This document shows positions 1 through 64,000 of a stretch of DNA of 64,000 bases, in pieces; position 1 is the first letter of the stretch; the number at the start of each line of letters is the position of its first letter. The stretch is from Candidatus Gastranaerophilales bacterium (GTDB lineage: Bacteria > Cyanobacteriota > Vampirovibrionia > Gastranaerophilales > Gastranaerophilaceae). A model generated the notes under the pieces. It was not told the origin of the DNA and made no database searches. It saw only the letters and a program-made list of their open reading frames with translations. The translations under genes and the position numbers were made by a program. The stretch is from positions 1 to 64,000 of the forward strand of contig CALUTP010000016.1 of assembly GCA_944323725.1 (NCBI GenBank), given 5' to 3'.

Positions 1-215
1 CAGTGTACGGGTTATCGCGCCAGCGGTAAACGCCCGGTAGCTGTGTTCCAAGCGGATAAGTGCTGAAAGCATATAAGTACGAAGCCCACCGTAAGATAAG
101 ATCTCTCATAGCATAAGCTAGTAAGTCCCCGTGCAGATTACACGGTTGATAGGTCAGAGATGTAAGAATGGCAACATTTTCAGTCGACTGATACTAATAG
201 GACGAGGGCTTTTCC
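1..215 (+). rRNA. rrl: 23S ribosomal RNA, 3' end (partial)
   Basis: The conserved 3' end of 23S rRNA runs from the window edge, including the stretch that ends in GATACTAATAGGACGAGGGC at about 190-210. The 5' part lies outside the window. A spacer of about 88 bases without a tRNA separates it from the 5S gene. The exact 3' end is placed by eye and may be off by a few bases. Confidence 0.95.
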
Positions 216-303
216 TAATTATCCTTTTGGATGGTTAAGATGATTGCGAAACCTTATAATCATTATGCAACTTTCAGAGTGCGTAAGCACTGGTTACAAG
301 ATT

Positions 304-421
304 CGTCGGTAACCAAGCGTGAGGAAACCACCCGTTCCCATCTCGAACACGGTCGTAAAGACTCATAGCGGTGAAGATACTTGGCGGGCCACCGCCTGGG
401 AAAATAACTCGTTGCCGACAC
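304..421 (+). rRNA. rrf: 5S ribosomal RNA
   Basis: About 118 bases with the 5S hallmark CCCATCTCGAACACGG near 338-353. The ends GTCGGTAAC and GTTGCCGAC pair to form helix I with one G-U pair. It follows the 23S end directly and is followed by a terminator, so the rRNA operon reads 23S-5S-end. Ends are accurate to a few bases. Confidence 0.93.
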
Positions 422-433
422 CTATTTTTAAAG

Positions 434-467
434 GAGTTGAATTAAAAAAAATAATTCAACTCTTTTT
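434..467 (+). terminator. rRNA operon terminator
   Basis: An 11-bp perfect stem, GAGTTGAATTA (434-444) pairing with TAATTCAACTC (452-462), is followed by a T-run. It lies 13 bases after 5S and ends the rRNA operon. The A-rich left side could also let it stop transcription from the convergent minus-strand gene that ends at 479. Confidence 0.85.
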
Positions 468-478
468 ATTTTCTATTG

Positions 479-1009
479 TTATGGATTGTATATTCTATTT
501 AGCACGTATAAATCGTTTTCACTAGGGATTGTTATATTTTTTTGATGAGGAACATACATTATATCATTTATTTCTATTCCATGACCAAGACCTAGAGCGT
601 GACCAAATTCATGCATTATTGCACAATAAATACTCAATTCTGTTATATTTTTTCCATAGGCATTTGGCAGACCTATTTCTATTGTAATTTTTTTTATACT
701 ATTTCCGATTACACTTAAATATTTGCACATTCCTTCATAAATTCGGCCTACTTGAATCCAATTAACTGTTATATCTGCATTGGATGGGTATTGAATTTGA
801 TTAAATTGAATATTAATTCTATTATTTTTTAATAGGGTGTTCCAGCTTATAATTGCTTTATTCACTAATGAATACATAAGTTCTTTATTTTCAATTTGGA
901 TTGTAATTTGTGTTATATAAACATTAATTATTTGTTTATCCCATTTGCATAATTTCCCTCTTATTAGTGAGTTTTGAATATATTGATTTATATTTGTAGA
1001 TATTGTCAT
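479..1009 (-). CDS. matrixin/metzincin-like zinc metalloprotease
   Basis: 176 aa. Near residue 134 it carries MHEFGHALGLGH, the extended zinc site HExxHxxGxxH of metzincins, followed by IMYVP, which fits the Met-turn. A SNADITVNW segment upstream resembles the strand before the active site in M10 matrixin-type proteases. The enzyme should cleave peptide bonds with zinc held by the three histidines. No N-terminal signal peptide or propeptide is visible, which is unusual for this family, so an upstream piece may be missing or the protein may stay in the cell. It stands alone, convergent with the rRNA operon. The family call is strong; the substrate is unknown. Confidence 0.8.
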   Translation of the reverse strand: MTISTNINQYIQNSLIRGKLCKWDKQIINVYITQITIQIENKELMYSLVNKAIISWNTLLKNNRINIQFNQIQYPSNADITVNWIQVGRIYEGMCKYLSVIGNSIKKITIEIGLPNAYGKNITELSIYCAIMHEFGHALGLGHGIEINDIMYVPHQKNITIPSENDLYVLNRIYNP

Positions 1010-1114
1010 GTGTATATTATTTATTAAATATTATGCTATGTAATGATTTAAATGTTTGAAATATTATACTTTATTATATCGTATTTTTGCTTATTTTAAT
1101 TTATAAATCAAATT

Positions 1115-1504
1115 ATGTATGAGTTTTATGATAAAATAAAACGACCTAAATATTCACCTCCAGCTTTTGTATTTTTTTATGTCTGGGTATTTTTGTATGT
1201 TTTGATGTTAATTTCTTTTATTTATTTGCTTTTTTTGCCTAATTATTTTTTAAAATTTCTTGGTATAGGTATTTTTTCTTTGCAAATTTTTTTAAACTTT
1301 TTATGGCCGTATATATTTTTTAAGTTAAAAAATATAGAATTATCATGTGTTGTATGTATTTTATTATTAGTTTCTGTAATTATGATGACGGTTATTTTTT
1401 TTAAGATATCTTTTGTTCTTGGATGTTTGCAGATCCCATATTTATTGTGGCTATTTTTTGCAAATGTTTTGAATATTGAAGTTTATTTTATGAATAAAAG
1501 TTGA
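1115..1504 (+). CDS. TspO/MBR family membrane protein (short form)
   Basis: 129 aa, very hydrophobic, with about four membrane segments. The N-terminal motif KRPKYSPPAFVFFYVWVFLY matches the TspO/MBR signature (P-x-W/Y-x-PP-x-x-F...VW...LY). Typical TspO proteins have five helices and about 150-160 aa; here the first helix is absent because the protein begins just before the motif. Family members bind tetrapyrroles and are found in bacteria and mitochondria. The start ATG at 1115 lacks a clear Shine-Dalgarno, so a different upstream start is possible, though no good one is visible. It ends with TGA, which shows that TGA is a stop codon in this genome. Confidence 0.72.
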   Translation: MYEFYDKIKRPKYSPPAFVFFYVWVFLYVLMLISFIYLLFLPNYFLKFLGIGIFSLQIFLNFLWPYIFFKLKNIELSCVVCILLLVSVIMMTVIFFKISFVLGCLQIPYLLWLFFANVLNIEVYFMNKS

Positions 1505-1534
1505 CTTTATCTAGTATTTTATTAATAGAATAGT

Positions 1535-1906
1535 ATGATTTTATTGGAGTATTTTAGAAAAAATAATGTTTGTCATCATGATAAAGTGACCCCAGAGAAA
1601 GATGTAGCTTATTGTCCAAACTGTGGTGAATTAATTGAAAATCAATGGTATATTACAAGGTGCTCTTGTTGTGGTGTAAAATTGAAAGCCATAATAAAAA
1701 ATGGTGAAGTCGTTCCAGAAGCGCATTATTGTCACAATTGCGGTTTTAAAAGTTTTATTGTAGAACGAGTAAATAAAATTAATTTTATAGATATTAATTA
1801 TGCAGTACTAGTAAAAGCTGTAATAAAGCCTAGTGTTGATGAGATTACGCAAAGCTGGTGTGATGTTGGGGATGCCTATAATCCAAAGTTAATTGGAAAC
1901 TATTAA
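1535..1906 (+). CDS. zinc-ribbon protein of unknown function
   Basis: 123 aa. Three CxxC-type knuckles are visible: CPNCG (about residues 28-32), CSCCG (44-48) and CHNCG (71-75), enough for one or two zinc ribbons. The rest has no recognisable domain. No good ribosome binding site precedes the ATG. Its last bases overlap the stop of the convergent spmB-like gene. Small Cys-rich ribbon proteins of this size occur on mobile elements and as nucleic-acid binding adaptors, but nothing here decides the role. Confidence 0.6.
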   Translation: MILLEYFRKNNVCHHDKVTPEKDVAYCPNCGELIENQWYITRCSCCGVKLKAIIKNGEVVPEAHYCHNCGFKSFIVERVNKINFIDINYAVLVKAVIKPSVDEITQSWCDVGDAYNPKLIGNY

Positions 1907-2436
1907 AAAATCCAATTACAAATACCTACTGCTGCTATTATTCCAATAAAATCTGCAAGTAATCCAACTAGCAGAGCATATCGGATTTTTGAAATTCCAA
2001 CTGCTCCGAAATATACTGCTAGGATATAAAAGGTAGTTTCACTGCTGCCAACCATTATCGCAGCCAGAGTTGTTGCATAATTATTGGGACCAAGATTGTG
2101 TGCAATATCCGAGAATATTCCAAGAGCTGCGGATCCGGAAAGTGATCTTACAATCATTACTGGTATTACATCTACTGGGATATTAAAGTGTGTTAGTAGG
2201 GGACTTAGGATATTTCCTGTACTTTCTATGATTCCTGAAGCTCTAAACATTGAGATACTAACTATTATGGCAACAAGATATGGGATGATATTTACTGACA
2301 CTTTGAAGCCTTCTTTTGCACCTTCGGTAAATACTTCATAGATAGGAACTTTTTTAATTAATCCCATTGTCAGAATTAATATTAAAATTGCTGGAAGCAT
2401 CCATAATGAAGCTATATTCATAATTTTTTGGAACAT
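1903..2436 (-). CDS. spmB: SpmB-like nucleoside-recognition (gate) membrane protein
   Basis: 177 aa, hydrophobic, with several membrane segments and the SpmB-type stretch RSLSGSAALGIFSDIAHNLG followed by MVGSSETTFYILAVYFGAVG. In Bacillus, SpmA and SpmB act together in spore core dehydration; the domain also occurs widely in non-spore-formers with unknown roles. It directly follows spmA, with 1-base overlap of stop and start (2436), so the two are translationally coupled. The substrate is unknown. Confidence 0.8.
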   Translation of the reverse strand: MFQKIMNIASLWMLPAILILILTMGLIKKVPIYEVFTEGAKEGFKVSVNIIPYLVAIIVSISMFRASGIIESTGNILSPLLTHFNIPVDVIPVMIVRSLSGSAALGIFSDIAHNLGPNNYATTLAAIMVGSSETTFYILAVYFGAVGISKIRYALLVGLLADFIGIIAAVGICNWIF

Positions 2437-3041
2437 TATTTTTCGCCTCCATTATTTTCAAATTGAGGCTTCCAGTATTTTTGAAATATCTTTGCAAGAA
2501 TAATAGCGCTAATAAATGCAATTGTAGTGACAAGCAGAGTAGGTGCTATTATTACAGTAGGATTTTTATAGCCAATGCTTATTAATATTGCTATTACTGT
2601 AGCCGGCATTAGTTGGAATCCGGCTGTATTCATTGCTAATAACATGCACATTGCATTTGATGCGCTTTTTTTATCTTTATTATGTTTTTGCAATTCTTCC
2701 ATTGCTTTGATTCCAATTGGAGTCGCCGCATTTGAAAGTCCAAAAGCATTTGCTGTAATACTCATTGCTATATCTCCTATAGCTGGTGAGTTTTCTGGAA
2801 TTTCATTAAAAAGTCTTTTGGTTATTGGTTTAATTATTTTGGCAATTAGGGTTATAAGACCGCATTTCTCAGCAATTTTCATCATTCCGAGCCAAAATGC
2901 CATAATTCCTATTAGAGAAAATGCAACTTTTACCGATAATTCGGCACCCTGTAATATAGCATTGACAACATCTTGAACTCTTCCGTTAATTGCGCCAGCA
3001 ATTATTGAGATCACTATTAAAAAGTAGAATATGTAATTCAT
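2436..3041 (-). CDS. spmA: SpmA-like nucleoside-recognition (gate) membrane protein
   Basis: 201 aa with multiple membrane helices and typical SpmA stretches such as AFGLSNAATPIGIKAMEEL and the MNTAGFQLMPATVIAI region. It is the first gene of a two-gene spmA-spmB unit, paired with the gene that begins at 2436. The pair probably forms one membrane complex. Nothing else in the window suggests full sporulation, so the role may be a small-molecule permease or osmotic function. Confidence 0.8.
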   Translation of the reverse strand: MNYIFYFLIVISIIAGAINGRVQDVVNAILQGAELSVKVAFSLIGIMAFWLGMMKIAEKCGLITLIAKIIKPITKRLFNEIPENSPAIGDIAMSITANAFGLSNAATPIGIKAMEELQKHNKDKKSASNAMCMLLAMNTAGFQLMPATVIAILISIGYKNPTVIIAPTLLVTTIAFISAIILAKIFQKYWKPQFENNGGEK

Positions 3042-3095
3042 ATTATAATTAAAACATCAAATTCATTTTCGGTCAATTTTATATTTTATTTGTTA

Positions 3096-3863
3096 TTAAA
3101 ATTTTATAGGATAATTCTTCGGAAATTTCCAGTTATTTCTCTCTAAGAGGATCCCACATTTGCGTGTCCCTAGTTTGTTGCTTGGTTGACAATATTCGTA
3201 AATTTTTTCTGTTGACATTGAAAAATCACCATCATTTGCGCTTCCTCCTGTGTGGAAACCTTTTATAGCCTTTCCTGTTGTTCCATACCTTAAATAATTA
3301 GATAATGAAAAAACAAAAACATCCTGTCCCATTACAGAACGCCCTCTTTGACCATTTACATCAGCTACAAAGGTTATATATTTCCAATAATCACCGTTCA
3401 CAGGAGTATTATTAACCATTACCATTAAGCTACGCCCATCATCAAGTAGGTATTTAGGTGAAATCCTATAATTACCACCTATAGATAGTTCTTCTTGATT
3501 AGGATATCGCCATACATAAAAATTACCGTCTGATCCTGCAAAACATTTTTTAGGCATATTTTTATTATTATGAGCTTTGCATTCTGTTAAATTAATGTAG
3601 GGGGCAAAATATTTTTCAACGAATTTATTAGTTCCTCCATTTTCATATGACAAAGTATAATCCCAGTTTTCGTATGAGCCATTGTCAACTTCACTACGTT
3701 TTATTAAATTGTATAAATCTGAATATGTTTTTTTTAGACCAGATTCTATAATCATCTTTTCATACTTTGAATGTAAAACTGGTAATGTCATTGCTGCAAC
3801 AACTCCGATTATTCCGAGTGTTATAAGTGTTTCTGCTAATGTAAATCCAAGTTCCTTTTTCAT
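3096..3863 (-). CDS. prepilin-like protein (type IV pilin/pseudopilin N-terminus)
   Basis: 255 aa from the ATG at 3863, chosen because GGAGG lies 7 bases upstream of it; an in-frame ATG at 3881 lies upstream of this Shine-Dalgarno. The leader MKKELG is followed by FTLAETLITLGIIGVVAAMT, the class III signal cleaved by prepilin peptidase between G and F. The C-terminal part holds the family-like segment ADVNGQRGRSVMGQDVFVF and ends NNWKFPKNYPIKF, like the genes at 41209 and 60327. The likely role is a surface or secretion pseudopilus subunit. It is divergent from the XRE gene at 3984, 120 bases away. Confidence 0.85.
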   Translation of the reverse strand: MKKELGFTLAETLITLGIIGVVAAMTLPVLHSKYEKMIIESGLKKTYSDLYNLIKRSEVDNGSYENWDYTLSYENGGTNKFVEKYFAPYINLTECKAHNNKNMPKKCFAGSDGNFYVWRYPNQEELSIGGNYRISPKYLLDDGRSLMVMVNNTPVNGDYWKYITFVADVNGQRGRSVMGQDVFVFSLSNYLRYGTTGKAIKGFHTGGSANDGDFSMSTEKIYEYCQPSNKLGTRKCGILLERNNWKFPKNYPIKF

Positions 3864-3874
3864 ATCTGACCTCC

Positions 3875-3934
3875 ATTGCATATTTATAATTATTTTATGC
3901 TATTTATTGCATGTTATCAAGGTGGATATTGCAT
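3875..3934. promoter_or_regulatory. shared promoter region with three ATTGCAT repeats
   Basis: The 120 bases between the divergent prepilin and XRE genes contain ATTGCAT three times in the same orientation (3875-3881, 3906-3912, 3928-3934), the last two as TATTGCAT. Short repeated words in a region shared with an adjacent XRE gene are what one expects of an operator, but the binding protein and sites are inferred. Confidence 0.35.
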
Positions 3935-3983
3935 TAAGCTTTCTCTTCTATAATTGTAGTCTTATAAAAGGAGGCAGTTTATT

Positions 3984-4298
3984 TTGGTAAATCATTTAGG
4001 GGAAAGAATAAAAAAATTACGTAAATTTAAAAAGCTTACTCAAGAGCAGCTTGCTGAACTTGTCGATATTGATGTTCGTCAAATTGCTAGTATTGAAGCG
4101 TGTGAGTCATTACCATCAATTCCTACATTATTAAAATTTTGTTCGGTTTTTGAGCTTAGTCCAAATGATATACTTAGTTATTCTTCTAATTATAATGCTG
4201 CCAGTTCATCATTAAAGGCTGATATAAATGACATTTTGGCCTTAGCTCAGGATGAACAGCTTGAACTTATTAAGAAATTAATTCTGGCAGTTATATAA
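3984..4298 (+). CDS. XRE-family transcriptional regulator
   Basis: 104 aa. An N-terminal helix-turn-helix (residues about 4-60, with KLTQEQLAELVDIDVRQIAS as the core) is followed by a 40-residue tail rich in Leu/Ile (DEQLELIKKLILAVI) that may dimerise. The start is TTG at 3984, supported by AAAGGAGG ten bases upstream. It stands head-to-head with the prepilin gene at 3863 and is the best candidate to control it and itself. The XRE protein at 37008-37331 has the same two-part build and also neighbours a prepilin gene. Confidence 0.85.
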   Translation: MVNHLGERIKKLRKFKKLTQEQLAELVDIDVRQIASIEACESLPSIPTLLKFCSVFELSPNDILSYSSNYNAASSSLKADINDILALAQDEQLELIKKLILAVI

Positions 4299-4318
4299 TT
4301 AATAATAAAAATAACAAA

Positions 4319-4351
4319 AAAAACACCTGAGACTATCAGGTGTTTTTTTTT
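4319..4351. terminator. bidirectional terminator between XRE gene and rplA
   Basis: A 9-bp perfect stem, AACACCTGA (4322-4330) with TCAGGTGTT (4336-4344), is flanked by an A-run on the left and a T-run on the right. It can end both the XRE gene on plus and the rpmG-to-rplA operon on minus. Confidence 0.85.
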
Positions 4352-4363
4352 GTTATTTTGGAA

Positions 4364-5086
4364 TTAAACTAATTCTTTTACTTCTGCAGCAAATGTCTTA
4401 GGATCTAATTTGATACCAGGTCCCATTGTTGTTGCTAGGTAAACTGATTTTACAAATGTACCTTTTGCAGAGGATGGTTTTGCTCTTAAAATAGCATCTG
4501 CTAGAGTCGCATAGTTTTTAACAAGATCTTCATTAGAGAAATTTGCTTTACCTATAGGACAATGAATCATTCCTTGTTTATCAGCTCTGAATTCAACTTT
4601 ACCTGCTTTTGCATCTTTTACAGCTTTAGCTATATCCATTGTAACTGTACCAGTTTTAGGGTTTGGCATCAATCCTTTTGGACCTAATACTCTACCTAGT
4701 TTCCCTAGCATACCCATACAATCTGGGGTTGCAATCAATGTATCAAATTCAAACCAGCCACCAGAAATTTTATCAATAATTTCTTCAGCTCCAGCAAAAT
4801 CAGCTCCAGCTTCTGTTGCTTCGGTAGCTTTAGCCCCTTTTGCAATAACACAAACTCGCACTGTTTTTCCTAGACCTGCTGGTAGTACTACTGTAGATCT
4901 TATCTGTTGGTCAGCTTGACGTACGTCAATACCTAATCTCATATGACATTCTACAGTTTCATTAAATTTAGAAGTTTCTTTAGATATTTCTTGTAATTTT
5001 TTTAATGCATCAACTGCAGTTGCAGGTTGTGTAAAATCTGCAAGCATTTCCTGCACTTTTTGTTGTTTTTTAGTTAATTTACTCAT
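4364..5086 (-). CDS. rplA: 50S ribosomal protein L1
   Basis: 240 aa, usual length for L1, with the family signature around [20 protein letters not shown] (about residues 127-146). L1 forms the L1 stalk at the ribosomal E site and represses its own operon by binding the mRNA leader. It is the last gene of the rpmG-trnW-secE-nusG-rplK-rplA run on the minus strand and is followed by a terminator at 4319-4351. rplJ and rplL, which usually come next, are instead at 24245-25224. Confidence 0.96.
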
Positions 5087-5141
5087 TATTTTAATTTCCT
5101 TTCATGGTGTTAGCGGAGTATTTATCTCCTTCCATTTTTTA

Positions 5142-5567
5142 CTATTCTTTTACTGTAACACCCATTGCTCTGCAAGAACCTGCTATCATTTTTACTGCAG
5201 CTTCCATTGTTGTAGCATTTAGGTCGTTCATTTTTATTTTTGCAATTTCTTCAAGTTGTTCTCTTGTGATTTCTGCAACTTTATCTTTATTAGGAACAGC
5301 TGATCCTTTTGACAAGTTTAACGCTTTCTTAATCAATACAGGAGCCGGTGGTGATTTGATTACGAATGAAAAACTTCTGTCCTCATATACATCAATAATA
5401 ACCGGAATGATGTATCCTGCTTGTGATTCTGTTTTAGCATTAAATTGCTTACAGAAATCCATGATATTAACCCCATGTTGACCTAATGCAGGACCAACTG
5501 GTGGTGATGGATTTGCTTTTCCTGCTTCGATTTGAAGCTTAATTTTTCCTACTACTTTCTTAGCCAT
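5142..5567 (-). CDS. rplK: 50S ribosomal protein L11
   Basis: 141 aa, full length. It has the conserved N-terminus [20 protein letters not shown] and the C-terminal [12 protein letters not shown]11 sits at the base of the L7/L12 stalk and contacts the 23S GTPase centre. A ribosome binding site (AAAGGAG) precedes the ATG. A folded leader that looks like an L1 binding site lies just upstream at 5582-5625. Confidence 0.97.
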
Positions 5568-5581
5568 TTTTTTCTCCTTTT

Positions 5582-5625
5582 GTGGTAATAGCGGTTTTTG
5601 CCGACTTTAGCAAAAATCCTTCCAC
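5582..5625 (-). promoter_or_regulatory. probable L1-binding mRNA leader upstream of rplK
   Basis: On the minus strand the segment begins GTGG, ends CCAC, and has an inner pairing TTTGC with GCAAA, giving an interrupted stem-loop just before the rplK ribosome binding site. Leaders of rplK-rplA in many bacteria fold this way to mimic the L1 site on 23S rRNA and give feedback control. The fold is seen by eye; function is inferred from position. Confidence 0.5.
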
Positions 5626-5646
5626 GTTTCTTGTACTGTATTTAAA

Positions 5647-6273
5647 TTAAAGTTTATTTATTTGTTTATATTCCAGTTCAACTGGAGTTTCTCGTCCAAA
5701 GATTGAAACATTTGCACGAAGTTTTGATTTATCCGGATATACTTCAATAATATCGGCAATAAAGTCTGCAAATGGTCCGGAGGTAATTCTAACTTTATCC
5801 CCGGCTTTAACGTCAAGTTCAATTTTTTGTGTTTGTGAAGTGGATCTGTTAATAATCTTTTTAATTTCACTATCACGAGCTGGAATAGGACGTTTAGCTG
5901 AGCCAACAAATTTTGTAACTCCAGAAGTGTGTCTTACAACATACCAGCTATCTTCGTCCATTATCATTTCAACTAGAACATAGCCTGGGAAGATTTTTTC
6001 TTCGCGTTCTTGTTTTTTCCCACCTCTCATTTGAGTAACTGTTTTTTGCGGGACTTCTATTCTGAATATTTTATCACCCATATTCATATATTCAATACGT
6101 TTTTCAAGGTTTACTTTTACCTTATTTTCGTATCCTGAATATGTATGCACTATATACCAGCGTTTTTGACTTTTTTTCGCTTTCTTTTCTTCTTCTTTGG
6201 CTTGAACTTCTTCAGCTTCGCGCTGTTTATCTTCGTTCAATTCTTCTTCCATTGATTTTTCTTTTTTAGTCAT
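5647..6273 (-). CDS. nusG: transcription termination/antitermination factor NusG
   Basis: 208 aa. A charged Lys/Glu-rich N-terminal extension of about 37 residues precedes the NGN domain (KRWYIVHTYSGYENKVK), then PGYVLVEM and the C-terminal KOW domain with DKVRITSGPFADFIADIIEV. NusG binds RNA polymerase and couples it to Rho or the ribosome. The extension makes it longer than the usual 175-180 aa. The gene lies between secE and rplK, the standard order. Confidence 0.95.
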   Translation of the reverse strand: MTKKEKSMEEELNEDKQREAEEVQAKEEEKKAKKSQKRWYIVHTYSGYENKVKVNLEKRIEYMNMGDKIFRIEVPQKTVTQMRGGKKQEREEKIFPGYVLVEMIMDEDSWYVVRHTSGVTKFVGSAKRPIPARDSEIKKIINRSTSQTQKIELDVKAGDKVRITSGPFADFIADIIEVYPDKSKLRANVSIFGRETPVELEYKQINKL

Positions 6274-6317
6274 AAGCCACCTTATCTTTTAAGTTATTAT
6301 GCCGATAGGTATAGGAG

Positions 6318-6521
6318 CTACTTGATTAGTCCAAGTATTCCTTTAAAAATTATATCCATTAAATATACTGCTAATGTAAATACAAATACAATTACTACAA
6401 CAAAGACAGTTTCTGTAATTACCTGACGTTTTTCAGGCCAATTAATTTTACCCCATTCAGTTCTTACACCTCTGAAGTATGTTTGTATTGAATTTACTAT
6501 TGCATCTATTTTTGGATCCAT
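6318..6521 (-). CDS. secE: preprotein translocase subunit SecE
   Basis: 67 aa with one C-terminal membrane segment (VFVVVIVFVFTLAVYLMDII) preceded by the amphipathic helix RTEWGKINWPEKRQVITET typical of single-span SecE. SecE clamps SecY in the Sec translocon. The place between tRNA-Trp and nusG is classic. Confidence 0.93.
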   Translation of the reverse strand: MDPKIDAIVNSIQTYFRGVRTEWGKINWPEKRQVITETVFVVVIVFVFTLAVYLMDIIFKGILGLIK

Positions 6522-6548
6522 TATTTATTCCTTTTGTTTTTATAAAAT

Positions 6549-6621
6549 CGCGCCCTGAAGGACTCGAACCCTCGACATCCGGTTTTGGAGACCGACGTTC
6601 TACCAACTGAACTAAGGACGC
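6549..6621 (-). tRNA. trnW: tRNA-Trp (anticodon CCA)
   Basis: 73 nt on minus. The acceptor arms GCGTCCT and AGGGCGC pair, the T-arm reads GGGTTCGAGTCC, and the anticodon loop CTCCAAA gives CCA, with G as discriminator. No CCA end is encoded. It lies between rpmG and secE and is probably cotranscribed with them. A Trp tRNA with CCA fits TGA being a stop rather than Trp. Confidence 0.96.
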
Positions 6622-6652
6622 AAGCGGGGCTATTGCCCCATTTGCTATTTAA

Positions 6653-6820
6653 CTATTTAGTTTCTTTGTGGTTAGTGTGTTTTTTGCATGTTGGGCAATA
6701 TTTGCTCAATTCTAATCTTTCTTTTGTGTTTTTCTTGTTTTTTACTGTGGTATAGTTTCTTTCCTTGCAGTCTTCACAAGCTAGAACTACCATTCTGTCA
6801 TTTTTTCCTTTGATACCCAT
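6653..6820 (-). CDS. rpmG: 50S ribosomal protein L33
   Basis: 55 aa, translated by hand: it starts [19 protein letters not shown] and continues to [16 protein letters not shown]. Two CxxC pairs (CEDC, CPTC) make it a zinc-binding L33. The ATG at 6820 is preceded by AAAAGGA. It is the first gene of the secE-nusG-rplKA run. tuf, which often precedes it, is not present here. Confidence 0.93.
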
Positions 6821-6870
6821 AATTTATTTCCTTTTTATAACTTATTATATTTATTTTGTTCCTCTTTAAA

Positions 6871-6901
6871 AAAGAATGTGATTTAACTCACATTCTTTTT
6901 T
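6871..6901. terminator. hairpin upstream of rpmG (terminator or leader attenuator)
   Basis: An 11-bp perfect stem, AAAGAATGTGA (6871-6881) with TCACATTCTTT (6888-6898), has a T-run on both strands. It is 50 bases upstream of rpmG. A possible minus-strand promoter (TTGCAT at 6942-6937 and TATGAT at 6917-6912, spacing 19) lies on the far side, so the hairpin would fall within the rpmG leader and might attenuate it. Confidence 0.6.
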
Positions 6902-6975
6902 CGGCTGTAATATCATAATAAAACAAAAAAAATAAAATGCAAACTAATTGTAAACAAAGTATAAGAGTTTTTATA

Positions 6976-7013
6976 CAAAAAACGATTGGTAATTAACCAA
7001 TCGTTTTTTGTAT
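6976..7013 (-). terminator. terminator of the DivIVA-like gene
   Basis: A 15-bp perfect stem, CAAAAAACGATTGGT (6976-6990) with ACCAATCGTTTTTTG (6996-7010), has a T-run within the 3' arm on either strand. It lies just after the stop of the minus gene at 7031. Confidence 0.8.
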
Positions 7014-7030
7014 TTTATAGTTTATGTTAT

Positions 7031-7636
7031 TTACTTTATGACATAGTTACTTGTTGATGAAGAATTTGAATAATTAGATTCATATCTAGACGGGCTTAAT
7101 GATTCGCTTCTTAATTGTTCCATATAAACCTGTCCATTTTTAACAACTTGTTGCAATTGAGTTAAATTGCCTTCAAGGTTTGTTAAAACTTGTTCAGCAT
7201 ATAACTCAGCACCTTGTTTGGTCTTCATAGCATCTTCTGTTGCTTGCATTCTTATATTTTCAGCTTCTTCAAGAGCTTTTCTTTTTATTTCTTCACATTC
7301 TTCTTGAACTTGAGTCCTAATTCTTATCCCTTCACGTTCAACTGCTTTTATAAAGTCCGCTTCTGAAAGTTTCCTATCAGCTTCCATTTGAGCATCAGCT
7401 ACAATTTTTTCAGCTTTTTGCTGTGCTTCCAATTGCATTTCCTCTCTACGTCTAAGGAATGCTCTTGCTTCTTGAACTTCTACTGGTAAAGAAGCATATA
7501 TTCTATCTATTAATGTTTCTATTTCTTTTGGTTTTACAACTACATATCTGCCTGGAATTATCGGAAAACTTTCATCCAATGATAATTCTAACATTTTTAG
7601 TAAATCAAATACTCCATTTTGTTGCATGGTCGTCAC
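7031..7636 (-). CDS. DivIVA/F-ATPase-b-like coiled-coil protein
   Basis: 201 aa. N-terminal 60 residues include FPIIPGRYVVVKPKEIETLI and EARAFLRRREEM, then a long charged coiled coil (about residues 65-165) with many A-E-x-x-A repeats, and a Ser/Asn-rich tail. Cyanobacteria have proteins with this build annotated as DivIVA-domain or ATP synthase b-like. A role in cell-envelope or division scaffolding is possible but unproven. It has its own terminator and sits 81 bases after coaD on the same strand. Confidence 0.6.
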   Translation of the reverse strand: MTTMQQNGVFDLLKMLELSLDESFPIIPGRYVVVKPKEIETLIDRIYASLPVEVQEARAFLRRREEMQLEAQQKAEKIVADAQMEADRKLSEADFIKAVEREGIRIRTQVQEECEEIKRKALEEAENIRMQATEDAMKTKQGAELYAEQVLTNLEGNLTQLQQVVKNGQVYMEQLRSESLSPSRYESNYSNSSSTSNYVIK

Positions 7637-7717
7637 ACATATACCTTTCTTACTAATATTATTCTACCTAAGCGAAATTTAATTGTCAAATAGTTTTCCG
7701 ATATAAAGACTCTTATA

Positions 7718-8197
7718 TTAACTTAGGTTACGTTTTTCTAAATATTCAAATACTGCGTCGGGTACAAATTTTGAAATATCTCCATTGTTTAGGTAGATTT
7801 CTTTTATAGTACTAGAGGATATAAAGTTATATTTAGGTTTTGTAGTGAGAAATACGGTCTTTATCTCACTAGATAATGCACTGTTTGCTTGTGAAAGCTG
7901 TAATTCATATTCAAAATCAGATACAGCTCTTAGTCCTCTTATAAGTACTTTTGCGCCCATTTTCTTGGCATATTCAATTGTTAGCCCATCAAAGCTATCT
8001 ACTTCAACATTTTCTATATCTTTTACACTTTCTTTTATTAATTTTACTCGCTCATCTATAGTTAAAAACCCTTTTTTTTCTGAATTTTTTGCTACTGCGA
8101 TAATGATTTTATCAAAAATTTCAGCACCGGTTTTTAGTATATCAAGATGTCCTTTTGTTATCGGGTCAAAACTTCCTGGATAGATTGCAATTTTCAT
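7718..8197 (-). CDS. coaD: phosphopantetheine adenylyltransferase
   Basis: 159 aa from the ATG at 8197 with AAAGGGA just upstream; an upstream in-frame TTG would overlap that site and is rejected. Motifs are SFDPITKGH (the nucleotidyltransferase HxGH-like site, here TKGH), GLRAVSDFEYE and FISSSTIKE, all characteristic. The enzyme makes dephospho-CoA from 4'-phosphopantetheine and ATP. panB and panC, the start of the same pathway, are at 26402-28137. Confidence 0.96.
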   Translation of the reverse strand: MKIAIYPGSFDPITKGHLDILKTGAEIFDKIIIAVAKNSEKKGFLTIDERVKLIKESVKDIENVEVDSFDGLTIEYAKKMGAKVLIRGLRAVSDFEYELQLSQANSALSSEIKTVFLTTKPKYNFISSSTIKEIYLNNGDISKFVPDAVFEYLEKRNLS

Positions 8198-8271
8198 AAA
8201 TTTCCCTTTCAATAATCTTGTCTAATTATTATATGGCAAATTTTTTTTTTCAGCTATTAAATTTTGTAAAG

Positions 8272-8307
8272 AAAAACAGAACTGTTCATATATCCAACAG
8301 TTCTGTT
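8272..8307 (-). terminator. terminator after the HD-GYP-like gene
   Basis: A 12-bp perfect stem, AACAGAACTGTT (8275-8286) with AACAGTTCTGTT (8296-8307), is followed on the minus strand by a T-rich run. It lies 26 bases after the stop of the gene at 8333. Confidence 0.85.
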
Positions 8308-8332
8308 CTCCTTTTATGGTCATTGTAAGTTT

Positions 8333-9616
8333 TTATAAGCAATTACCTAGAGCATTGACTACGTCAATATCCCATTTTTTACCTGCTTCTTCCTGCATAA
8401 TTGAAAATGCTTTTTCTACAGGCATTGCTTGTCTGTATGGCCTGTCTGAGGTCATTGCACTAAATGCGTCAGCTACTGCAATTATTCTTGAACCTAGAGG
8501 AATTGACTGACCTTTTAGTCCTTCTGGCTCCCCAGTGCCATCAACTCGTTCTTTTTGATAATTGATATATGGAACAACTTCTGAAAGAAAATTTATATTC
8601 ATCAAAAGATTTACTCCGATATTTGAGTGATTTTGAATCTTTTTCAAGTCTTCTGGTGATAATTTACCGTTAGTTGCAAATATTTTTTCTGGAAGTGTTA
8701 TTTTACCAATATTTTGGAGTAATCCTGCATAATAAATTAAATCTGTGGTTTTTTCATTCAAGCCAAGAGCTTTGCAAATTTTACGAGCAAGATTTGCTGT
8801 ATTTTGTGAATGTGAAACTTTGTATTGACCTTTTGTATCAACTGCATTAGCTAGTTGTTCTACAAAGTTTTGCTGGTAATCACATAAATCTCCGATAAGT
8901 GCTGTCAATTCAGCTCTTTCATGTTGTAAATCACTTACGTTTGCGTTTTCATCAGCTATTAATTTATTAGTAGTATCAATTTCCATTTGTAATGTGATTG
9001 ATGTTGCAAAAAGTGTTGCGATACTTTCAACTAAGTCTAAATATTCTTTTTGAATTTGTTGTTGATTTTCAAGAGCTATAACTCCTACAGTTTTAGTATT
9101 ACAATACATTGCTATTGCTGTTACTTTATCTTTTGCTATAGTATCCTGTTCATTGAATGCAACGCTTATGATTGAGTTTTCATTTAAGTTGTATCCTTCG
9201 TGTTTCAGATTTTCTACCGAACTGCCTACTAAAATAAGATCATTTTTGGTATTTTTTAAGCCTTTTACAAATGCTTTTTCTAAGTAGATATTACAATTTT
9301 CAATTTCAAGCATTTGTTTTATAGAGTGTGCAATAGAGGTATAAATTGCATAGTCTTCTTTAGTATTAAAATTAAGGACACATAGAGTATTTTTCAAAGA
9401 ATATATTGAAATAAGTTCAGTTAATTGATTTTTAAGACTTATTTTTTTATCTTTTACATTTGACCCTATTTTTTTTGCTAAATCTTCTGAAATCAAGTGT
9501 TCTGAAATAAAATCTCCTAGATTAAGCGCAAAAATTTCTTCTATTGGATCATTTTCCATCAGAAATTCTGATTGTCCGAATAGGGAAACACCACTTTTTG
9601 TATCTTTATTTTTCAT
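8333..9616 (-). CDS. GAF plus degenerate HD-GYP domain protein
   Basis: 427 aa from ATG 9616 (AGGA 8 bases upstream). The N-terminal half looks like a GAF-type sensor (TVGVIALENQQQ), then a short coiled coil, then an HD-GYP fold: SHSQNTANLARKICKALGL, LLQNIGKITLPEKIF, KIQNHSNIGVNLL, RVDGTGEPEGLKG and SRIIAVADAFSAMTSDRPYR. Active HD-GYP c-di-GMP phosphodiesterases need HD in HDxGK and HHE..DG.GYP; here these read QNIGK, NYQKE and GEP. So the metal ligands are mostly lost and it is probably not an active phosphodiesterase but a binding or regulatory protein. It stands alone with its own terminator. Confidence 0.85.
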   Translation of the reverse strand: MKNKDTKSGVSLFGQSEFLMENDPIEEIFALNLGDFISEHLISEDLAKKIGSNVKDKKISLKNQLTELISIYSLKNTLCVLNFNTKEDYAIYTSIAHSIKQMLEIENCNIYLEKAFVKGLKNTKNDLILVGSSVENLKHEGYNLNENSIISVAFNEQDTIAKDKVTAIAMYCNTKTVGVIALENQQQIQKEYLDLVESIATLFATSITLQMEIDTTNKLIADENANVSDLQHERAELTALIGDLCDYQQNFVEQLANAVDTKGQYKVSHSQNTANLARKICKALGLNEKTTDLIYYAGLLQNIGKITLPEKIFATNGKLSPEDLKKIQNHSNIGVNLLMNINFLSEVVPYINYQKERVDGTGEPEGLKGQSIPLGSRIIAVADAFSAMTSDRPYRQAMPVEKAFSIMQEEAGKKWDIDVVNALGNCL

Positions 9617-9735
9617 CAATCTATCCTTCTACTTGCATGCTTTTGTTTTTATATACGGCATGTCTTTGAAAAAACTTTAATAAATTTTACAAAAATTCAT
9701 ACTTTAGTATGGGAAATTTACAACTTTTGTTTAGT

Positions 9736-10204
9736 CATAATATATGTTATTAATATGTTCATTTCTTTCTCTTTTATTGCGAGTAAAAGAAAAAGAAATG
9801 AACCAAAGAAAGAGAAAAACGCTAATTTCACAGCATCGCAAAGCGATGCAATGGTCAAATGGATGTTGTTAAATGCGTTAGCATTTAACTGTTCAAGCCT
9901 CACTATCGCACAATAAATTGTGCACGTTCGGCAAATATCTGTGCGAGCGAGTGCGAAGCACGATAGCGAGCAAAGAGGTGAAAAGCTTTAGCTTTTCATT
10001 AACAGCAATTTGGGCTTGCAATGTCATAATGGCATTGCTTGGAAAATAGCGTGTTTTTCTTTTTGCCTTCTTTTGCAATTGAAAGCTTTTACTTGAAACT
10101 TGCAAAATGGCCTCACTTAGGTTTTTAGTTGTGAGCTGATTCACTTTTTCTTTTTGTTGTGAAGCAAAAAGAAAAAGTGAATCGTGTCTATAACATATAT
10201 TATG
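9736..10204. mobile_element. hairpin-rich element with 15-bp terminal inverted repeats (MITE-like)
   Basis: A 469-base segment is bounded by perfect 15-bp inverted repeats CATAATATATGTTAT (9736-9750) and its complement (10190-10204). Just inside lie longer hairpins: 9758-9776 with 9784-9802 (18 of 19 pairs) and 10138-10156 with 10165-10183 (19 perfect pairs). Between them are at least five more short palindromes (9833-9849, 9871-9886, 9908-9923, 9981-9996, 10018-10038). No transposase is encoded; the two minus-strand open frames (9718-9903, 9893-10144) look accidental. A clear target-site duplication is not seen. A non-autonomous transposable element is the best reading; a structured RNA is the alternative. 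Confidence 0.5.
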
Positions 10205-10239
10205 TTGAAAATATTTCTTGATATTTTATACTTTTTTAT

Positions 10240-10872
10240 GTGGAAAAAAATATGGAAAAAGGTTTATTTATAACATTTGAGGGTGCTGATGGCTGTGGAA
10301 AAACTACACAGTTAATACTTCTTGCTAAGGCTTTGAAAGCAAAAGGGTATGATGTGGTTGTCACAAGAGAGCCTGGTGCAAAAGGGTTAGGGGAAAAAAT
10401 CAGAGAAATTCTCCTGAATTATGACGGTGATGTCTCATCACAGGCTGAAGTTTTTTTGTTTTTAGCAGACAGAGCTCAGCATATTGATGTAATTGTAAAT
10501 CCGGCTGTGGAAAAAGGTAAAATAGTTCTATGTGATAGACATACTGATAGTACAGTTGCTTATCAGGGTTATGGTAGAGGGTTAGATATATCTAGAATAA
10601 AAATGTTAAACGATCTTGCTACTGGTGGTAAGAAACCTGATTTGACTTTTGTTTTTGATATTGATGTTGAAACTTCAATGGAGCGTGTAGGAAGTCAAAA
10701 AGATAGAATGGAAAGTGCTGGCATGGAATTCTTTAACCGTGTACGAAATGGTTATTTAGAAATAGCAAAACAAGAACCTCAAAGGGTTAAGGTTCTTGAT
10801 GCTAGAAAATCTATTGATGATATTCATAAACAACTTCTTGAGTTGTTAAAATTTTCAATAAATAATTTTTAG
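10240..10872 (+). CDS. tmk: thymidylate kinase
   Basis: 210 aa from GTG 10240 (or 206 aa from ATG 10252; no clear Shine-Dalgarno decides). P-loop FEGADGCGKTTQ, the DR(H/Y) motif CDRHTDSTVAYQGYGRG and the catalytic loop VTREPGA are all present. It phosphorylates dTMP to dTDP. The start lies 35 bases after the hairpin-rich element, so the element may influence its transcription. Its stop overlaps the convergent prepilin gene by four bases. Confidence 0.95.
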   Translation: MEKNMEKGLFITFEGADGCGKTTQLILLAKALKAKGYDVVVTREPGAKGLGEKIREILLNYDGDVSSQAEVFLFLADRAQHIDVIVNPAVEKGKIVLCDRHTDSTVAYQGYGRGLDISRIKMLNDLATGGKKPDLTFVFDIDVETSMERVGSQKDRMESAGMEFFNRVRNGYLEIAKQEPQRVKVLDARKSIDDIHKQLLELLKFSINNF

Positions 10873-11603
10873 AATTTAATATTTACTCCTAAATTGTAAG
10901 GTACGTAATTAAGTTTGTTTTTAGTTAAAACATCATTTAGCTGTGTTGTTATTGTTGATAATTTTCCAGTACTTACAATATTAAATCTGTAAATATCTGC
11001 TCCAAATTGATTTGGTCCTTTTGCTGTTCCATTGGCATCAATGTAAATTGTTGCACAATAATCAATTGTTATAATTTTGGTATCTAAATTCCCATCATTA
11101 TCTTCATCTACATAATTCCCATTTTCGTCACGTACATTATATTCTTCTTCTCTTATACAACTAGAGTATTGTACACCTCTTATTGCAGAACCATCTGCAT
11201 TTACAAAATAAGGCTTTAAAAACCCATCTGCAGCTCCAGTTTGTCCATAACCGTTATTGAATGGGGTGTTTGATTTTATCGATATATTTTCACAAATCTT
11301 TTCTTTAGAATTTGTATTGCAGAATTTTGCGCCATTATATTGCTTAAAAAGTCTTTCATTAAATTCTAATGTTGTTCCATTTAAATCTGAAATGCAACTT
11401 ATATCTGAACAATTATTTTCTGCTGCATACATTTTTAGGGCATTTTGCATCTGAGAGTATGTTTTTTTTACCTGTGTAACTAAGACTTTTTCTTTATAAT
11501 TAGAAATTGTCGCAGGCAAGGTTATTGCAGCTATTATACCAATAATACTTAAAATTATTAGCACTTCTGATAGAGTGAATGCCCTAATTTTATTATTCAT
11601 CAT
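10869..11603 (-). CDS. prepilin-like protein
   Basis: 244 aa from ATG 11603, with GGAG six bases upstream. The leader MMNNKIRA precedes FTLSEVLIILSIIGIIAAIT; the residue before the F is A rather than G, an accepted but less common prepilin peptidase site. The C-terminal domain contains YIDANGTAKGPNQFGADIYR, the D-x-NG...PN..G.D motif shared with other prepilins here, and several cysteines (GAKFCNTNSKEKIC). It is divergent from the XRE gene at 11669 with only 65 bases between. Confidence 0.85.
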   Translation of the reverse strand: MMNNKIRAFTLSEVLIILSIIGIIAAITLPATISNYKEKVLVTQVKKTYSQMQNALKMYAAENNCSDISCISDLNGTTLEFNERLFKQYNGAKFCNTNSKEKICENISIKSNTPFNNGYGQTGAADGFLKPYFVNADGSAIRGVQYSSCIREEEYNVRDENGNYVDEDNDGNLDTKIITIDYCATIYIDANGTAKGPNQFGADIYRFNIVSTGKLSTITTQLNDVLTKNKLNYVPYNLGVNIKF

Positions 11604-11622
11604 ATAATTCTCCATTTTGGAC

Positions 11623-11668
11623 AAATAGGTCACTGACATTAATATTATTTTAAGGCAAAATAGATCAC
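11623..11668. promoter_or_regulatory. direct repeat between prepilin and XRE genes
   Basis: AAATAGGTCAC (11623-11633) and AAATAGATCAC (11658-11668) match at 10 of 11 positions, with starts 35 bases apart. The second copy abuts the XRE start codon at 11669. A protein bound there would block both genes; this suggests autoregulation by the XRE protein, inferred from position. Confidence 0.4.
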
Positions 11669-11878
11669 ATGTCAAGACTGGAACTTTTGGGTCAAAATAT
11701 TGCAAAGTATAGACAGCAAAAAAAGCTTTCTCAAGAAAAACTTGCGGAATTAGTTGATTTATCAAGAGAATACATAACTAGAGTAGAGAGAGGTCAAAAA
11801 AATATTAGTCTGAAAAAACTGTTTGCAATTGCAGATGCTTTAGGTGTTTATTTTTGTGATTTAACAAATTTTAAGTAA
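11669..11878 (+). CDS. small XRE-family regulator
   Basis: 69 aa, essentially one helix-turn-helix domain (KKLSQEKLAELVDLSREYIT, then RVERGQKNISLKKLFAIADA). It resembles the 75-aa XRE protein at 41973, which also faces a prepilin gene. No strong ribosome binding site precedes the ATG. The 3' end overlaps the convergent gene ending at 11861 by 18 bases. The probable target is the divergent prepilin gene and itself. Confidence 0.85.
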   Translation: MSRLELLGQNIAKYRQQKKLSQEKLAELVDLSREYITRVERGQKNISLKKLFAIADALGVYFCDLTNFK

Positions 11879-12487
11879 ATTAGGGTTTTTAATAACATCT
11901 ATTACAGGCAAATCTTTGTATATTCCAATAGATTTTGTATTAAAATGGTTTTTGGTATGTTCTTTTGCAAGTATAGCCCCAACAATAGCTTCTAATTGTG
12001 ACATAGGCATCATATTTTGGGGTAATTCAAGTCCCCATTCATTCGTTAGAGCTTGTTGTAAAAATTTGCAATCAGCTGGAGAACGTTCTTTGAAACAAGA
12101 ATTCAAATGCATACTTTGTCTTGTTAAGTATGTTTCAAAGCGATATACATTTGCTCCTTTTTCTATTAATGATTTAAAATATTCACTTCCTCTTGTTGTG
12201 TATCTCTGAGTCCAATTATCCTGATTGGGTATTAATGGGTTAGTTGATACCATTTGGTAAGGTTTTGATAATATTCTCCATTTACCATTGAGCATGGTTC
12301 TATCCCAAGCTAGGGATACACATATTTCAGAATTTCCAGTTGAGGAGTAGTTATCAAAAAAGTAAATAATGTCATTCATCTTATAAAGTTTATCAATCAT
12401 TATAAGATTATTTTCCTCGTCAAATATAGCTAGGCCTGAATCCATGCTAGAGCCAGAAGCTAAAGATAAGCCTATATAATACTTCAT
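11861..12487 (-). CDS. DUF429-like (RNase H-fold?) protein
   Basis: 208 aa. The N-terminus YIGLSLASGSSMDSGLAIFD and the C-terminal MSQLEAIVGAILAKEH resemble DUF429 proteins, predicted RNase H-like nucleases, but the Asp usual in the first strand (GID) is Ser here, so catalysis is doubtful. It follows map by three bases and is the last gene of an adk-map unit. The assignment is tentative. Confidence 0.4.
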   Translation of the reverse strand: MKYYIGLSLASGSSMDSGLAIFDEENNLIMIDKLYKMNDIIYFFDNYSSTGNSEICVSLAWDRTMLNGKWRILSKPYQMVSTNPLIPNQDNWTQRYTTRGSEYFKSLIEKGANVYRFETYLTRQSMHLNSCFKERSPADCKFLQQALTNEWGLELPQNMMPMSQLEAIVGAILAKEHTKNHFNTKSIGIYKDLPVIDVIKNPNLLKIC

Positions 12488-12489
12488 AT

Positions 12490-13242
12490 TTACTCCATTA
12501 ATTTAGTTGTAATTAAAGGGCCATCTTCTGTAGCAATAACTGTATGTTCAAAGTGAGCAGAAGATTTTCCATCTACTGTTGATACAGTCCATTCATCATC
12601 TGCTACAACAACTTCATCGCCTCCAAGATTAAGCATAGGTTCAATTGCTATAGCATATCCTTGCTTAATAACTGTTTTGTCGCCAACTCTGTAGTTAAAT
12701 AGAAATGGTTCTTCATGCATATTATGACCGACTCCATGTCCGCCATATTGTCTTACAATACCAAATTTATAATGGTTGGCTACGTCTTCAACAGCTCCTG
12801 AAATGTCGTCTAAGACATTCCCGATAATCATTTTTTTTATACCCGCATATAAAGATTCTTCTGTAGCTTTCATAAGGCGTTGTTTTTCTTCATTTATTTC
12901 ACCTACAGCATAAGTCCATGCACTATCGCCTACTAAGCCATGGTATGTTGCACCTACATCAATACTTATTATGTCACCTTCTTTAACTTTTACATTTTCA
13001 TTTGGAATCCCATGTACAACCTGTTCGTTTATAGACGCACATATACATCCAGGGAAACCGTTATAACCTAAAAATGTCGGTATTGCTCTATTTTCTTTAA
13101 TTACTTGATGAGCGATTTCATCTAGTTCTTTTGTTGAAATACCTGGTTCGATGACTTTTTTCATTTTCTGATGCACCAAAGCTACAATATGACCGGCATG
13201 ACGCATTAATTTTATTTCTTCTCTTGATTTTCTATTAATCAT
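12490..13242 (-). CDS. map: methionine aminopeptidase, type I
   Basis: 250 aa. Metal ligands lie in ISIDVGATYHGLVGDSAWT (the two Asp), GHGVGHNMHEEPF (His), AIEPML (Glu) and FEHTV (Glu), as in MetAP type I. It removes the initiator Met from nascent proteins. It overlaps adk by 8 bases and is followed by the DUF429-like gene. adk-map is a common order, usually after secY, but secY is not here. Confidence 0.96.
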   Translation of the reverse strand: MINRKSREEIKLMRHAGHIVALVHQKMKKVIEPGISTKELDEIAHQVIKENRAIPTFLGYNGFPGCICASINEQVVHGIPNENVKVKEGDIISIDVGATYHGLVGDSAWTYAVGEINEEKQRLMKATEESLYAGIKKMIIGNVLDDISGAVEDVANHYKFGIVRQYGGHGVGHNMHEEPFLFNYRVGDKTVIKQGYAIAIEPMLNLGGDEVVVADDEWTVSTVDGKSSAHFEHTVIATEDGPLITTKLME

Positions 13243-13897
13243 TTACTACCTTCAATAATCTTTCCCAAACTTCTTCAATTGTTCCATTTGCATCAATAGT
13301 TTTAAGTTTTCCTTTAGTTTTGTAATATTCAATTAAAGGGGCTGTTTCATGAAAATATGTATCAAATCGAGCTTGGGCAACTTCTTTAGTATCATCTTTT
13401 CTTTGTGCTAATTCTGCACCGTCATTGTCACAATGTCCTGCAACTTTTGGAGGTTTAAATTCGAGATTATAAATTTCTCCGCAAACAGGGCAAGAACGTC
13501 TGTTTACAATTCTTTCAACAAGAATATTTGTATCAATATCAAAATATATTGCTCTAAAATCTACATTTTCGCCGTTATTAATTTCATTATTGATAAGTTC
13601 TAACTTATCTGCTTGCTCTACACTTCTAGGATATCCGTCAAGAATATAGCCGTTTTTACAATCATCTTTTGCTAATCTGTTTTTTATAATTTTAGCTACT
13701 AAATCAACAGGAACTAAATTTCCTTTATCAATATATGATTTTGCAATTTTCCCATCAGGGGTTTCATTTTTAATTTCTGCTCTCAAAAGTGAACCTGTAT
13801 CTATGTGTGGAAAGTTTAAATATTTTGCTAATTTTTCGGTTTGTGTTCCCTTCCCACAAGCTGGAGGCCCTAAAAAAATAAGTTCTTTTTTTGTCAT
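13235..13897 (-). CDS. adk: adenylate kinase (zinc-LID type)
   Basis: 220 aa. P-loop GPPACGKGTQ, DGYPRSVEQ and a LID domain with the zinc site CPVCG...CDND (Cys, Cys, Cys, Asp), as in many Gram-positive and cyanobacterial enzymes. It interconverts ATP, AMP and ADP. First gene of the adk-map-DUF429-like unit; upstream is a 170-base gap with the start of the poly-G prepilin gene on the other strand. Confidence 0.96.
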   Translation of the reverse strand: MTKKELIFLGPPACGKGTQTEKLAKYLNFPHIDTGSLLRAEIKNETPDGKIAKSYIDKGNLVPVDLVAKIIKNRLAKDDCKNGYILDGYPRSVEQADKLELINNEINNGENVDFRAIYFDIDTNILVERIVNRRSCPVCGEIYNLEFKPPKVAGHCDNDGAELAQRKDDTKEVAQARFDTYFHETAPLIEYYKTKGKLKTIDANGTIEEVWERLLKVVND

Positions 13898-14070
13898 TTT
13901 TGTCTCTTTTCTTATATATTTATTTATCCTATAATTAAATTCTACTACAATGGCGATAGTATTTCAATCTTAATACTTGAAAATTGTGTAGAATAATTTA
14001 TAATAAAAACAAACAGATAGATTAAAAAATTTATTTTAGCTTATATAAATATAATGAAAGGAGATAAGCT

Positions 14071-14854
14071 ATGGGAAATTCAGTAATATCAAGAAAATCG
14101 GGGGGGGGGGCAGAGTAGTTTAAGCTCCATACGAGGCATTGGTGCAGGTCGCGAGCCATTTAGCGCCGCCGAAAGAAGAAACGTTAAATCCGGCTTTACT
14201 CTTGCCGAAGTACTGATAACACTTGGAATAATAGGTGTAGTCGCAGCAATGACGCTGCCGTCTATTATTCAGAAAAAACATAAAAAAGATATGGAAGTGG
14301 CTTTTAAAAAGGCTTATGGCGCCTTGGAAACTGCGGTATATTCACTGTCTCCGGATACTTATGCCTCATATTCAGGAAATTCAGGACAAAGTACGATATT
14401 TTTCGATGATATGTTTAAAAGATATAAAATTCTTAAAACTTTTCGATGGCAAGATTTATATTCTAAAAACAATAAGATTGAAGTAAAAACTTATATGTTA
14501 AAAAGTGGCTCCTATAATGCTTGTGTCGCTTTACCTAATAGAATATTAGCTGATGGTTCAGCAATAGGTGCTATGTATAATTGTTTTAGTTCTTGGATTG
14601 TCATAGATACAAATGGTCCTAAAAAAGGTCCAAATGCATACGGACATGATATTTTTAATTTTACACTTTCGGATAAAGGTCGTATAATTCCAGTAGGGAG
14701 TCCTAAATATAGTCATTGGGAAATGAGAGGTAATGAAAATTTTTGTTCTAAGAATTCGACTAATTCTCAAAATGGAGCTTCTTGTGCCTATTTTGCTGTT
14801 TCTAACACTTGTCCTGATGATAAAACTAAAACCTACTGGGAATGTTTACCATAA
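14071..14854 (+). CDS. prepilin-like protein, out of frame behind a poly-G tract
   Basis: A start ATG at 14071 with GGAG seven bases upstream opens a short frame (MGNSVISRKS then glycines) that ends at TAG 14116-14118. The prepilin frame, SGFTLAEVLITLGIIGVV onward to 14854, has no ATG, GTG or TTG before its own hydrophobic helix (first ATG 14249) and is in a different phase. The two frames meet at an 11-G run; one G fewer (10) or two more (13) would join them into a protein of about 260 aa with a 41-residue leader. The C-terminal half has IDTNGPKKGPNAYGHDIFNF and ends PDDKTKTYWECLP, closely like the gene at 17782. As given, the gene is OFF. A sequencing error in the G-run is the alternative. 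Confidence 0.75.
14100..14110 (+). repeat. homopolymeric tract of 11 G, candidate phase-variation switch
   Basis: Eleven consecutive G (14100-14110) ten codons after the ATG at 14071, in a genome with few long G runs. The number 11 leaves the downstream prepilin frame one base out of phase. Poly-G tracts in coding starts are known slip-strand contingency loci in other bacteria such as Campylobacter. Confidence 0.7.
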
Positions 14855-14878
14855 AAAACCTCCTTTAAGGAGGTCTTT

Positions 14879-14880
<2 letters not shown>
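14854..14880. terminator. terminator between prepilin gene and gyrB
   Basis: The stem ACCTCCT (14858-14864) pairs with AGGAGGT (14868-14874) around a three-base loop, with a T-run right and an A-run left. It serves both the plus prepilin gene ending at 14854 and gyrB ending at 14879. Confidence 0.75.
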
Positions 14881-17446
<2,566 letters not shown>

Positions 17447-17471
17447 TTATAGCATAAATAAATAATTTTGG

Positions 17472-17645
17472 CTATTTTGTATCGTTATTAATTGTTACAT
17501 TTTCAGCTTTTGTTATTTTAACAGTGTCATTTTCTACTTTTACTTCCAAATAGTCTGCCTCAGGATCTACGTCGATAAGTTCAAGTAGAGTCTTAGGCAT
17601 GAATAATGCCCAGCCGCTGCCTGAACGTGAAAGCTTTTTCTTCAT
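17472..17645 (-). CDS. AbrB/SpoVT-like small DNA-binding protein
   Basis: 57 aa, translated by hand: MKKKLSRSGSGWALFMPKTL, then LELIDVDPEADYLEVKVEND and TVKITKA. The layout (a short strand, S-G-W-A-x-x-x-P-K-x-x-L-E, then D-x-V/L-E-V-x-V) fits a swapped-hairpin AbrB/MazE domain. Such proteins are transition-state regulators or antitoxins; no toxin gene is next to it. It is divergent from the prepilin gene at 17782, with a 14-bp inverted repeat between. Too short to be listed by most gene finders. Confidence 0.7.
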   Translation of the reverse strand: MKKKLSRSGSGWALFMPKTLLELIDVDPEADYLEVKVENDTVKITKAENVTINNDTK

Positions 17646-17706
17646 AATATTTTTATTTCTCCCTTATTTTATACATATAAACACTTTACAAAATAAGAGA
17701 AATCGG

Positions 17707-17753
17707 TTATACTTATATAAAATAATTATAATATAACTATTATATAAGTATAA
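17707..17753. promoter_or_regulatory. 14-bp inverted repeat between AbrB-like and prepilin genes
   Basis: TTATACTTATATAA (17707-17720) and its perfect complement (17740-17753) flank 19 AT-rich bases in the shared promoter region. It is a good operator candidate for the AbrB-like protein; alternatively, one or both arms hold -10 boxes (TATACT, TATAAG). Confidence 0.45.
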
Positions 17754-17781
17754 AATAATATTATTATCAAGCGAGGTATTT

Positions 17782-18495
17782 ATGAAAAGAGGATTTACAT
17801 TAGCGGAAGTGCTTATTACTTTGAGTATTATCGGTATAGTTGCAGCTATGACTCTGCCGGCATTGGTTAATAAGTATCAGGCAAAAGTTTTAGAAACAGG
17901 TTTTAAAAAATCTTATGCAAATTTGCAGAATGCTTATATTTTAACTAAATCATCTTTAGGGGTTACAAATCTAAAAGCAACCTATGCTCTTTATGATAAA
18001 GATGCAAATAAATATCCGTTAGCTGAAGAATTTTTTGCTGAGTTCAAAAAGAATATGAAGGTGATTAATTCCGTTAAATTTTATCCGTTTAAAAATTATA
18101 GCGGAAAGAAGACAATGACTTCAAATGTAGGAGCGGATATGCCTCAGGCTTTAAATATTCTGCCAGATGGCAGTTCAATCGGTGTTTGGATAAATGCATC
18201 AGTAATACATTTTTTCATAGATACGAATGGTCCTTATAGGAAACCTAATAGGTATGGTTTTGATATTTTTTCTTTTGTCGTTGACGATTCATCTGACAAA
18301 ATCAAACCTAGAAAGCCAACTCGCAAGTATACAGAAGAAGAATTAGAAAATGAAAAATATCCCGAATCGGCAGGTTATCCTTGCGATAAAACTTCCGCTC
18401 AAGGAGCAAATGGAGTCGGTTGCAGCTGGTATGCTATAAATAATATAAATCCTGATGATGAAACTAAGACTTATTGGGATAATTTACCTAAATAG
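17782..18495 (+). CDS. prepilin-like protein
   Basis: 237 aa. The leader MKRG precedes FTLAEVLITLSIIGIVAAMT. The globular part carries FIDTNGPYRKPNRYGFDIFS (shared motif) and ends CSWYAINNINPDDETKTYWD, nearly the same tail as the poly-G prepilin. GAGG lies five bases before the ATG. It is probably cleaved by a prepilin peptidase and built into a pilus-like fibre or pseudopilus; no assembly ATPase, prepilin peptidase or secretin is in this window. Confidence 0.86.
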   Translation: MKRGFTLAEVLITLSIIGIVAAMTLPALVNKYQAKVLETGFKKSYANLQNAYILTKSSLGVTNLKATYALYDKDANKYPLAEEFFAEFKKNMKVINSVKFYPFKNYSGKKTMTSNVGADMPQALNILPDGSSIGVWINASVIHFFIDTNGPYRKPNRYGFDIFSFVVDDSSDKIKPRKPTRKYTEEELENEKYPESAGYPCDKTSAQGANGVGCSWYAINNINPDDETKTYWDNLPK

Positions 18496-18569
18496 TTTAG
18501 CCTTGTATCCCGATAAGTTCTTTAATTATCTCTTTTATAATTTTTTTGTATTATTAAAGGAGATTTTTT

Positions 18570-18863
18570 ATGTCAAAACCTATTACGAAAGCTATTTTTA
18601 AAATTGCAGAAAAAAGCGGTTCTTCAAGGATTGTTTTGTTTACAAATTACTTGAAAATTGATGGTGAAATTTATACTAAAGATTCAAAATGCGAGGAGTG
18701 TCATGAAGATGTGCTCCCTCTTCAAAATGCACTTGTTTGCAGATTAAAAGATTATTGTGAATGTGAAGGTGATGATTGTGATTGCCATGATTATGTATGC
18801 TTTAGGTATGATTGGTTAAATGTAAATATTGATGAGGTCGTTGCATTTAGTATTTTGCAATAA
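18570..18863 (+). CDS. small Cys-rich protein of unknown function
   Basis: 97 aa with a CEEC pair (about residues 36-39) and a dense CECEGDDCDCHDYVC cluster (about 63-77), which may bind metal. No known domain is recognised. A good ribosome binding site (AAAGGAG) and a strong terminator at 18866-18899 support it as a real gene. It follows the prepilin gene on the same strand at 74 bases. Confidence 0.65.
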   Translation: MSKPITKAIFKIAEKSGSSRIVLFTNYLKIDGEIYTKDSKCEECHEDVLPLQNALVCRLKDYCECEGDDCDCHDYVCFRYDWLNVNIDEVVAFSILQ

Positions 18864-18865
18864 TA

Positions 18866-18899
18866 AAAAACACCCTTTATTAAAAAAGGGTGTTTTTTA
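18866..18899. terminator. bidirectional terminator
   Basis: The stem AACACCCTTT with AAAGGGTGTT has a T-run on the right and an A-run on the left. It ends the Cys-rich gene on plus and the wHTH gene on minus. Confidence 0.85.
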
Positions 18900-18919
18900 T
18901 TTTTTTTCTTTTCTAAAAA

Positions 18920-19126
18920 CTATTTAAGTCTTACGTTAACAGAAGCACCTTTTTTAGAAATTTCTACTTTGTCTTCTCTTGCTAACCAGCCAAGACCTAA
19001 GTCTGCAAAGTTTCCTTTAAGGTCTAATTCTTTTTTAATTTTAGAGAATGTAGTTTCTCCGTTGTTGTTCAAATAATTGTAAATTTGACCTGCTGACATT
19101 CCGATTTGTTCTTGTAATTCTTGCAT
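18920..19126 (-). CDS. winged helix-turn-helix protein (DUF2582-like)
   Basis: 68 aa. NYLNNNGETTFSKIKKELDL followed by LGLGWLAREDKVEIS matches the short DUF2582-type winged helix known in many anaerobes; function unknown. GGAGG lies seven bases upstream of the ATG. Monocistronic. Confidence 0.75.
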   Translation of the reverse strand: MQELQEQIGMSAGQIYNYLNNNGETTFSKIKKELDLKGNFADLGLGWLAREDKVEISKKGASVNVRLK

Positions 19127-19289
19127 TTGATACCTCCTACTTTCTTACAATGCACCATAAATTTTATTTATTCTATGTTTAAATAATAGACTAAATTTTT
19201 AAAAAAGGCAATAGTATATTAGGATTAGATTATTTGTACTAAGTACACTTATTTTTGTGATAAAATAATCTAAAAAGAGGATTGTCAAA

Positions 19290-22200
19290 GTGATTATTGA
19301 TGGCACTATATCGTCTGGTAAAACGGAGTTTTTGATAGGGAAGTATGCGGAATTGCTTAATTCCGGCATTGACGCTTCTGAAATTCTTGTAATTGTTCAA
19401 AATTCTAATTTAAAAAATAAATTTGTTGAAAAAACTCTGGAAAAACTTAATATTGAATGTTTTGAAAAGTTACAAGTGCATTCATTTTTTTCACTTGTGT
19501 ACAATACAATTTGTGATAATTGGGCTTTTATTGAAAATGGAAATCCCTATGATAAGCCATCGGTATTGCCAAATCTTGCAGGCTTAGAAGTTTCCCAATT
19601 TATTCTCAATGATATTTTGAAAGAAGTACCTTTTAAGGGTTATAACTCAAAAAAATCTTTGCTTCATCAACTTTTTAGAAGATATTCTTTGATTGTTCAA
19701 AATAATCTAACTGATGATGATGTGGATTGGAGATCCAGAGTATTAGGTGAAAGTTTTGCTGGCGATGCAAAAATTGCTTTAAAAAGACTGCTTGCAAAAA
19801 CTCTTTATTTAAGAGATTTTGATTATTTAAGACAAGGACTTGTGTTTAATTATATTTATAAAAATACAAAATATTTTGAAGATATAAAATATTTAATTTT
19901 AGATGATGGAGATGAAATTACTCCTCTTTGTTATGATTTTATAAAGTATCTAGTCCCACAATTAAAAGATGCTTATGTAGCATTTGATTCAAAAGGAGGA
20001 AGCCGTATAGGATATTTGAGTGCTGACAAAACTGCCGTTTGGGAGTTTGAAAAACTTTTAAATCAGCCGGTTACAGTTTTGGATACTCAAACAAGGTTAA
20101 AATTTGATGCAGAAACTATTTTTAATAATGTTATAAAGTGTGAATTTAACACTTTAAATAATTTTATGATTCAATCTCCATCGAAACGTTCAAAAATGAT
20201 AGAACTTGCTGTGATGAAAATTAATGAGCTTTTAAAGAATCATACTAAGCCTTGTGAAATTTCAATTGTTACTCCAATAATTGATGAAATGTTAAAATTC
20301 AGTTTGCAAGGAGCAATTAATAAACAGGCAAAATTGATGTTTTTATCTGGCAGTGAAAAGTTAATCCAAAATCCACTTGTCCTTTCTGTGGTTACAATTT
20401 TAAAACTTAATACAGCTTTAAAAGAAAATTTAACAGAGTTTGATTTACGTCCGATATTGACTAATTTTTTAGGGATTCCTATAAAATATTGCCGTGAAAT
20501 TTTAGCGGATTTTGATGCATATAAAATACTGCCTGAATTTGAATTCAAGAATGAGGAACATAATTTTAAATACCAAAAATTAAAAGAATTGGTTAAAAAA
20601 TTTTCTAATAAAAATATAAAGTTGTCAGAGCAGGTATTTGAAATTTATAATGAATTAGCTGAATTATTTGCTATTGATGTTGTAGAATTGAATAAGTTTA
20701 ATTTTTTTATTAAGCAATTACAGGATTTTGAAAATATCTTTGGTGAGGATGTTATAAAACGCAAGGAAGAAATTCTAACAAGGATTGAAAATTCTATCAT
20801 CTCAGAAAATCCATATTCTGTTTTGGAAATTATGGAAAATGATTTGATTGTTGGAACTCCTCAAAAAATTATAGATAATCAAGTAAGGACTAAGTATCAG
20901 ATTTGGCTTGATATATCAAGTGATGAGTGGATAAAAAGTGACACCGGGCCTTTATATAATGCTTGGGTTTTTCAGCGGGGCTGGTCGAAAGATGAATATA
21001 CTATAGAAGATAATATTGAGCTAAGCAAAGAAAAAACAGCAAGAATTCTCAGAAAATTAACTCTTTGTGCTGATGTTGGTATTTTTACTTTTTCAAGCCT
21101 TTTTGATGGTAATGGTGTTGAAAACTTTGGAGGTATTGAAAAATGTATTGTAGTAAACCAATTAGTTCAAAATGAATCTGAAGAAATATCAAAACCTCGA
21201 CCAATAATACCAAGGGATGACCAGAAACCGGTACTTGATTATGAAAAAGGGCAGATGGCTATTTCTGCAGTTCCTGGTGCAGGGAAAACTACAATTTTAC
21301 TTGCTCTTATTTTGAAACTTCTTGATAATGGTATAAATCCTGAAAATATTTTTGTAATGACTTATATGGAATCAGCTGCCAGAAATTTTAGAGAACGTAT
21401 AAAAGCTGTTAGAGAAAATTCTACTCAGTTGCCAAATATCAGTACAATTCACGGTCTTGCTTTAAGAATACTAAAAGAAAATGGAAATTTTGAAAGACTT
21501 GGGTTGTCTTCCGATTTTGAAATTTGTGATGATACCCAGCGCTCTAGAATTGTCAGAGAAATTTCTTCAAAAATGAAATTAAAAAAGAATGAATCTGAAG
21601 AATTTGATAGAGCGATTTCTGTTTTCAAAATTGGCGGCGGATATTTTAATTCAGAAATTAGTGATGTAAAATTAAAAAGATTTAAAGAATTTTTTGCAGG
21701 TTATCAACAAATTCTAAGTGAAGCAAATTTAATTGATTATGATGATATGCTTATTTCTTCTGTAAAACTTCTTGAAGAAAATGATGATATAAAAAATTAT
21801 TATCAGGATTTGTGCGTGTATATTATTGAAGATGAAGCGCAGGACTCATCTTCTATACAGCAAAGATTAATAAATATATTGAGTGCAAAACATAAAAATT
21901 TGATACGTTGTGGGGATATAAATCAGGCAATTACAACAACATTTACCAATGCTGATGTAAAAGGGTTTAGAAAATTTATATCAGAAAGTCAAAATGTCAG
22001 CATGAATTGCTCTCAACGCTGTACTAAAGATGTGTGGATGCTTGCAAATAATCTGCTACTATCTTCAGAAATGCGAGAAGAAACAAAAGATGCATTTTTC
22101 CATATTCTTATGAATCCTGTTGAGGGGAAAAATCCTGAAAGTGAAAATGCTGTGTCAGGTCATATTTTTGAAAAAACTTTAGAAGAAAGAAATTTTGTTT

Positions 22201-23159
22201 TACGAGAAATAAAAAATGCTTTCCGTAAAAATGAAAAAGCTACTTGTGGTATTCTTTTGCGAAATAATTTTCAAGTAGCTCAATGGACAACTTTTATTAA
22301 TGATAGCGGACTTAAGAGTATTACCAGAAGCGAATGTCTTGAGCAAAAAGCAATTTTTCGAGCTATATATGCAGTGTTGAATATGATTATTTATCCGTTT
22401 GACAACGAAATTATTGCTGATAATTATGAAATTTTAGCAGAATTAGGATTTTATAAGCAAAGATTAGGTACAGATATTAGAAAATTTGAAAAGCCTTTTG
22501 TTCAACTGGATTGTGATTTATTAAATAATACTTATTTAGAGCAGTTTTATTGGGACTTAAATTATTGGTTATATTTCCCTCATCTTACTATTGATGAGCT
22601 TGCAATAAAAATAGGTTTGCATTATTTTTCTGGAGAAATAGAAAAATCTAATATATATCTTATTTCTACTTTAATAAAACGAATTAGTATGAGCATAAAA
22701 GGTTTTAATAAAATTGTAGAAAGACTTGCTGAGCTTGCTAAGAAAAATAGTTTGAGTGGTTTTAAATTCTTCTCAGAAGAAGATGAAAGTGATAGAGGAT
22801 TTTTGGAAGGTAAAGTTCAAATTATGACATTGCATAAATCAAAAGGTGATGAATTTGATTATGTCTTTTTACCAGAAATGACAGAGAAAAATCTTACAAT
22901 AAATTTCGATAAGATAAAGTTAAAATCATCAGATTTCATTGAAAATGTTAAACGATTAAACCCTTTGTATAAGCCAAAATCAGAATTTGAGATGAAACAG
23001 GATATTGTTGCTGAAAACCTCAGACTGTTATATGTTGCGATTACAAGAGCAAAGAAAAAATTATACTTTACAGCTTCGCAAAAGATAAAAGCATTTGATA
23101 AAATAATAGAGCAGGAACCATCTATGATTTTTGATATGCTGGAGGTGAATTATGAATAG
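19290..23159 (+). CDS. giant SF1 helicase-related protein with two P-loop halves (AddA/RecB-like)
   Basis: 1289 aa. The C-terminal half is a UvrD/AddA-type helicase: Walker A SAVPGAGKT (659-667), Walker B DEAQD (848-852), MTLHKSKGDEFDYVFLPEM (about 1178-1196) and LLYVAITRAKKKLYF (about 1246-1260). The N-terminal half begins with a second P-loop, GTISSGKT (5-12), and continues for about 600 residues with an AddB/RecC-like feel (strand-helix repeats, no clear DExx box), so it may be a degenerate helicase. The partner Fe-S nuclease gene overlaps its end by 8 bases. Together they probably resect double-strand breaks for recombination. Fusing two helicase halves and separating the nuclease is unlike AddAB or RecBCD. 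Confidence 0.8.
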   Translation: MIIDGTISSGKTEFLIGKYAELLNSGIDASEILVIVQNSNLKNKFVEKTLEKLNIECFEKLQVHSFFSLVYNTICDNWAFIENGNPYDKPSVLPNLAGLEVSQFILNDILKEVPFKGYNSKKSLLHQLFRRYSLIVQNNLTDDDVDWRSRVLGESFAGDAKIALKRLLAKTLYLRDFDYLRQGLVFNYIYKNTKYFEDIKYLILDDGDEITPLCYDFIKYLVPQLKDAYVAFDSKGGSRIGYLSADKTAVWEFEKLLNQPVTVLDTQTRLKFDAETIFNNVIKCEFNTLNNFMIQSPSKRSKMIELAVMKINELLKNHTKPCEISIVTPIIDEMLKFSLQGAINKQAKLMFLSGSEKLIQNPLVLSVVTILKLNTALKENLTEFDLRPILTNFLGIPIKYCREILADFDAYKILPEFEFKNEEHNFKYQKLKELVKKFSNKNIKLSEQVFEIYNELAELFAIDVVELNKFNFFIKQLQDFENIFGEDVIKRKEEILTRIENSIISENPYSVLEIMENDLIVGTPQKIIDNQVRTKYQIWLDISSDEWIKSDTGPLYNAWVFQRGWSKDEYTIEDNIELSKEKTARILRKLTLCADVGIFTFSSLFDGNGVENFGGIEKCIVVNQLVQNESEEISKPRPIIPRDDQKPVLDYEKGQMAISAVPGAGKTTILLALILKLLDNGINPENIFVMTYMESAARNFRERIKAVRENSTQLPNISTIHGLALRILKENGNFERLGLSSDFEICDDTQRSRIVREISSKMKLKKNESEEFDRAISVFKIGGGYFNSEISDVKLKRFKEFFAGYQQILSEANLIDYDDMLISSVKLLEENDDIKNYYQDLCVYIIEDEAQDSSSIQQRLINILSAKHKNLIRCGDINQAITTTFTNADVKGFRKFISESQNVSMNCSQRCTKDVWMLANNLLLSSEMREETKDAFFHILMNPVEGKNPESENAVSGHIFEKTLEERNFVLREIKNAFRKNEKATCGILLRNNFQVAQWTTFINDSGLKSITRSECLEQKAIFRAIYAVLNMIIYPFDNEIIADNYEILAELGFYKQRLGTDIRKFEKPFVQLDCDLLNNTYLEQFYWDLNYWLYFPHLTIDELAIKIGLHYFSGEIEKSNIYLISTLIKRISMSIKGFNKIVERLAELAKKNSLSGFKFFSEEDESDRGFLEGKVQIMTLHKSKGDEFDYVFLPEMTEKNLTINFDKIKLKSSDFIENVKRLNPLYKPKSEFEMKQDIVAENLRLLYVAITRAKKKLYFTASQKIKAFDKIIEQEPSMIFDMLEVNYE

Positions 23160-23784
23160 TTATTCCCCTAATATGCTGAAGACTTTTTCAGATTGCCCAT
23201 ATAAATTTTACCTTAAGTATGTAAGAAAAATTTCGATTCCTCAGCAGGCTTCTTATTTTGAAAAAGGTAAAAAAATTCACGCCATTGCTAATTATTATCT
23301 TCGTGGTGATGATATTTCAAAAATTATTAAAGGCTTGGATGAAGATGAATTAATAATATGGAATAAGCTTTTTAATAATGAATTTTTTAAAATGTCGTAT
23401 GTTAAATCCGAGTATAACCTATCCTGTAGAGTTGGTGATTTTTGGGTTGGAGGAAGACTTGATGCTTTAATGCGGCACAATGATGATTATTATATTTTGG
23501 ACTATAAAACCGGTTCAATTCCTAAAAATCCAGAAATGGATTTTCAAACTATGGTTTATTTAATTTGTGCTGATAAAAAATTAAATAAATATAATTCTTT
23601 AAAATTTATATATATTGATTTGAAGAATAATAAAAATTTTATTATCGAGCTTACTCAAGAGTTGAAACAAAAATATGAGAGAATATTGGAAGATATTTGC
23701 AAATATATTACTTTTACTGAGGAGTATCCGCAAAACTCTGAAAAATGCAATTTTTGTGAATATTCAAAAGTATGTAAATGCTAA
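23152..23784 (+). CDS. RecB/Cas4-type PD-(D/E)xK nuclease with Fe-S cluster
   Basis: 210 aa. Active-site residues: H43 (GKKIHAI), D104 (GRLDAL), D117 and K119 (ILDYKTG), Q132 (FQTMVYL). Cysteines C15, C199, C202 and C208 match the 4Fe-4S arrangement (one near the N-terminus, three at the C-terminus) of AddB and Cas4 nucleases. The preceding helicase overlaps by 8 bases, so the two are translated together. It should cut single-stranded DNA ends made by that helicase. No CRISPR array or cas genes are nearby, so a Cas4 role is unlikely. Confidence 0.85.
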   Translation: MNSYSPNMLKTFSDCPYKFYLKYVRKISIPQQASYFEKGKKIHAIANYYLRGDDISKIIKGLDEDELIIWNKLFNNEFFKMSYVKSEYNLSCRVGDFWVGGRLDALMRHNDDYYILDYKTGSIPKNPEMDFQTMVYLICADKKLNKYNSLKFIYIDLKNNKNFIIELTQELKQKYERILEDICKYITFTEEYPQNSEKCNFCEYSKVCKC

Positions 23785-24161
23785 TTTTTAGGTTTGACAA
23801 AATTAGTATTCACTTTGGAAGTGCATACTTTTGGATTATTTATATATCTATTAAAGACCATCATTCTTCTTTTATATGCATTATATGAAAAACCATTTTC
23901 ATTAACTTTTTTATTATATTTAATAATAGCATCACTTAATTCTTTTGCTTGAGATGTTGAAAGATTGCAGGTATAATAATCAGCTTGCATAACACATTTC
24001 CCTTTGTCAATTCCAAGGATAGCGTTGCTATTTTCACTGTATTCAGTGCAGGATGTCAGATTATGTGCAAATTTATCTGAAAAATCTCCACAGTAAGCTG
24101 GAGTATAGATTCCATATATGATTATCATAATATATAATAAAATATTTTTTAGTGTTTTCAT
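23781..24161 (-). CDS. small exported protein of unknown function
   Basis: 126 aa. A signal peptide is visible (MKTLKNILLYIMIIIYGIYT, cleavage probably after PAYC or nearby), followed by about 100 residues with five further Cys (SCTEY, GKCVMQ, YYTCNL, PKVCTS). If CGD is a lipobox-like site it would be weak. AAAGGG precedes the ATG. It overlaps the nuclease gene end by four bases, convergent. No family is recognised. Confidence 0.6.
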   Translation of the reverse strand: MKTLKNILLYIMIIIYGIYTPAYCGDFSDKFAHNLTSCTEYSENSNAILGIDKGKCVMQADYYTCNLSTSQAKELSDAIIKYNKKVNENGFSYNAYKRRMMVFNRYINNPKVCTSKVNTNFVKPKN

Positions 24162-24189
24162 ATAAATCCCTTTTTATTTTAGTATATAA

Positions 24190-24223
24190 AAAGAACTCTT
24201 GTTTTTCAAGAGTTCTTTTTTTT
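24190..24223. terminator. terminator of the rplJ-rplL operon
   Basis: A 12-bp perfect stem, AAAGAACTCTTG (24190-24201) with CAAGAGTTCTTT (24207-24218), has T-runs on both strands. It lies just after the rplL stop and also upstream of the exported-protein gene, separating the two minus-strand units. Confidence 0.85.
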
Positions 24224-24244
24224 GTTTAAACTGAGCAAAGACTA

Positions 24245-24619
24245 CTATTTGATTTCAACAGTAGCACCAGCTGCTTCAAGCTGTTTTTTAATAGCTTCAG
24301 CATCTTCTTTTTTGATGCCTTCTTTAACAGCTTTAGGAGCTCCATCAACTAAATCTTTAGCTTCTTTTAAGCCAAGACCTGTGATAGCTCTAACTTCTTT
24401 TAATACAGCAATTTTGTTAGCACCAGCTGAAGCTAAGATTACGTTAACTTCAGTTGCTTCGTCAGCTGCTGCTTCGCCAGCTGCTGCTGGAGCTGCTGCT
24501 GCAACTGCTACTGGAGCTGCTGCTGATACGCCGAATTTTTCTTCCATAGCTTTTACTAATTCAGCTGCTTCTAATAAAGTTAATTTTTCGATTGATTCTA
24601 AAATTGATTCTACACTCAT
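24245..24619 (-). CDS. rplL: 50S ribosomal protein L7/L12
   Basis: 124 aa from ATG 24619, preceded by AAAGGAG. N-terminal dimer domain [20 protein letters not shown], an Ala-rich hinge, and a C-terminal domain with [20 protein letters not shown]. It forms the flexible stalk that recruits translation GTPases. The longer frame upstream (to 24694) is not expected to be translated. rpoB does not follow, unlike in many bacteria. Confidence 0.97.
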
Positions 24620-24702
24620 TGTTTTTCTCCTTTTATAGTTTTTATTTTTTTCTACTAATAAATAAAACTGTTGATGTTTAATTTTACACAGCAATCAGTT
24701 TG

Positions 24703-25224
24703 TTATGCGGCTTTTTGATCTCTAACAGCAGCAATAGCACGTGTAAGTGATGCCATAACTGCATTGATAGAGCCAACAATACCAGAAGCTGGTGAGTTGA
24801 TTGATCCAAGCATTTTTGCATAAAGTTCTTCTTTTGAAGGAAGATTTGCAAGAGCTTTTGTTTCTTCAACTGATAATAATTTACCTTCTAATACTGCGCC
24901 TAAAATTTCACCTTTTTTTGAATCTTTGATGAATTTTGATACAACTTTTGCAGGGCTTACTTGATCTTCAAAACCAAATGCTATAGCAACAGGTCCTTTG
25001 CATAGATCAGCTAAAGCTTCAAATTCAGTGCCTTTAATAGCAATTTTTGCCAAAGTATTCTTTGTTACGGTATAATCTCCGCCTTCTTTTTGAAGATTTC
25101 TTCTAAGGTTAGTGATTTCTTCTACGGTATAACCTTTATACTCTGTTACAACTGCTACTTGAGCTTTTTCAAATTTTGCTTTCATTGCATCTATTTTTTC
25201 AGATTTAAATGCTTTTGTTGACAT
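24703..25224 (-). CDS. rplJ: 50S ribosomal protein L10
   Basis: 173 aa. Conserved N-terminus with VVTEYKGYTVEEITNLRRNL and a C-terminal helix that anchors L7/L12. It is first of a two-gene unit with rplL, downstream of a folded leader. It is detached by about 20 kb from rplK-rplA, its usual neighbours. Confidence 0.96.
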   Translation of the reverse strand: MSTKAFKSEKIDAMKAKFEKAQVAVVTEYKGYTVEEITNLRRNLQKEGGDYTVTKNTLAKIAIKGTEFEALADLCKGPVAIAFGFEDQVSPAKVVSKFIKDSKKGEILGAVLEGKLLSVEETKALANLPSKEELYAKMLGSINSPASGIVGSINAVMASLTRAIAAVRDQKAA

Positions 25225-25261
25225 TTTTGCTCCTTTGTTTGTAACTTATTTATCGACCTTG

Positions 25262-25440
25262 TTTTGCCCAAATACTAAAAATTTTGCTTATCCTGTATTT
25301 GGAACCGCAAAATTACACAAGCAAAATATATGGTACTATGTTGACTAGTGCAACCTCGATTAGCTGTTTTACCATTTAACCATTTTGAGATGAAAATCTC
25401 ATATTAGGACTAATTGTCTGCGGTTTACTTTTTAATCCTA
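25262..25440 (-). promoter_or_regulatory. probable L10 leader RNA (rplJL autoregulation)
   Basis: The 246 bases before rplJ on the minus strand hold several stems: GAGATTTTCATCTC near 25387-25400, and CCAAATAC with GTATTTGG near 25268-25303, plus a conserved-looking CCGCAGAC close to the 5' end. An L10 leader, bound by the L10-L12 complex, is known at this position in many bacteria. The assignment rests on position and hairpins, not on a covariance search. Confidence 0.55.
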
Positions 25441-25471
25441 ACAAAAGGATTTGAAAAAATCAAGCATTTTA

Positions 25472-26392
25472 TTAATTTTTCTTAACTAATGCCCAAACAT
25501 TCTCATCTTCTGTAATGTCGTATGTACCTTTTAGATATGCTTCAAAATGAGGCTTTTTAATCAGTTCATACCTATTGCAAAAATTACCATAGCATAATAT
25601 TTCATTTGGTATATTTAATTTTAAAAGAGTTTTTAAATCTGCATATACATCTTTTAATAATACTTTGTCTGTATATACATCTATTGCAATATTTGCTTTA
25701 AGGGTAAGTCTTTTATTTTTTAAATCAAACTTTAATTTTTCAATTGCTGTTGTAAGAGCATCTAGTATATTATCAATATTTTCGAATTTTTTAGATGTAA
25801 TTATAAGTGTATTATTATCTTTTGAAAAATTACAACCTTCAGTTGTTTTTATTAAATTATAAAACATAACAAGAGCTGTGTCTTCTTGTTTTTTGCTCAC
25901 TTCTGTAGTGTTGTTATTGAGAAAAGCATCTTTTAAAATGCTTTTTAACGAAATTTTTACAAGTAATATAATATTTTTATATTCAAGGATTGCTCTATGG
26001 GCTTCAGCCTTTAACTGTAAATTAAACTTTTTTTCTTCTTCTTCTTTTGCAATTTTTATTTGCCTATCAAGAGCTTCAATTGAATATGTCAAGAAAATTT
26101 TTACTTGGGAAAGAATATAAAGTCCTGTTAAAACAAGCATTATAAATATAAATAATGCACCATCAAGTCCTTGTTGTCCTTTTTTTAATTCTTTTCCAAA
26201 CTGAAATTCCATTATTTTTTTTATGGCATTTATGAATGGATCCATAAATCCCATAAAGTTACTTCCAATTAAATCTAAAAACCAATACAAAGATACTATA
26301 AAAATTAATACAATTGCAATTATTTGAGTAATTACTAACAAATGCTCAGTAAGTTTAAATAATTTTTTGCTTTGTTCTAAACCTTTGGCCAT
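25472..26392 (-). CDS. two-helix membrane protein with coiled coil, unknown
   Basis: 306 aa. Two membrane segments (about residues 18-44 and 78-97), a charged helix rich in Lys/Glu (about 103-130), and a cytoplasmic domain of about 170 residues with alternating strands (NTLIITSKKF, LKANIAIDVYTDKVLLKDVY). No enzyme motif is seen. It follows panC by nine bases and is the last gene of the pxpA-yvcK-panB-panC unit. Confidence 0.6.
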   Translation of the reverse strand: MAKGLEQSKKLFKLTEHLLVITQIIAIVLIFIVSLYWFLDLIGSNFMGFMDPFINAIKKIMEFQFGKELKKGQQGLDGALFIFIMLVLTGLYILSQVKIFLTYSIEALDRQIKIAKEEEEKKFNLQLKAEAHRAILEYKNIILLVKISLKSILKDAFLNNNTTEVSKKQEDTALVMFYNLIKTTEGCNFSKDNNTLIITSKKFENIDNILDALTTAIEKLKFDLKNKRLTLKANIAIDVYTDKVLLKDVYADLKTLLKLNIPNEILCYGNFCNRYELIKKPHFEAYLKGTYDITEDENVWALVKKN

Positions 26393-26401
26393 TATATCCT
26401 C

Positions 26402-27253
26402 TTATAATGCTATATTGTCTATTAGGCGTACATTCTCCACTTTTGCTGCAATAAATACTATAGTATTATTATCTGCAGAAAATTTTTCTTCAAGCGTATC
26501 TTTATCTCTGAATTCCAAATATTCAAGAGCATGACTATTGTTTAAAAAGGCGTAAGCAGTCTCTTTTAAAGCTTTTACATCTTTTATACCTTTATTATAG
26601 CATATTTTTATATTAAACAAAATTTTACTTAAAGCTAAAGCATCAAGTTTTCCTTTATCTGTTAGGTACTTGTTTCTAGAACTGAGTGCTAACCCGCTAG
26701 TTTCACGTATTATAGGGCAAGGAACTATTTCTACAGGGATATTTAAATCTTTAACCATTTTTTTAAGAATTATTAACTGTTGTCTATCTTTTTCTCCAAA
26801 AAACGCAAAATCAGGTTGTACGATATTAAATAATTTGTTTACGACAGTACAAACTCCGTCAAAGTGTCCTACACGAGATTTGCCACATAATTTATCCACA
26901 TAGAAAAATGGTGGTATTACGTATGTTAAAAAATCATTTGATAGAATATGTCCCTCTCCATACATTTCTTTTGGTGATGGAGCAAAAACTATATTAACTC
27001 CTGCATCTTCACATAATTTTTTATCTTCATCAAGTGTTCTTGGATATTTTTCTAAATCTTCTCCTGGACAAAACTGGATTGGATTTACAAAAACTGAAAC
27101 TATTGTTTTATCACATTTTTCAACACATTTTTTTATTAGGCTTAAATGACCTTGATGTAAAGCTCCCATTGTAGGTACCAGTCCAATTGTTAGACCTTGT
27201 TTTTTCCAATTTTTTACTTGCTCTCTTAATTCTTTAATTGTATTTATTAGCAT
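26402..27253 (-). CDS. panC: pantoate-beta-alanine ligase
   Basis: 283 aa. VPTMGALHQGHLSLI (the HxGH motif), VSVFVNPIQFCPGEDLEKYPR, FFGEKDRQQLIIL and SGLALSSRNKYL are all PanC signatures. It joins pantoate and beta-alanine with ATP to make pantothenate. Next to panB, 20 bases apart. panD is not in the window. Confidence 0.96.
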   Translation of the reverse strand: MLINTIKELREQVKNWKKQGLTIGLVPTMGALHQGHLSLIKKCVEKCDKTIVSVFVNPIQFCPGEDLEKYPRTLDEDKKLCEDAGVNIVFAPSPKEMYGEGHILSNDFLTYVIPPFFYVDKLCGKSRVGHFDGVCTVVNKLFNIVQPDFAFFGEKDRQQLIILKKMVKDLNIPVEIVPCPIIRETSGLALSSRNKYLTDKGKLDALALSKILFNIKICYNKGIKDVKALKETAYAFLNNSHALEYLEFRDKDTLEEKFSADNNTIVFIAAKVENVRLIDNIAL

Positions 27254-27273
27254 TTTTATACCTTCTTATTTTG

Positions 27274-28137
27274 TTAATATTGATTTATCTTTTCTCTTTG
27301 GTGTAATTTTAATTGGTCGAGTTCTTCTTCTTTTAGTTTAAATATTTCTTCTTCATTAGGGAATTTACCATTTTTTACATCTTCATTGTATTTTTTAGCA
27401 CAAGATAAAATCAAAGATTTCATATCCCCATATTTTCTTGTAAATTTTGGTTTAAAGTCAGAAAATTTCCCTAGTAAATCATCGCTTACAAGAACCTGTG
27501 CGTCACAATATCTTCCAGCTCCACAAGAAATTGTTGGGATTTTTAAATTTTCAGTTATGAATTGGGCGCTTTCTTCTGGGACCATTTCTAAAACTATTGC
27601 AAATACTCCGGCCTGTTCAAGCTTTTTTGCTTCCTCTAGAATTTTTAATGTAGAGTTAAAGGATTTCCCTTGAATGTTATAGCCGCCTATGGCATTTAAA
27701 AATTGTGGAGTAAAACCTAGATGACCAATTACAGGAATCCCTATTTGAGTAAGATGTGTAATTGTTTTAATAATATAGTCCGAAGCTCCTTCTAATTTAA
27801 CTGCATTGGCGCCAGCCTTTATCATTTTACCACAATTCTCTATGGCTTCAGCCTCTGTGGTGTGATAGCTCATAAAAGGCATATCTGTTACGATTAGTGA
27901 TCTTTTTGCACCTCTTGCTACAGCTTTTGTAAATATTTCCATTTCACAAACTCCAATTGCGTTGGTGTTTTCATATCCTAGCGCTACCATTGCAAGGCTA
28001 TCACCTATTAATATTATATCAATTCCAGCTTCATCTATATATTTTGCTGTTGAATAATCATATGCTGTTAAAACTGAAAATTTTTCATGACTATTTTTAT
28101 ATTTCTGGATAGTGTTTACTGTAATCTTTTTAATCAT
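27274..28137 (-). CDS. panB: 3-methyl-2-oxobutanoate hydroxymethyltransferase
   Basis: 287 aa. The TIM-barrel signatures SVLTAYDYSTAKYIDEAGID, ILIGDSLAMVALGYENT and VIGHLGFTPQ are typical of PanB, which makes ketopantoate from ketoisovalerate and methylene-THF. Immediately precedes panC and follows yvcK at two bases, so expressed as one unit. Confidence 0.96.
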   Translation of the reverse strand: MIKKITVNTIQKYKNSHEKFSVLTAYDYSTAKYIDEAGIDIILIGDSLAMVALGYENTNAIGVCEMEIFTKAVARGAKRSLIVTDMPFMSYHTTEAEAIENCGKMIKAGANAVKLEGASDYIIKTITHLTQIGIPVIGHLGFTPQFLNAIGGYNIQGKSFNSTLKILEEAKKLEQAGVFAIVLEMVPEESAQFITENLKIPTISCGAGRYCDAQVLVSDDLLGKFSDFKPKFTRKYGDMKSLILSCAKKYNEDVKNGKFPNEEEIFKLKEEELDQLKLHQREKINQY

Positions 28138-28139
28138 AT

Positions 28140-29498
28140 TTATTTAGAACCCTTTGTCACTAATTCTTTGTGCTGGAATAAAGTGTTTCTTTCATTTTTA
28201 TGCTCTTTTTTATACCAGTAATACAGTGCTCTTGCTACCCTGTTTGAACTATGACGTACAAGTCCGTCTTTATTATCTTCAATAAGTTTTTTAGAAAATA
28301 TTTTTACTCCGAGTCTTTTGACATTTTCATTATCAATTTTTACAGGATAAGAACCTGATTGTTGATATTTGATTGCAAGATTTGACGGTATAAAATCATT
28401 TACAAGTACAGCATCAATAATCTTTTTGCTATTAGCATGTTTTATTAGTGCATTAACATGATCAGAGACTGCATAATTATCAGTTTCTCCAGGTTGTGTC
28501 ATAATATTGCAGACATAGATTTTTTTAGCATTTGATGCTGCAACTTCTTGAGAGATTTCTTCTACTAAAAGGTTAGGAATAACGCTAGTATAAAGACTAC
28601 CTGGTCCCATAATTATAAAATCAGCATCTTTAATTGCTGCAATAACATCCTCTAGTGCTTTACAATGAGCTGGATTTGTAAATAATCTTTTTATTTTTCC
28701 ATGTGCTTCTGGAATATTTGATTCCCCTCTAATGATTCTGCCATCTTCCATTTCTGCAGCAAGTTTCATATCATCGAGAGTAGCTGGAAGAACTCTGCCT
28801 CTAATAGATAATACATTTGAGGATTCTTTTACTGCTCTTACCATATCTCCTGTAATTGCGCATAGTGCTGTTAAAAATAAATTTCCAAAACTGTGACCTT
28901 CAAGACCTTCTCCTGACTTAAATCTGTATTGAAATAATTTTGTAATTAAATCTTCATCATCAGCAAGAGCTGCAATGCAGTTTCTTATATCACCTGGTGG
29001 TAATATGCCCATATCTTCTCTTAATCGTCCAGAACTTCCCCCATCATCACCGACTGTTACTACAGCCGTGATATTATTAGTTATATGTTTAATTCCTTTT
29101 AAAAGCATAGATAGACCAGTACCGCCTCCAATTGCGACAATTTTAGGCCCTCTATTAAGCTTTCTTCTCCTATATAAAGCTTCTAATATATTTGAATCAT
29201 CTCTGCTGTTATTAATATCTAATATTGATAGATTAGTCTGTTTCCAACCTTTGAAAAATATTGCTGCCCCAAACATTATAATCGCAAAAGCTATCCATTC
29301 TGTAGAGATGTTCATGGCGATTTTTCTAATGAATTCCATTGTGTAAAAAATCGGTTTTATATCACATAAGATTAAAAATCCTACACCCATTAGAATTGCA
29401 CCTAAAAATATCAAAAAAAACCATCTTTTTACTTGTAGGCCTGGAATTAACCAGCCAGCATCCTTAGGCATTTTAACTGTATTTTTAAAATTTCTCAT
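28140..29498 (-). CDS. yvcK: YvcK/CofD-like protein (gluconeogenesis factor family), membrane anchored
   Basis: 452 aa from ATG 29498 (AGAGG five bases upstream; ATG 29501 is a close alternative). Two N-terminal membrane segments (about residues 28-48 and 70-87) precede the CofD-like domain: GGGTGLSMLLKGIKH, TVGDDGGSSGRLREDMGILP, PGDIRNC, EGHSFGNLFLTAL and GPGSLYTSVIPNLL. YvcK proteins bind UDP-GlcNAc and affect cell-wall metabolism. The membrane anchor is like that in cyanobacterial YvcK homologues and supports the taxonomic guess. Confidence 0.9.
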   Translation of the reverse strand: MRNFKNTVKMPKDAGWLIPGLQVKRWFFLIFLGAILMGVGFLILCDIKPIFYTMEFIRKIAMNISTEWIAFAIIMFGAAIFFKGWKQTNLSILDINNSRDDSNILEALYRRRKLNRGPKIVAIGGGTGLSMLLKGIKHITNNITAVVTVGDDGGSSGRLREDMGILPPGDIRNCIAALADDEDLITKLFQYRFKSGEGLEGHSFGNLFLTALCAITGDMVRAVKESSNVLSIRGRVLPATLDDMKLAAEMEDGRIIRGESNIPEAHGKIKRLFTNPAHCKALEDVIAAIKDADFIIMGPGSLYTSVIPNLLVEEISQEVAASNAKKIYVCNIMTQPGETDNYAVSDHVNALIKHANSKKIIDAVLVNDFIPSNLAIKYQQSGSYPVKIDNENVKRLGVKIFSKKLIEDNKDGLVRHSSNRVARALYYWYKKEHKNERNTLFQHKELVTKGSK

Positions 29499-29513
29499 CA
29501 TTTCCTCTTAACT

Positions 29514-30308
29514 CTATTCTACCCAGCCAGAAAGGCAAGCATTCTTGTAATTTACCGGAACTGGGGTAATAATATCCTTTGATTGTTTTATTAAAGCTGC
29601 AGCATTTGCAATTTTATTTGTAAAATGAATTGTATCAGCTTTTACACAAGTTTTACCGCCTGTAATATTATCTATTTGTGATGTTGCAAGCAGTGTTTTT
29701 AGTCTATTAATTGATGCAAAAATATTTTCACTATCTTTTTGAGTAAAATCTATTGTTCCATCTGTATTATATATTTTTTCCAAATGTACTTCATGAGCAA
29801 CGGGAAGATTAATTTCATTGTTGATACTTGCTGTAATATCTCCAGATGCTCCATAATATACAAGCCATTGAGAACATTTTTTTACGGCTTTTGCAACTTT
29901 AAGTGCAAATTGAAAATCTTCTGCTGCCATTTTATACATGGCGCCATGAGGTCTTACATGTTCAATTTCCATTTTGAATGTTTTAGCAAATGACATCAAC
30001 GCACCTACTTGATATATTACCAAAGCTTCAATTTCATCGTCAGAAAGTTCCATTGGCCGATAACCAAATCCTTGTATATCGTCAAATCCTATGTGAGCAC
30101 CTACTACTACATTTTTTTCTTTAGCTTTTAATAGTGCATTTTTTATTGTAATAGGATCTCCAGCATGAAATCCGCAAGAAATATTTACAGAACTTGCAGA
30201 ATCTAATAATGAAAATTCTGAATTATTTTTATATATACCGAAACTTTGTGCTAAATCTATATTAAAATCAATATTTTTTATTTGTTTTCTTTCCAAAACT
30301 TCTTGCAT
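29514..30308 (-). CDS. PxpA/LamB-YcsF family protein (5-oxoprolinase subunit A-like)
   Basis: 264 aa. SCGFHAGDP, GAHIGFDDIQGFGYRPM and the YQVGAL stretch identify the LamB/YcsF (PxpA) fold. The usual first motif DLNxDxGE reads DFNIDLAQ, so its acidic residue is Gln. PxpA normally acts with PxpB and PxpC, which are not here. It may have altered activity. First gene of the run into yvcK-panBC (12 bases to yvcK). Confidence 0.8.
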   Translation of the reverse strand: MQEVLERKQIKNIDFNIDLAQSFGIYKNNSEFSLLDSASSVNISCGFHAGDPITIKNALLKAKEKNVVVGAHIGFDDIQGFGYRPMELSDDEIEALVIYQVGALMSFAKTFKMEIEHVRPHGAMYKMAAEDFQFALKVAKAVKKCSQWLVYYGASGDITASINNEINLPVAHEVHLEKIYNTDGTIDFTQKDSENIFASINRLKTLLATSQIDNITGGKTCVKADTIHFTNKIANAAALIKQSKDIITPVPVNYKNACLSGWVE

Positions 30309-30395
30309 AATTATCTTTCTTTGTAATCTACTGTATTAATAAAATAATTATACTCACAAAATAATTTATTACCACTATCTTTACATAATTTTAAA

Positions 30396-31025
30396 CTATG
30401 CACGATAAATATCTGAAAGCTCAAGAAACATATATTGTTTAGAAAAATATGCTAATTTATCACTGTCATTTTTAGTATATTTTTTAAGGTTAAAACAAAA
30501 GTCAAATTTTCGACTGCATTCAATGTGATTTTTACTAAAGAATAAATAAAAATACCCGTTTGTTAATACGTAATATTCTCCGTTAAAATATATTGGATTC
30601 ATTAATTCATCTATATCACAGCCTTTTAAATTATTATCTGAAAAAATTTGATTTTTGCAATCGACAGCTTCTATAGAAAATGGTACATATTTAATAAATA
30701 GAGTTCTTTTTCTTAATCTGCTGTTATCCCATTTTTTAATAATATAGTCTGGAAGGAAAATTTCACGTTTGACAGTCCTGGAAAATTCTCTCATATCAAA
30801 GGTGTTATACCCTAGAATTTGAAAGAACGGGAGGATTATTTTTTCTCTTATTTCTGGTTCTGTTAGATTATCAAAGTCTGCAAGTGCTGGCCGATTCTTT
30901 AATATTGCAAGATTTCTTGGCAATACTCTTTTATTCAGTTTGTATATAACTCGTTTACAAAATAGATATATACCTCCTGAAAAAAACAGGACTATTAAAA
31001 ACAATAATACAGAAAACGCTACCAT
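30396..31025 (-). CDS. membrane-anchored HSDR-N-like (type I restriction R-subunit N-domain) protein
   Basis: 209 aa. An N-terminal membrane segment (about residues 3-23) is followed by TEPEIREKIILPFFQILGY and a later PDYII, resembling the PD-(D/E)xK N-terminal domain of HsdR-type proteins. Downstream are SIEAVDCKN (E-x-x-D-x-K), which may supply the catalytic Glu/Lys pair, and a long beta-rich tail. No helicase or methylase partner. A restriction-like nuclease tied to the membrane is possible; a decayed one is the alternative. Confidence 0.45.
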   Translation of the reverse strand: MVAFSVLLFLIVLFFSGGIYLFCKRVIYKLNKRVLPRNLAILKNRPALADFDNLTEPEIREKIILPFFQILGYNTFDMREFSRTVKREIFLPDYIIKKWDNSRLRKRTLFIKYVPFSIEAVDCKNQIFSDNNLKGCDIDELMNPIYFNGEYYVLTNGYFYLFFSKNHIECSRKFDFCFNLKKYTKNDSDKLAYFSKQYMFLELSDIYRA

Positions 31026-31111
31026 ACCTTTATTATTATAACTCTTATTTTCGTGTTTGCCTATCTTTTTTTTTATTTTTTTTAATATAAATTCACAGAA
31101 AATTTTAAAAT

Positions 31112-31147
31112 AAAAACAGCCTCTAAATTAAATAGAGACTGTTTTTA
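31112..31147. terminator. terminator after rpsT
   Basis: AAACAGCCTCT pairs with AGAGACTGTTT, with one mismatch in the arm, flanked by A-run and T-run. On minus it follows the rpsT stop at 31164. Confidence 0.7.
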
Positions 31148-31163
31148 TTTTTTTTCTTGAAAA

Positions 31164-31433
31164 CTATTTTGCTTGTAATTTATTTACAGCAATAGTTAAT
31201 CTTGATTTTTTTCTAGCTGCAGTGTTTTTATGAAGGATACCTTTTCCTACAGCCTTGTCGCATAGCTGGTAAGCTTTAGAAAGAGCAGTGTTCAAAGCTT
31301 CTTTATCTTCACCTTTAGCAAGTTCAAGAACTTTTTTTACAGCAGTTTTGATAGAAGTTTTAAATGCTACGTTTCTAACTCTGTTTTTTTCAGCTATAAG
31401 TACTCGTTTTTTAGCAGATTTAATATTTGCCAT
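31164..31433 (-). CDS. rpsT: 30S ribosomal protein S20
   Basis: 89 aa, Lys/Arg/Ala-rich, MANIKSAKKRVLIAEKNRVR to GILHKNTAARKKSRLTIAVN, the S20 pattern. Monocistronic with terminator at 31112. The leader (31434-31500) contains a small GGTGC/GCACC stem that may be a regulatory fold. Confidence 0.96.
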   Translation of the reverse strand: MANIKSAKKRVLIAEKNRVRNVAFKTSIKTAVKKVLELAKGEDKEALNTALSKAYQLCDKAVGKGILHKNTAARKKSRLTIAVNKLQAK

Positions 31434-31609
31434 TTTTATTTCCTTTTCTAAGTCTTGCGGTGCTTAATGACGGCACCATACTCGAGGATGTGAGTGATTT
31501 TATATTAAATAAAAAAATCTTTATTTGCAATAGGTTTATTTATTTTTGTTAAATTTATGCTAATGTAAAATATTTGATTATTTTAGATATTATCATTATA
31601 ATTCTTACT

Positions 31610-32956
31610 ATGAACGAATTAGATACCTCAAATATAGCTGAATTGCGTGATAAAGTAAAAGAAAAACTAGATTCCACACAGCTTTTTAAGTTTAAGGGAA
31701 CTGTATCAAAACTCTTAGGTTTAACTGTTGAGGTAAAGCTTCCGGGGTTAAAAATCGGTGATTTATGCTATATTGAGACGTCCGATGGTAGGAAAAAGCC
31801 AGCAGAAGTGCAGGCTTTCAAGGGTGATGTAGCTCAGTTACTACTTTTATATGATGGTGAAGGCATTGGACAAGGCAGTCTTGTGACAAGTACTGGACAA
31901 CCAATTATTATACCCGTAGGTGATTTTCTATTAGGAAGACTTATTAATCCGATGGGGGAACCTATAGATGGGAAACCTTTGGATACAGCTGATGCTTCAT
32001 GGCGTTCTATAGAAGGTCCTCCACCTGGTCCTTTTGAAAGACCGATTATTACGGAAATGTTTTCTACCGGAGTAAGAGCGATAGATAGTTGTATGACAAT
32101 GGGTTGTGGACAGCGTCTTGGATTATTTGCAGGATCTGGTGTTGGTAAAAGTACACTTCTTGGTATGATAGCTCGGAATTCTGATGCAGATGTGAATGTC
32201 GTTGCACTGATTGGTGAACGTGGTCGTGAAGTCAAAGAATTTGTAGAGGATGCACTTGGTGAAAAAGGGATGGCAAAATCAGTTCTTGTTTGTTCTACAG
32301 GAGATCAACCTCCATTGATTCGTCAAAAAGCATTACTCGCTGCGACTGCGGTTTGTGAATATTTCAGGGATCAAGGTAAAAAAGTTTTCTTAATGACGGA
32401 TACCGTGACACGTTGTGCAATGGCTGGACGAGAGGTGGGATTATCACTTGGAGAGCCTCCTACTATGAAAGGCTATCCGCCATCAATATTCTCTTGGCTT
32501 CAAAAAGTTCTTGAGCGTGCAGGTAATAGCCCTAGAGGTTCGATTACTGCACTTTATACAGTCTTGATGGAAGGCGATGATATTTCAGATCCTATTGTGG
32601 ATATTGTACGTGGTATTGTTGACGGACACATTTTCCTTTCAAGAAAGGTTGCTGAAATGAATCATTACCCAGCAATTGATGTTTTAGGGAGTATTTCAAG
32701 GCTTATGTCTGCGATTGCGACTCCTGAACATAAGGCTGCTGCTGGTAAAATGCGTCAGCTTTTAGCATTATATCGAGAAAATAAAGATTTGATTGATGTT
32801 GGTATGTATCAACCGGGATCTAACCCTAAGCTTGATATTGCGATAGAAATGAACCCTAGAATTAATGCGTTTTTACAGCAGCGTACTACTGATATTGTAA
32901 GTATGGATACTACTATTCAGACGCTGGTGGATATGATGAAAGATGTTGATATTTAA
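31610..32956 (+). CDS. FliI/YscN-family type III export ATPase (orphan)
   Basis: 448 aa from ATG 31610; an upstream in-frame TTG at 31574 would add a hydrophobic tail and has no ribosome binding site. LGLFAGSGVGKSTLLGMIAR (Walker A about 175-182), LIGERGREVKEF, the TDTVTRCAMAGREVGLSLGE region and LLALYRENKDLIDVGMYQPG are diagnostic for flagellar/T3SS export ATPases rather than F1 subunits. No flagellar or injectisome gene is adjacent; it is 141 bases from rpsT and is convergent with a kinase-like gene. Either export genes are scattered in this genome or this is a relic. Confidence 0.9.
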   Translation: MNELDTSNIAELRDKVKEKLDSTQLFKFKGTVSKLLGLTVEVKLPGLKIGDLCYIETSDGRKKPAEVQAFKGDVAQLLLLYDGEGIGQGSLVTSTGQPIIIPVGDFLLGRLINPMGEPIDGKPLDTADASWRSIEGPPPGPFERPIITEMFSTGVRAIDSCMTMGCGQRLGLFAGSGVGKSTLLGMIARNSDADVNVVALIGERGREVKEFVEDALGEKGMAKSVLVCSTGDQPPLIRQKALLAATAVCEYFRDQGKKVFLMTDTVTRCAMAGREVGLSLGEPPTMKGYPPSIFSWLQKVLERAGNSPRGSITALYTVLMEGDDISDPIVDIVRGIVDGHIFLSRKVAEMNHYPAIDVLGSISRLMSAIATPEHKAAAGKMRQLLALYRENKDLIDVGMYQPGSNPKLDIAIEMNPRINAFLQQRTTDIVSMDTTIQTLVDMMKDVDI

Positions 32957-34173
32957 GATTCCGGACATAAAATTTTATCAAGAGTTACGCATTTAGCAAC
33001 GGAAACCCTTTTCTGTTGTGAGTCAAGCATTGTCTTAGGCAAGTTATCCACTTTTTCCCATTTATTAAAGATTTTTATACAGTCTGAGGAATAAGTTATT
33101 TTATCGTAATCTTTTGTTTTTAATGATTCTGTAAGTTTTTGATTAAAATATTCAAGTCCTTTTTCACGGTACTGCATTATTTGTCGTGGATTAAATCTGA
33201 TATGCGCAGCATTGCAATGACGGCTTGAAATAAACATAAATTGTGCCATTTGTATTTTCATAGCTTCAGATTTTATAATATCTTTTGATAAGTTCTTGCT
33301 GGATAAAATATTAGAATGTGCAAGTTCTGACTTTGCAATTTTGTCTATAATTTTAGAATACATAGAATTATTTGTCTGCAATTGTAAATGTTCTGCCATT
33401 TGTTTATGGTAAAGAGATTTGATATTTAAATATTCATTAAAAAGTTTCCGAGATGTTCTTGCAGGTGCATTAATAAGATAATCATATAGTGTTGAAAATT
33501 CAAATGAACGTAAATTGCTGTCTAAAAATGATGTATCGGATGTATGCATAGCGAATCCATAATCTTTGTTGATTATAACCTTTTTAATACTTTCATCTAA
33601 ATTTTCTACTTTTAAGTGCTCAAAATCTAAAATACCGGCTTTGTCTTTTGTAAAATTAATATTTCCTGAATTCAAATCATATACCATTAATCTCCCATAT
33701 TTATTGGAACCTTTATCAAGCTCTGTTATTATAGAAACTAGTGAACTTAAATTTTTGGAATTTAAGGGATTATTTAAATAGTCTGCTCTACGTCCTTTTA
33801 CTAGTGAAGATATTAAGTATGATTCCCCATTATTTAATTGAAATGCTGAAATTCCCTTTTGAGTATTTGCAAGATTTAGTTTCTTGCCTCGTTCTTTCAT
33901 AAATTCATATAGAATATCTAGTTTTTCCGCTTCTTGCATAACATTATTGTTGCTAAGAGCATTTGCTTTGCTTTTTTTAATAACTAAATCTCGACCATAA
34001 TAATATGCTTGCCCGTTTACACCTTCACCCAATTTTTTTGAATGTTTTAATATTTCATTACAAATATTATTTATTTCAGTTGAAGAAATGTCTTTTGTTA
34101 TGGGGTATATTTGAGCTTTAGAAATTTTATATGGGGGTATAATTCCTTGAAATGAAATTTGCATATTATTCAT
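32953..34173 (-). CDS. protein-kinase-fold protein of unknown substrate
   Basis: 406 aa. A Gly-rich loop KLGEGVNGQAYYYGRDLVIK (about residues 47-66, Lys in VIKK), then about residues 164-185 YDLNSGNINF followed by GILDFEH, resembling the catalytic (D-x-x-x-x-N) and DFG-like segments of kinase/aminoglycoside phosphotransferase folds. The C-terminal 190 residues are helical and unrelated to kinases I know. The N-terminus MQISFQGIIP lacks a signal peptide. It ends the malQ-TPR/NHL unit and overlaps the FliI-like gene by four bases. A eukaryote-like signalling or effector kinase is possible but unproven. Confidence 0.55.
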   Translation of the reverse strand: MNNMQISFQGIIPPYKISKAQIYPITKDISSTEINNICNEILKHSKKLGEGVNGQAYYYGRDLVIKKSKANALSNNNVMQEAEKLDILYEFMKERGKKLNLANTQKGISAFQLNNGESYLISSLVKGRRADYLNNPLNSKNLSSLVSIITELDKGSNKYGRLMVYDLNSGNINFTKDKAGILDFEHLKVENLDESIKKVIINKDYGFAMHTSDTSFLDSNLRSFEFSTLYDYLINAPARTSRKLFNEYLNIKSLYHKQMAEHLQLQTNNSMYSKIIDKIAKSELAHSNILSSKNLSKDIIKSEAMKIQMAQFMFISSRHCNAAHIRFNPRQIMQYREKGLEYFNQKLTESLKTKDYDKITYSSDCIKIFNKWEKVDNLPKTMLDSQQKRVSVAKCVTLDKILCPES

Positions 34174-34205
34174 ATTCTATACAAAAATCATAAAATTTTT
34201 TTTTG

Positions 34206-35051
34206 CTATTGTAATTTATATCTTATAACAGAATTTGTTCCTTGAGAAGAAATGAAAAGTAAATTCCCTGATATATGAAGACAATATGGATTTTTAATAT
34301 TTCCAATTAATATAGAAATTACACCTTTATTGGATATTTTTAAAACATTATTTCCATTGTAATTTGCTACATATAGATTCCCTGCTGAATCACAAGCTAA
34401 TCCAATTGGACCATTTAATCTAGCATCTTTTACATATAATTTTTTAGTTCCATCCGGTGAAATTTTCAAAATAGAATTGTCAGAAAATCCTGCAATATAT
34501 AAATTCCCATCATTATCAGTTGTAATCCCTGTTGGACTTGAAAGATTTTGATAAACCCCATTTGATTGAGTAATAGTTTTAGCTTTATTAATTTTGTCTT
34601 GTTGTTCTTTTTTTATAGTCTGCAAATCTGTATTCATTGAATAAGCGAGAGATTGAGCTTTGTTTGCTACAACAGCTGTTGGAGGAATAAGTGATAGGTA
34701 TTGTTTTGCGTTTTCTGTCTGCCCTAACTTTTGACTAAGTGCTGCAGCTTTATATACTGCTTCATAATCATTAGGATTTCTTACAATAATTTGTTTAAAT
34801 ACTACAAGAGCTGCATCATCTTGTTTTATGAATTCTAATATCGTCCCAAGATTATAATATGCATCAATATAATCAGGCTCAATTGCTATAGCCTGTCTAA
34901 AAGATGCCATAGCTTTATCATATTGTCCTAAGCGATAATAATCTACACCTTGATTGTATTGTAATTTAGCTTCATTAGAAATTTCAGCCGCAAAACCGAT
35001 ATTTACGGCTGAAATTAATATAATAAATGTAATAAGAAATTTTTTCATCAT
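34206..35051 (-). CDS. exported TPR plus NHL-repeat protein
   Basis: 281 aa. Signal peptide MMKKFLITFIILISAVNIGF (cut near AAE), TPR repeats about residues 26-120 (GVDYYRLGQYDKAMASFRQA, AYYNLGTILEFIKQDDAALV), then NHL-type beta-propeller repeats (LSSPTGITTDNDGNLYIAGF, LNGPIGLACDSAGNLYVANY). Possible roles are envelope scaffolding. Three bases after malQ on the same strand, so translationally coupled. Confidence 0.8.
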   Translation of the reverse strand: MMKKFLITFIILISAVNIGFAAEISNEAKLQYNQGVDYYRLGQYDKAMASFRQAIAIEPDYIDAYYNLGTILEFIKQDDAALVVFKQIIVRNPNDYEAVYKAAALSQKLGQTENAKQYLSLIPPTAVVANKAQSLAYSMNTDLQTIKKEQQDKINKAKTITQSNGVYQNLSSPTGITTDNDGNLYIAGFSDNSILKISPDGTKKLYVKDARLNGPIGLACDSAGNLYVANYNGNNVLKISNKGVISILIGNIKNPYCLHISGNLLFISSQGTNSVIRYKLQ

Positions 35052-35054
35052 TAC

Positions 35055-36917
35055 TTAAATTTCGCTTAGTTCTTCTATTAATTTGCTATTTTTTTCTGCA
35101 AATTCTGTTCCTCTGGCTATTATAGCAAGTTTTAGAATTTTTGCAAGATTTATTGCACATAAATCTTTAAAATTATCAGGAAGTCTCAGACTCCAGTTTT
35201 CATCTCCTGATGTACCAGGTCTGTTATATACATCATAAATATTAAAGTAATCAGTAAAAAATATCTGAATATTTTCAGCTTTTGATGCAAAAATTTCAAC
35301 TAATTTTGTTTGAGCAAGGAATTCTGCATCTTTGGTTAATGTGGTAATAAGTTCATCTTTATTATTCCAATCAGGGAATTCCAAGTCTTCTACAAGATTT
35401 TTAACATGTAAATAACCTTCATGTGTATTTATCATTGAATCAGCCCACATTTTTATAGGTTCATTATCATGAGTCCCTACCATTGCCCAGGTTTTTTCAA
35501 TTATGTTTTTGCATCTATAAGGGTGTTCTGGTTTTTCAGGAACAACAAATTGAGTAAGTTTCATTCCCTGCAGTCCGTATTCCTCCATTACAGCGGCAAC
35601 CGGATTTGTAAGTGTACCTAAATCTTCACAAACAATTGCATCTTTATCAAGTCCTTCCTCTTTAGCTGCTGCAATTACAATTTTTTCAATTAATCTGCCA
35701 TATTTTCTAATTTGTTCTTTTGATAATGACTTCACTCTTTTTTCTTTATCAGCTTCAAGTGTCATATCTAAATCATCCATTGTTGCAATGGCAAATTTTG
35801 AAAGTTCAGGATGCTCAGGTGATGAGAATAATCTGCCTGCCCCTTGTTCAATTTTTGGTTTTTTACCTGCCTTATATACCCAAGGGTCAATTAATCCTAC
35901 AATATGATCAATTCTTACACCACCTGGATTTTCTTTAAACATTTTCTTGAAGAGGTTTTTCATTAAAATCCCCCCCTCATCTAAAGATCCGTCAGCTTTA
36001 TATAATTTTTCAGGATTCATAGCAGGGAATCCCCAAGCTTGACCATCTTTTGAAAAATAATCAGGAGGACAGCCCAGCATCCAGCCTTCTAAAAATAGTG
36101 ACTGGTAAGCCCAGGTATCTCTGTCTGAAAATGCGACTTGTCTATCTGCTATCATTTTTATATCTTTTTTCTTAGCATATTCAAGAGTCTTTTGATTCTG
36201 TTTTTCTAATACGAATTGAACAAATTTATAAAAATCAATTTCATCTGTATATTTTTTAGAAATTTCATCTATGCGTTTTCCATATTCAAGTCTTTCTTCA
36301 ATTGATTTAGGATTGAATAAATTTTTGTCCATTTCACTGTTCCATAAAGGCCAATAATCGTTTCCATGTTCGATTGAAAGTGCTTCATATAGACTGTCCT
36401 TGTCAAGCCAGAAATCGTTTTCTCTTTTGAAGTGTTCAAATTCTTTTTCTAATTTTTTATCATTTTTAGATTTGAAATTATTCCAAGCTTCTCTTAGGGC
36501 TTCATTTTGTTTATTGTAAATATAAGAATAAGCTGTTTTATTAATATTTTTATTAGGATTGCCATTTACTATGTCCTGATAAGTTTCTTCTGACAATATA
36601 TAATCCCATTCTTTTTCTGTTAATTGTTTTAAATCAATAAATAAAGGATTGCCAGAAAAAATAGTTCCAGTATAAGGGGATGAATCACAACTTTTTGTCT
36701 TACCAGCAGGTCCTAATTGGATACAGTTAAAAATGCCAGAAGCAAAGTCAATAACTTCTTTTCCACCATTGGAGTTTACTGTTCCGAATCCTGTATTTTC
36801 ACCGCTTGCAGCAGGAAAGCTTCCGCTGTGAATTATCAGTGCAAAATTCTTCTTACCTAAAACTTTTAATGCTTTTTGAATTGATTTTGTCGCTTTTTTC
36901 TCTAAAGTGCAAACCAT
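35055..36917 (-). CDS. malQ: 4-alpha-glucanotransferase (GH77, divergent)
   Basis: 620 aa from ATG 36917, preceded by GGGG at a good distance; an upstream in-frame start (36968) has no such site. GH77 motifs GVRIDHIVGL (nucleophile Asp), CEDLGTLTNPVAAVMEEYGL (acid/base Glu) with GMKLTQF, and VGTHDNEPI. It disproportionates maltodextrins and glycogen side products. First gene of a unit with the TPR/NHL and kinase-like genes. Confidence 0.9.
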   Translation of the reverse strand: MVCTLEKKATKSIQKALKVLGKKNFALIIHSGSFPAASGENTGFGTVNSNGGKEVIDFASGIFNCIQLGPAGKTKSCDSSPYTGTIFSGNPLFIDLKQLTEKEWDYILSEETYQDIVNGNPNKNINKTAYSYIYNKQNEALREAWNNFKSKNDKKLEKEFEHFKRENDFWLDKDSLYEALSIEHGNDYWPLWNSEMDKNLFNPKSIEERLEYGKRIDEISKKYTDEIDFYKFVQFVLEKQNQKTLEYAKKKDIKMIADRQVAFSDRDTWAYQSLFLEGWMLGCPPDYFSKDGQAWGFPAMNPEKLYKADGSLDEGGILMKNLFKKMFKENPGGVRIDHIVGLIDPWVYKAGKKPKIEQGAGRLFSSPEHPELSKFAIATMDDLDMTLEADKEKRVKSLSKEQIRKYGRLIEKIVIAAAKEEGLDKDAIVCEDLGTLTNPVAAVMEEYGLQGMKLTQFVVPEKPEHPYRCKNIIEKTWAMVGTHDNEPIKMWADSMINTHEGYLHVKNLVEDLEFPDWNNKDELITTLTKDAEFLAQTKLVEIFASKAENIQIFFTDYFNIYDVYNRPGTSGDENWSLRLPDNFKDLCAINLAKILKLAIIARGTEFAEKNSKLIEELSEI

Positions 36918-37007
36918 ATTGTACCCCTTCTTCCCTATATACATAACATAACACATTGATGTTATCATAAGAGTTTTTTTTTTACAAGGGATATGATGCG
37001 TAAATCC

Positions 37008-37331
37008 TTACAATTTAGAGAAACCTGCTTTTAGTAATTTATATATAATTTTTTTATTGTTTTCGTCTTGAGATGCAATTATTGTTGAAATTTCTTCATC
37101 AACATTTTCTGGTATGTCTACAGTAAAAAAGTTAAAAAAGTCTGCTAATTGTATATGTAAGACTTTTGACATTTTATCAAGTACATGCAGAGATGGGAAA
37201 AATCTTCCGGATTCTATCCCGCTTAATGAAGATGTTTCAATCCCGACAAGTTCTGACAGTTGTTCCTGTGTATAGCCTTTGTTTTTGCGTAGTTCTTTAA
37301 TTCTTTTGCCTAATAATTTTTTATTATCCAT
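37008..37331 (-). CDS. XRE-family transcriptional regulator
   Basis: 107 aa from ATG 37331, where similarity to XRE proteins begins; ATG 37337 and 37349 are in frame upstream and no ribosome binding site decides. HTH core GYTQEQLSELVGIETSSLSG, then a 45-residue tail with DENNKKIIYKLLKAGF, like the XRE at 3984. Divergent from the prepilin gene at 37578, with a perfect sigma-70-type promoter and repeats between. Confidence 0.86.
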   Translation of the reverse strand: MDNKKLLGKRIKELRKNKGYTQEQLSELVGIETSSLSGIESGRFFPSLHVLDKMSKVLHIQLADFFNFFTVDIPENVDEEISTIIASQDENNKKIIYKLLKAGFSKL

Positions 37332-37360
37332 AAACATTACTATACACATTATAAAAACTA

Positions 37361-37455
37361 AAAATAAGTGAGAACATTACGCATTTTATTAATAAACTAA
37401 GTAACAATCTACTAAAACCACTTGACAATCACTTAGTTATGGTTTAAAATAAGTG
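37361..37455 (+). promoter_or_regulatory. sigma-70-type promoter of the prepilin gene with overlapping repeats
   Basis: TTGACA (37422-37427), 17 bases, TAAAAT (37445-37450) make a near-consensus promoter toward the prepilin gene. AACTAAGT near 37394-37401 and ACTTAGTT near 37431-37438 form an inverted repeat around the -35 box, and AAAATAAGTG occurs at 37361-37370 and again over the -10 (37446-37455). A repressor site is likely; the divergent XRE protein is the candidate. Confidence 0.65.
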
Positions 37456-37577
37456 TATAACAAAACTTTTGTAAAAAAGAACACTCTTTTAGTTAGCTTA
37501 AAGGACTATAATTAATACTAATTGAGGGGTTGGAAAATATTTGTACATAGTTAATTTAAGAGAAAGGTGAAAGGATT

Positions 37578-38228
37578 ATGAAAAAAACAAATGCGTTTAC
37601 TTTGGCTGAAGTATTGATTACTTTAGGAATTATTGGCGTAGTAGCAGCAATGACAATGCCAACATTGATGAATTCAACAAATGGAGCCCAGTATAAGACA
37701 GCATATAAAAAAGCATTATCAGTATTGTCACAGGCAGTAGTATTGAACGTAGCACTAGATGACTATGATTTGTCTCAGGCTACTGTAACTGATGCAACTA
37801 AAGCTGTAGATGGGACATCTGCATCTATATACAATATGTTTAATAATAGAATGAATGTTGTTAAAACTGTTGTAGGGGCTGAAGATGCTACCGATGGATG
37901 GGCTGCAAATAGTGGAGATGCTAAATTTGGTGGTAAAGCATCAAATAACTACACACTATTTTTTAATGACGGGATTACATTTTCATTCCCTAAAAACAAT
38001 GCAAATTGTACATTGGGAGGAGATCATAGTACCCTATGTAAAGGTGTAATCGATGTAAATGGTGAAAAAAATCCTAACAATGAAGTTGTTTGTAAATCAG
38101 GTTCAACAGATGATGATAACTGTATAGTTGATAATCCAACAGATATTTATCCTGTAGTTATGTATGACCAGACAATTCTTCCAAATTCTGACGCAGCAAG
38201 AGCAGTTCTATATGGAGCAGGAAAATAA
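37578..38228 (+). CDS. prepilin-like protein
   Basis: 216 aa. The leader MKKTNA precedes FTLAEVLITLGIIGVVAAMT. The rest has VIDVNGEKNPNNE (shortened shared motif) and several Cys (CTLGGDHSTLC, CKSGSTDDDNC). A ribosome binding site GAAAGG is upstream. It has the best promoter in the window, so may be the highly expressed subunit. A terminator lies at 38325-38352. Confidence 0.86.
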   Translation: MKKTNAFTLAEVLITLGIIGVVAAMTMPTLMNSTNGAQYKTAYKKALSVLSQAVVLNVALDDYDLSQATVTDATKAVDGTSASIYNMFNNRMNVVKTVVGAEDATDGWAANSGDAKFGGKASNNYTLFFNDGITFSFPKNNANCTLGGDHSTLCKGVIDVNGEKNPNNEVVCKSGSTDDDNCIVDNPTDIYPVVMYDQTILPNSDAARAVLYGAGK

Positions 38229-38324
38229 TAGAGCTTAGAATTAATAGTTATTAAAATAAGCTCTAAAAATAAGTTACTTCTTATTAAATGAAGTAAAACC
38301 AAATAAATCTTTTTGTTATAATCT

Positions 38325-38352
38325 GCGGAGGCTATGACTTCCGCTTTTTTTT
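38325..38352 (+). terminator. terminator after the prepilin gene
   Basis: A GCGGA...TCCGC stem (38325-38329 with 38340-38344) is followed by a run of eight or more T. It lies 97 bases after the prepilin stop and only 20 before the ABC permease gene. A longer inverted repeat, AGAGCTTA...TAAGCTCT, at about 38231-38266 lacks a T-run. Confidence 0.75.
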
Positions 38353-38371
38353 ATTATATAATAATTATATT

Positions 38372-39196
38372 ATGAAAAATTGGCGGGTAGTTTTAGGGTA
38401 TTTTATTTTGATATTAATTGCGTTAAGCATGCTTTACCCGTTTTTTGCGATGATAAATTTATCTTTTGTGGAGAATAAAGATATTTTTTCTCAGGCGGGG
38501 AAAGTTTTATATTCTGGATTCACTTTGGATAATTATAGAAATGTTTTTAGTCAAATACCATTAAGCAGATATTTCCTAAATAGTTTGATTGTTGCTTCTA
38601 TAACTACCTTTGGGCAGGTAATTTTTGCGTCTATTGCTGGATATGCTTTTGCAAGGTTCAATTTTAAATATAAAAATGCGCTATTTTTGATTATATTAAT
38701 TACAATGCTTGTTCCGCCTCAGGTTAATATTATTCCGTTATTTTTCCTTATGAGAGAATTGCATTTAATTGATACTTATTCTGCACTTATTTTACCTGGT
38801 TTATTTGGCGGGTTTGGAATTTTTCTTATGCGTCAATATTTTCTTGGATTTCCTAAGGATTTAGAGGAGGCTGCAAAAATTGATGGCTGCAATCTTTTTG
38901 AAACTTTTTTTAAAGTTGCATTACCTCTAGCTTTGCCTACGGTGGCAACTCTTGCATTATTTACTTTTGTGACTACATGGAATAGTTTTATGTGGCCTTT
39001 GATTGTTACAAATTCAGAGGGGATGAGGACTTTGCCTGTCGGGCTTGCTATTTTTAAGGGCAGTTTTAGAGAAATTACTCTTTGGGGGGAATTGTTAGCT
39101 TGTTCTGTAATTTGTACCATTCCAGTAATAGGTGTTTTTCTTGCCGGTAAAAAATATTTTATCAATGATATTATGCAGGGCGGTGTTAAGGAGTAA
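38372..39196 (+). CDS. carbohydrate ABC transporter permease (MalG type)
   Basis: 274 aa, six membrane helices, with the EAA loop DLEEAAKIDGCNLFETFFKV and PLALP, typical of sugar permeases of the CUT1 family. The partner permease, binding protein and ATPase are not adjacent, so it is an orphan in this window. It could energise sugar uptake with distant partners. Followed by a ZIP gene. Confidence 0.88.
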   Translation: MKNWRVVLGYFILILIALSMLYPFFAMINLSFVENKDIFSQAGKVLYSGFTLDNYRNVFSQIPLSRYFLNSLIVASITTFGQVIFASIAGYAFARFNFKYKNALFLIILITMLVPPQVNIIPLFFLMRELHLIDTYSALILPGLFGGFGIFLMRQYFLGFPKDLEEAAKIDGCNLFETFFKVALPLALPTVATLALFTFVTTWNSFMWPLIVTNSEGMRTLPVGLAIFKGSFREITLWGELLACSVICTIPVIGVFLAGKKYFINDIMQGGVKE

Positions 39197-39272
39197 TATT
39201 TATTATATTTTTATATTTAGTTTTGATATAAAAAAACTTTTTGTGGTAACATTAATTCGGAGATATTTTGTT

Positions 39273-40067
39273 ATGCTCGGAAATTATGGAATAGCACTTT
39301 TAATTACATTATTTGCAGGGCTTGCAACCTCAATAGGTGCTGGAATTGCTTTCGTTGTGAAAAAAGATAATATGAAAGCTTTGTCTATAGGTCTTGGATT
39401 TTCTGCCGGGGTGATGATTTTTCTATCATTTATTGACATTATTCCATCTGCAGGTGATATGTTGCAAAAAGTCTTTCCAAACAAGTTTGAATGGGTTGTA
39501 TATGGCGGATTTATTTTAGGGCTATTGATAGCTATTCTTATTGATTATTTCTTGCCAGATCACGTTGAGGCTGAAGAATTATTGAATCCAGAAGTCCCTT
39601 GTGTAAAGCATAATCATATGATTAAAAGAGCGGGACTTCTTACTGCAGTTGCAATATGTATCCATAATTTTCCAGAAGGTATGGCTACATTTTTAGCATC
39701 TACTCATGATCTTACTTTAGGAATTTCTGTTGCTGTCGCTATTGCTATACATAATATCCCTGAAGGTATTGCTGTAGCTCTTCCTGTGTATCACGCTACT
39801 GGTAAAAGACGCTATGCAATGCTTTATTCAGCGTTATCTGGTATTTCAGAACCTATCGGAGCTGTTATTGGGATGTTTTTAATTCAGCTATTTATGCCTG
39901 AAATAATGGTCGGTATTTCTATGGCTGCTGTTGCTGGAATTATGATTTATATATCTTTTGATACTTTATTACCACTTGCTAAAGAATATGGTAATTGGCA
40001 CCTCTCTATGATTGGAATTATGACTGGTATTCTATTCATATGGATTAGTTTGTTGTTATTGCCATGA
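39273..40067 (+). CDS. zupT: ZIP family metal transporter (ZupT-like)
   Basis: 264 aa from ATG 39273 with GGAG upstream; the longer frame to 39132 would overlap the permease gene. HNFPEGMATF and HNIPEGIAVA are the two metal-site motifs in helices 4 and 5. It imports zinc or related divalent cations. 76 bases after the permease gene. Confidence 0.93.
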   Translation: MLGNYGIALLITLFAGLATSIGAGIAFVVKKDNMKALSIGLGFSAGVMIFLSFIDIIPSAGDMLQKVFPNKFEWVVYGGFILGLLIAILIDYFLPDHVEAEELLNPEVPCVKHNHMIKRAGLLTAVAICIHNFPEGMATFLASTHDLTLGISVAVAIAIHNIPEGIAVALPVYHATGKRRYAMLYSALSGISEPIGAVIGMFLIQLFMPEIMVGISMAAVAGIMIYISFDTLLPLAKEYGNWHLSMIGIMTGILFIWISLLLLP

Positions 40068-40114
40068 TTTTTTTGGTATCATATGAATTGTAGAAATTTA
40101 TTTTTTGAATTAGG

Positions 40115-41191
40115 ATGGGAAAATTGAATTTATCAAATCTATTTGATATAGGCAGAAATCTTTATGCAATGCCTTCATATTACAACAGAAACGGTAGAGC
40201 GCTTATGCCTTTAAGATACTTTTTTGAATTAACCTATCGATGTAATTTACAATGTCCTTATTGTTATGTCGGCAGTGAGAGAAATAAAGAAGAGCTTTCC
40301 ACTGATGAATGGTTTAAGATTATTGACCAGATTCCTTTTTATTCTTTTGTAACGCTTGTTGGAGGAGAACCGCTTATTAGAAAAGATTTTATTGATATTT
40401 TGATGCGTACTGCTAAGAAAACTTTTGGTAAACTTAATGTCGTTTCTAATGGAATTTTAATAAATGACGATGTAATTGATGCTTTTATTAAAAGTAAAAT
40501 GATGCTTTTATCTGTTTCTTTGGATGGGTATGGTAAAAATCATGACATAAATCGTGCTAAGGTCGGAATTTGGGATAAAATTATGAATAATTTTGAAAAA
40601 ATGAATTCCAGAGAAAAACGTCCTATGATTGATATTAAAACTATTGTTCTTGAAAATAATCTTGATGATTTGGTTAAGTTATATAAAATGTGTGATGAAA
40701 TGAAATTCAATTTTCTTTCAATTTCATTTTTACGTAATAATAATTTAAAACAGAATTCTGTATTATTTGATAGTTTTATTCCTGAATTTAATGCAGATTA
40801 CCCTATTCAAAAATATTTCGATATGGAGCATTTTAAAGAAGTGTATAAAGAATTGGAGTCTTTGAGTAAAAAATCAAAAGTCCAAATTAGATATTCTCCT
40901 AAGTTTGAATATTCGAAAGATCCGCTTGAAAAAATTGAAGAATTTTTTAATGCTTCAGAAGATAGACCGGTTTCTGAAATTTATAAACCTTGTATGTATC
41001 CGTTTTCAAATATGATGATTAATCCATCTGGAGATGTTTATCCTTGTTTGTCTCAAAAAATCGGTAATGTAAAAAATATGCAAATTAAAGATGTATTTAA
41101 TCTTCCTCATTATAGATGTTTTAGAAAAAATTTGAAAGCTGCAAAAGTTTTTGGTGCTTGTCAGATGTGCTGTGAATTATGTGTTAAATAA
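40115..41191 (+). CDS. radical SAM/SPASM-domain protein
   Basis: 358 aa. CNLQCPYC (CxxxCxxC, about residues 43-50) binds the 4Fe-4S cluster with SAM; GGEPLIR follows. The C-terminal SPASM region has CMYPFS, INPSGDVYPC, KIGNVK and CQMCCELC. Such proteins modify peptides or enzymes; a substrate peptide is not obvious next to it. The small prepilin pseudogene downstream is on the opposite strand. Substrate unknown. Confidence 0.88.
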   Translation: MGKLNLSNLFDIGRNLYAMPSYYNRNGRALMPLRYFFELTYRCNLQCPYCYVGSERNKEELSTDEWFKIIDQIPFYSFVTLVGGEPLIRKDFIDILMRTAKKTFGKLNVVSNGILINDDVIDAFIKSKMMLLSVSLDGYGKNHDINRAKVGIWDKIMNNFEKMNSREKRPMIDIKTIVLENNLDDLVKLYKMCDEMKFNFLSISFLRNNNLKQNSVLFDSFIPEFNADYPIQKYFDMEHFKEVYKELESLSKKSKVQIRYSPKFEYSKDPLEKIEEFFNASEDRPVSEIYKPCMYPFSNMMINPSGDVYPCLSQKIGNVKNMQIKDVFNLPHYRCFRKNLKAAKVFGACQMCCELCVK

Positions 41192-41208
41192 TAATTTATT
41201 ATTGTCTA

Positions 41209-41874
41209 TTATAGTCGAATCGGGTAGTCGTCAGGTATTTTCCATCCGTTACGTATTATTAGTTCTGCACAGTATCCACCACTGCCATATCTTTCTTTTT
41301 TATATTCCTCTAGGCATTTTGTTTTTAATTCTTCATTATCCATAGTTCTTACAGTTATTGATGTTGTAATCTTACAGCCATTATTGCTATTGGGGTATAT
41401 CAAAAATTTAAAGCTATCTTTACCTGCTTTTTCTGTTGATAGTTCAAGTGTGTTACTTTTTGAAAATTTTGCTTGTGGGTAAATTATAAAAATAATATAT
41501 GTCCCAGAAATTGCTTCTATCGTTAGTGCTGAACCATCTTTAAAATACAATTTATAAGCATCATTTCCATAGTCTTTTTTACTGGCAATAACATTGGGTA
41601 AAAAGTCTTTCAAATAAGTATTCCACCACTTTTCCATTATTTCTATATCTCTATGATTATTAATATCACCCCAATCCCAGTATCTACAAGCTCCATTTTT
41701 CACTTCTGACATTCTGATTGTTTGATTTATTGTCGAATATAGTTTTCAAAGTCTTGTTTCTACAACTTTTTTATTATAACCGTTTATAATGTTGGGAATT
41801 GTCATAGCTGCAACTATCCCGATTATTCCTAATGTAATCAATACTTCTGCTAAGGTAAAGGCTTGTATTTTCAT
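41209..41874 (-). pseudogene. prepilin-like gene interrupted by in-frame TGA
   Basis: From ATG 41874: MKIQAFTLAEVLITLGIIGI, VAAMTIPNIINGYNKKVVET, RL then TGA at 41748-41746 (codon 43), then KLYSTINQTIRMSEVKNGAC to the stop at 41209, all in one frame (222 codons). The start of the missing codon is where paralogues usually have a Lys/Arg, so a single substitution from AGA or TGG to TGA would explain it. The C-terminus CAELIIRNGWKIPDDYPIRL matches other prepilins here. The remaining open part (from Met 41712) lacks a signal. Readthrough or recoding cannot be excluded but TGA is used as stop elsewhere. Confidence 0.8.
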
Positions 41875-41903
41875 AGTTATTCCCTCATTTTAGTTAATAA
41901 ATT

Positions 41904-41917
41904 ATTACTATAGTAAT
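41904..41917. promoter_or_regulatory. 14-bp perfect palindrome ATTACTATAGTAAT
   Basis: It lies between the divergent prepilin pseudogene and XRE gene, with a similar CTATAGT word downstream near 41929-41935. A dyad of this kind is a good XRE operator candidate; no data beyond the sequence. Confidence 0.45.
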
Positions 41918-41972
41918 TTAGTAGCTGCTATAGTGCATAGTAGATAATTTGTCAATATATTAAAATGAATTA

Positions 41973-42200
41973 ATGCAGAAAGATGAATTTTTACAGGAGC
42001 TTGGGTTTGCCATAAAAATGAATAGAATGAGGCAGAAAATTTCTCAGGAAAAGCTTGCAGAAATGTGTGATTGCAGTCTTTCTTACATAGGCTTTATCGA
42101 ACGTGGAGAAAAAGGAATTTCCTTATATAACTTTCTAAAAATAGCATCTGCACTAAATTTAGACCTTGTAGAATTTCTAAAGGATTTCAAAAACCCATGA
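41973..42200 (+). CDS. small XRE-family regulator
   Basis: 75 aa, one HTH domain (QKISQEKLAEMCDCSLSYIG, FIERGEKGISLYNFLKIASA) close to the 69-aa protein at 11669. It is divergent from the interrupted prepilin gene, 98 bases apart. Probable repressor of itself and the prepilin. It is intact although its neighbour is broken. Confidence 0.85.
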   Translation: MQKDEFLQELGFAIKMNRMRQKISQEKLAEMCDCSLSYIGFIERGEKGISLYNFLKIASALNLDLVEFLKDFKNP

Positions 42201-42270
42201 AAACATGGCGCTTTATACATGGCGATTGAAATGGCGTCTTTTATTATTTTTTAAATAGGTTATACTCATA

Positions 42271-42345
42271 AATGTAAACGGTTAAGGCTCAAACCCTTTA
42301 GGATGGTAAAGCTGTTTGCCGAGACTTCACGGGAGAAATGTGTAG
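42271..42345 (+). other. possible structured leader upstream of phage-like cluster
   Basis: About 75 bases contain AAACGGTTAAGGCTCAAACC, then CTTTAGGATGGTAAAGCTG and TTTGCCGAGAC, with a short CTTTA/TAAAG pairing. The arrangement CAAACC-loop-GGA...AAAGC faintly recalls c-di-GMP-I riboswitches, but the match is weak. It directly precedes the first gene. A TATACT box lies at 42261-42266. Confidence 0.2.
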
Positions 42346-42732
42346 ATGGGATATATACATTGCTGTGGTGGACTTCATAAGACTAAATCTTATAAGGTCA
42401 TTCCACAGGGAGATTTTGTGCTGTGTGAATTAGATTATTTAAAAAAATGTCCAGTATGTGGTCATACTGTTGTGCAACTTACTAGAGTTGATAAAAATGA
42501 TAATATTTCCGTCGTTAGAAAATCTAATTCAAAGGCTGTTAGTTTTTTTGATAAAATGAAGAAATTTATTCTTTATGAAAAAATTCCCCAAACTTATAAA
42601 AAATGCGGGAAATTTTATCTTAATTACAATGAGTATGGTGTGAAAAAAAGATGTTATTCAAATCTTAGTACATTAAAAATAGGTCTATGTGAAAGTAAAT
42701 CTCTAAATAATAATAATATACAATCCTTTTAA
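42346..42732 (+). CDS. zinc-binding-like protein at the start of the phage-like cluster
   Basis: 128 aa. HCCGGLH near the N-terminus, then CPVCGHTVVQ at about 36, and basic C-terminal half (FILYEKIPQTYKKCGK). GGAG lies ten bases upstream. No family is recognised; similar Cys/His proteins occur in temperate phage genomes, so it may be a small phage zinc protein. Confidence 0.55.
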   Translation: MGYIHCCGGLHKTKSYKVIPQGDFVLCELDYLKKCPVCGHTVVQLTRVDKNDNISVVRKSNSKAVSFFDKMKKFILYEKIPQTYKKCGKFYLNYNEYGVKKRCYSNLSTLKIGLCESKSLNNNNIQSF

Positions 42733-42869
42733 ATTATCTTACTCTCTTAACGGGATGAAATTGTTTCATCCCTTTTATTTTAAAAAGGAAATATTATTAA
42801 AATAAAAATTTTTGATTAATGTAATATTAAATTTGAAATAACCAGATACCAGTTTTAAGGGAATTAAGG

Positions 42870-43079
42870 ATGAAATTAACACCAAAGGAGACGGCTGTTA
42901 TAACTTTGGTTGCATCGGGGTATTCTGATAAAGAAATTGGGGTAATATTAAAAATTTCTTATGGTACCGTCAGGGATTATATAGATAAAGTCGTTCTGAA
43001 ACTTCAGGCCAGAAACAGAACCCATGCAGCAATTTTATACGCTAAAACAAATGAAGAGTGGCTTTTAACAATTGAATAG
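42870..43079 (+). CDS. LuxR-type helix-turn-helix protein (phage-like)
   Basis: 69 aa, only the GerE/LuxR DNA-binding domain: LTPKETAVITLVASGYSDKE, IGVILKISYGTVRDYIDKVV, LKLQARNRTHAAILYA. No sensor domain. It sits just upstream of the amidase and structural genes and may regulate late genes. Confidence 0.75.
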   Translation: MKLTPKETAVITLVASGYSDKEIGVILKISYGTVRDYIDKVVLKLQARNRTHAAILYAKTNEEWLLTIE

Positions 43080-43093
43080 ATGATTGGAGCTTT

Positions 43094-43591
43094 ATGAAGA
43101 AAATAATTTTACACTGGACAGCAGGATTTTATTATCCTACTGCCTATGAAAAGAATTATTACCATTTTTTAGTAGATAAGGATGGAACTGTTCATGATGG
43201 TATTTATAAACCAGAAGATAATTTGAATTGTAATGATGGTAGGTATGCACCCCATACTGGTGGCGGGAATACTGGAGCAATTGGGCTCGCTATGTGTGCT
43301 ATGGCTGGGTTTAAATCTAGCTCATGCGTTGGAGATTACCCTATTACAAAAAAACAATTTGAGGCTTCAATGAAATTATGTGCGGAATTATCAATAAAAT
43401 ACAAGATTCCTATAGCTCAAGAATCCATTATGACTCATTATGAATTCGGGGTAAAACATCCTTCAAGTTCAAGTGCAGGGAAAATTGATATTATTTATTT
43501 GCCACCATATCCTTGGGTCGAAAAAAATGACATTGGGGCTTTTATCCGCTCGAAAATAAAATGGTACAAGTTGAAGATACAAGGAGAATAA
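43094..43591 (+). CDS. N-acetylmuramoyl-L-alanine amidase (endolysin-like)
   Basis: 165 aa. Zinc amidase_2/PGRP fold: IILHWTAG (first His), YAPHTGGGNTGAIGLAM (second His region), TKKQFEASMKLC and THYEFGVKHP with KIDIIYLPPYPW. No signal peptide, as in phage endolysins that depend on a holin. It cuts the amide bond between muramic acid and the stem peptide. 14 bases after the HTH gene. Confidence 0.82.
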   Translation: MKKIILHWTAGFYYPTAYEKNYYHFLVDKDGTVHDGIYKPEDNLNCNDGRYAPHTGGGNTGAIGLAMCAMAGFKSSSCVGDYPITKKQFEASMKLCAELSIKYKIPIAQESIMTHYEFGVKHPSSSSAGKIDIIYLPPYPWVEKNDIGAFIRSKIKWYKLKIQGE

Positions 43592-43594
43592 TTT

Positions 43595-45115
43595 ATGGAA
43601 ATTGCTTATTATGACCTTTCTGGCGGGATAAATCAGGCTTTGACAAAAACTGAGCTCGGACTTGACACTAAAAAAATTTACTGGGCTGATGCTGAAAATA
43701 TTGAAATTCTACAAAATCGTGGAATTATAAAACAAAAAGGTAATACAGAATTTTTGAGTCTACCTGAAGAAGAAAAAATCACTGGACTTTGTGAGATGAA
43801 AAAGGGGAATGTATATAACCTTGTTATTACTACTATATCTGGTAAAATTTATATATATACACCACAAAGTGATCATTTGAAAGAATTGTCAAAAAAAATA
43901 AGTGGTGAACATCCTGTTTTTGCTAATTTTCTTGATGGTGTTTTAATTTCAAGCAAATCAGATAGTTTATTTTATATTAAAAATAATACGAATTTTGATG
44001 TAGTAGATTGTGGACTTAAGGATTCTCAAAATAATCCTGTATATTCTGATGTTATTAGTATTTATAATGGTAGAGTCTGGGTAGCTGATGGTGCTAAAAT
44101 TTATTATTCAGCACTTGGAACTTATGATGATTTTGAAACAGAAGATGATGCTGGGTATATTAATAATTTTCATACCAATACTGATTCAATTACAGCTTTA
44201 AAACCATATAAAGAGTATCTTGCAATTTATAAGAAAAATTCAGTTTATTTACTCACCGGGATAAGTCAGGCAGATTTTGCGATAATTCCTTTTGCTGATA
44301 AAGGAGCTTATTCTACAAGGAGTATTGTAAACGTAGAAAATAAACAATATTTTTTGTCTAATGGTATTTACGCTTTAGAACAATCCGGAGAATTAAATCA
44401 AATTCAGCTAGGTTCTGAAATTTCTAGAAAAATAAAACCTGAATTTGATAATTTTAATACTGTTGCAATGCAGTATGCAATAAGTATTCATTATGAAACT
44501 TTAAATCAAGTTTGGTATTTTATACCTTATACAGATAATGAGTTTTTTAAAATTATATGGATTAATGATTATATTAATAAAGCTTGGTATAAAAGAGTAG
44601 TTCCACAAAATATCACAACTGCCTGCTTATTTAATGATTATGTTTTGACTGCTGATAGTCAGGGTAAAATTTACCGAGAAAATTATGGTACAACATTTGC
44701 TGGAGAACCTGTTAAATTTTTATGGAAATCTCCATTTCTTGCTTTAAATTCTGCACATCATAGAAAATTGATTGATGAATTTTATTTTATTTTAGATCAG
44801 GCCTATGATAATCATTTCGATTTTTCTGTATATAAAGATTATGATAGTGAAAATAGTGATGATTGTGAAAAGATTTATTCACTTCATTTAGAGCATTTAA
44901 TATGGGCAGATGATAATACTTCAGATAATCTGCCCTGTCATTGGGCGCTCGATGATGAGCCTGTCCCAATATGGCCGATAAGTACGGATACACTTGAAAA
45001 AGCTGAAATATCTGATGCAAATTATTCTGTTCAATTATGTGTGGAAGGTCAAGAAAAAGATAATTATTGTGCGATAATCGGTCTTCAATTTAGAGAGATA
45101 TACAATGATGACTAA
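43595..45115 (+). CDS. P22 gp10-like head-completion/tail-hub protein
   Basis: 506 aa. Beta-rich, with YYSALGTYDDFETEDDAGYI and repeated Y/G/N-rich strands (GKIYIYTPQSDH, NGRVWVADGAKI) resembling the propeller-like packaged-DNA stabilisation protein gp10 of P22-type phages. It follows the amidase by three bases. The call is by pattern and context, not by clear alignment. Confidence 0.5.
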   Translation: MEIAYYDLSGGINQALTKTELGLDTKKIYWADAENIEILQNRGIIKQKGNTEFLSLPEEEKITGLCEMKKGNVYNLVITTISGKIYIYTPQSDHLKELSKKISGEHPVFANFLDGVLISSKSDSLFYIKNNTNFDVVDCGLKDSQNNPVYSDVISIYNGRVWVADGAKIYYSALGTYDDFETEDDAGYINNFHTNTDSITALKPYKEYLAIYKKNSVYLLTGISQADFAIIPFADKGAYSTRSIVNVENKQYFLSNGIYALEQSGELNQIQLGSEISRKIKPEFDNFNTVAMQYAISIHYETLNQVWYFIPYTDNEFFKIIWINDYINKAWYKRVVPQNITTACLFNDYVLTADSQGKIYRENYGTTFAGEPVKFLWKSPFLALNSAHHRKLIDEFYFILDQAYDNHFDFSVYKDYDSENSDDCEKIYSLHLEHLIWADDNTSDNLPCHWALDDEPVPIWPISTDTLEKAEISDANYSVQLCVEGQEKDNYCAIIGLQFREIYNDD

Positions 45116-45184
45116 ATAATTATATTTGTCTGCACCAATCATTTATTTATACAACACATTAAATTAAAAGAGAAAGGGAAAAAA

Positions 45185-46045
45185 ATGAGCGAAAACACTA
45201 CAAACTCTTATTCAGTTTTTATTCCTGAAATTTGGAGCCAAAAGTTAAATACAATGCTTGCAAAAGAATGTGTAATGCTTCAGTGTGTAAACAGGAATTA
45301 TGAAGGAGAAATTAAAAATCAGGGAGATACTGTAAAAATTATTTCACCGGCAGCAGTTACTGTTTCTACACTTGGTTCTGGTAATATTACATACTCAGAG
45401 CTTGAACCTACTTCTATGGATTTGGTTATTGATCAAAAGAAATTCTTTGCATTTAAAATTAATGATGTAGCACAAGTTCAGGCTAATACTGATATTATGG
45501 AAGCTCATCTTGAAAATGCTAAAAATGCAATTGAAGAAGTTCAGGATAGTTATCTTCTGGGAATGCACTCTAATGTTACATCAGCGAATACTGTCGGGTC
45601 AGATTCTGCACCAGTAGCACTTGACAAGACTACTATATATGAACAATTTGTAAAATTAGCATTATGTCTAAAAAATTCAAATGCTGTTACTTCTACTAAG
45701 CGCCCTTGGGTTGTAATTAATCCTACTATTGAATCTTATTTGCTTCAAAGTACCGAATTTATTGGAGCTCATAATGTTGCTGATGAAACTTTGCGTGAGG
45801 GTGCTATAGGAAGAATTGCAGGCATGGATGTTTTGGTCAGTACAAATTTAACAGATACTGATAGTAAATACTATGTGTTAGCTGGTACAAATGATGCAAT
45901 CACTTTTGCTTCTCAGTTAGCTAAAATTGAAAGCTTAAGGGATAAAGACAGTTTTTCAGATTTGATTAGAGGCTTATATCTATACGGAGCTAAAACTGTT
46001 CAGCCAAATGCTCTTGCTAAATTGGTTGTTAAAAAACCTTCATAG
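45185..46045 (+). CDS. phage major capsid protein (P22/HK97-like)
   Basis: 286 aa. N-terminus IPEIWSQKLNTMLAKECVML, GDTVKIISPAAVTVS, E-loop-like stretch and a C-terminal IAGMDVLVSTNL...LIRGLYLYGAKTV, which are typical of P22-family coat proteins. Immediately after the gp10-like gene and before a terminator, which suits a highly expressed coat gene. Confidence 0.8.
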   Translation: MSENTTNSYSVFIPEIWSQKLNTMLAKECVMLQCVNRNYEGEIKNQGDTVKIISPAAVTVSTLGSGNITYSELEPTSMDLVIDQKKFFAFKINDVAQVQANTDIMEAHLENAKNAIEEVQDSYLLGMHSNVTSANTVGSDSAPVALDKTTIYEQFVKLALCLKNSNAVTSTKRPWVVINPTIESYLLQSTEFIGAHNVADETLREGAIGRIAGMDVLVSTNLTDTDSKYYVLAGTNDAITFASQLAKIESLRDKDSFSDLIRGLYLYGAKTVQPNALAKLVVKKPS

Positions 46046-46058
46046 TATTTAACCCCTG

Positions 46059-46101
46059 AAAAGTACCTTTATTCCAATTTTAGTGTCTAAAGGTACTTTT
46101 A
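46059..46101 (+). terminator. terminator after the capsid gene
   Basis: A long stem, AAAAGTACCTTT with AAAGGTACTTTT, is followed by T-rich sequence. A partial stop here would adjust coat to scaffold ratios. Confidence 0.75.
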
Positions 46102-46135
46102 TTAAAAAGTTCACCTGAACTAAGAAAGGAACTAA

Positions 46136-46396
46136 ATGTTAGGCAGTTTAAAAGAGAAAATAAAACAGCTTGCACAAAGTGCTGTAGCTATTGCAGAAAA
46201 AGCTCTTGGTTCTTCTGCAGGCAAAGCTAAAAAGCAAATGGCTGTTGAATATGTTGTATCACATCTTCCGGTACCATCAATATTCAAGGGGTTTATTGCT
46301 GCTATACTTTCTAATTTTATAGACGAAGCAATAGAATTTGCTGTTGTATATATGAACTCACTGGAAGAGAAAAATACAGGAGAAATTTATGGATAA
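46136..46396 (+). CDS. small helical phage protein, possibly holin-like
   Basis: 86 aa. A Lys/Ala-rich helix then KKQMAVEYVVSHLP and FIDEAIEFAVVYMNS, a little like LLH-type holins, but no clear long membrane segment is present (FKGFIAAILSNFI is weak). It overlaps the next gene by 8 bases. Function unsure. Confidence 0.4.
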   Translation: MLGSLKEKIKQLAQSAVAIAEKALGSSAGKAKKQMAVEYVVSHLPVPSIFKGFIAAILSNFIDEAIEFAVVYMNSLEEKNTGEIYG

Positions 46397-47063
46397 AGAA
46401 GAAGAAATAAAAAGAGTATTATCAGCAGGTAACGAGTCTTTGGCCGATAATCCTCAAGTACAGAATGCTCAGCAGTCACCGACTCCAAATGGAGGAAACT
46501 TAATGCAAAATCAGCAACATGATGTAAAGAGTATTGCCGAAAAGGATATTTTAGCTATCCAAAACCTTGTTGCAACAGGGAAAATCGACAGTACGCAAGG
46601 ACAATATTTAGTAAACTATGTGATGAATAAGGCGTATGACATGGTTAAAAATAATAACCAGAATGCTGATAATGTATCTGTACCAACAAATGGAATCAGA
46701 GATTTTGAAATTGAGCATCAAGGATTTTTTAATCGTGATGGTAGAGCAGATGTGCTTAATTACTTAAAAAATTCTAACTATACACTGGATAAAGACGAAG
46801 TTTCCAAAATATCTCAGTTGATTGAAAAAATAGAACAATCAGCTATTGAAAGATATTTAAAACAATCAGCACACGAAAAAACATTAAATGACGAAAATGA
46901 AATGGCAAAGTTGAGATTGAAAGCTAATGCTCAAAATCCGGCTTTTGGTGATACACAGACAAGGGTTTTCACTCGTGAGCAAATCGGCAAAATGAGCGGT
47001 GCAGAATTTGCTAAATATGAAAAAGCTATAATGGAACAATTAAGAAAAGGTCTTATCCGTTAA
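46389..47063 (+). CDS. phage scaffold-like protein
   Basis: 224 aa, Gln/Asn-rich N-terminus, long helices and a C-terminus with RVFTREQIGKMSGAEFAKYE then LRKGLIR, the sort of tail seen in capsid assembly/scaffolding proteins. It sits right after the capsid gene, where scaffold often lies but usually before it. Assignment is by pattern. Confidence 0.5.
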   Translation: MDKEEEIKRVLSAGNESLADNPQVQNAQQSPTPNGGNLMQNQQHDVKSIAEKDILAIQNLVATGKIDSTQGQYLVNYVMNKAYDMVKNNNQNADNVSVPTNGIRDFEIEHQGFFNRDGRADVLNYLKNSNYTLDKDEVSKISQLIEKIEQSAIERYLKQSAHEKTLNDENEMAKLRLKANAQNPAFGDTQTRVFTREQIGKMSGAEFAKYEKAIMEQLRKGLIR

Positions 47064-47132
47064 TTTGGCAAATTAATTACAATACGGTGGGTAAATCTGC
47101 CGTATTGTAATTTAATACTACAAGGAGATAAA

Positions 47133-47771
47133 ATGAATTACTTTGAAATAATTAATAAATGTCTAGCTGAATTAAACTATAAACAGGTAAATGATTTTAA
47201 TGAGCTCACAAAAAATGATCATAAAAAGATAAAAAATATTATTAATACTATAAATACAGAGGTCTGTGCTTCTGAAAAATGGAATTTCCTTTTGAGAAAG
47301 ACAAACATTGAACTTCAGGGGAATACCTCAGAAATTACAAATCCTGTAAATGGTAAAATTGCGTTTTTATCTATAGATGGTAAAAAGTTTAAGTATATTG
47401 ATGATTTTGAAAAGTTTTTTACTAATTCTCAACCTCAAAATACATATACTTCTTTTAATGATAAATTGCTTTTTCCAATGTTTGATGAGTCTAAAAATAT
47501 AGAAATCATCTACTATACATCTGACTGTGCTGTAGATGAAGAAGGAAGTGAAAAAGCTATATTAGAAAATTCCACCGATAAAACGCTAATTCCTGAAGCA
47601 TTTGCTGAACCTATACTTGTATATGGCACATGTATGCGCTTAAAAGGTAACCCTCAACATATAAGGTTTAATTACTGGTATAGCATGTATAAAGATGCCC
47701 TTGCTAATTTGCGTTCTAAGCTTTCAATAGATGCAGATTCTTCACCGGGAGTAAAGCTTTATAGATTATAG
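47133..47771 (+). CDS. phage head-tail adaptor (P22 gp4-like)
   Basis: 212 aa. KWNFLLRKTNIELQGNTSEI and YGTCMRLKGNPQHIRFNYWY resemble portal-associated adaptor proteins of podoviruses. AAGGAG upstream. It closes the first block, followed by a hairpin at 47780. Confidence 0.5.
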   Translation: MNYFEIINKCLAELNYKQVNDFNELTKNDHKKIKNIINTINTEVCASEKWNFLLRKTNIELQGNTSEITNPVNGKIAFLSIDGKKFKYIDDFEKFFTNSQPQNTYTSFNDKLLFPMFDESKNIEIIYYTSDCAVDEEGSEKAILENSTDKTLIPEAFAEPILVYGTCMRLKGNPQHIRFNYWYSMYKDALANLRSKLSIDADSSPGVKLYRL

Positions 47772-47779
47772 AGCATAAA

Positions 47780-47812
47780 AAAAACAGGAAGTTTTCATTC
47801 CCCCCTGTTAAG
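47780..47812. terminator. hairpin between adaptor and small-terminase genes
   Basis: AACAGG...CCTGTT with extra G/C pairs is flanked by an A-run on the left only, so it would be a proper terminator on the minus strand; on plus it is only a hairpin. It is in a 135-base gap before the terminase gene. Confidence 0.35.
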
Positions 47813-47906
47813 ATTTACACTAGCCGAAATATAAATAGCATGTTTATTATAACACATTTTTTGAAAAACACAAAATTATGATAAGAAATGTTAAAATTAC
47901 GAAACA

Positions 47907-48341
47907 ATGAAATATTTAACCCCTCAACATAAAAAATTTATAACTGAATATATAAAAACTGTGAATGGCGAATTATCAGCCCAACTCGCAGGATATAAGA
48001 CAAAGAATTTGAAAGAGATTTCACAAAAACTGCTTTCTGATGAAAATATTGTCAAAGAAATAAAATCAAGATTGAAAGAGCAAATAAATTCTCTTCAAGT
48101 ACAAAAAGGTTATGTTATCCAGAAACTTTTGCAAATAGCGGAATTTTCTCTTGAAGAAGAAGATATATTGGATAAAGACGGGAATTATACTGGGAAAAAG
48201 AAACTCAGAGATACAAGTGCGGGATTGAAAGCTTTAGAAAGTCTTTGCAAATATCTCGGGTTTAATAATTCTATAGAAGCTGAAGGATACAAACCCGCAA
48301 AAATTATCACTATATCTAATCTTGATAAAAATAAAATTTGA
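47907..48341 (+). CDS. phage terminase small subunit
   Basis: 144 aa. KYLTPQHKKFITEYIKTVNG, then AQLAGYKT and ISQKLLSDENIVKEIKSRLK match the DNA-recognition and oligomerisation parts of Terminase_2 family small subunits. It selects DNA for packaging. The large subunit is at 50900. Confidence 0.75.
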   Translation: MKYLTPQHKKFITEYIKTVNGELSAQLAGYKTKNLKEISQKLLSDENIVKEIKSRLKEQINSLQVQKGYVIQKLLQIAEFSLEEEDILDKDGNYTGKKKLRDTSAGLKALESLCKYLGFNNSIEAEGYKPAKIITISNLDKNKI

Positions 48342-48356
48342 AAACAAGGAGAGATA

Positions 48357-48722
48357 ATGAAAAACAAAGATGAAATTGAACAAATATTAATTAGTGAAAC
48401 TTCTATAGATGAGCTGATTAAAAGGAAAATTGAAGAAGAATTCAAAACAGAATTTGAGCAATCAAAAATACTTCCATTAACAAAAATAGAAACAAATATT
48501 GCAAATGTTCCAAAATCTCTTATTTTTTCGAAACAGTCTGTATATAAATTATTTAATCGAAATACAAAAACTCAGACTTATATAAATGGTATTCAAGCAG
48601 AAGCCCTAATTGGAATGCAAAATAGTATACGCGAAAAAATGTTAAATGGTGAACAAAGTACATTTACTACTGATGATGCTTATGTAAAATTTGAAAGAAT
48701 AACTTTAAATGTGCAGGATTAA
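48357..48722 (+). CDS. hypothetical phage protein
   Basis: 121 aa, charged and helical (KNKDEIEQILISETSIDELI), no known domain. AGGAG upstream. It overlaps the acetyltransferase gene by 14 bases, in the packaging cluster. Confidence 0.55.
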   Translation: MKNKDEIEQILISETSIDELIKRKIEEEFKTEFEQSKILPLTKIETNIANVPKSLIFSKQSVYKLFNRNTKTQTYINGIQAEALIGMQNSIREKMLNGEQSTFTTDDAYVKFERITLNVQD

Positions 48723-49236
48723 AAGAGTATTTATAAACAGAGAAAAAGGAGTTTTTGAAAATTGTAAGTACCTTCCAGAGATAATGTTTTTATACTTACG
48801 ATATTCAAAATATTTAGAAGATGATTTTACAGATCATAAAACTTCTTTTTTAGCGTATTTTACGGATTTAGTTGAGAGACTGAGTCCTTTTTTCTGGGCG
48901 GTTGTCGATGAAAATGATTTACTTGCTGGGTTTATTTACCTAGAAAATTTTACAGGTATAAAAGGCAGGCTTTATTCAGCGGAGATAACGACTTGTTTTA
49001 ATCAAAAATACTGGGGACATTTTACATATCTTACAGGTTTAATATTTCTTGACTATGCACAGAATATTCTAGGACTCAAAAAATTAAAAGCAGTTATATA
49101 TAAAGAAAATTTTCGGGTAAAAACTCTGCTTAAGAAATTGGGTTTTGAAAAAGAAGCTCTGCATAGGTCGGAAACTATCAAAAATAACAAGCCTCAGGAT
49201 ATTGAAGAATGGGGATTTATAAGTGAAAGGATCTAA
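48709..49236 (+). CDS. GNAT-family acetyltransferase
   Basis: 175 aa. Structure follows the GNAT fold: AVVDENDLLAGFIYLEN, SAEITTCFNQKYWGHF with IFLDYAQNI, then VIYKENFRVKTLLKKLGFEK. It may use acetyl-CoA to modify a protein or small molecule. It sits between the terminase small subunit and portal genes; some phages carry such enzymes to alter host polymerase or ribosomal proteins, but the target is unknown. Confidence 0.72.
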   Translation: MCRIKRVFINREKGVFENCKYLPEIMFLYLRYSKYLEDDFTDHKTSFLAYFTDLVERLSPFFWAVVDENDLLAGFIYLENFTGIKGRLYSAEITTCFNQKYWGHFTYLTGLIFLDYAQNILGLKKLKAVIYKENFRVKTLLKKLGFEKEALHRSETIKNNKPQDIEEWGFISERI

Positions 49237-49241
49237 AAATT

Positions 49242-50900
49242 ATGAAAATCGAAAATGAAGATTTAACGCAAAACATAAGACCAGAAGAAGAAATCCTTCT
49301 GGTATCTGGGATTTGTGAAAAGTATGATAAATATGAATCCCGCAGGACACAGCAGCTTAGTGATATAAAAGCAATAAGAAATGCCATTTATAACTCTGAT
49401 ACACCGCATTTGCACGGATGGAATAGTAAAATAAACCTTCCAGATATTTACGAACTTGCGCAAACTTTGAAATCTCACCTTTCTGAAAATTTATATTCTC
49501 ATCCAGATGCGATGTTTGATGTCTCAGGAACTACTCCTGAGACTCAGAGTTATGCAAATAAGCAAAAAGCAATGCTTGTAAATACTTTTGAACAGATGAA
49601 TATAGAAAATGAATTAGAAAAAGTTATTGACAGCATTGTAGAAACTGGAGAATGTACTTTGTTTGTAGGCTGGGAGACTGCAATAAAACAGGTACGCAGA
49701 GCAAAAACATTTGAAGAACAACTAAGGTTAATAGATAGTAAAAACTTTGTAGTAGAAGATAAAGTCATATATGACAATGCCAAAATAAAGTTTATTAAAC
49801 CTGAGGATTTCGTATTTGACAAAACTAATAAAGAGAATTGGGATAAATGTGCAAAAATATACAGAACATATTCGACTTTAGATGAAATTTTCTGTGATAA
49901 ATCAAATAACTTATTAACAGAAGAAAAACTGGAAAATTTGAAAGGGGTGGTGGCCAAGAAAAAACAATATGGAAGTAATGATGTTCCAGAGGAAAACAGA
50001 ATTGAGATATTAGAATTCTGGGGTGATATAGAACTAGCAAACGGAAATGTTTTAAAAAATAGATTGGTTACAGTTGCAGGCAGACGGGAAATTATAAGAA
50101 TGGAAGCAAATCCTTTTGTTATTAATCCGTTCATCCATGCAAATATTATAGAATCTCCAGATACTGGAAGAGGTATATCTCCTCTTAGAGTAGCTTTAGT
50201 GTTAAACGATATTTCATCAACTATTTTAAATAAACAAATAGATGCGCTTGCTTTAATGATGAATCCTCCATATCTCGCGCCAAAAGGATGCTTCAAGGGT
50301 GAGCAGGAAGTTCGGCCTGGAAAAATTATCGAATACGATGCAGCATTAATGCCGACCGCTCCTTCCCCTTTAAGCTTTGATAAAGCAATGATGGGATGGG
50401 ATTTCTTGAATTATTTTAAAAGTACTATTGAAAGTGCAACTGGAATTTTTAAAAATATGGCAGGAAATATTCAATCAGCGGAACGTACAGCTACAGAGTT
50501 AAACTATTCAGTGAGCGGTCAGGAGGCAAGATTAAATATGATGCTAGATGCTGTATATAGAAAAGTTATTATCCCTATGGTTGAAAAAACTGCCGAGATA
50601 ATTTCAAATTTTAAACTTGGTGAAGAATTAATAAGGATGAACGACCGAGGGAAAGTTAAATTTATAGCAATTGATGATAGTGTAAGAAATGCTAATTATA
50701 TATACAGATATGGTGATAGGAAAGCTACTTTTGAACGAAAAAGTAAATTAAAAGAACTATTTGAAGTTGTACAGTCTTTTGCTAATGTTCCTGAAGTTGA
50801 AGAAAAAATAGACTGGTTGGAATGTTTTAAATTCGCACTTGAACAATACGGGATAGAAAACGCAAATAACTTTTTGTTGAATGGAACAACTGAAAAATAA
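49242..50900 (+). CDS. phage portal protein
   Basis: 552 aa. SRRTQQLSDIKAIRNAIYNS and WNSKINLPDIYELAQTLKSH at the N-terminus, PDTGRGISPLRVALVLNDIS and ATGIFKNMAGNIQSAERTAT later, consistent with a podovirus portal ring. It docks the terminase to the head. The stop overlaps the start of the large terminase by one base (TAATG). Confidence 0.75.
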   Translation: MKIENEDLTQNIRPEEEILLVSGICEKYDKYESRRTQQLSDIKAIRNAIYNSDTPHLHGWNSKINLPDIYELAQTLKSHLSENLYSHPDAMFDVSGTTPETQSYANKQKAMLVNTFEQMNIENELEKVIDSIVETGECTLFVGWETAIKQVRRAKTFEEQLRLIDSKNFVVEDKVIYDNAKIKFIKPEDFVFDKTNKENWDKCAKIYRTYSTLDEIFCDKSNNLLTEEKLENLKGVVAKKKQYGSNDVPEENRIEILEFWGDIELANGNVLKNRLVTVAGRREIIRMEANPFVINPFIHANIIESPDTGRGISPLRVALVLNDISSTILNKQIDALALMMNPPYLAPKGCFKGEQEVRPGKIIEYDAALMPTAPSPLSFDKAMMGWDFLNYFKSTIESATGIFKNMAGNIQSAERTATELNYSVSGQEARLNMMLDAVYRKVIIPMVEKTAEIISNFKLGEELIRMNDRGKVKFIAIDDSVRNANYIYRYGDRKATFERKSKLKELFEVVQSFANVPEVEEKIDWLECFKFALEQYGIENANNFLLNGTTEK

Positions 50901-52189
50901 TGGAATATAAGTTATTAAAAGCACAAAGGGAATTTTTAGAAATTCCGCATAACTATAGTCTAGATGTTGCAGTATATCAAGGAGGATATGGGTCTGGAAA
51001 AACATTTTCAGGCTCACTTCTTGGAATACTGCTGGCGCTTAAGTATCCAGGGATTAGAGGATTAGTTGGTGCTCAGACATATACTCTAGTAAGAGATACC
51101 ACTCTCCAATCGTATTTTGAACATCTTGAAAATATTAACTTTATAGAAGGTAGTGATTTTGAATGGTCAAGTTCTCTCCAAAAACTTATATTTAAAAACG
51201 GTTCAGAAATATTATTTAAACATTTTGATGAGCCTAATAAACTTAAATCTCTAAATCTTGGATTTGTCGAAATTGAAGAGATGTCTGATATTCCATATGA
51301 TACATTCAAAGTACTTCTATCTAGGATGCGTCAGCGTCGTAAAAAAGATTGGAAGGATTTTACTTATCGGATTTTTGGACATACAAACCCAGAAATGCAG
51401 CGGGGATGGGTATATAAAACATTTGTTGAGAATCCTGCACCCAATTATAGAATTATTTCTGCGCCTACGACAGAAAATATTTACTTACCTGAAGGTTTTT
51501 GTGATGAACTTAAAAAGATTTATGATGAGCAATATTACAGAATATTTGTACTTGCCCAAAACGGGGAATATAATAATGGACTTGTAATAAAAGATTTTAC
51601 AGATGAAAACATTAAAGATATAAAATATCAACCTGAAATGGATTTACATATTTCTTGTGATTTTAATGTAGATCCAATGTGCTGGGTTTTTGCTCATAAA
51701 ACCGATGATAAAGTCTTTTATTTTGATGAAATTGCAATGGAAAATACTACGACTGCAAGGGCTTGTGATGAGTTTTGCAGAAGATACCCATCGCATAAGG
51801 GACGAATTATCATTAATGGGGACGCCTCAGGTGATAATAGAAGTTGCACAAGTGAATATACAAATTATGTAATAATAAAGAAAAAACTTTTACAATTTGG
51901 TTATGATGTAGAAATTCAGATAAAAGCCTATAATCCTCCTATTAAAAATAGGATTATGGCGTTTAATTCAAAAGTTAGAAATGCTGATGGAGAAATTTGT
52001 TTATATGTAGATAAAAAGTGTGAAAAACTTCTATATAATATTTACAATTTAAAATACAAAGAAGGTACTTCAAGAATTGATATACCTACATATCAGCAGA
52101 TAAAACAGACTAAAGAGTTAAAATTTTTATCACATCCTATGGATGCAGCATCATATCTTGTAGATTTTTATTGGCCAATAACTTTGTAA
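50900..52189 (+). CDS. phage terminase large subunit
   Basis: 429 aa. Walker A GGYGSGKTFSG (about residues 28-38), Walker B-like FVEIEEMSDI, then DFNVDPMCW and GDASGDNRS for the RNase H-type nuclease, and HPMDAASYLVDFYW at the end (second Asp). It pumps DNA into the capsid with ATP and cuts it. Translationally coupled to the portal gene. Confidence 0.9.
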   Translation: MEYKLLKAQREFLEIPHNYSLDVAVYQGGYGSGKTFSGSLLGILLALKYPGIRGLVGAQTYTLVRDTTLQSYFEHLENINFIEGSDFEWSSSLQKLIFKNGSEILFKHFDEPNKLKSLNLGFVEIEEMSDIPYDTFKVLLSRMRQRRKKDWKDFTYRIFGHTNPEMQRGWVYKTFVENPAPNYRIISAPTTENIYLPEGFCDELKKIYDEQYYRIFVLAQNGEYNNGLVIKDFTDENIKDIKYQPEMDLHISCDFNVDPMCWVFAHKTDDKVFYFDEIAMENTTTARACDEFCRRYPSHKGRIIINGDASGDNRSCTSEYTNYVIIKKKLLQFGYDVEIQIKAYNPPIKNRIMAFNSKVRNADGEICLYVDKKCEKLLYNIYNLKYKEGTSRIDIPTYQQIKQTKELKFLSHPMDAASYLVDFYWPITL

Positions 52190-52202
52190 AAAAGAGGGAA
52201 TA

Positions 52203-52436
52203 ATGGAACAGATTATACAATATTCACCAATTCTTATTGCAGTAATGATTTTTCTTATACAACAAAGAATAGTTGTTACTCCGGAGCAATTGGAGAAAAA
52301 ACACAGAGAAATAATAGAAGATGTAGAAGAACGTTTTGTGACTATTAATAGTCATAAAGATTTGAAAGAACAGTTTGGAGAAATAAAAGAAAAAATTGAT
52401 AGAATATATGACTGTGTAATCCAAAATAATATGTAA
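52203..52436 (+). CDS. small membrane/coiled-coil phage protein
   Basis: 77 aa. An N-terminal membrane segment (SPILIAVMIFLIQQR) and a charged coiled coil (KKHREIIEDVEERFVTINSH, LKEQFGEIKEKIDRIYDC), like XhlA or spanin-type accessory lysis proteins. It follows terL by 13 bases and is the last clear phage-like gene. Confidence 0.5.
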   Translation: MEQIIQYSPILIAVMIFLIQQRIVVTPEQLEKKHREIIEDVEERFVTINSHKDLKEQFGEIKEKIDRIYDCVIQNNM

Positions 52437-52550
52437 ATATTTGTAACATAAAATTTATATTATTTTAAAGTTTGAGCTTAAATAAGCCGTAAACATGAAT
52501 AATAGGACTACATGTTATCAGAATAAATTGAAAGGAAAGCGTACAGACCA

Positions 52551-54284
52551 ATGGGATTGGCAGCATCACAAGCAAGATTTTTAGCCATAACATCCAGAAA
52601 AGCTCGCTGTGAATTTGAGTCAATGCAAATAGCACAGCAAAAGCTTTCATTGTCACGCGAACTAGAACAGGCTACTGCTGATTATCAGGCAAGTCTTAAT
52701 CAATCTAATCTGATTTGGGATCCTGACGGTTCAGGGGAAACTCCATTTGATGTTACTTATGATTTATTAATGCGTCCTACTGATGTAAATGATTATATGC
52801 CATATCTAATTTCAAGAAGGGATGGTAGAATTGCATTGAATTCATCTATGGCAAAAGCCGCAAAAGCTGCGGGAATTAATGAAGATGGTACTATAAATGG
52901 TACTAAACAAGAGGTTTATATGGCATTTTTGGATGCTATGGTTGCTACAGGTGGTATGTCAGAAACTGCAGCTCGTTCAGCAAAAGCAATAGGGTTGAAT
53001 GAAACTGCAGGATTAGGCGGAGCTTTACTTGATAAGACTACTGCTACTGAGATGACTCTTGGAAATATGATTAACTATATTGATTTAAAAGCAAATATTA
53101 ATGAAACATATGCAACAGATGAAGAAAAAGCAGTTGCAGATGCATTGAATATAACAATAGGAAAAGTAAGTGATGGTGCTATAGAATTAAAAAGTGATCT
53201 AAGTGCTACATCCAATTACTTGTTAATTAATGGTACAAAACAAGAAAATGCAAATCAAGAAGTTAACTTCACATTATCAGATTTATTAACAGAAGATGTA
53301 ACATTTGCATTTACTTCAGAAAAAAATAGCACATCATTCTGGAAGAAAGTTGTAGCTGCAGTAGGAGCAGTGCTTTCTGGAACGGTATTATTTGGTGGCT
53401 ATAATGGTTTACTAAATCTCTTAGGTGTAGATAAAGGTGGATATAGCGATATGACACCTCAAGAACGCCAGTTATTAGAAATTTTAGATGGTATGTTCTC
53501 TGGTTTTGAAGCTATTTTGGATACAAGCCAGAGTGATATAGATGTTACTGCCTTCAATTATGCAATTCAAGAAACATTAGGTTTACTAGGAAATACTCAA
53601 GATTTAGGCAGTAGAAATCATTCAAATGATGCGTTTAATGATGCTATAAACCAAGCAAATAATTACAATGGTTTTGTTACAAAAGCAGCATCTAAAAATA
53701 AAAACTTTGGGACAACAGCAATAAGTATTTCCAATTTAGCAGAATCGTTCTTAACATTCTATGCTCAAGCTAAAGGTGGTTTTGATGGTAATTATTATAT
53801 CAGACAGGATGGTCAAAAGTCATCATATGTAACAGATGACCAAGGGTACTATTATAGAATTAAGAATGGTGATGATGGTACAAGTCAGCAGATGTTTGAA
53901 GCTGAGTTCTATAGCATAATGTTTAATAACATATTAGAAAACGGCTGGTATAATAATCTCTACATTGATGATAAGGAATACCTTGATAATGCCCTTAAAA
54001 ATGGTCAATTATTTATTACATCTATAAATCAAGATGGCTATTTCTATCAGGATAGATATAATGCAAATGGTTACATCATGGAAGATACTGATGATGATGC
54101 TATAGCTCGGGCAGAAAGAGAATTTTCAGTAGCCAAATTAAAAATAGAAGCGAAAGAAGAACAATTAGACCTTGATATGAAAGAACTCGATTTAGAAATT
54201 TCATCGCTAACTACTGAATATGATACAGTTAAGAGCTTGATTAACAAAAATGTAGAAAAAACATTCACTATGTTCCAAGGATAA
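52551..54284 (+). CDS. large protein with helical ends and a variable centre, unknown
   Basis: 577 aa. The N-terminal 45 residues (MGLAASQARFLAITSRKARC, EFESMQIAQQKLSLSRELEQ) and the last 60 (REFSVAKLKIEAKEEQLDLD, SSLTTEYDTVKSLINKNVEK) form amphipathic helices. Between is an Asn/Thr/Gly-rich domain with a hydrophobic stretch (VVAAVGAVLSGTVLFGG). No signal peptide. It resembles a surface or secreted structural protein with a helical bundle at the ends. AAAGGA is 13 bases upstream, rather far. It is separated from the phage genes by 115 bases and may not belong to them. Confidence 0.5.
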   Translation: MGLAASQARFLAITSRKARCEFESMQIAQQKLSLSRELEQATADYQASLNQSNLIWDPDGSGETPFDVTYDLLMRPTDVNDYMPYLISRRDGRIALNSSMAKAAKAAGINEDGTINGTKQEVYMAFLDAMVATGGMSETAARSAKAIGLNETAGLGGALLDKTTATEMTLGNMINYIDLKANINETYATDEEKAVADALNITIGKVSDGAIELKSDLSATSNYLLINGTKQENANQEVNFTLSDLLTEDVTFAFTSEKNSTSFWKKVVAAVGAVLSGTVLFGGYNGLLNLLGVDKGGYSDMTPQERQLLEILDGMFSGFEAILDTSQSDIDVTAFNYAIQETLGLLGNTQDLGSRNHSNDAFNDAINQANNYNGFVTKAASKNKNFGTTAISISNLAESFLTFYAQAKGGFDGNYYIRQDGQKSSYVTDDQGYYYRIKNGDDGTSQQMFEAEFYSIMFNNILENGWYNNLYIDDKEYLDNALKNGQLFITSINQDGYFYQDRYNANGYIMEDTDDDAIARAEREFSVAKLKIEAKEEQLDLDMKELDLEISSLTTEYDTVKSLINKNVEKTFTMFQG

Positions 54285-55229
54285 TTATTGACTGATAAAC
54301 TGTTTCAATAAATAATAATAAGAAATAAGCACCGTTAAAATAAATTTGACGGTGTTTTTTTTACCAAAATTTTGGGAAAAGAACTTATGTTTTTTAATAA
54401 TGAATTTAATTGCTTCAGGTCTTATTTTTAGATTATTTTTCAGATTAACAAACGTGACATTATCGTTGTTATAACGTTTATTGCCGGTAATATAGCCACA
54501 ATTACCAGCATTTCCTTTATGACGTCTATAAGCAACAAGAGGAGCATATATAATTGCCGATCCTCCGATTAAGTTTGCAAAGTTAAATAAGAATTTATCA
54601 GGGCAAATCCTCCATTTATCAACATTGTCATATTCTAAAAGGAATTCAAGCGAGGCTTTTCTATACATAGCAGAGCTGTTTGGTGACCAAAACCAGCCTC
54701 CAAATGGTGCATTTTTTGAATTAAGTAACTTAAAATCTATTTTTTCAATATTAATATTTAGTAATTCTTCAATATCTTTTGCCTCATAAGAGATTTCTTT
54801 TTGAGGTGAAGCAATAGAAAAAGTTGTATGAATTTCGTCATTTTCATCAATTTCAATAATTTGGGATGAAGTGAAAGCAACACTTGATGACATGTGAACT
54901 TTAATATGAGTTTTGGCATAATCTTTTAAAATTAAATCATCGGAATCTATAAAGCTTACAAATATGCCCTGAGCTTGTTTTAAGCCAGTTTGGAATGCTG
55001 CAAGTTGTCCTCTGTTTTTATCGTGTTGGAGTAAGATAATTCTTAAATCTTGATTGTTCGCAATAAAATTTTCAATAACAGAAATTGAATTATCTGAAGA
55101 TTTATCGTCAACAATTATTATTTCAAAATTTTTATAAGTTTGATTTTTTATACTTTCAAGAGTTTTTCCGATAAATTTTTCATAGTTATAAGAAGTTACA
55201 ATGAAGCTTACGAGAGGATTTTTAAGCAT
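54285..55229 (-). CDS. family 2 glycosyltransferase
   Basis: 314 aa from ATG 55229, chosen for GAGG nine bases upstream. GT-A fold: SFIVTSYNYEKFIGKTLESI, IIIVDDKSSDNS, QTGLKQAQGIFVSFIDSDD (DxD) and PDKFLFNFANLIGG. It transfers an activated sugar to a surface polymer or protein. It overlaps the upstream DUF475 gene by 8 bases. Its C-terminal coding includes the plus-strand terminator at 54329. Confidence 0.86.
   Translation of the reverse strand: MLKNPLVSFIVTSYNYEKFIGKTLESIKNQTYKNFEIIIVDDKSSDNSISVIENFIANNQDLRIILLQHDKNRGQLAAFQTGLKQAQGIFVSFIDSDDLILKDYAKTHIKVHMSSSVAFTSSQIIEIDENDEIHTTFSIASPQKEISYEAKDIEELLNINIEKIDFKLLNSKNAPFGGWFWSPNSSAMYRKASLEFLLEYDNVDKWRICPDKFLFNFANLIGGSAIIYAPLVAYRRHKGNAGNCGYITGNKRYNNDNVTFVNLKNNLKIRPEAIKFIIKKHKFFSQNFGKKNTVKFILTVLISYYYLLKQFISQ
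54329..54362 (+). terminator. terminator inside the convergent glycosyltransferase gene
   Basis: CACCGT (54330-54335) with ACGGTG (54349-54354), extended by A-T pairs, then a T-run. It ends the plus gene at 54284 but lies within the last codons of the minus glycosyltransferase (encoding the KKNTVKFILTV region). Confidence 0.65.
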
Positions 55230-56301
55230 TTTTATTTTCCTCATCAGCAAGGCATCTTTCAAGTTTTTTATTATGGTTAATTGAAGAAATAAAAGCAAGA
55301 ATAATAAATCCTAACCCAATTCCACCGGTAACAATTTCAGGTATTTCTTTAACTGTTGATATGAGCATAAGACAAGCAAGAGCTCCTATTGCCCAGTGTG
55401 CGCCATGCTCAAGGTAAAGGAATTGTTTCAAGGTTTTTTTCTCAACAAGCATAATTGTTAAAGATCTTACAAACATTGCACCTATAGCAAGTCCGATAGA
55501 TATAATGATAATATCTTTGCTGAGAGCAAAAGCTCCTAATACACCATCTAATGAAAAAGATGCATCAATTAATTCAAGATAAAGAAAACTAACTAATCCA
55601 GTACATCCAGCAGCACCAGCAGCATTTGCAGCGCATTTTACAGCCTGCATTTCTTCGTGTTTTTCAAGATAATGAGTGAAGCCGTCAATTGCAAGATAAG
55701 TAATAATTCCGCTTATCCCCGATATTAAAACATGAATTTTCTGCTCAGCAGGCACAAAATTTTGTGTAGCAAGAAGCATTAATAAAGAAATAATTATTTC
55801 AATACCTTTTATATGGTCAAAATGAGCAAGGGGAGCTTCTATACATTTAATCCAATGTACATCTTTTTCGTGATTAAAAAAGTAATTAAGAAATAGCATA
55901 ATTAAAAACATTCCCCCGAAAGTAACAATTGGAGCGTGAGTCTGGTGTAAATAATAAGCATATTTATCCGCATTAGTAAGTGCTATTTTAGTAACTTCAA
56001 GCATTCCTATCTTAGCAAAAATTGATACAACTAAAATAGGGAATAAGAATCTCATACCAAAAACAGCAATAACTATGCCCCAAGTTAAAAATCTATGTCT
56101 CCATTTATGTGACATTTTTTCAAGTTTCATAGCATTTACAACAGCATTATCAAAAGACAAGCTTACTTCCAAAATACCAAGAACTATTGCAATAAATACA
56201 CAGGTAAGCCCAGTGCCATTATGTACATGTTCTCCCCAGAAATAAGCTCCAATAAGTCCAGCAATTGTTACTATATATGAGCCTAAAAAATATTCCAACA
56301 T
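55222..56301 (-). CDS. DUF475 family membrane protein (TerC-like)
   Basis: 359 aa from ATG 56301, preceded by GGAG; the longer frame to 56361 is not needed. About nine membrane segments, with VSLSFDNAVVNAMKLEKMSH, FLYLELIDASFSLDGVLGAF, the acidic patches of DUF475/TerC-type proteins, which are linked to metal or tellurite handling. First of a unit with the glycosyltransferase. Confidence 0.83.
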   Translation of the reverse strand: MLEYFLGSYIVTIAGLIGAYFWGEHVHNGTGLTCVFIAIVLGILEVSLSFDNAVVNAMKLEKMSHKWRHRFLTWGIVIAVFGMRFLFPILVVSIFAKIGMLEVTKIALTNADKYAYYLHQTHAPIVTFGGMFLIMLFLNYFFNHEKDVHWIKCIEAPLAHFDHIKGIEIIISLLMLLATQNFVPAEQKIHVLISGISGIITYLAIDGFTHYLEKHEEMQAVKCAANAAGAAGCTGLVSFLYLELIDASFSLDGVLGAFALSKDIIIISIGLAIGAMFVRSLTIMLVEKKTLKQFLYLEHGAHWAIGALACLMLISTVKEIPEIVTGGIGLGFIILAFISSINHNKKLERCLADEENKNA

Positions 56302-56439
56302 AATAATTTTCTCCAAAAAAATGATAAAATAAAAACTATACAAATTAAAACATAAAAACATCTTTTATCAATCAGCTTAAAGGATGAGCCAATTGCCATT
56401 TAAATTTGAAAAATTTTTTGTTCCTGTTATAATCGGGAT

Positions 56440-57522
56440 ATGAAAGATATGTTAGATAAAATTATACAAATAGAAAAGAAATATATAGAGCTGGGAGAAA
56501 CTCTTTCAGATCCAGCCGTAATACAAGATTATAACAGATTTAGAGATTTGTCTAAGCAAAGAAAATCAATGGAAGAAACTGTCCATCTATATTACGAGTG
56601 GAAAAAGTCTACAGATGCAATTGCAGAAGCAAAAGAGATGCTTCATTCTGAAAATGATGAAGAAATGAAATCTTTAATCAAAGCTGAAATAGAAGAAAAT
56701 GAGGCAAAAATTCCTGAATATGAAGAAAGAATGAAAATATTACTATTACCACGAGATCCAATGGATGATAAAGATATTATGCTAGAAATCAGAGGAGGAG
56801 CTGGTGGAGATGAGGCAAATATTTTCGCTGGAGACTTGGCAAGAATGTATATGCGCTATGCAGATAAACAAGGCTGGCAAACCCAAGTATTAAGTAAAAC
56901 TGAATGTGAAGCTGGCGGTGTATCTGAAATAATTATTTCAATAAAAGGCGATGCCGTATATTCACGACTTAAATATGAATCAGGAGTTCACAGAGTGCAA
57001 AGAGTTCCAGCAACAGAATCTCAAGGCAGAGTTCATACCTCAACAGCTACAGTTGCAGTTATGCCAGAAGTAGATGATGTAGAAGTAGAACTCAATATGA
57101 ATGATATAGAAATTACAACAGCTCGTTCAGGCGGAGCTGGTGGACAAAATGTAAATAAAGTAGAAACTGCAGCAAGAGTATTCCATAAACCTACAGGGAT
57201 AATGATTTTCTGTACAGAAGAACGCTCTCAATTACAAAATAAAGAAAGAGCCTTGCAAATATTAAAGGCAAAGCTCTATGACATGGAAGTCCAAAAACAA
57301 ATGCAGGAAATTACAGACCTAAGACGCTCTCAAGTTGGTACAGGCGATAGAAGTGAGCGTATAAGAACATATAATTTTCCTCAAGGCCGTTTAACAGACC
57401 ATAGGATTAATCATAACTTGAACGTGTGGACTGTAATTGATGGTGACCTTGATGAACTTATCAAGTTATTAATGGAATATGACCAGAAGTTAAAGCTAGA
57501 AAAACTGGCAGAAGTAAATTAA
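56440..57522 (+). CDS. prfA: peptide chain release factor 1
   Basis: 360 aa. [20 protein letters not shown] holds the PxT tripeptide that reads UAG/UAA, and [14 protein letters not shown] the GGQ that triggers peptide release. It begins the translation cluster prfA-ylxR-infB. In many bacteria nusA is in this place before ylxR. Confidence 0.96.
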
Positions 57523-57531
57523 GGATTGACG

Positions 57532-57777
57532 ATGGTTGAAAGAAAATGTGCGGGCTGTGGAAAGATAAAAAATCGTGAAGAGTTAATTAAAATTACGAAG
57601 CAAAACGCACACTCAGACCTTGTTATCAATGGCGATACAAAAATATTTGGCAGATCTGCATATCTCTGTTATAATAATTCTTGTATAGAGATAGCATTTA
57701 AAAAAAATAGATTGCAAAAGGCATTAAAAACTCCAATACCGCCGGAGTTGAAAGGAAAGTTACTAGATGAGTTTTGA
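57532..57777 (+). CDS. ylxR: YlxR/RnpM family protein
   Basis: 81 aa from ATG 57532, with AAGGA six bases upstream. ERKCAGCGKIKNREELIKIT and GRSAYLCYNNSCIEIAFKKN are the YlxR pattern. Known to bind RNA (RNase P modulation in some bacteria). It overlaps infB by 11 bases. Confidence 0.88.
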   Translation: MVERKCAGCGKIKNREELIKITKQNAHSDLVINGDTKIFGRSAYLCYNNSCIEIAFKKNRLQKALKTPIPPELKGKLLDEF

Positions 57778-60298
57778 TACGATAAGAATAAATGAATTAG
57801 CAAAAGAATTAAAATTAACAAGCAAAGAGGTAATAGAAAAGCTCGCACAGATATCTATTACTGGAAAAACTCATTCAAGTACCCTTACAGTGGATCAAGT
57901 TAGAAGATTAAAAGATTTTATTAATGCTGGTTCTGTAAAAGAGGTTAAAAAACCTAAAGCTTTTATTGTGAAAAAAGCAAAAATACAGGAGCCAGAAAAA
58001 AAAGAAGAAGAAACCCCTAAAGAAATTACAGTTAAGAAATTTGAAGAACCAGAAGTAAAACGTCCAAAAATTGAGATAGTGAAACCTCAAAACCGCTTGG
58101 AAATAGTTAGAAGAGCACCAAGACCTCAAAATCCAGATTCTTCTGGTCAGAGTATCACAAGAACACCTTATAAAAAGGATGTAGAAAAAAAATTCCCTCC
58201 AAAAGGAAGCAGACCAGATGGAGAAAGAGGTAAAAAGCCTTTTCCACCAAATAAAGAAAATGTTGATAGTAAAAACTCTGCTGCTAAGAGACCAGAACGT
58301 CCTGATAATGCTAAAAAACAGCCAATTCAGCGTCATATAATTTCTCAGGAAATATATGAAACAAAAGGTTCTGGTAAAAGACGTTCAGATAATAAGCGAA
58401 AAGATAAAGAGTTTAATAAAAAAGAAGAACAAGAAAGAATTTCTCTAGAAAAGGCTGCAGCTCAAAAGCATAAAAAGAAAGTTCATAAAGATGAAGAAGT
58501 CAAAGAAGTAACATCAATTGTTGTAAATCAAGCAATGACAATTTCTGAATTATCAGAAAAGATTCAAAAGACTCCTGCAGAGATAGTTAAATTTTTAATG
58601 ATGAACGGGGTAATGGCAACAGTAAATCAGCTTATTGATGTCGATGTAATAAAGAAAATATGTGCGGAATATAATTTAGAAGTCTTAGATGAAGATTTAG
58701 ACGCATATATTGAAGAAGAACTTGAAAAAGAACAAGAGAAAAAGGCATTAACAGAAGTAGATAAGAAATTATTAAAAAAACGTGCTCCTGTAGTAAGTAT
58801 TATGGGTCACGTTGATCATGGTAAAACAACACTTTTAGATAGTATCAGAGCTTCAAAACATAAGATTGTAGCAACTGAAGTAGGCGGTATTACTCAGTCA
58901 ATTGGTGCATATACGGTATACTTAGATAACAATAAAGAAAAGAAAATCGTATTTGTAGATACACCAGGTCACGAAGCCTTTACTGAAATGAGAGCTCGAG
59001 GTGCTAAAGCAACTGATATTGCAATTCTTGTAGTAGCAGCAGATGATGGTATTATGCCTCAGACAATTGAAGCGATTAACCATGCTAAAGCTGCAGAAGT
59101 GCCAATCATTGTGGCGGTAAACAAAATTGATAAACCTGGTGCTAATCCTGATAAAATTTTGCAACAATTAACCGAACATGGCCTAGTTCCTGAAGAATGG
59201 GGCGGTGATACAATTACAGTAAAAGTATCTGCACTACAAGGTACAGGTATTGATGAATTGTTAGAGTATATTCTACTTGTAGCTGATATTCAAGATTTAA
59301 AAGCAAATCCTAAAGCGGAAGCCTCAGGTGTTGTAATAGAAGCAAACCTTGATAAAGGTAAAGGTCCTGTTGCAACATTGCTTGTTCAAAATGGAACTTT
59401 AAGAATTGGAAATTGTGTTGTTGTAGGAACTGCTTGTGGACGTGTAAGAGCATTACTGTCAGATAGCGGTGAAAAAATTCAAAAAGCAGAGCCATCTACT
59501 CCTGTAGAAATTTTAGGTTTAACTGAAGTCCCTCAGGCAGGTGATAGATTTGAAGTTGTAAAAAATGAAAAAGAAATGAAGGCTATTGTCGAAAAACGTC
59601 GTGAAAAAGAACGTGATAAGCGTTTAGAGGCAATGCTCCCAGCTCATATTAGACGTGAGGCAGTAGCAGGAGATGAAGATATTCCTCAGTTGAATTTAAT
59701 TATAAAGGCTAATACTCATGGCTCAGCAGAAGCTGTATCTCAGGCAATAGCACAACTTGAATCTAAAGAAATTAAAACAAAAATTATTCACGTTGGTGTA
59801 GGTGATATTTCAGAAGCGGATGTAATGTTAGCTTCTGCGTCAGGTGCACTAATATTAGGTTTCACTGTTAAAACAGATAATAATGCTTCTGCAGCAGCGG
59901 ATAGAGAAGGAGTCACAATCAAGACTTACGATATAATCTATCAAATTCTTGAAGATATGGAAAAAACAATGCTTTCATTACTTCAACCAGAAATCAAAGA
60001 AGTTGAACTGGGTAAAGCTGAAGTTAGACAAGTCTTTACAATTGGTAAAACTACGAGAATTGCTGGTTGTTATGTAACTGAAGGTAAGATTGTAAGAAGT
60101 AAAGCTGCAAGATTGCTCCGTGATGGTAAAGAAATATTCAAAGGAGCTATTGATCAACTTAAACGATTTAAAGATGATGTAAAAGAGGTTGCTCAAGGTT
60201 TTGAATGCGGTATATCTTTTGCGAAATGGAATGATATTGAAGTTGGTGATATTATTGAAGTTTCTACGACAGAAGAAATTGAACGCTCTGAATTATAA
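57767..60298 (+). CDS. infB: translation initiation factor IF-2
   Basis: 843 aa. N-terminal IF2_N helix (RINELAKELKLTSKEVIEKL), a long Lys/Glu/Pro-rich linker, then a GTPase domain with GHVDHGKTTLLDSIR (G1), DTPGHEAFTEMRARG (G3) and NKIDKPGANPDKI (G4), and the C-terminal beta-barrel domains. Places fMet-tRNA on the small subunit. Confidence 0.97.
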   Translation: MSFDTIRINELAKELKLTSKEVIEKLAQISITGKTHSSTLTVDQVRRLKDFINAGSVKEVKKPKAFIVKKAKIQEPEKKEEETPKEITVKKFEEPEVKRPKIEIVKPQNRLEIVRRAPRPQNPDSSGQSITRTPYKKDVEKKFPPKGSRPDGERGKKPFPPNKENVDSKNSAAKRPERPDNAKKQPIQRHIISQEIYETKGSGKRRSDNKRKDKEFNKKEEQERISLEKAAAQKHKKKVHKDEEVKEVTSIVVNQAMTISELSEKIQKTPAEIVKFLMMNGVMATVNQLIDVDVIKKICAEYNLEVLDEDLDAYIEEELEKEQEKKALTEVDKKLLKKRAPVVSIMGHVDHGKTTLLDSIRASKHKIVATEVGGITQSIGAYTVYLDNNKEKKIVFVDTPGHEAFTEMRARGAKATDIAILVVAADDGIMPQTIEAINHAKAAEVPIIVAVNKIDKPGANPDKILQQLTEHGLVPEEWGGDTITVKVSALQGTGIDELLEYILLVADIQDLKANPKAEASGVVIEANLDKGKGPVATLLVQNGTLRIGNCVVVGTACGRVRALLSDSGEKIQKAEPSTPVEILGLTEVPQAGDRFEVVKNEKEMKAIVEKRREKERDKRLEAMLPAHIRREAVAGDEDIPQLNLIIKANTHGSAEAVSQAIAQLESKEIKTKIIHVGVGDISEADVMLASASGALILGFTVKTDNNASAAADREGVTIKTYDIIYQILEDMEKTMLSLLQPEIKEVELGKAEVRQVFTIGKTTRIAGCYVTEGKIVRSKAARLLRDGKEIFKGAIDQLKRFKDDVKEVAQGFECGISFAKWNDIEVGDIIEVSTTEEIERSEL

Positions 60299-60326
60299 GA
60301 CGTGATGGTTGAGTAATTGTTATTGA

Positions 60327-61016
60327 CTACCAAGGATAGTCTTCTTTTATCTTCCATCCATCTTTTATAATTTTATCAGCACATGTATATCCCCCTCCGA
60401 CACCAGCTTGACTTTTGACCCCACATTCTTCTTCAGAATAATATAACGCAAGAGGGATAATTTTATTTTTTGCTTTATCTATTGAAAACCAAAAAGCATC
60501 TCGTCCTGCTCTATTAGGACCAGCAGGACCATTAATATCAACAATTATATTATCATCTTCGCCAACGTGTATTAGCATATTATCAATAGTAAGGAAGTCT
60601 AATCCTGTATAAATTACAAGAGTGTTGGACGTTGTACTGCCATTTAAAGACAACCAGGCTCCCCCGTAGATAGGAAAAGGTTCTTTATAACCAAATGATT
60701 TATATTTAACTTTATTTTGCATATAACGATCAACACAGCTTTTGGTAATTTTTACATATGGTTTCCAATATTTATTAAAATAATTTTCTGGATCTGTGTC
60801 TTTCCCATTGTATTGTTTATCCCAATTCTTTATTTCTCCATAATCTGCGACTGCGTGTTCCACGACTTGAGAAAGTAAAGAGTAAGCTTTTTTTAGTTTT
60901 ACAATAGTTATATGTTTTTGATAATTATTTATCAAGTTTGGCATTGTAAGCGCAGCTACAATGCCAATTATCCCAAGTGTTATCAAAACCTCCGCTAACG
61001 TAAATCCTTTTTTCAT
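60327..61016 (-). CDS. prepilin-like protein
   Basis: 229 aa from ATG 61016, right after AGGAGGATC (short three-base gap) and the better of two starts. The leader MKKG precedes FTLAEVLITLGIIGIVAALT. Shared motif IIVDINGPAGPNRAGRDAFW and the tail CADKIIKDGWKIKEDYPW. It is on minus, between infB and rbfA, in the middle of a translation operon. Confidence 0.86.
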   Translation of the reverse strand: MKKGFTLAEVLITLGIIGIVAALTMPNLINNYQKHITIVKLKKAYSLLSQVVEHAVADYGEIKNWDKQYNGKDTDPENYFNKYWKPYVKITKSCVDRYMQNKVKYKSFGYKEPFPIYGGAWLSLNGSTTSNTLVIYTGLDFLTIDNMLIHVGEDDNIIVDINGPAGPNRAGRDAFWFSIDKAKNKIIPLALYYSEEECGVKSQAGVGGGYTCADKIIKDGWKIKEDYPW

Positions 61017-61055
61017 GATCCTCCTGTAACAAAACATTATAATATTTCATGATAA

Positions 61056-61070
61056 ATGAATTATATTCAT
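61056..61070. promoter_or_regulatory. palindromic box ATGAATTATATTCAT
   Basis: Six-base arms ATGAAT and ATTCAT around TAT lie in the 105 bases between the divergent prepilin and HTH genes; ATTCAT recurs nearby at about 61086-61091. A candidate operator for the HTH protein. Confidence 0.35.
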
Positions 61071-61121
61071 ATATTATACAATATTATTCATACTCAGTCA
61101 ATAGGAATGTATAATTTTAAT

Positions 61122-61346
61122 ATGAACGTAAAAGAAGAAGTAAAAATAATGCTTACGTCCAAGAGTATGACATTGACGAAGCTCGCTGAAAAAATGACAG
61201 AATTAAGCGGGAAAAATTATTCTCAAAGCTTACTCTCACATAAACTTACAAGTGAATCTTTAAGATATTCTGAAATGAAATTAATTTGCAAAATTTTAGG
61301 ATACAGAATTTATATAGATTTTGATGAAATTCGTTTAGGCCGTTAG
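61122..61346 (+). CDS. short XRE-like HTH regulator
   Basis: 74 aa from ATG 61122 (a 61056 start would add a weak AT-rich tail). MTLTKLAEKMTELSGKNYSQ, SLLSHKLTSESLRYSEMKLI form an HTH of the type seen in LLM-like regulators. No clear ribosome binding site. It faces the prepilin gene at 61016. Confidence 0.75.
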   Translation: MNVKEEVKIMLTSKSMTLTKLAEKMTELSGKNYSQSLLSHKLTSESLRYSEMKLICKILGYRIYIDFDEIRLGR

Positions 61347-61400
61347 CAGATGTTCACATATAATCTTTTTATGTTACAATCCTCTTAAAAGGAGATAATT

Positions 61401-61745
61401 ATGACACTCAGAAACGAACGTGTTAGAAAAGAATTAATGAGAGATATTTCAGAAATTCTTCGAAAAGAAATTAGAGGATTAGAAGGAGTTGTATCTATTG
61501 TTGATGTGGAAGTATCCCATGATAATTCTTTTGCTAAAGTTATATATAGTGTGCTTGGCTCAGAAGAACAGATTGAGAAATCAAAAGAAATCATAGAACG
61601 TAGTGTCGGTAAAATCAGATACGAAGTCGGTCAAAGAATTCGTTTAAGATTAACTCCTGAATTAAAATTTGTATATAGTGATTCTTTGGAAAAAGGCTCT
61701 AGGGTAAGTGAAATTATTGACAAAATTTCAAGAGGAGAACTATAG
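61401..61745 (+). CDS. rbfA: ribosome-binding factor A
   Basis: 114 aa with the RbfA pattern: RNERVRKELMRDISEILRKE, VVSIVDVEVSHDNSFAKVIY, LRLTPELKFVYSDSLEKG. Assists 16S rRNA 5' maturation of the small subunit. AAAGGAG upstream. Two bases before truB. Confidence 0.95.
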   Translation: MTLRNERVRKELMRDISEILRKEIRGLEGVVSIVDVEVSHDNSFAKVIYSVLGSEEQIEKSKEIIERSVGKIRYEVGQRIRLRLTPELKFVYSDSLEKGSRVSEIIDKISRGEL

Positions 61746-61747
61746 AG

Positions 61748-62620
61748 TTGTCAAGGACAGCAGGTTCTTTGTTCGGGTTTCTCAATATATATAAACCAAA
61801 AGGCATGACATCTCACGATGTTGTGTCGTTTTTGCGCCGTATTACAAAAATAAAACAAATCGGACATACCGGTACTTTGGACCCCTTTGCTGAGGGGGTT
61901 TTACCTGTGTGTATTGGCAAAGCTACTAGACTTATAGAATATTTGGAAGATGATAAAGAATACCTTGCAACAATTCAATTTGGAACAAATACTTCTACAT
62001 ATGATTTAGAGGGTGAAATAACAGAAATTTTCGAAAAAAAAGTTACTAAGGAAGATGTTATTAATGCACTTAAAAATTTTGAAGGTGAAATATCCCAGCT
62101 TCCGCCTATTTACTCTGCTATAAAAGTAAATGGTAAAAAACTATATGAATATGCAAGAAAAGGTGAAGATGTCGTAATTTCTGCTCGCAGAGTTAATATT
62201 CATAAAATTGAACTAAAAATTTTTGATGAGGACAAGCAGACTGCGCAGGTTTTAATTTCTTGTTCTAAAGGTACTTATATTCGTTCTATAGCATATGATT
62301 TAGGGAAAATATTAGGTTGTGGTGCACACTTAATAAAATTAATAAGAACTAGGGCAGGAAAGTTTTATGTTGAGAATAGCTTAAAGCTTGATAATATAAA
62401 TGTTTCAAAGAGTCTTATTAATCCTTTAGATATATTGACCTTGCCAGTGTTAGAGGTAACAGATTCTGAGCGTATAAAAATTATTCACGGTCAGCCGTTG
62501 AAAAATAAAATTTCAAAATGTGTTGATTTTTTAATTTTAGTTTATAATAATAACATAAGTGCAATTGCAACAGCAGATGGTGATAAAATATTAGTAAAGA
62601 AAGTGTTTGATACTTTATGA
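61748..62620 (+). CDS. truB: tRNA pseudouridine(55) synthase
   Basis: 290 aa, start TTG at 61748 (AGGAG 10 bases upstream). IYKPKGMTSHDVVSF and GHTGTLDPFAEGVLPVCIGK with the catalytic Asp. It makes pseudouridine 55 in tRNAs. The stop overlaps the DUF2993 gene start (ATGA at 62617). Confidence 0.95.
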   Translation: MSRTAGSLFGFLNIYKPKGMTSHDVVSFLRRITKIKQIGHTGTLDPFAEGVLPVCIGKATRLIEYLEDDKEYLATIQFGTNTSTYDLEGEITEIFEKKVTKEDVINALKNFEGEISQLPPIYSAIKVNGKKLYEYARKGEDVVISARRVNIHKIELKIFDEDKQTAQVLISCSKGTYIRSIAYDLGKILGCGAHLIKLIRTRAGKFYVENSLKLDNINVSKSLINPLDILTLPVLEVTDSERIKIIHGQPLKNKISKCVDFLILVYNNNISAIATADGDKILVKKVFDTL

Positions 62621-63489
62621 ATAAAATAATATTATTGTTGGGAATTTTGCTAGTTACTGCAAATATGTCATTTGCAGATTGTCTTACATTCCAATGCCCT
62701 TCAAATCCTGCACTATCAAATGGCTTTGCTCGAGCACTAAGTAATGCTACTGGAACTAATTTTATTGCAGAAAAAGCTGCTCAATCAATTATAAAAAATC
62801 AGATTAAAAAAGAGGCAAAAGGTACTTTTAATGTAAAAGTTGATTCGTTTAGCGTTCCGGACTTGAAGGCTGGAAGGTTTAAAGGCTTAGAAATTACAGG
62901 TAGGGATATTGTTGCTGATGATGTTTATCTTTCTTATTTAAAATTAAAAACATTGTGTGATTATAATTATATAGTAGTTGATTCAAAAAATAAGACTGCA
63001 ACATTTAAAGAAGATTTCGGTATGGCTTTTGCAGCATCCTTAACAGAAAATGATCTTAATAATACTATGAAAGCCGCAAAATATAATGCACTGATTGATG
63101 AACTTAATGCTGTGGGTGGTAGTTTTAATTTATTTAAAATAAGAAATTCTATAGTCAAAATCAGAAGCAATAAATTTATGTATGTTGTACAAGTCGAATT
63201 CCCTTTTGTTAATACTAAAAAGGATATTGTTTTATCTGCAGATATAAATGTTCATAATGGTAAAATAATTTTCTCACATACAAAATTAATTAATAACTAT
63301 TTTGCTATGGATTTAAGTAATGCGGCATATGCGATAAATTATTTGAATCCGCTTAATTTTACATTGAAAATTCTTGAGAATAAAGATGCAGATATGCAGG
63401 TAGAAGAAGCAGTGATAAAAGATAATAAAATCAATGTTGACGGTACAATTTTGGTTTTAAAGGACGTAGTAACTGAAACTAAGGAATAG
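62617..63489 (+). CDS. exported DUF2993/LmeA-family protein
   Basis: 290 aa. Signal peptide MNKIILLLGILLVTANMSFA, then a beta-rich domain (KVDSFSVPDLKAGRFKGLEI, TGRDIVADDVYLSYLKLKTL) of the DUF2993 type, which binds lipid in some bacteria. Four-base overlap with truB; followed after three bases by the GerMN gene, so the four form a unit. Confidence 0.75.
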   Translation: MNKIILLLGILLVTANMSFADCLTFQCPSNPALSNGFARALSNATGTNFIAEKAAQSIIKNQIKKEAKGTFNVKVDSFSVPDLKAGRFKGLEITGRDIVADDVYLSYLKLKTLCDYNYIVVDSKNKTATFKEDFGMAFAASLTENDLNNTMKAAKYNALIDELNAVGGSFNLFKIRNSIVKIRSNKFMYVVQVEFPFVNTKKDIVLSADINVHNGKIIFSHTKLINNYFAMDLSNAAYAINYLNPLNFTLKILENKDADMQVEEAVIKDNKINVDGTILVLKDVVTETKE

Positions 63490-63492
63490 AGT

Positions 63493-64000
63493 ATGAAGAA
63501 ATCATCATCAAATCAGAATTTATTTTTAGGTATAATAGCAGTAATAATGGTAGCTGCCTCTGTATTTATAGGATTAAAGCTTTTAGGTCCTGGAGATGCT
63601 GGTACAGAAATTCCTGAACCTCAGACCCCAGAGGCTCCAGTAGCAGAAAAACCTGTAGAAAAACCTGATACTCCTGAGGTTGAAAAACCGCAAGAATATG
63701 TAAATATAGTTTTTATTGGTCAAAATGAAAATCATGAAGAAGTTTATAAAATAGTAAAACGTGAATATGATCCTGATATAGATGGTTCAAAAATAAAGTA
63801 TGCAATTAATACCTTAGTCTTAGGTCCTAAAGCTGGTGAAAAATCAAAAGGGATTTATTCAGAAATTCCTTCAGGTACAGAAGTTATAAGTGTTCAAGAA
63901 AGACCGGATAAAGTTATTATTAACCTTTCTTCAAATTTTGAATATGGGGGAGGCACAGATAGCGTGTATAAGAGGCTTTATCAATTAATCAAGACAGCCC
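63493..64000 (+). CDS. GerMN-domain protein (N-terminal part, cut by window end)
   Basis: First 169 codons of a gene that runs off the window. An N-terminal membrane anchor (LFLGIIAVIMVAASVFIGLK), a Pro/Glu-rich linker (EIPEPQTPEAPVAEKPVEKP) and a GerMN domain (LVLGPKAGEKSKGIYSEIPS, VIINLSSNFEYGGGTDSVYK). GerMN domains occur in spore germination protein GerM and in many envelope proteins of non-sporulating bacteria. Its function here is unknown. Confidence 0.8.
   Translation, partial: MKKSSSNQNLFLGIIAVIMVAASVFIGLKLLGPGDAGTEIPEPQTPEAPVAEKPVEKPDTPEVEKPQEYVNIVFIGQNENHEEVYKIVKREYDPDIDGSKIKYAINTLVLGPKAGEKSKGIYSEIPSGTEVISVQERPDKVIINLSSNFEYGGGTDSVYKRLYQLIKTA

What the first reader, a model, noticed from the sequence alone, without database searches (positions are those of the whole stretch)
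42346..52436. Phage capsid/packaging cassette in reverse order without integration or tail genes
One strand holds amidase, gp10-like, major capsid, scaffold-like, adaptor, small terminase, portal and large terminase genes. P22-type genomes usually run terminase, portal, scaffold, coat, adaptor, gp10; here the order is reversed although all genes point the same way. No integrase, replication, lysogeny or tail fibre genes are seen and host genes border both sides. It may be a domesticated head-and-packaging system (gene transfer agent or satellite) or a decayed prophage.
Basis: partly seen in the sequence, partly recalled or inferred. Interest (0 to 1): 0.82.

Follow-up and report, generated by a model that had tools for sequence, protein, structure and literature searches.

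The report
Domesticated phage capsid, possibly toxin-loaded
Gut bacteria of one cyanobacterial lineage carry an intact, vertically inherited set of short-tailed-phage head, tail and DNA-packaging genes that no longer looks like a virus; proteins elsewhere in their genomes join the end piece of its capsid scaffold to toxin-like enzymes, which suggests (but does not prove) that the bacteria make phage-like particles to deliver DNA and/or toxins to neighbours.

Summary
The cluster is real, intact and complete: amidase, P22/T7-type nozzle, capsid, holin, scaffold, adaptor, both terminases and portal, on one strand, without integrase, replication or fibre genes. It is not a prophage. It was found in 13/13 genomes of the genus; a portal relative, nearly always single-copy, occurs in 183/382 genomes of the class. 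It keeps its gene order (34/46 loci identical), follows the host tree and evolves under strong purifying selection (dN/dS mostly 0.01-0.2). Related free phages have the classical order. So this is a new podovirus-type, gene-transfer-agent-like element in uncultured gut Gastranaerophilales; DNA transfer itself is untested. Two unexpected additions. A covarying leader RNA with no Rfam match precedes the first gene; in the genomes searched, confident matches occurred only with the cluster, and extra copies in some genomes precede effector-like operons. And the scaffold's C-terminal ~33 residues recur on about 60 other proteins, many with muramidase, lipase, M15, DUF6973 or PBECR domains, usually beside small membrane or secreted proteins (58/73 neighbours against 18% background). 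This suggests effector-immunity pairs loaded into the capsid through a scaffold tag. The window's genome has one such protein, on another contig. Domestication is well supported; toxin loading is plausible, unproven.

The parts
41973..42200 (+). XRE-type HTH gene; kept only in close relatives, so doubtful member
   Evidence: sequence reading; matched in 7 of 70 genome-contig loci
42268..42325 (+). structured leader RNA upstream of the first cluster gene
   Evidence: R1 match E 1.4e-11; double-change cells 59 against 22.7 in shuffles, 0/500; no Rfam match at E<=1
42346..42732 (+). zinc-ribbon-like protein (znf), function unknown
   Evidence: Cys motifs in the sequence; only a sub-threshold Pfam match; present in most relatives
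42870..43079 (+). 69-aa LuxR-type HTH protein, candidate regulator
   Evidence: sequence reading; directly upstream of the amidase in 42 of 46 loci
43094..43591 (+). N-acetylmuramoyl-L-alanine amidase (endolysin)
   Evidence: Amidase_2 E 6e-14, phrog_5867 E 3e-31
43595..45115 (+). tail nozzle of P22 gp10 / T7 gp12 type
   Evidence: phrog_3287 E 2e-15; AF2 pTM 0.78; Foldseek P22 gp10 E 2e-13, Pa223 tail 2e-17, T7 tail 9e-9
45185..46045 (+). major capsid protein
   Evidence: phrog_267 E 3e-54; PDB 8e16 gp6 E 1e-33
46136..46396 (+). holin-like protein
   Evidence: phrog_6918 E 1e-8; Phage_holin_6_1 E 5e-5, just below the cut-off
46389..47063 (+). scaffolding protein (inferred); its last ~33 residues (46956-47057) are the motif reused as a tag
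   Evidence: position next to MCP, all-helical AF2 model with an ordered helical C-terminus; homologous end on scaffold-position genes of related phages
47133..47771 (+). head-tail adaptor (T7 gp11 / P22 gp4 type)
   Evidence: phrog_6013 E 3e-5, phrog_394 E 2e-4; very weak PDB match to tail tubular protein A
47907..48341 (+). terminase small subunit, near full-length Terminase_2 match
   Evidence: PF03592 E 1e-16, profile 1-130 of 141
48357..48722 (+). conserved protein g9; relative lies between MCP and adaptor in some phage contigs
48709..49236 (+). GNAT acetyltransferase, phage-derived (follows the nozzle in related free phages)
   Evidence: Acetyltransf_3 E 1e-9; L079, L086, L088
49242..50900 (+). 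portal protein
   Evidence: SU10_portal E 5e-23, phrog_332 E 2e-36; PDB 9k09 portal E 9e-21
50900..52189 (+). terminase large subunit with conserved ATPase and nuclease motifs
   Evidence: Terminase_3 E 1e-22; GGyGSGKT, EIEE and the three acidic nuclease motifs conserved in the genomes aligned
52203..52436 (+). 77-aa protein, one membrane segment plus coiled coil; last cluster gene
   Evidence: relatives in 150 held loci

Best explanation
A short-tailed (podovirus) phage was domesticated by an ancestor of the gut Gastranaerophilales and its head, portal, nozzle, packaging and lysis genes are now inherited with the chromosome and kept by selection for the host, as in gene transfer agents. SHOWN by sequence: intact genes, single locus, host-like phylogeny, purifying selection, no virus replication or integration genes, a shared structured leader RNA. 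INFERRED: under some signal (leader RNA, LuxR-type protein) a few cells build particles with the scaffold, pack DNA with the terminase and are lysed by holin and amidase. FURTHER INFERENCE: in many relatives, proteins whose ends copy the scaffold's C-terminus ride into the procapsid on the scaffold's capsid-binding site; they carry wall-, membrane- or RNA-attacking domains and have adjacent membrane or secreted proteins that look like immunity proteins, so the particle may deliver toxins along with or instead of DNA. My confidence by layer: domesticated cluster about 0.9; transfers host DNA about 0.5; scaffold-tagged effector loading about 0.55.
For: 13/13 genus genomes; portal in 183/382 class genomes, genus-wise mostly all-or-none; gene order identical in 34/46 loci, luxR in 42/46; lengths nearly invariant; Mantel r 0.67-0.94 against InfB+RpoB for cluster proteins; cluster and host trees agree at the strongly supported nodes; dN/dS mostly 0.01-0.2, like InfB and RpoB; split loci in g9, with portal and TerL on different contigs. 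Leader RNA: covariation, confident matches only with the cluster, extra copies upstream of [secreted protein + lipase-like] and [secreted protein + tagged M15] operons. Tag: C-terminal end of scaffolds (84 of 97 within 1 residue), about 60 other proteins with enzyme domains; neighbours membrane/secreted 58/73 against 18%; at least one non-scaffold tag in 24/29 cluster genomes against 2/8 without. P22 scaffold C-terminal fusions are known to load cargo (PMC9962691).
Against: No particle, packaged DNA, transfer or toxicity has been seen. No fibre or receptor-binding gene was found. The small terminase keeps its whole domain, so packaging may be sequence-specific. Genus g6 has tagged proteins but no portal match, and some cluster genera (g24, g44) have portals but no tag match. 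The leader was not found in cluster-bearing g8, g10, g13, g14. Genus g17 has no recognisable nozzle. The hydropathy screen for immunity proteins is crude and the loci are not independent. The window's own genome has only one tagged non-scaffold protein, without a known domain.
Confidence: 0.65

Rival explanations
1. A plain gene transfer agent of podovirus type: the particle only carries random host DNA, and the tagged enzymes are ejection or lysis proteins that help DNA cross the envelope or cells burst, not weapons.
For: Complete packaging set with conserved TerL motifs; muramidase, M15 and lipase domains would also suit envelope penetration or lysis; FpGTA in Faecalibacterium is a podovirus-type GTA of similar size (PMC12946183).
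Against: PBECR1 nuclease and LPD3 domains, several different effector families per genome, and paired membrane/secreted neighbours look like effector-immunity pairs. Polyvalent and MuF proteins with such domains are described as delivered effectors.
Confidence: 0.25
2. The tag resemblance is not a capsid address: it is a general small helical motif in this lineage, and the tagged proteins use another export route.
For: Tags occur without a portal match in g6 and a few others (18/199 portal-negative genomes); tagged proteins also share a second motif (YxRxDGTxVxGYYR) that scaffolds lack.
Against: The motif is the most conserved part of the scaffold, present in phage scaffolds of other families; some tagged genes lie inside or beside the capsid operon, e.g. 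L157, L180, L046, L319; two tagged M15 genes share the cluster's leader RNA.
Confidence: 0.15
3. A fixed or decaying prophage, or a phage satellite.
For: Phage-derived genes; real related phages and a second, diverged TerL in G012 show that such viruses infect or integrate in these bacteria.
Against: No broken genes, no integrase, no bracketing repeat, purifying selection, host-like tree, genus-wide presence.
Confidence: 0.04

Closest known systems
FpGTA of Faecalibacterium (PMC12946183)
   Same: About 10 kb operon with terminases, portal, scaffold, capsid and short-tail genes in a gut bacterium, near-ubiquitous in its genus, no replication genes; lysis genes present (there in a second operon)
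   Different: Different phylum; TerS here keeps a full Terminase_2 domain whereas FpGTA TerS lacks an obvious DNA-binding domain; lysis genes lie inside the operon; near-mirror order; leader RNA and scaffold-tagged proteins. Not compared by sequence here. FpGTA has particles and packaged DNA, this has none shown.
RcGTA-type alphaproteobacterial gene transfer agents
   Same: Mostly vertical inheritance over a large clade, slow evolution (PMC9765227), no virus replication genes
   Different: RcGTA is tailed siphovirus-like and unrelated by the genes seen here (own knowledge); host-DNA transfer is proven there
MuF polymorphic toxins of temperate phages (PMC5576092)
   Same: Toxin domains carried on a virion-associated protein, small neighbouring ORF as likely immunity
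   Different: No MuF domain found by Pfam in the tagged proteins scanned; the address here is the scaffold end; the carrier is a domesticated cluster, not a temperate phage
Polyvalent proteins injected from phage heads (PMC5512222)
   Same: PBECR1 and LPD3 domains
   Different: Here joined to scaffold-like ends and encoded in a host genome lacking the rest of the phage
P22 scaffold-fusion cargo loading (PMC9962691)
   Same: Cargo fused to the scaffold's C-terminal capsid-binding part
   Different: That is engineered; this would be a natural use

Membership tests
Gene transfer agent (viriform) | Phage-derived structural and packaging genes without replication or integration genes | tested here: met
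Gene transfer agent (viriform) | Vertical inheritance with the host | tested here: met
   Mantel r 0.67-0.94, trees agree at strongly supported nodes, genus-wise presence
Gene transfer agent (viriform) | Genes intact and kept by selection | tested here: met
Gene transfer agent (viriform) | Particles package mostly random host DNA, not their own locus | not testable with these tools
   needs particles
Gene transfer agent (viriform) | DNA is delivered to recipient cells | not testable with these tools
   needs culture
Gene transfer agent (viriform) | Host-controlled expression | tested here: inconclusive
   LuxR-type gene and leader RNA are conserved; no expression data
Prophage, intact or decayed | Integrase and att repeats, or broken remnants | tested here: not met
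   no integrase among ORFs, no bracketing repeat among those listed, no broken cluster genes
Phage satellite (PICI-like) | Own integration and replication genes, parasitic packaging | tested here: not met
   complete capsid set, no integration or replication gene
MuF toxin system | MuF domain on the toxin | tested here: not met
   no MuF match in the tagged proteins scanned
Polymorphic toxin with immunity gene | Variable toxin domains on a shared delivery domain | tested here: met
   one N-terminal module or tag with PBECR1, LPD3-like and other centres
Polymorphic toxin with immunity gene | Adjacent gene neutralises the toxin | tested here: inconclusive
   neighbours are membrane/secreted in 58/73; neutralisation untested

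The most novel reading that the evidence does not exclude
A lineage of gut bacteria uses a domesticated short-tailed-phage capsid as a toxin (and perhaps DNA) delivery particle: effectors with assorted antibacterial domains are loaded by copies of the scaffold's capsid-binding end, protected against by paired envelope immunity proteins, and co-regulated with the capsid operon through a shared leader RNA.
Probability: 0.45. Interest if true: 0.95.

Novelty: new variant of a known kind. Interest (0 to 1): 0.85.

Why it matters
I found no report of a gene-transfer-agent-like element in Gastranaerophilales in the paper library searched; podovirus-type GTAs were first reported only in 2026. This lineage is little cultured, so a conserved particle would be a directly testable route of gene flow or competition in animal guts. 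If the scaffold tag really loads effectors, phage capsids would join T6SS, CDI and contractile injection systems as a host-owned means of toxin delivery, with a short portable address sequence. It also shows that part of IMG/VR consists of such chromosomal clusters listed as viruses.

Tried and rejected
Decayed prophage and satellite: rejected (above). The downstream 577-aa 'MGLA' gene (52551-54284) as a cluster member: rejected, it has about a dozen relatives across the same genome. Known riboswitch or Rfam family for the leader: none at E<=1. A nozzle elsewhere in genus g17: not found. PDB profile search of nozzle and scaffold: nothing useful. Fold search of the scaffold model: no match at E<=0.001. 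A first attempt to align a nozzle relative used wrong coordinates, and an early LuxR query was read in the wrong frame and redone. Direct sequence comparison with FpGTA was not possible with the collections at hand. The Fisher value compares unlike sets (tag-positive cluster genomes against all portal-negative ones) and is not relied on.
Full report
What is in the window. The host is a Gastranaerophilales genome (judged from the named relatives). Between a radical-SAM gene and a glycosyltransferase/DUF475/prfA/infB block lies a one-strand cluster from 42346 to 52436: zinc-ribbon protein, LuxR-type HTH protein, amidase, nozzle, major capsid protein, holin-like protein, scaffold, adaptor, small terminase, g9, GNAT, portal, large terminase and a 77-aa membrane protein. 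The nozzle assignment rests on an AlphaFold2 model (pTM 0.78) whose best PDB matches are podovirus tails, including P22 gp10, Sf6 gp8, SU10 and T7. Capsid and portal profiles find solved phage capsid and portal proteins. TerL keeps its ATPase and nuclease motifs.

Is it a virus? TerL relatives lie in 13 of 13 genomes of the genus and 35 of 59 relatives, open in nearly all. Portal relatives occur in 183 of 382 class genomes, nearly always once, and genera tend to be all-or-none. Of 46 loci spanning amidase to TerL, 34 have the identical order and 42 have the LuxR-type gene upstream; 25 share the radical-SAM gene upstream. Protein lengths hardly vary. Distances in every cluster gene follow InfB+RpoB distances (r 0.67-0.94). 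A tree of seven cluster proteins agrees with the host tree at its strongly supported nodes, while deep nodes are unresolved. dN/dS is mostly 0.01-0.2, close to InfB and RpoB; a few small genes exceed this in single pairs. No bracketing direct repeat was seen among those listed. G013 has the radical-SAM gene followed by other host genes and none of the downstream flank within the 20 kb read, so absence there is not a clean excision. Isolated phages match only below 60% identity. I conclude that the cluster is domesticated.

Gene order. Related contigs of phage size (L079, L086, L088; 38-40 kb) run TerS-TerL-portal-MCP-adaptor-nozzle-GNAT. The window has nozzle-MCP-scaffold-adaptor-TerS-portal-TerL, near-reversed. 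Genera g45 and g52 have nozzle-adaptor-GNAT-MCP-scaffold-TerS-portal-TerL, the mirror for the core genes. In g9 the portal lies on a different contig from TerL, MCP and nozzle, as expected of host-owned genes; contig breaks limit this point. Genus g17 lacks nozzle, holin and GNAT matches in the cluster and no nozzle was found elsewhere.

Leader RNA. About 58 nt upstream of the first gene form three short helices with covariation (59 double-change cells against 22.7 in shuffles, 0/500; the structure was drawn from the same alignment). A model of it, searched in 41 genomes, gave one confident match per positive genome, at the cluster, and none in genomes without the portal; it was also missing in several cluster-bearing genera. 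A second search with laxer limits gave a few weak matches (E 0.004-0.07) that I treat as chance. In five of six g17 genomes a second strong copy precedes a secreted protein and a lipase-like protein; in G346 and G261 a copy precedes a secreted protein and an M15 peptidase-like protein.

Scaffold tag. The last ~33 residues of the scaffold are its most conserved part and recur at the end of scaffold-position genes in other families and phages. The same motif occurs on 61 distinct other ORFs in the loci held; a few of these (e.g. in L170, L219) may themselves be scaffolds, some are fragments, and part of the loci were fetched because of the tag, so class counts are not unbiased. Domains found: DUF6973, lipase_3/Mbeg1, GH108, M15, PBECR1, LPD3-like. 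Small ORFs within 400 bp have a membrane or signal-like segment in 58 of 73 cases against 17.7% of ORFs of that size; the p-value overstates certainty because loci are related and the predictor is a hydropathy window. Outside the scaffold, tags were seen in 24 of 29 cluster genomes and 2 of 8 without. Class-wide, at least 99 of 183 portal-positive genomes have two or more tag matches; 18 of 199 portal-negative ones have any, mostly genus g6. The window's genome has one, G000:C12, a 331-aa protein with the tag near its N-terminus, no known domain and an overlapping membrane-protein ORF.

Mechanism. In P22, the scaffold's C-terminal helix-turn-helix binds coat protein and fusions to it are packaged (PMC9962691). 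By analogy the tag would bring enzymes into the procapsid. Wall- and membrane-acting domains paired with envelope proteins suggest antibacterial effectors; PBECR1 and LPD3 are known from proteins injected by phages (PMC5512222). MuF toxins of temperate phages are the nearest precedent (PMC5576092), with a different address. Whether DNA, protein or both are delivered, and to whom, is open; no receptor-binding gene was recognised.

Verdict. Domestication: strong. Gene-transfer-agent membership: the testable features are met, the defining ones (random host DNA, transfer) cannot be tested. Effector loading: a coherent but unproven inference, most visible in relatives and thin in the window's own genome.

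Noticed in passing
42268-42325: Structured, covarying leader RNA with no Rfam match; extra copies in some relatives precede effector-like operons.
   Followed up: partly
L395:3368-4363 (G000:C12): The window genome's only other tagged protein: tag near the N-terminus plus an unknown domain that also occurs as short stand-alone ORFs near the portal in L172/L323.
   Followed up: partly
L171, L172, L316, L323: Runs of small ORFs and tagged proteins around the portal in genus g9, like a toxin cassette array.
   Followed up: no
G017 and about 12 other g6 genomes: Tagged proteins without any portal match; in L409 one sits downstream of several secreted proteins. Lost cluster or another carrier?
   Followed up: no
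L209 (G012:C6), L052-L078: A second, 55-59% related TerL type in G012 and in 39-48 kb viral contigs, probably true phages of these hosts.
   Followed up: partly
L031, L037, L046, L047 and others: IMG/VR contigs that are this chromosomal cluster, some with host flanking genes, listed as viruses.
   Followed up: yes
41209-41880, - strand: Prepilin-like gene interrupted by an in-frame stop next to the cluster.
   Followed up: no
tagged proteins, e.g. L396, L408: A second C-terminal motif, YxRxDGTxVxGYYR, follows the tag and is absent from scaffolds.
   Followed up: no
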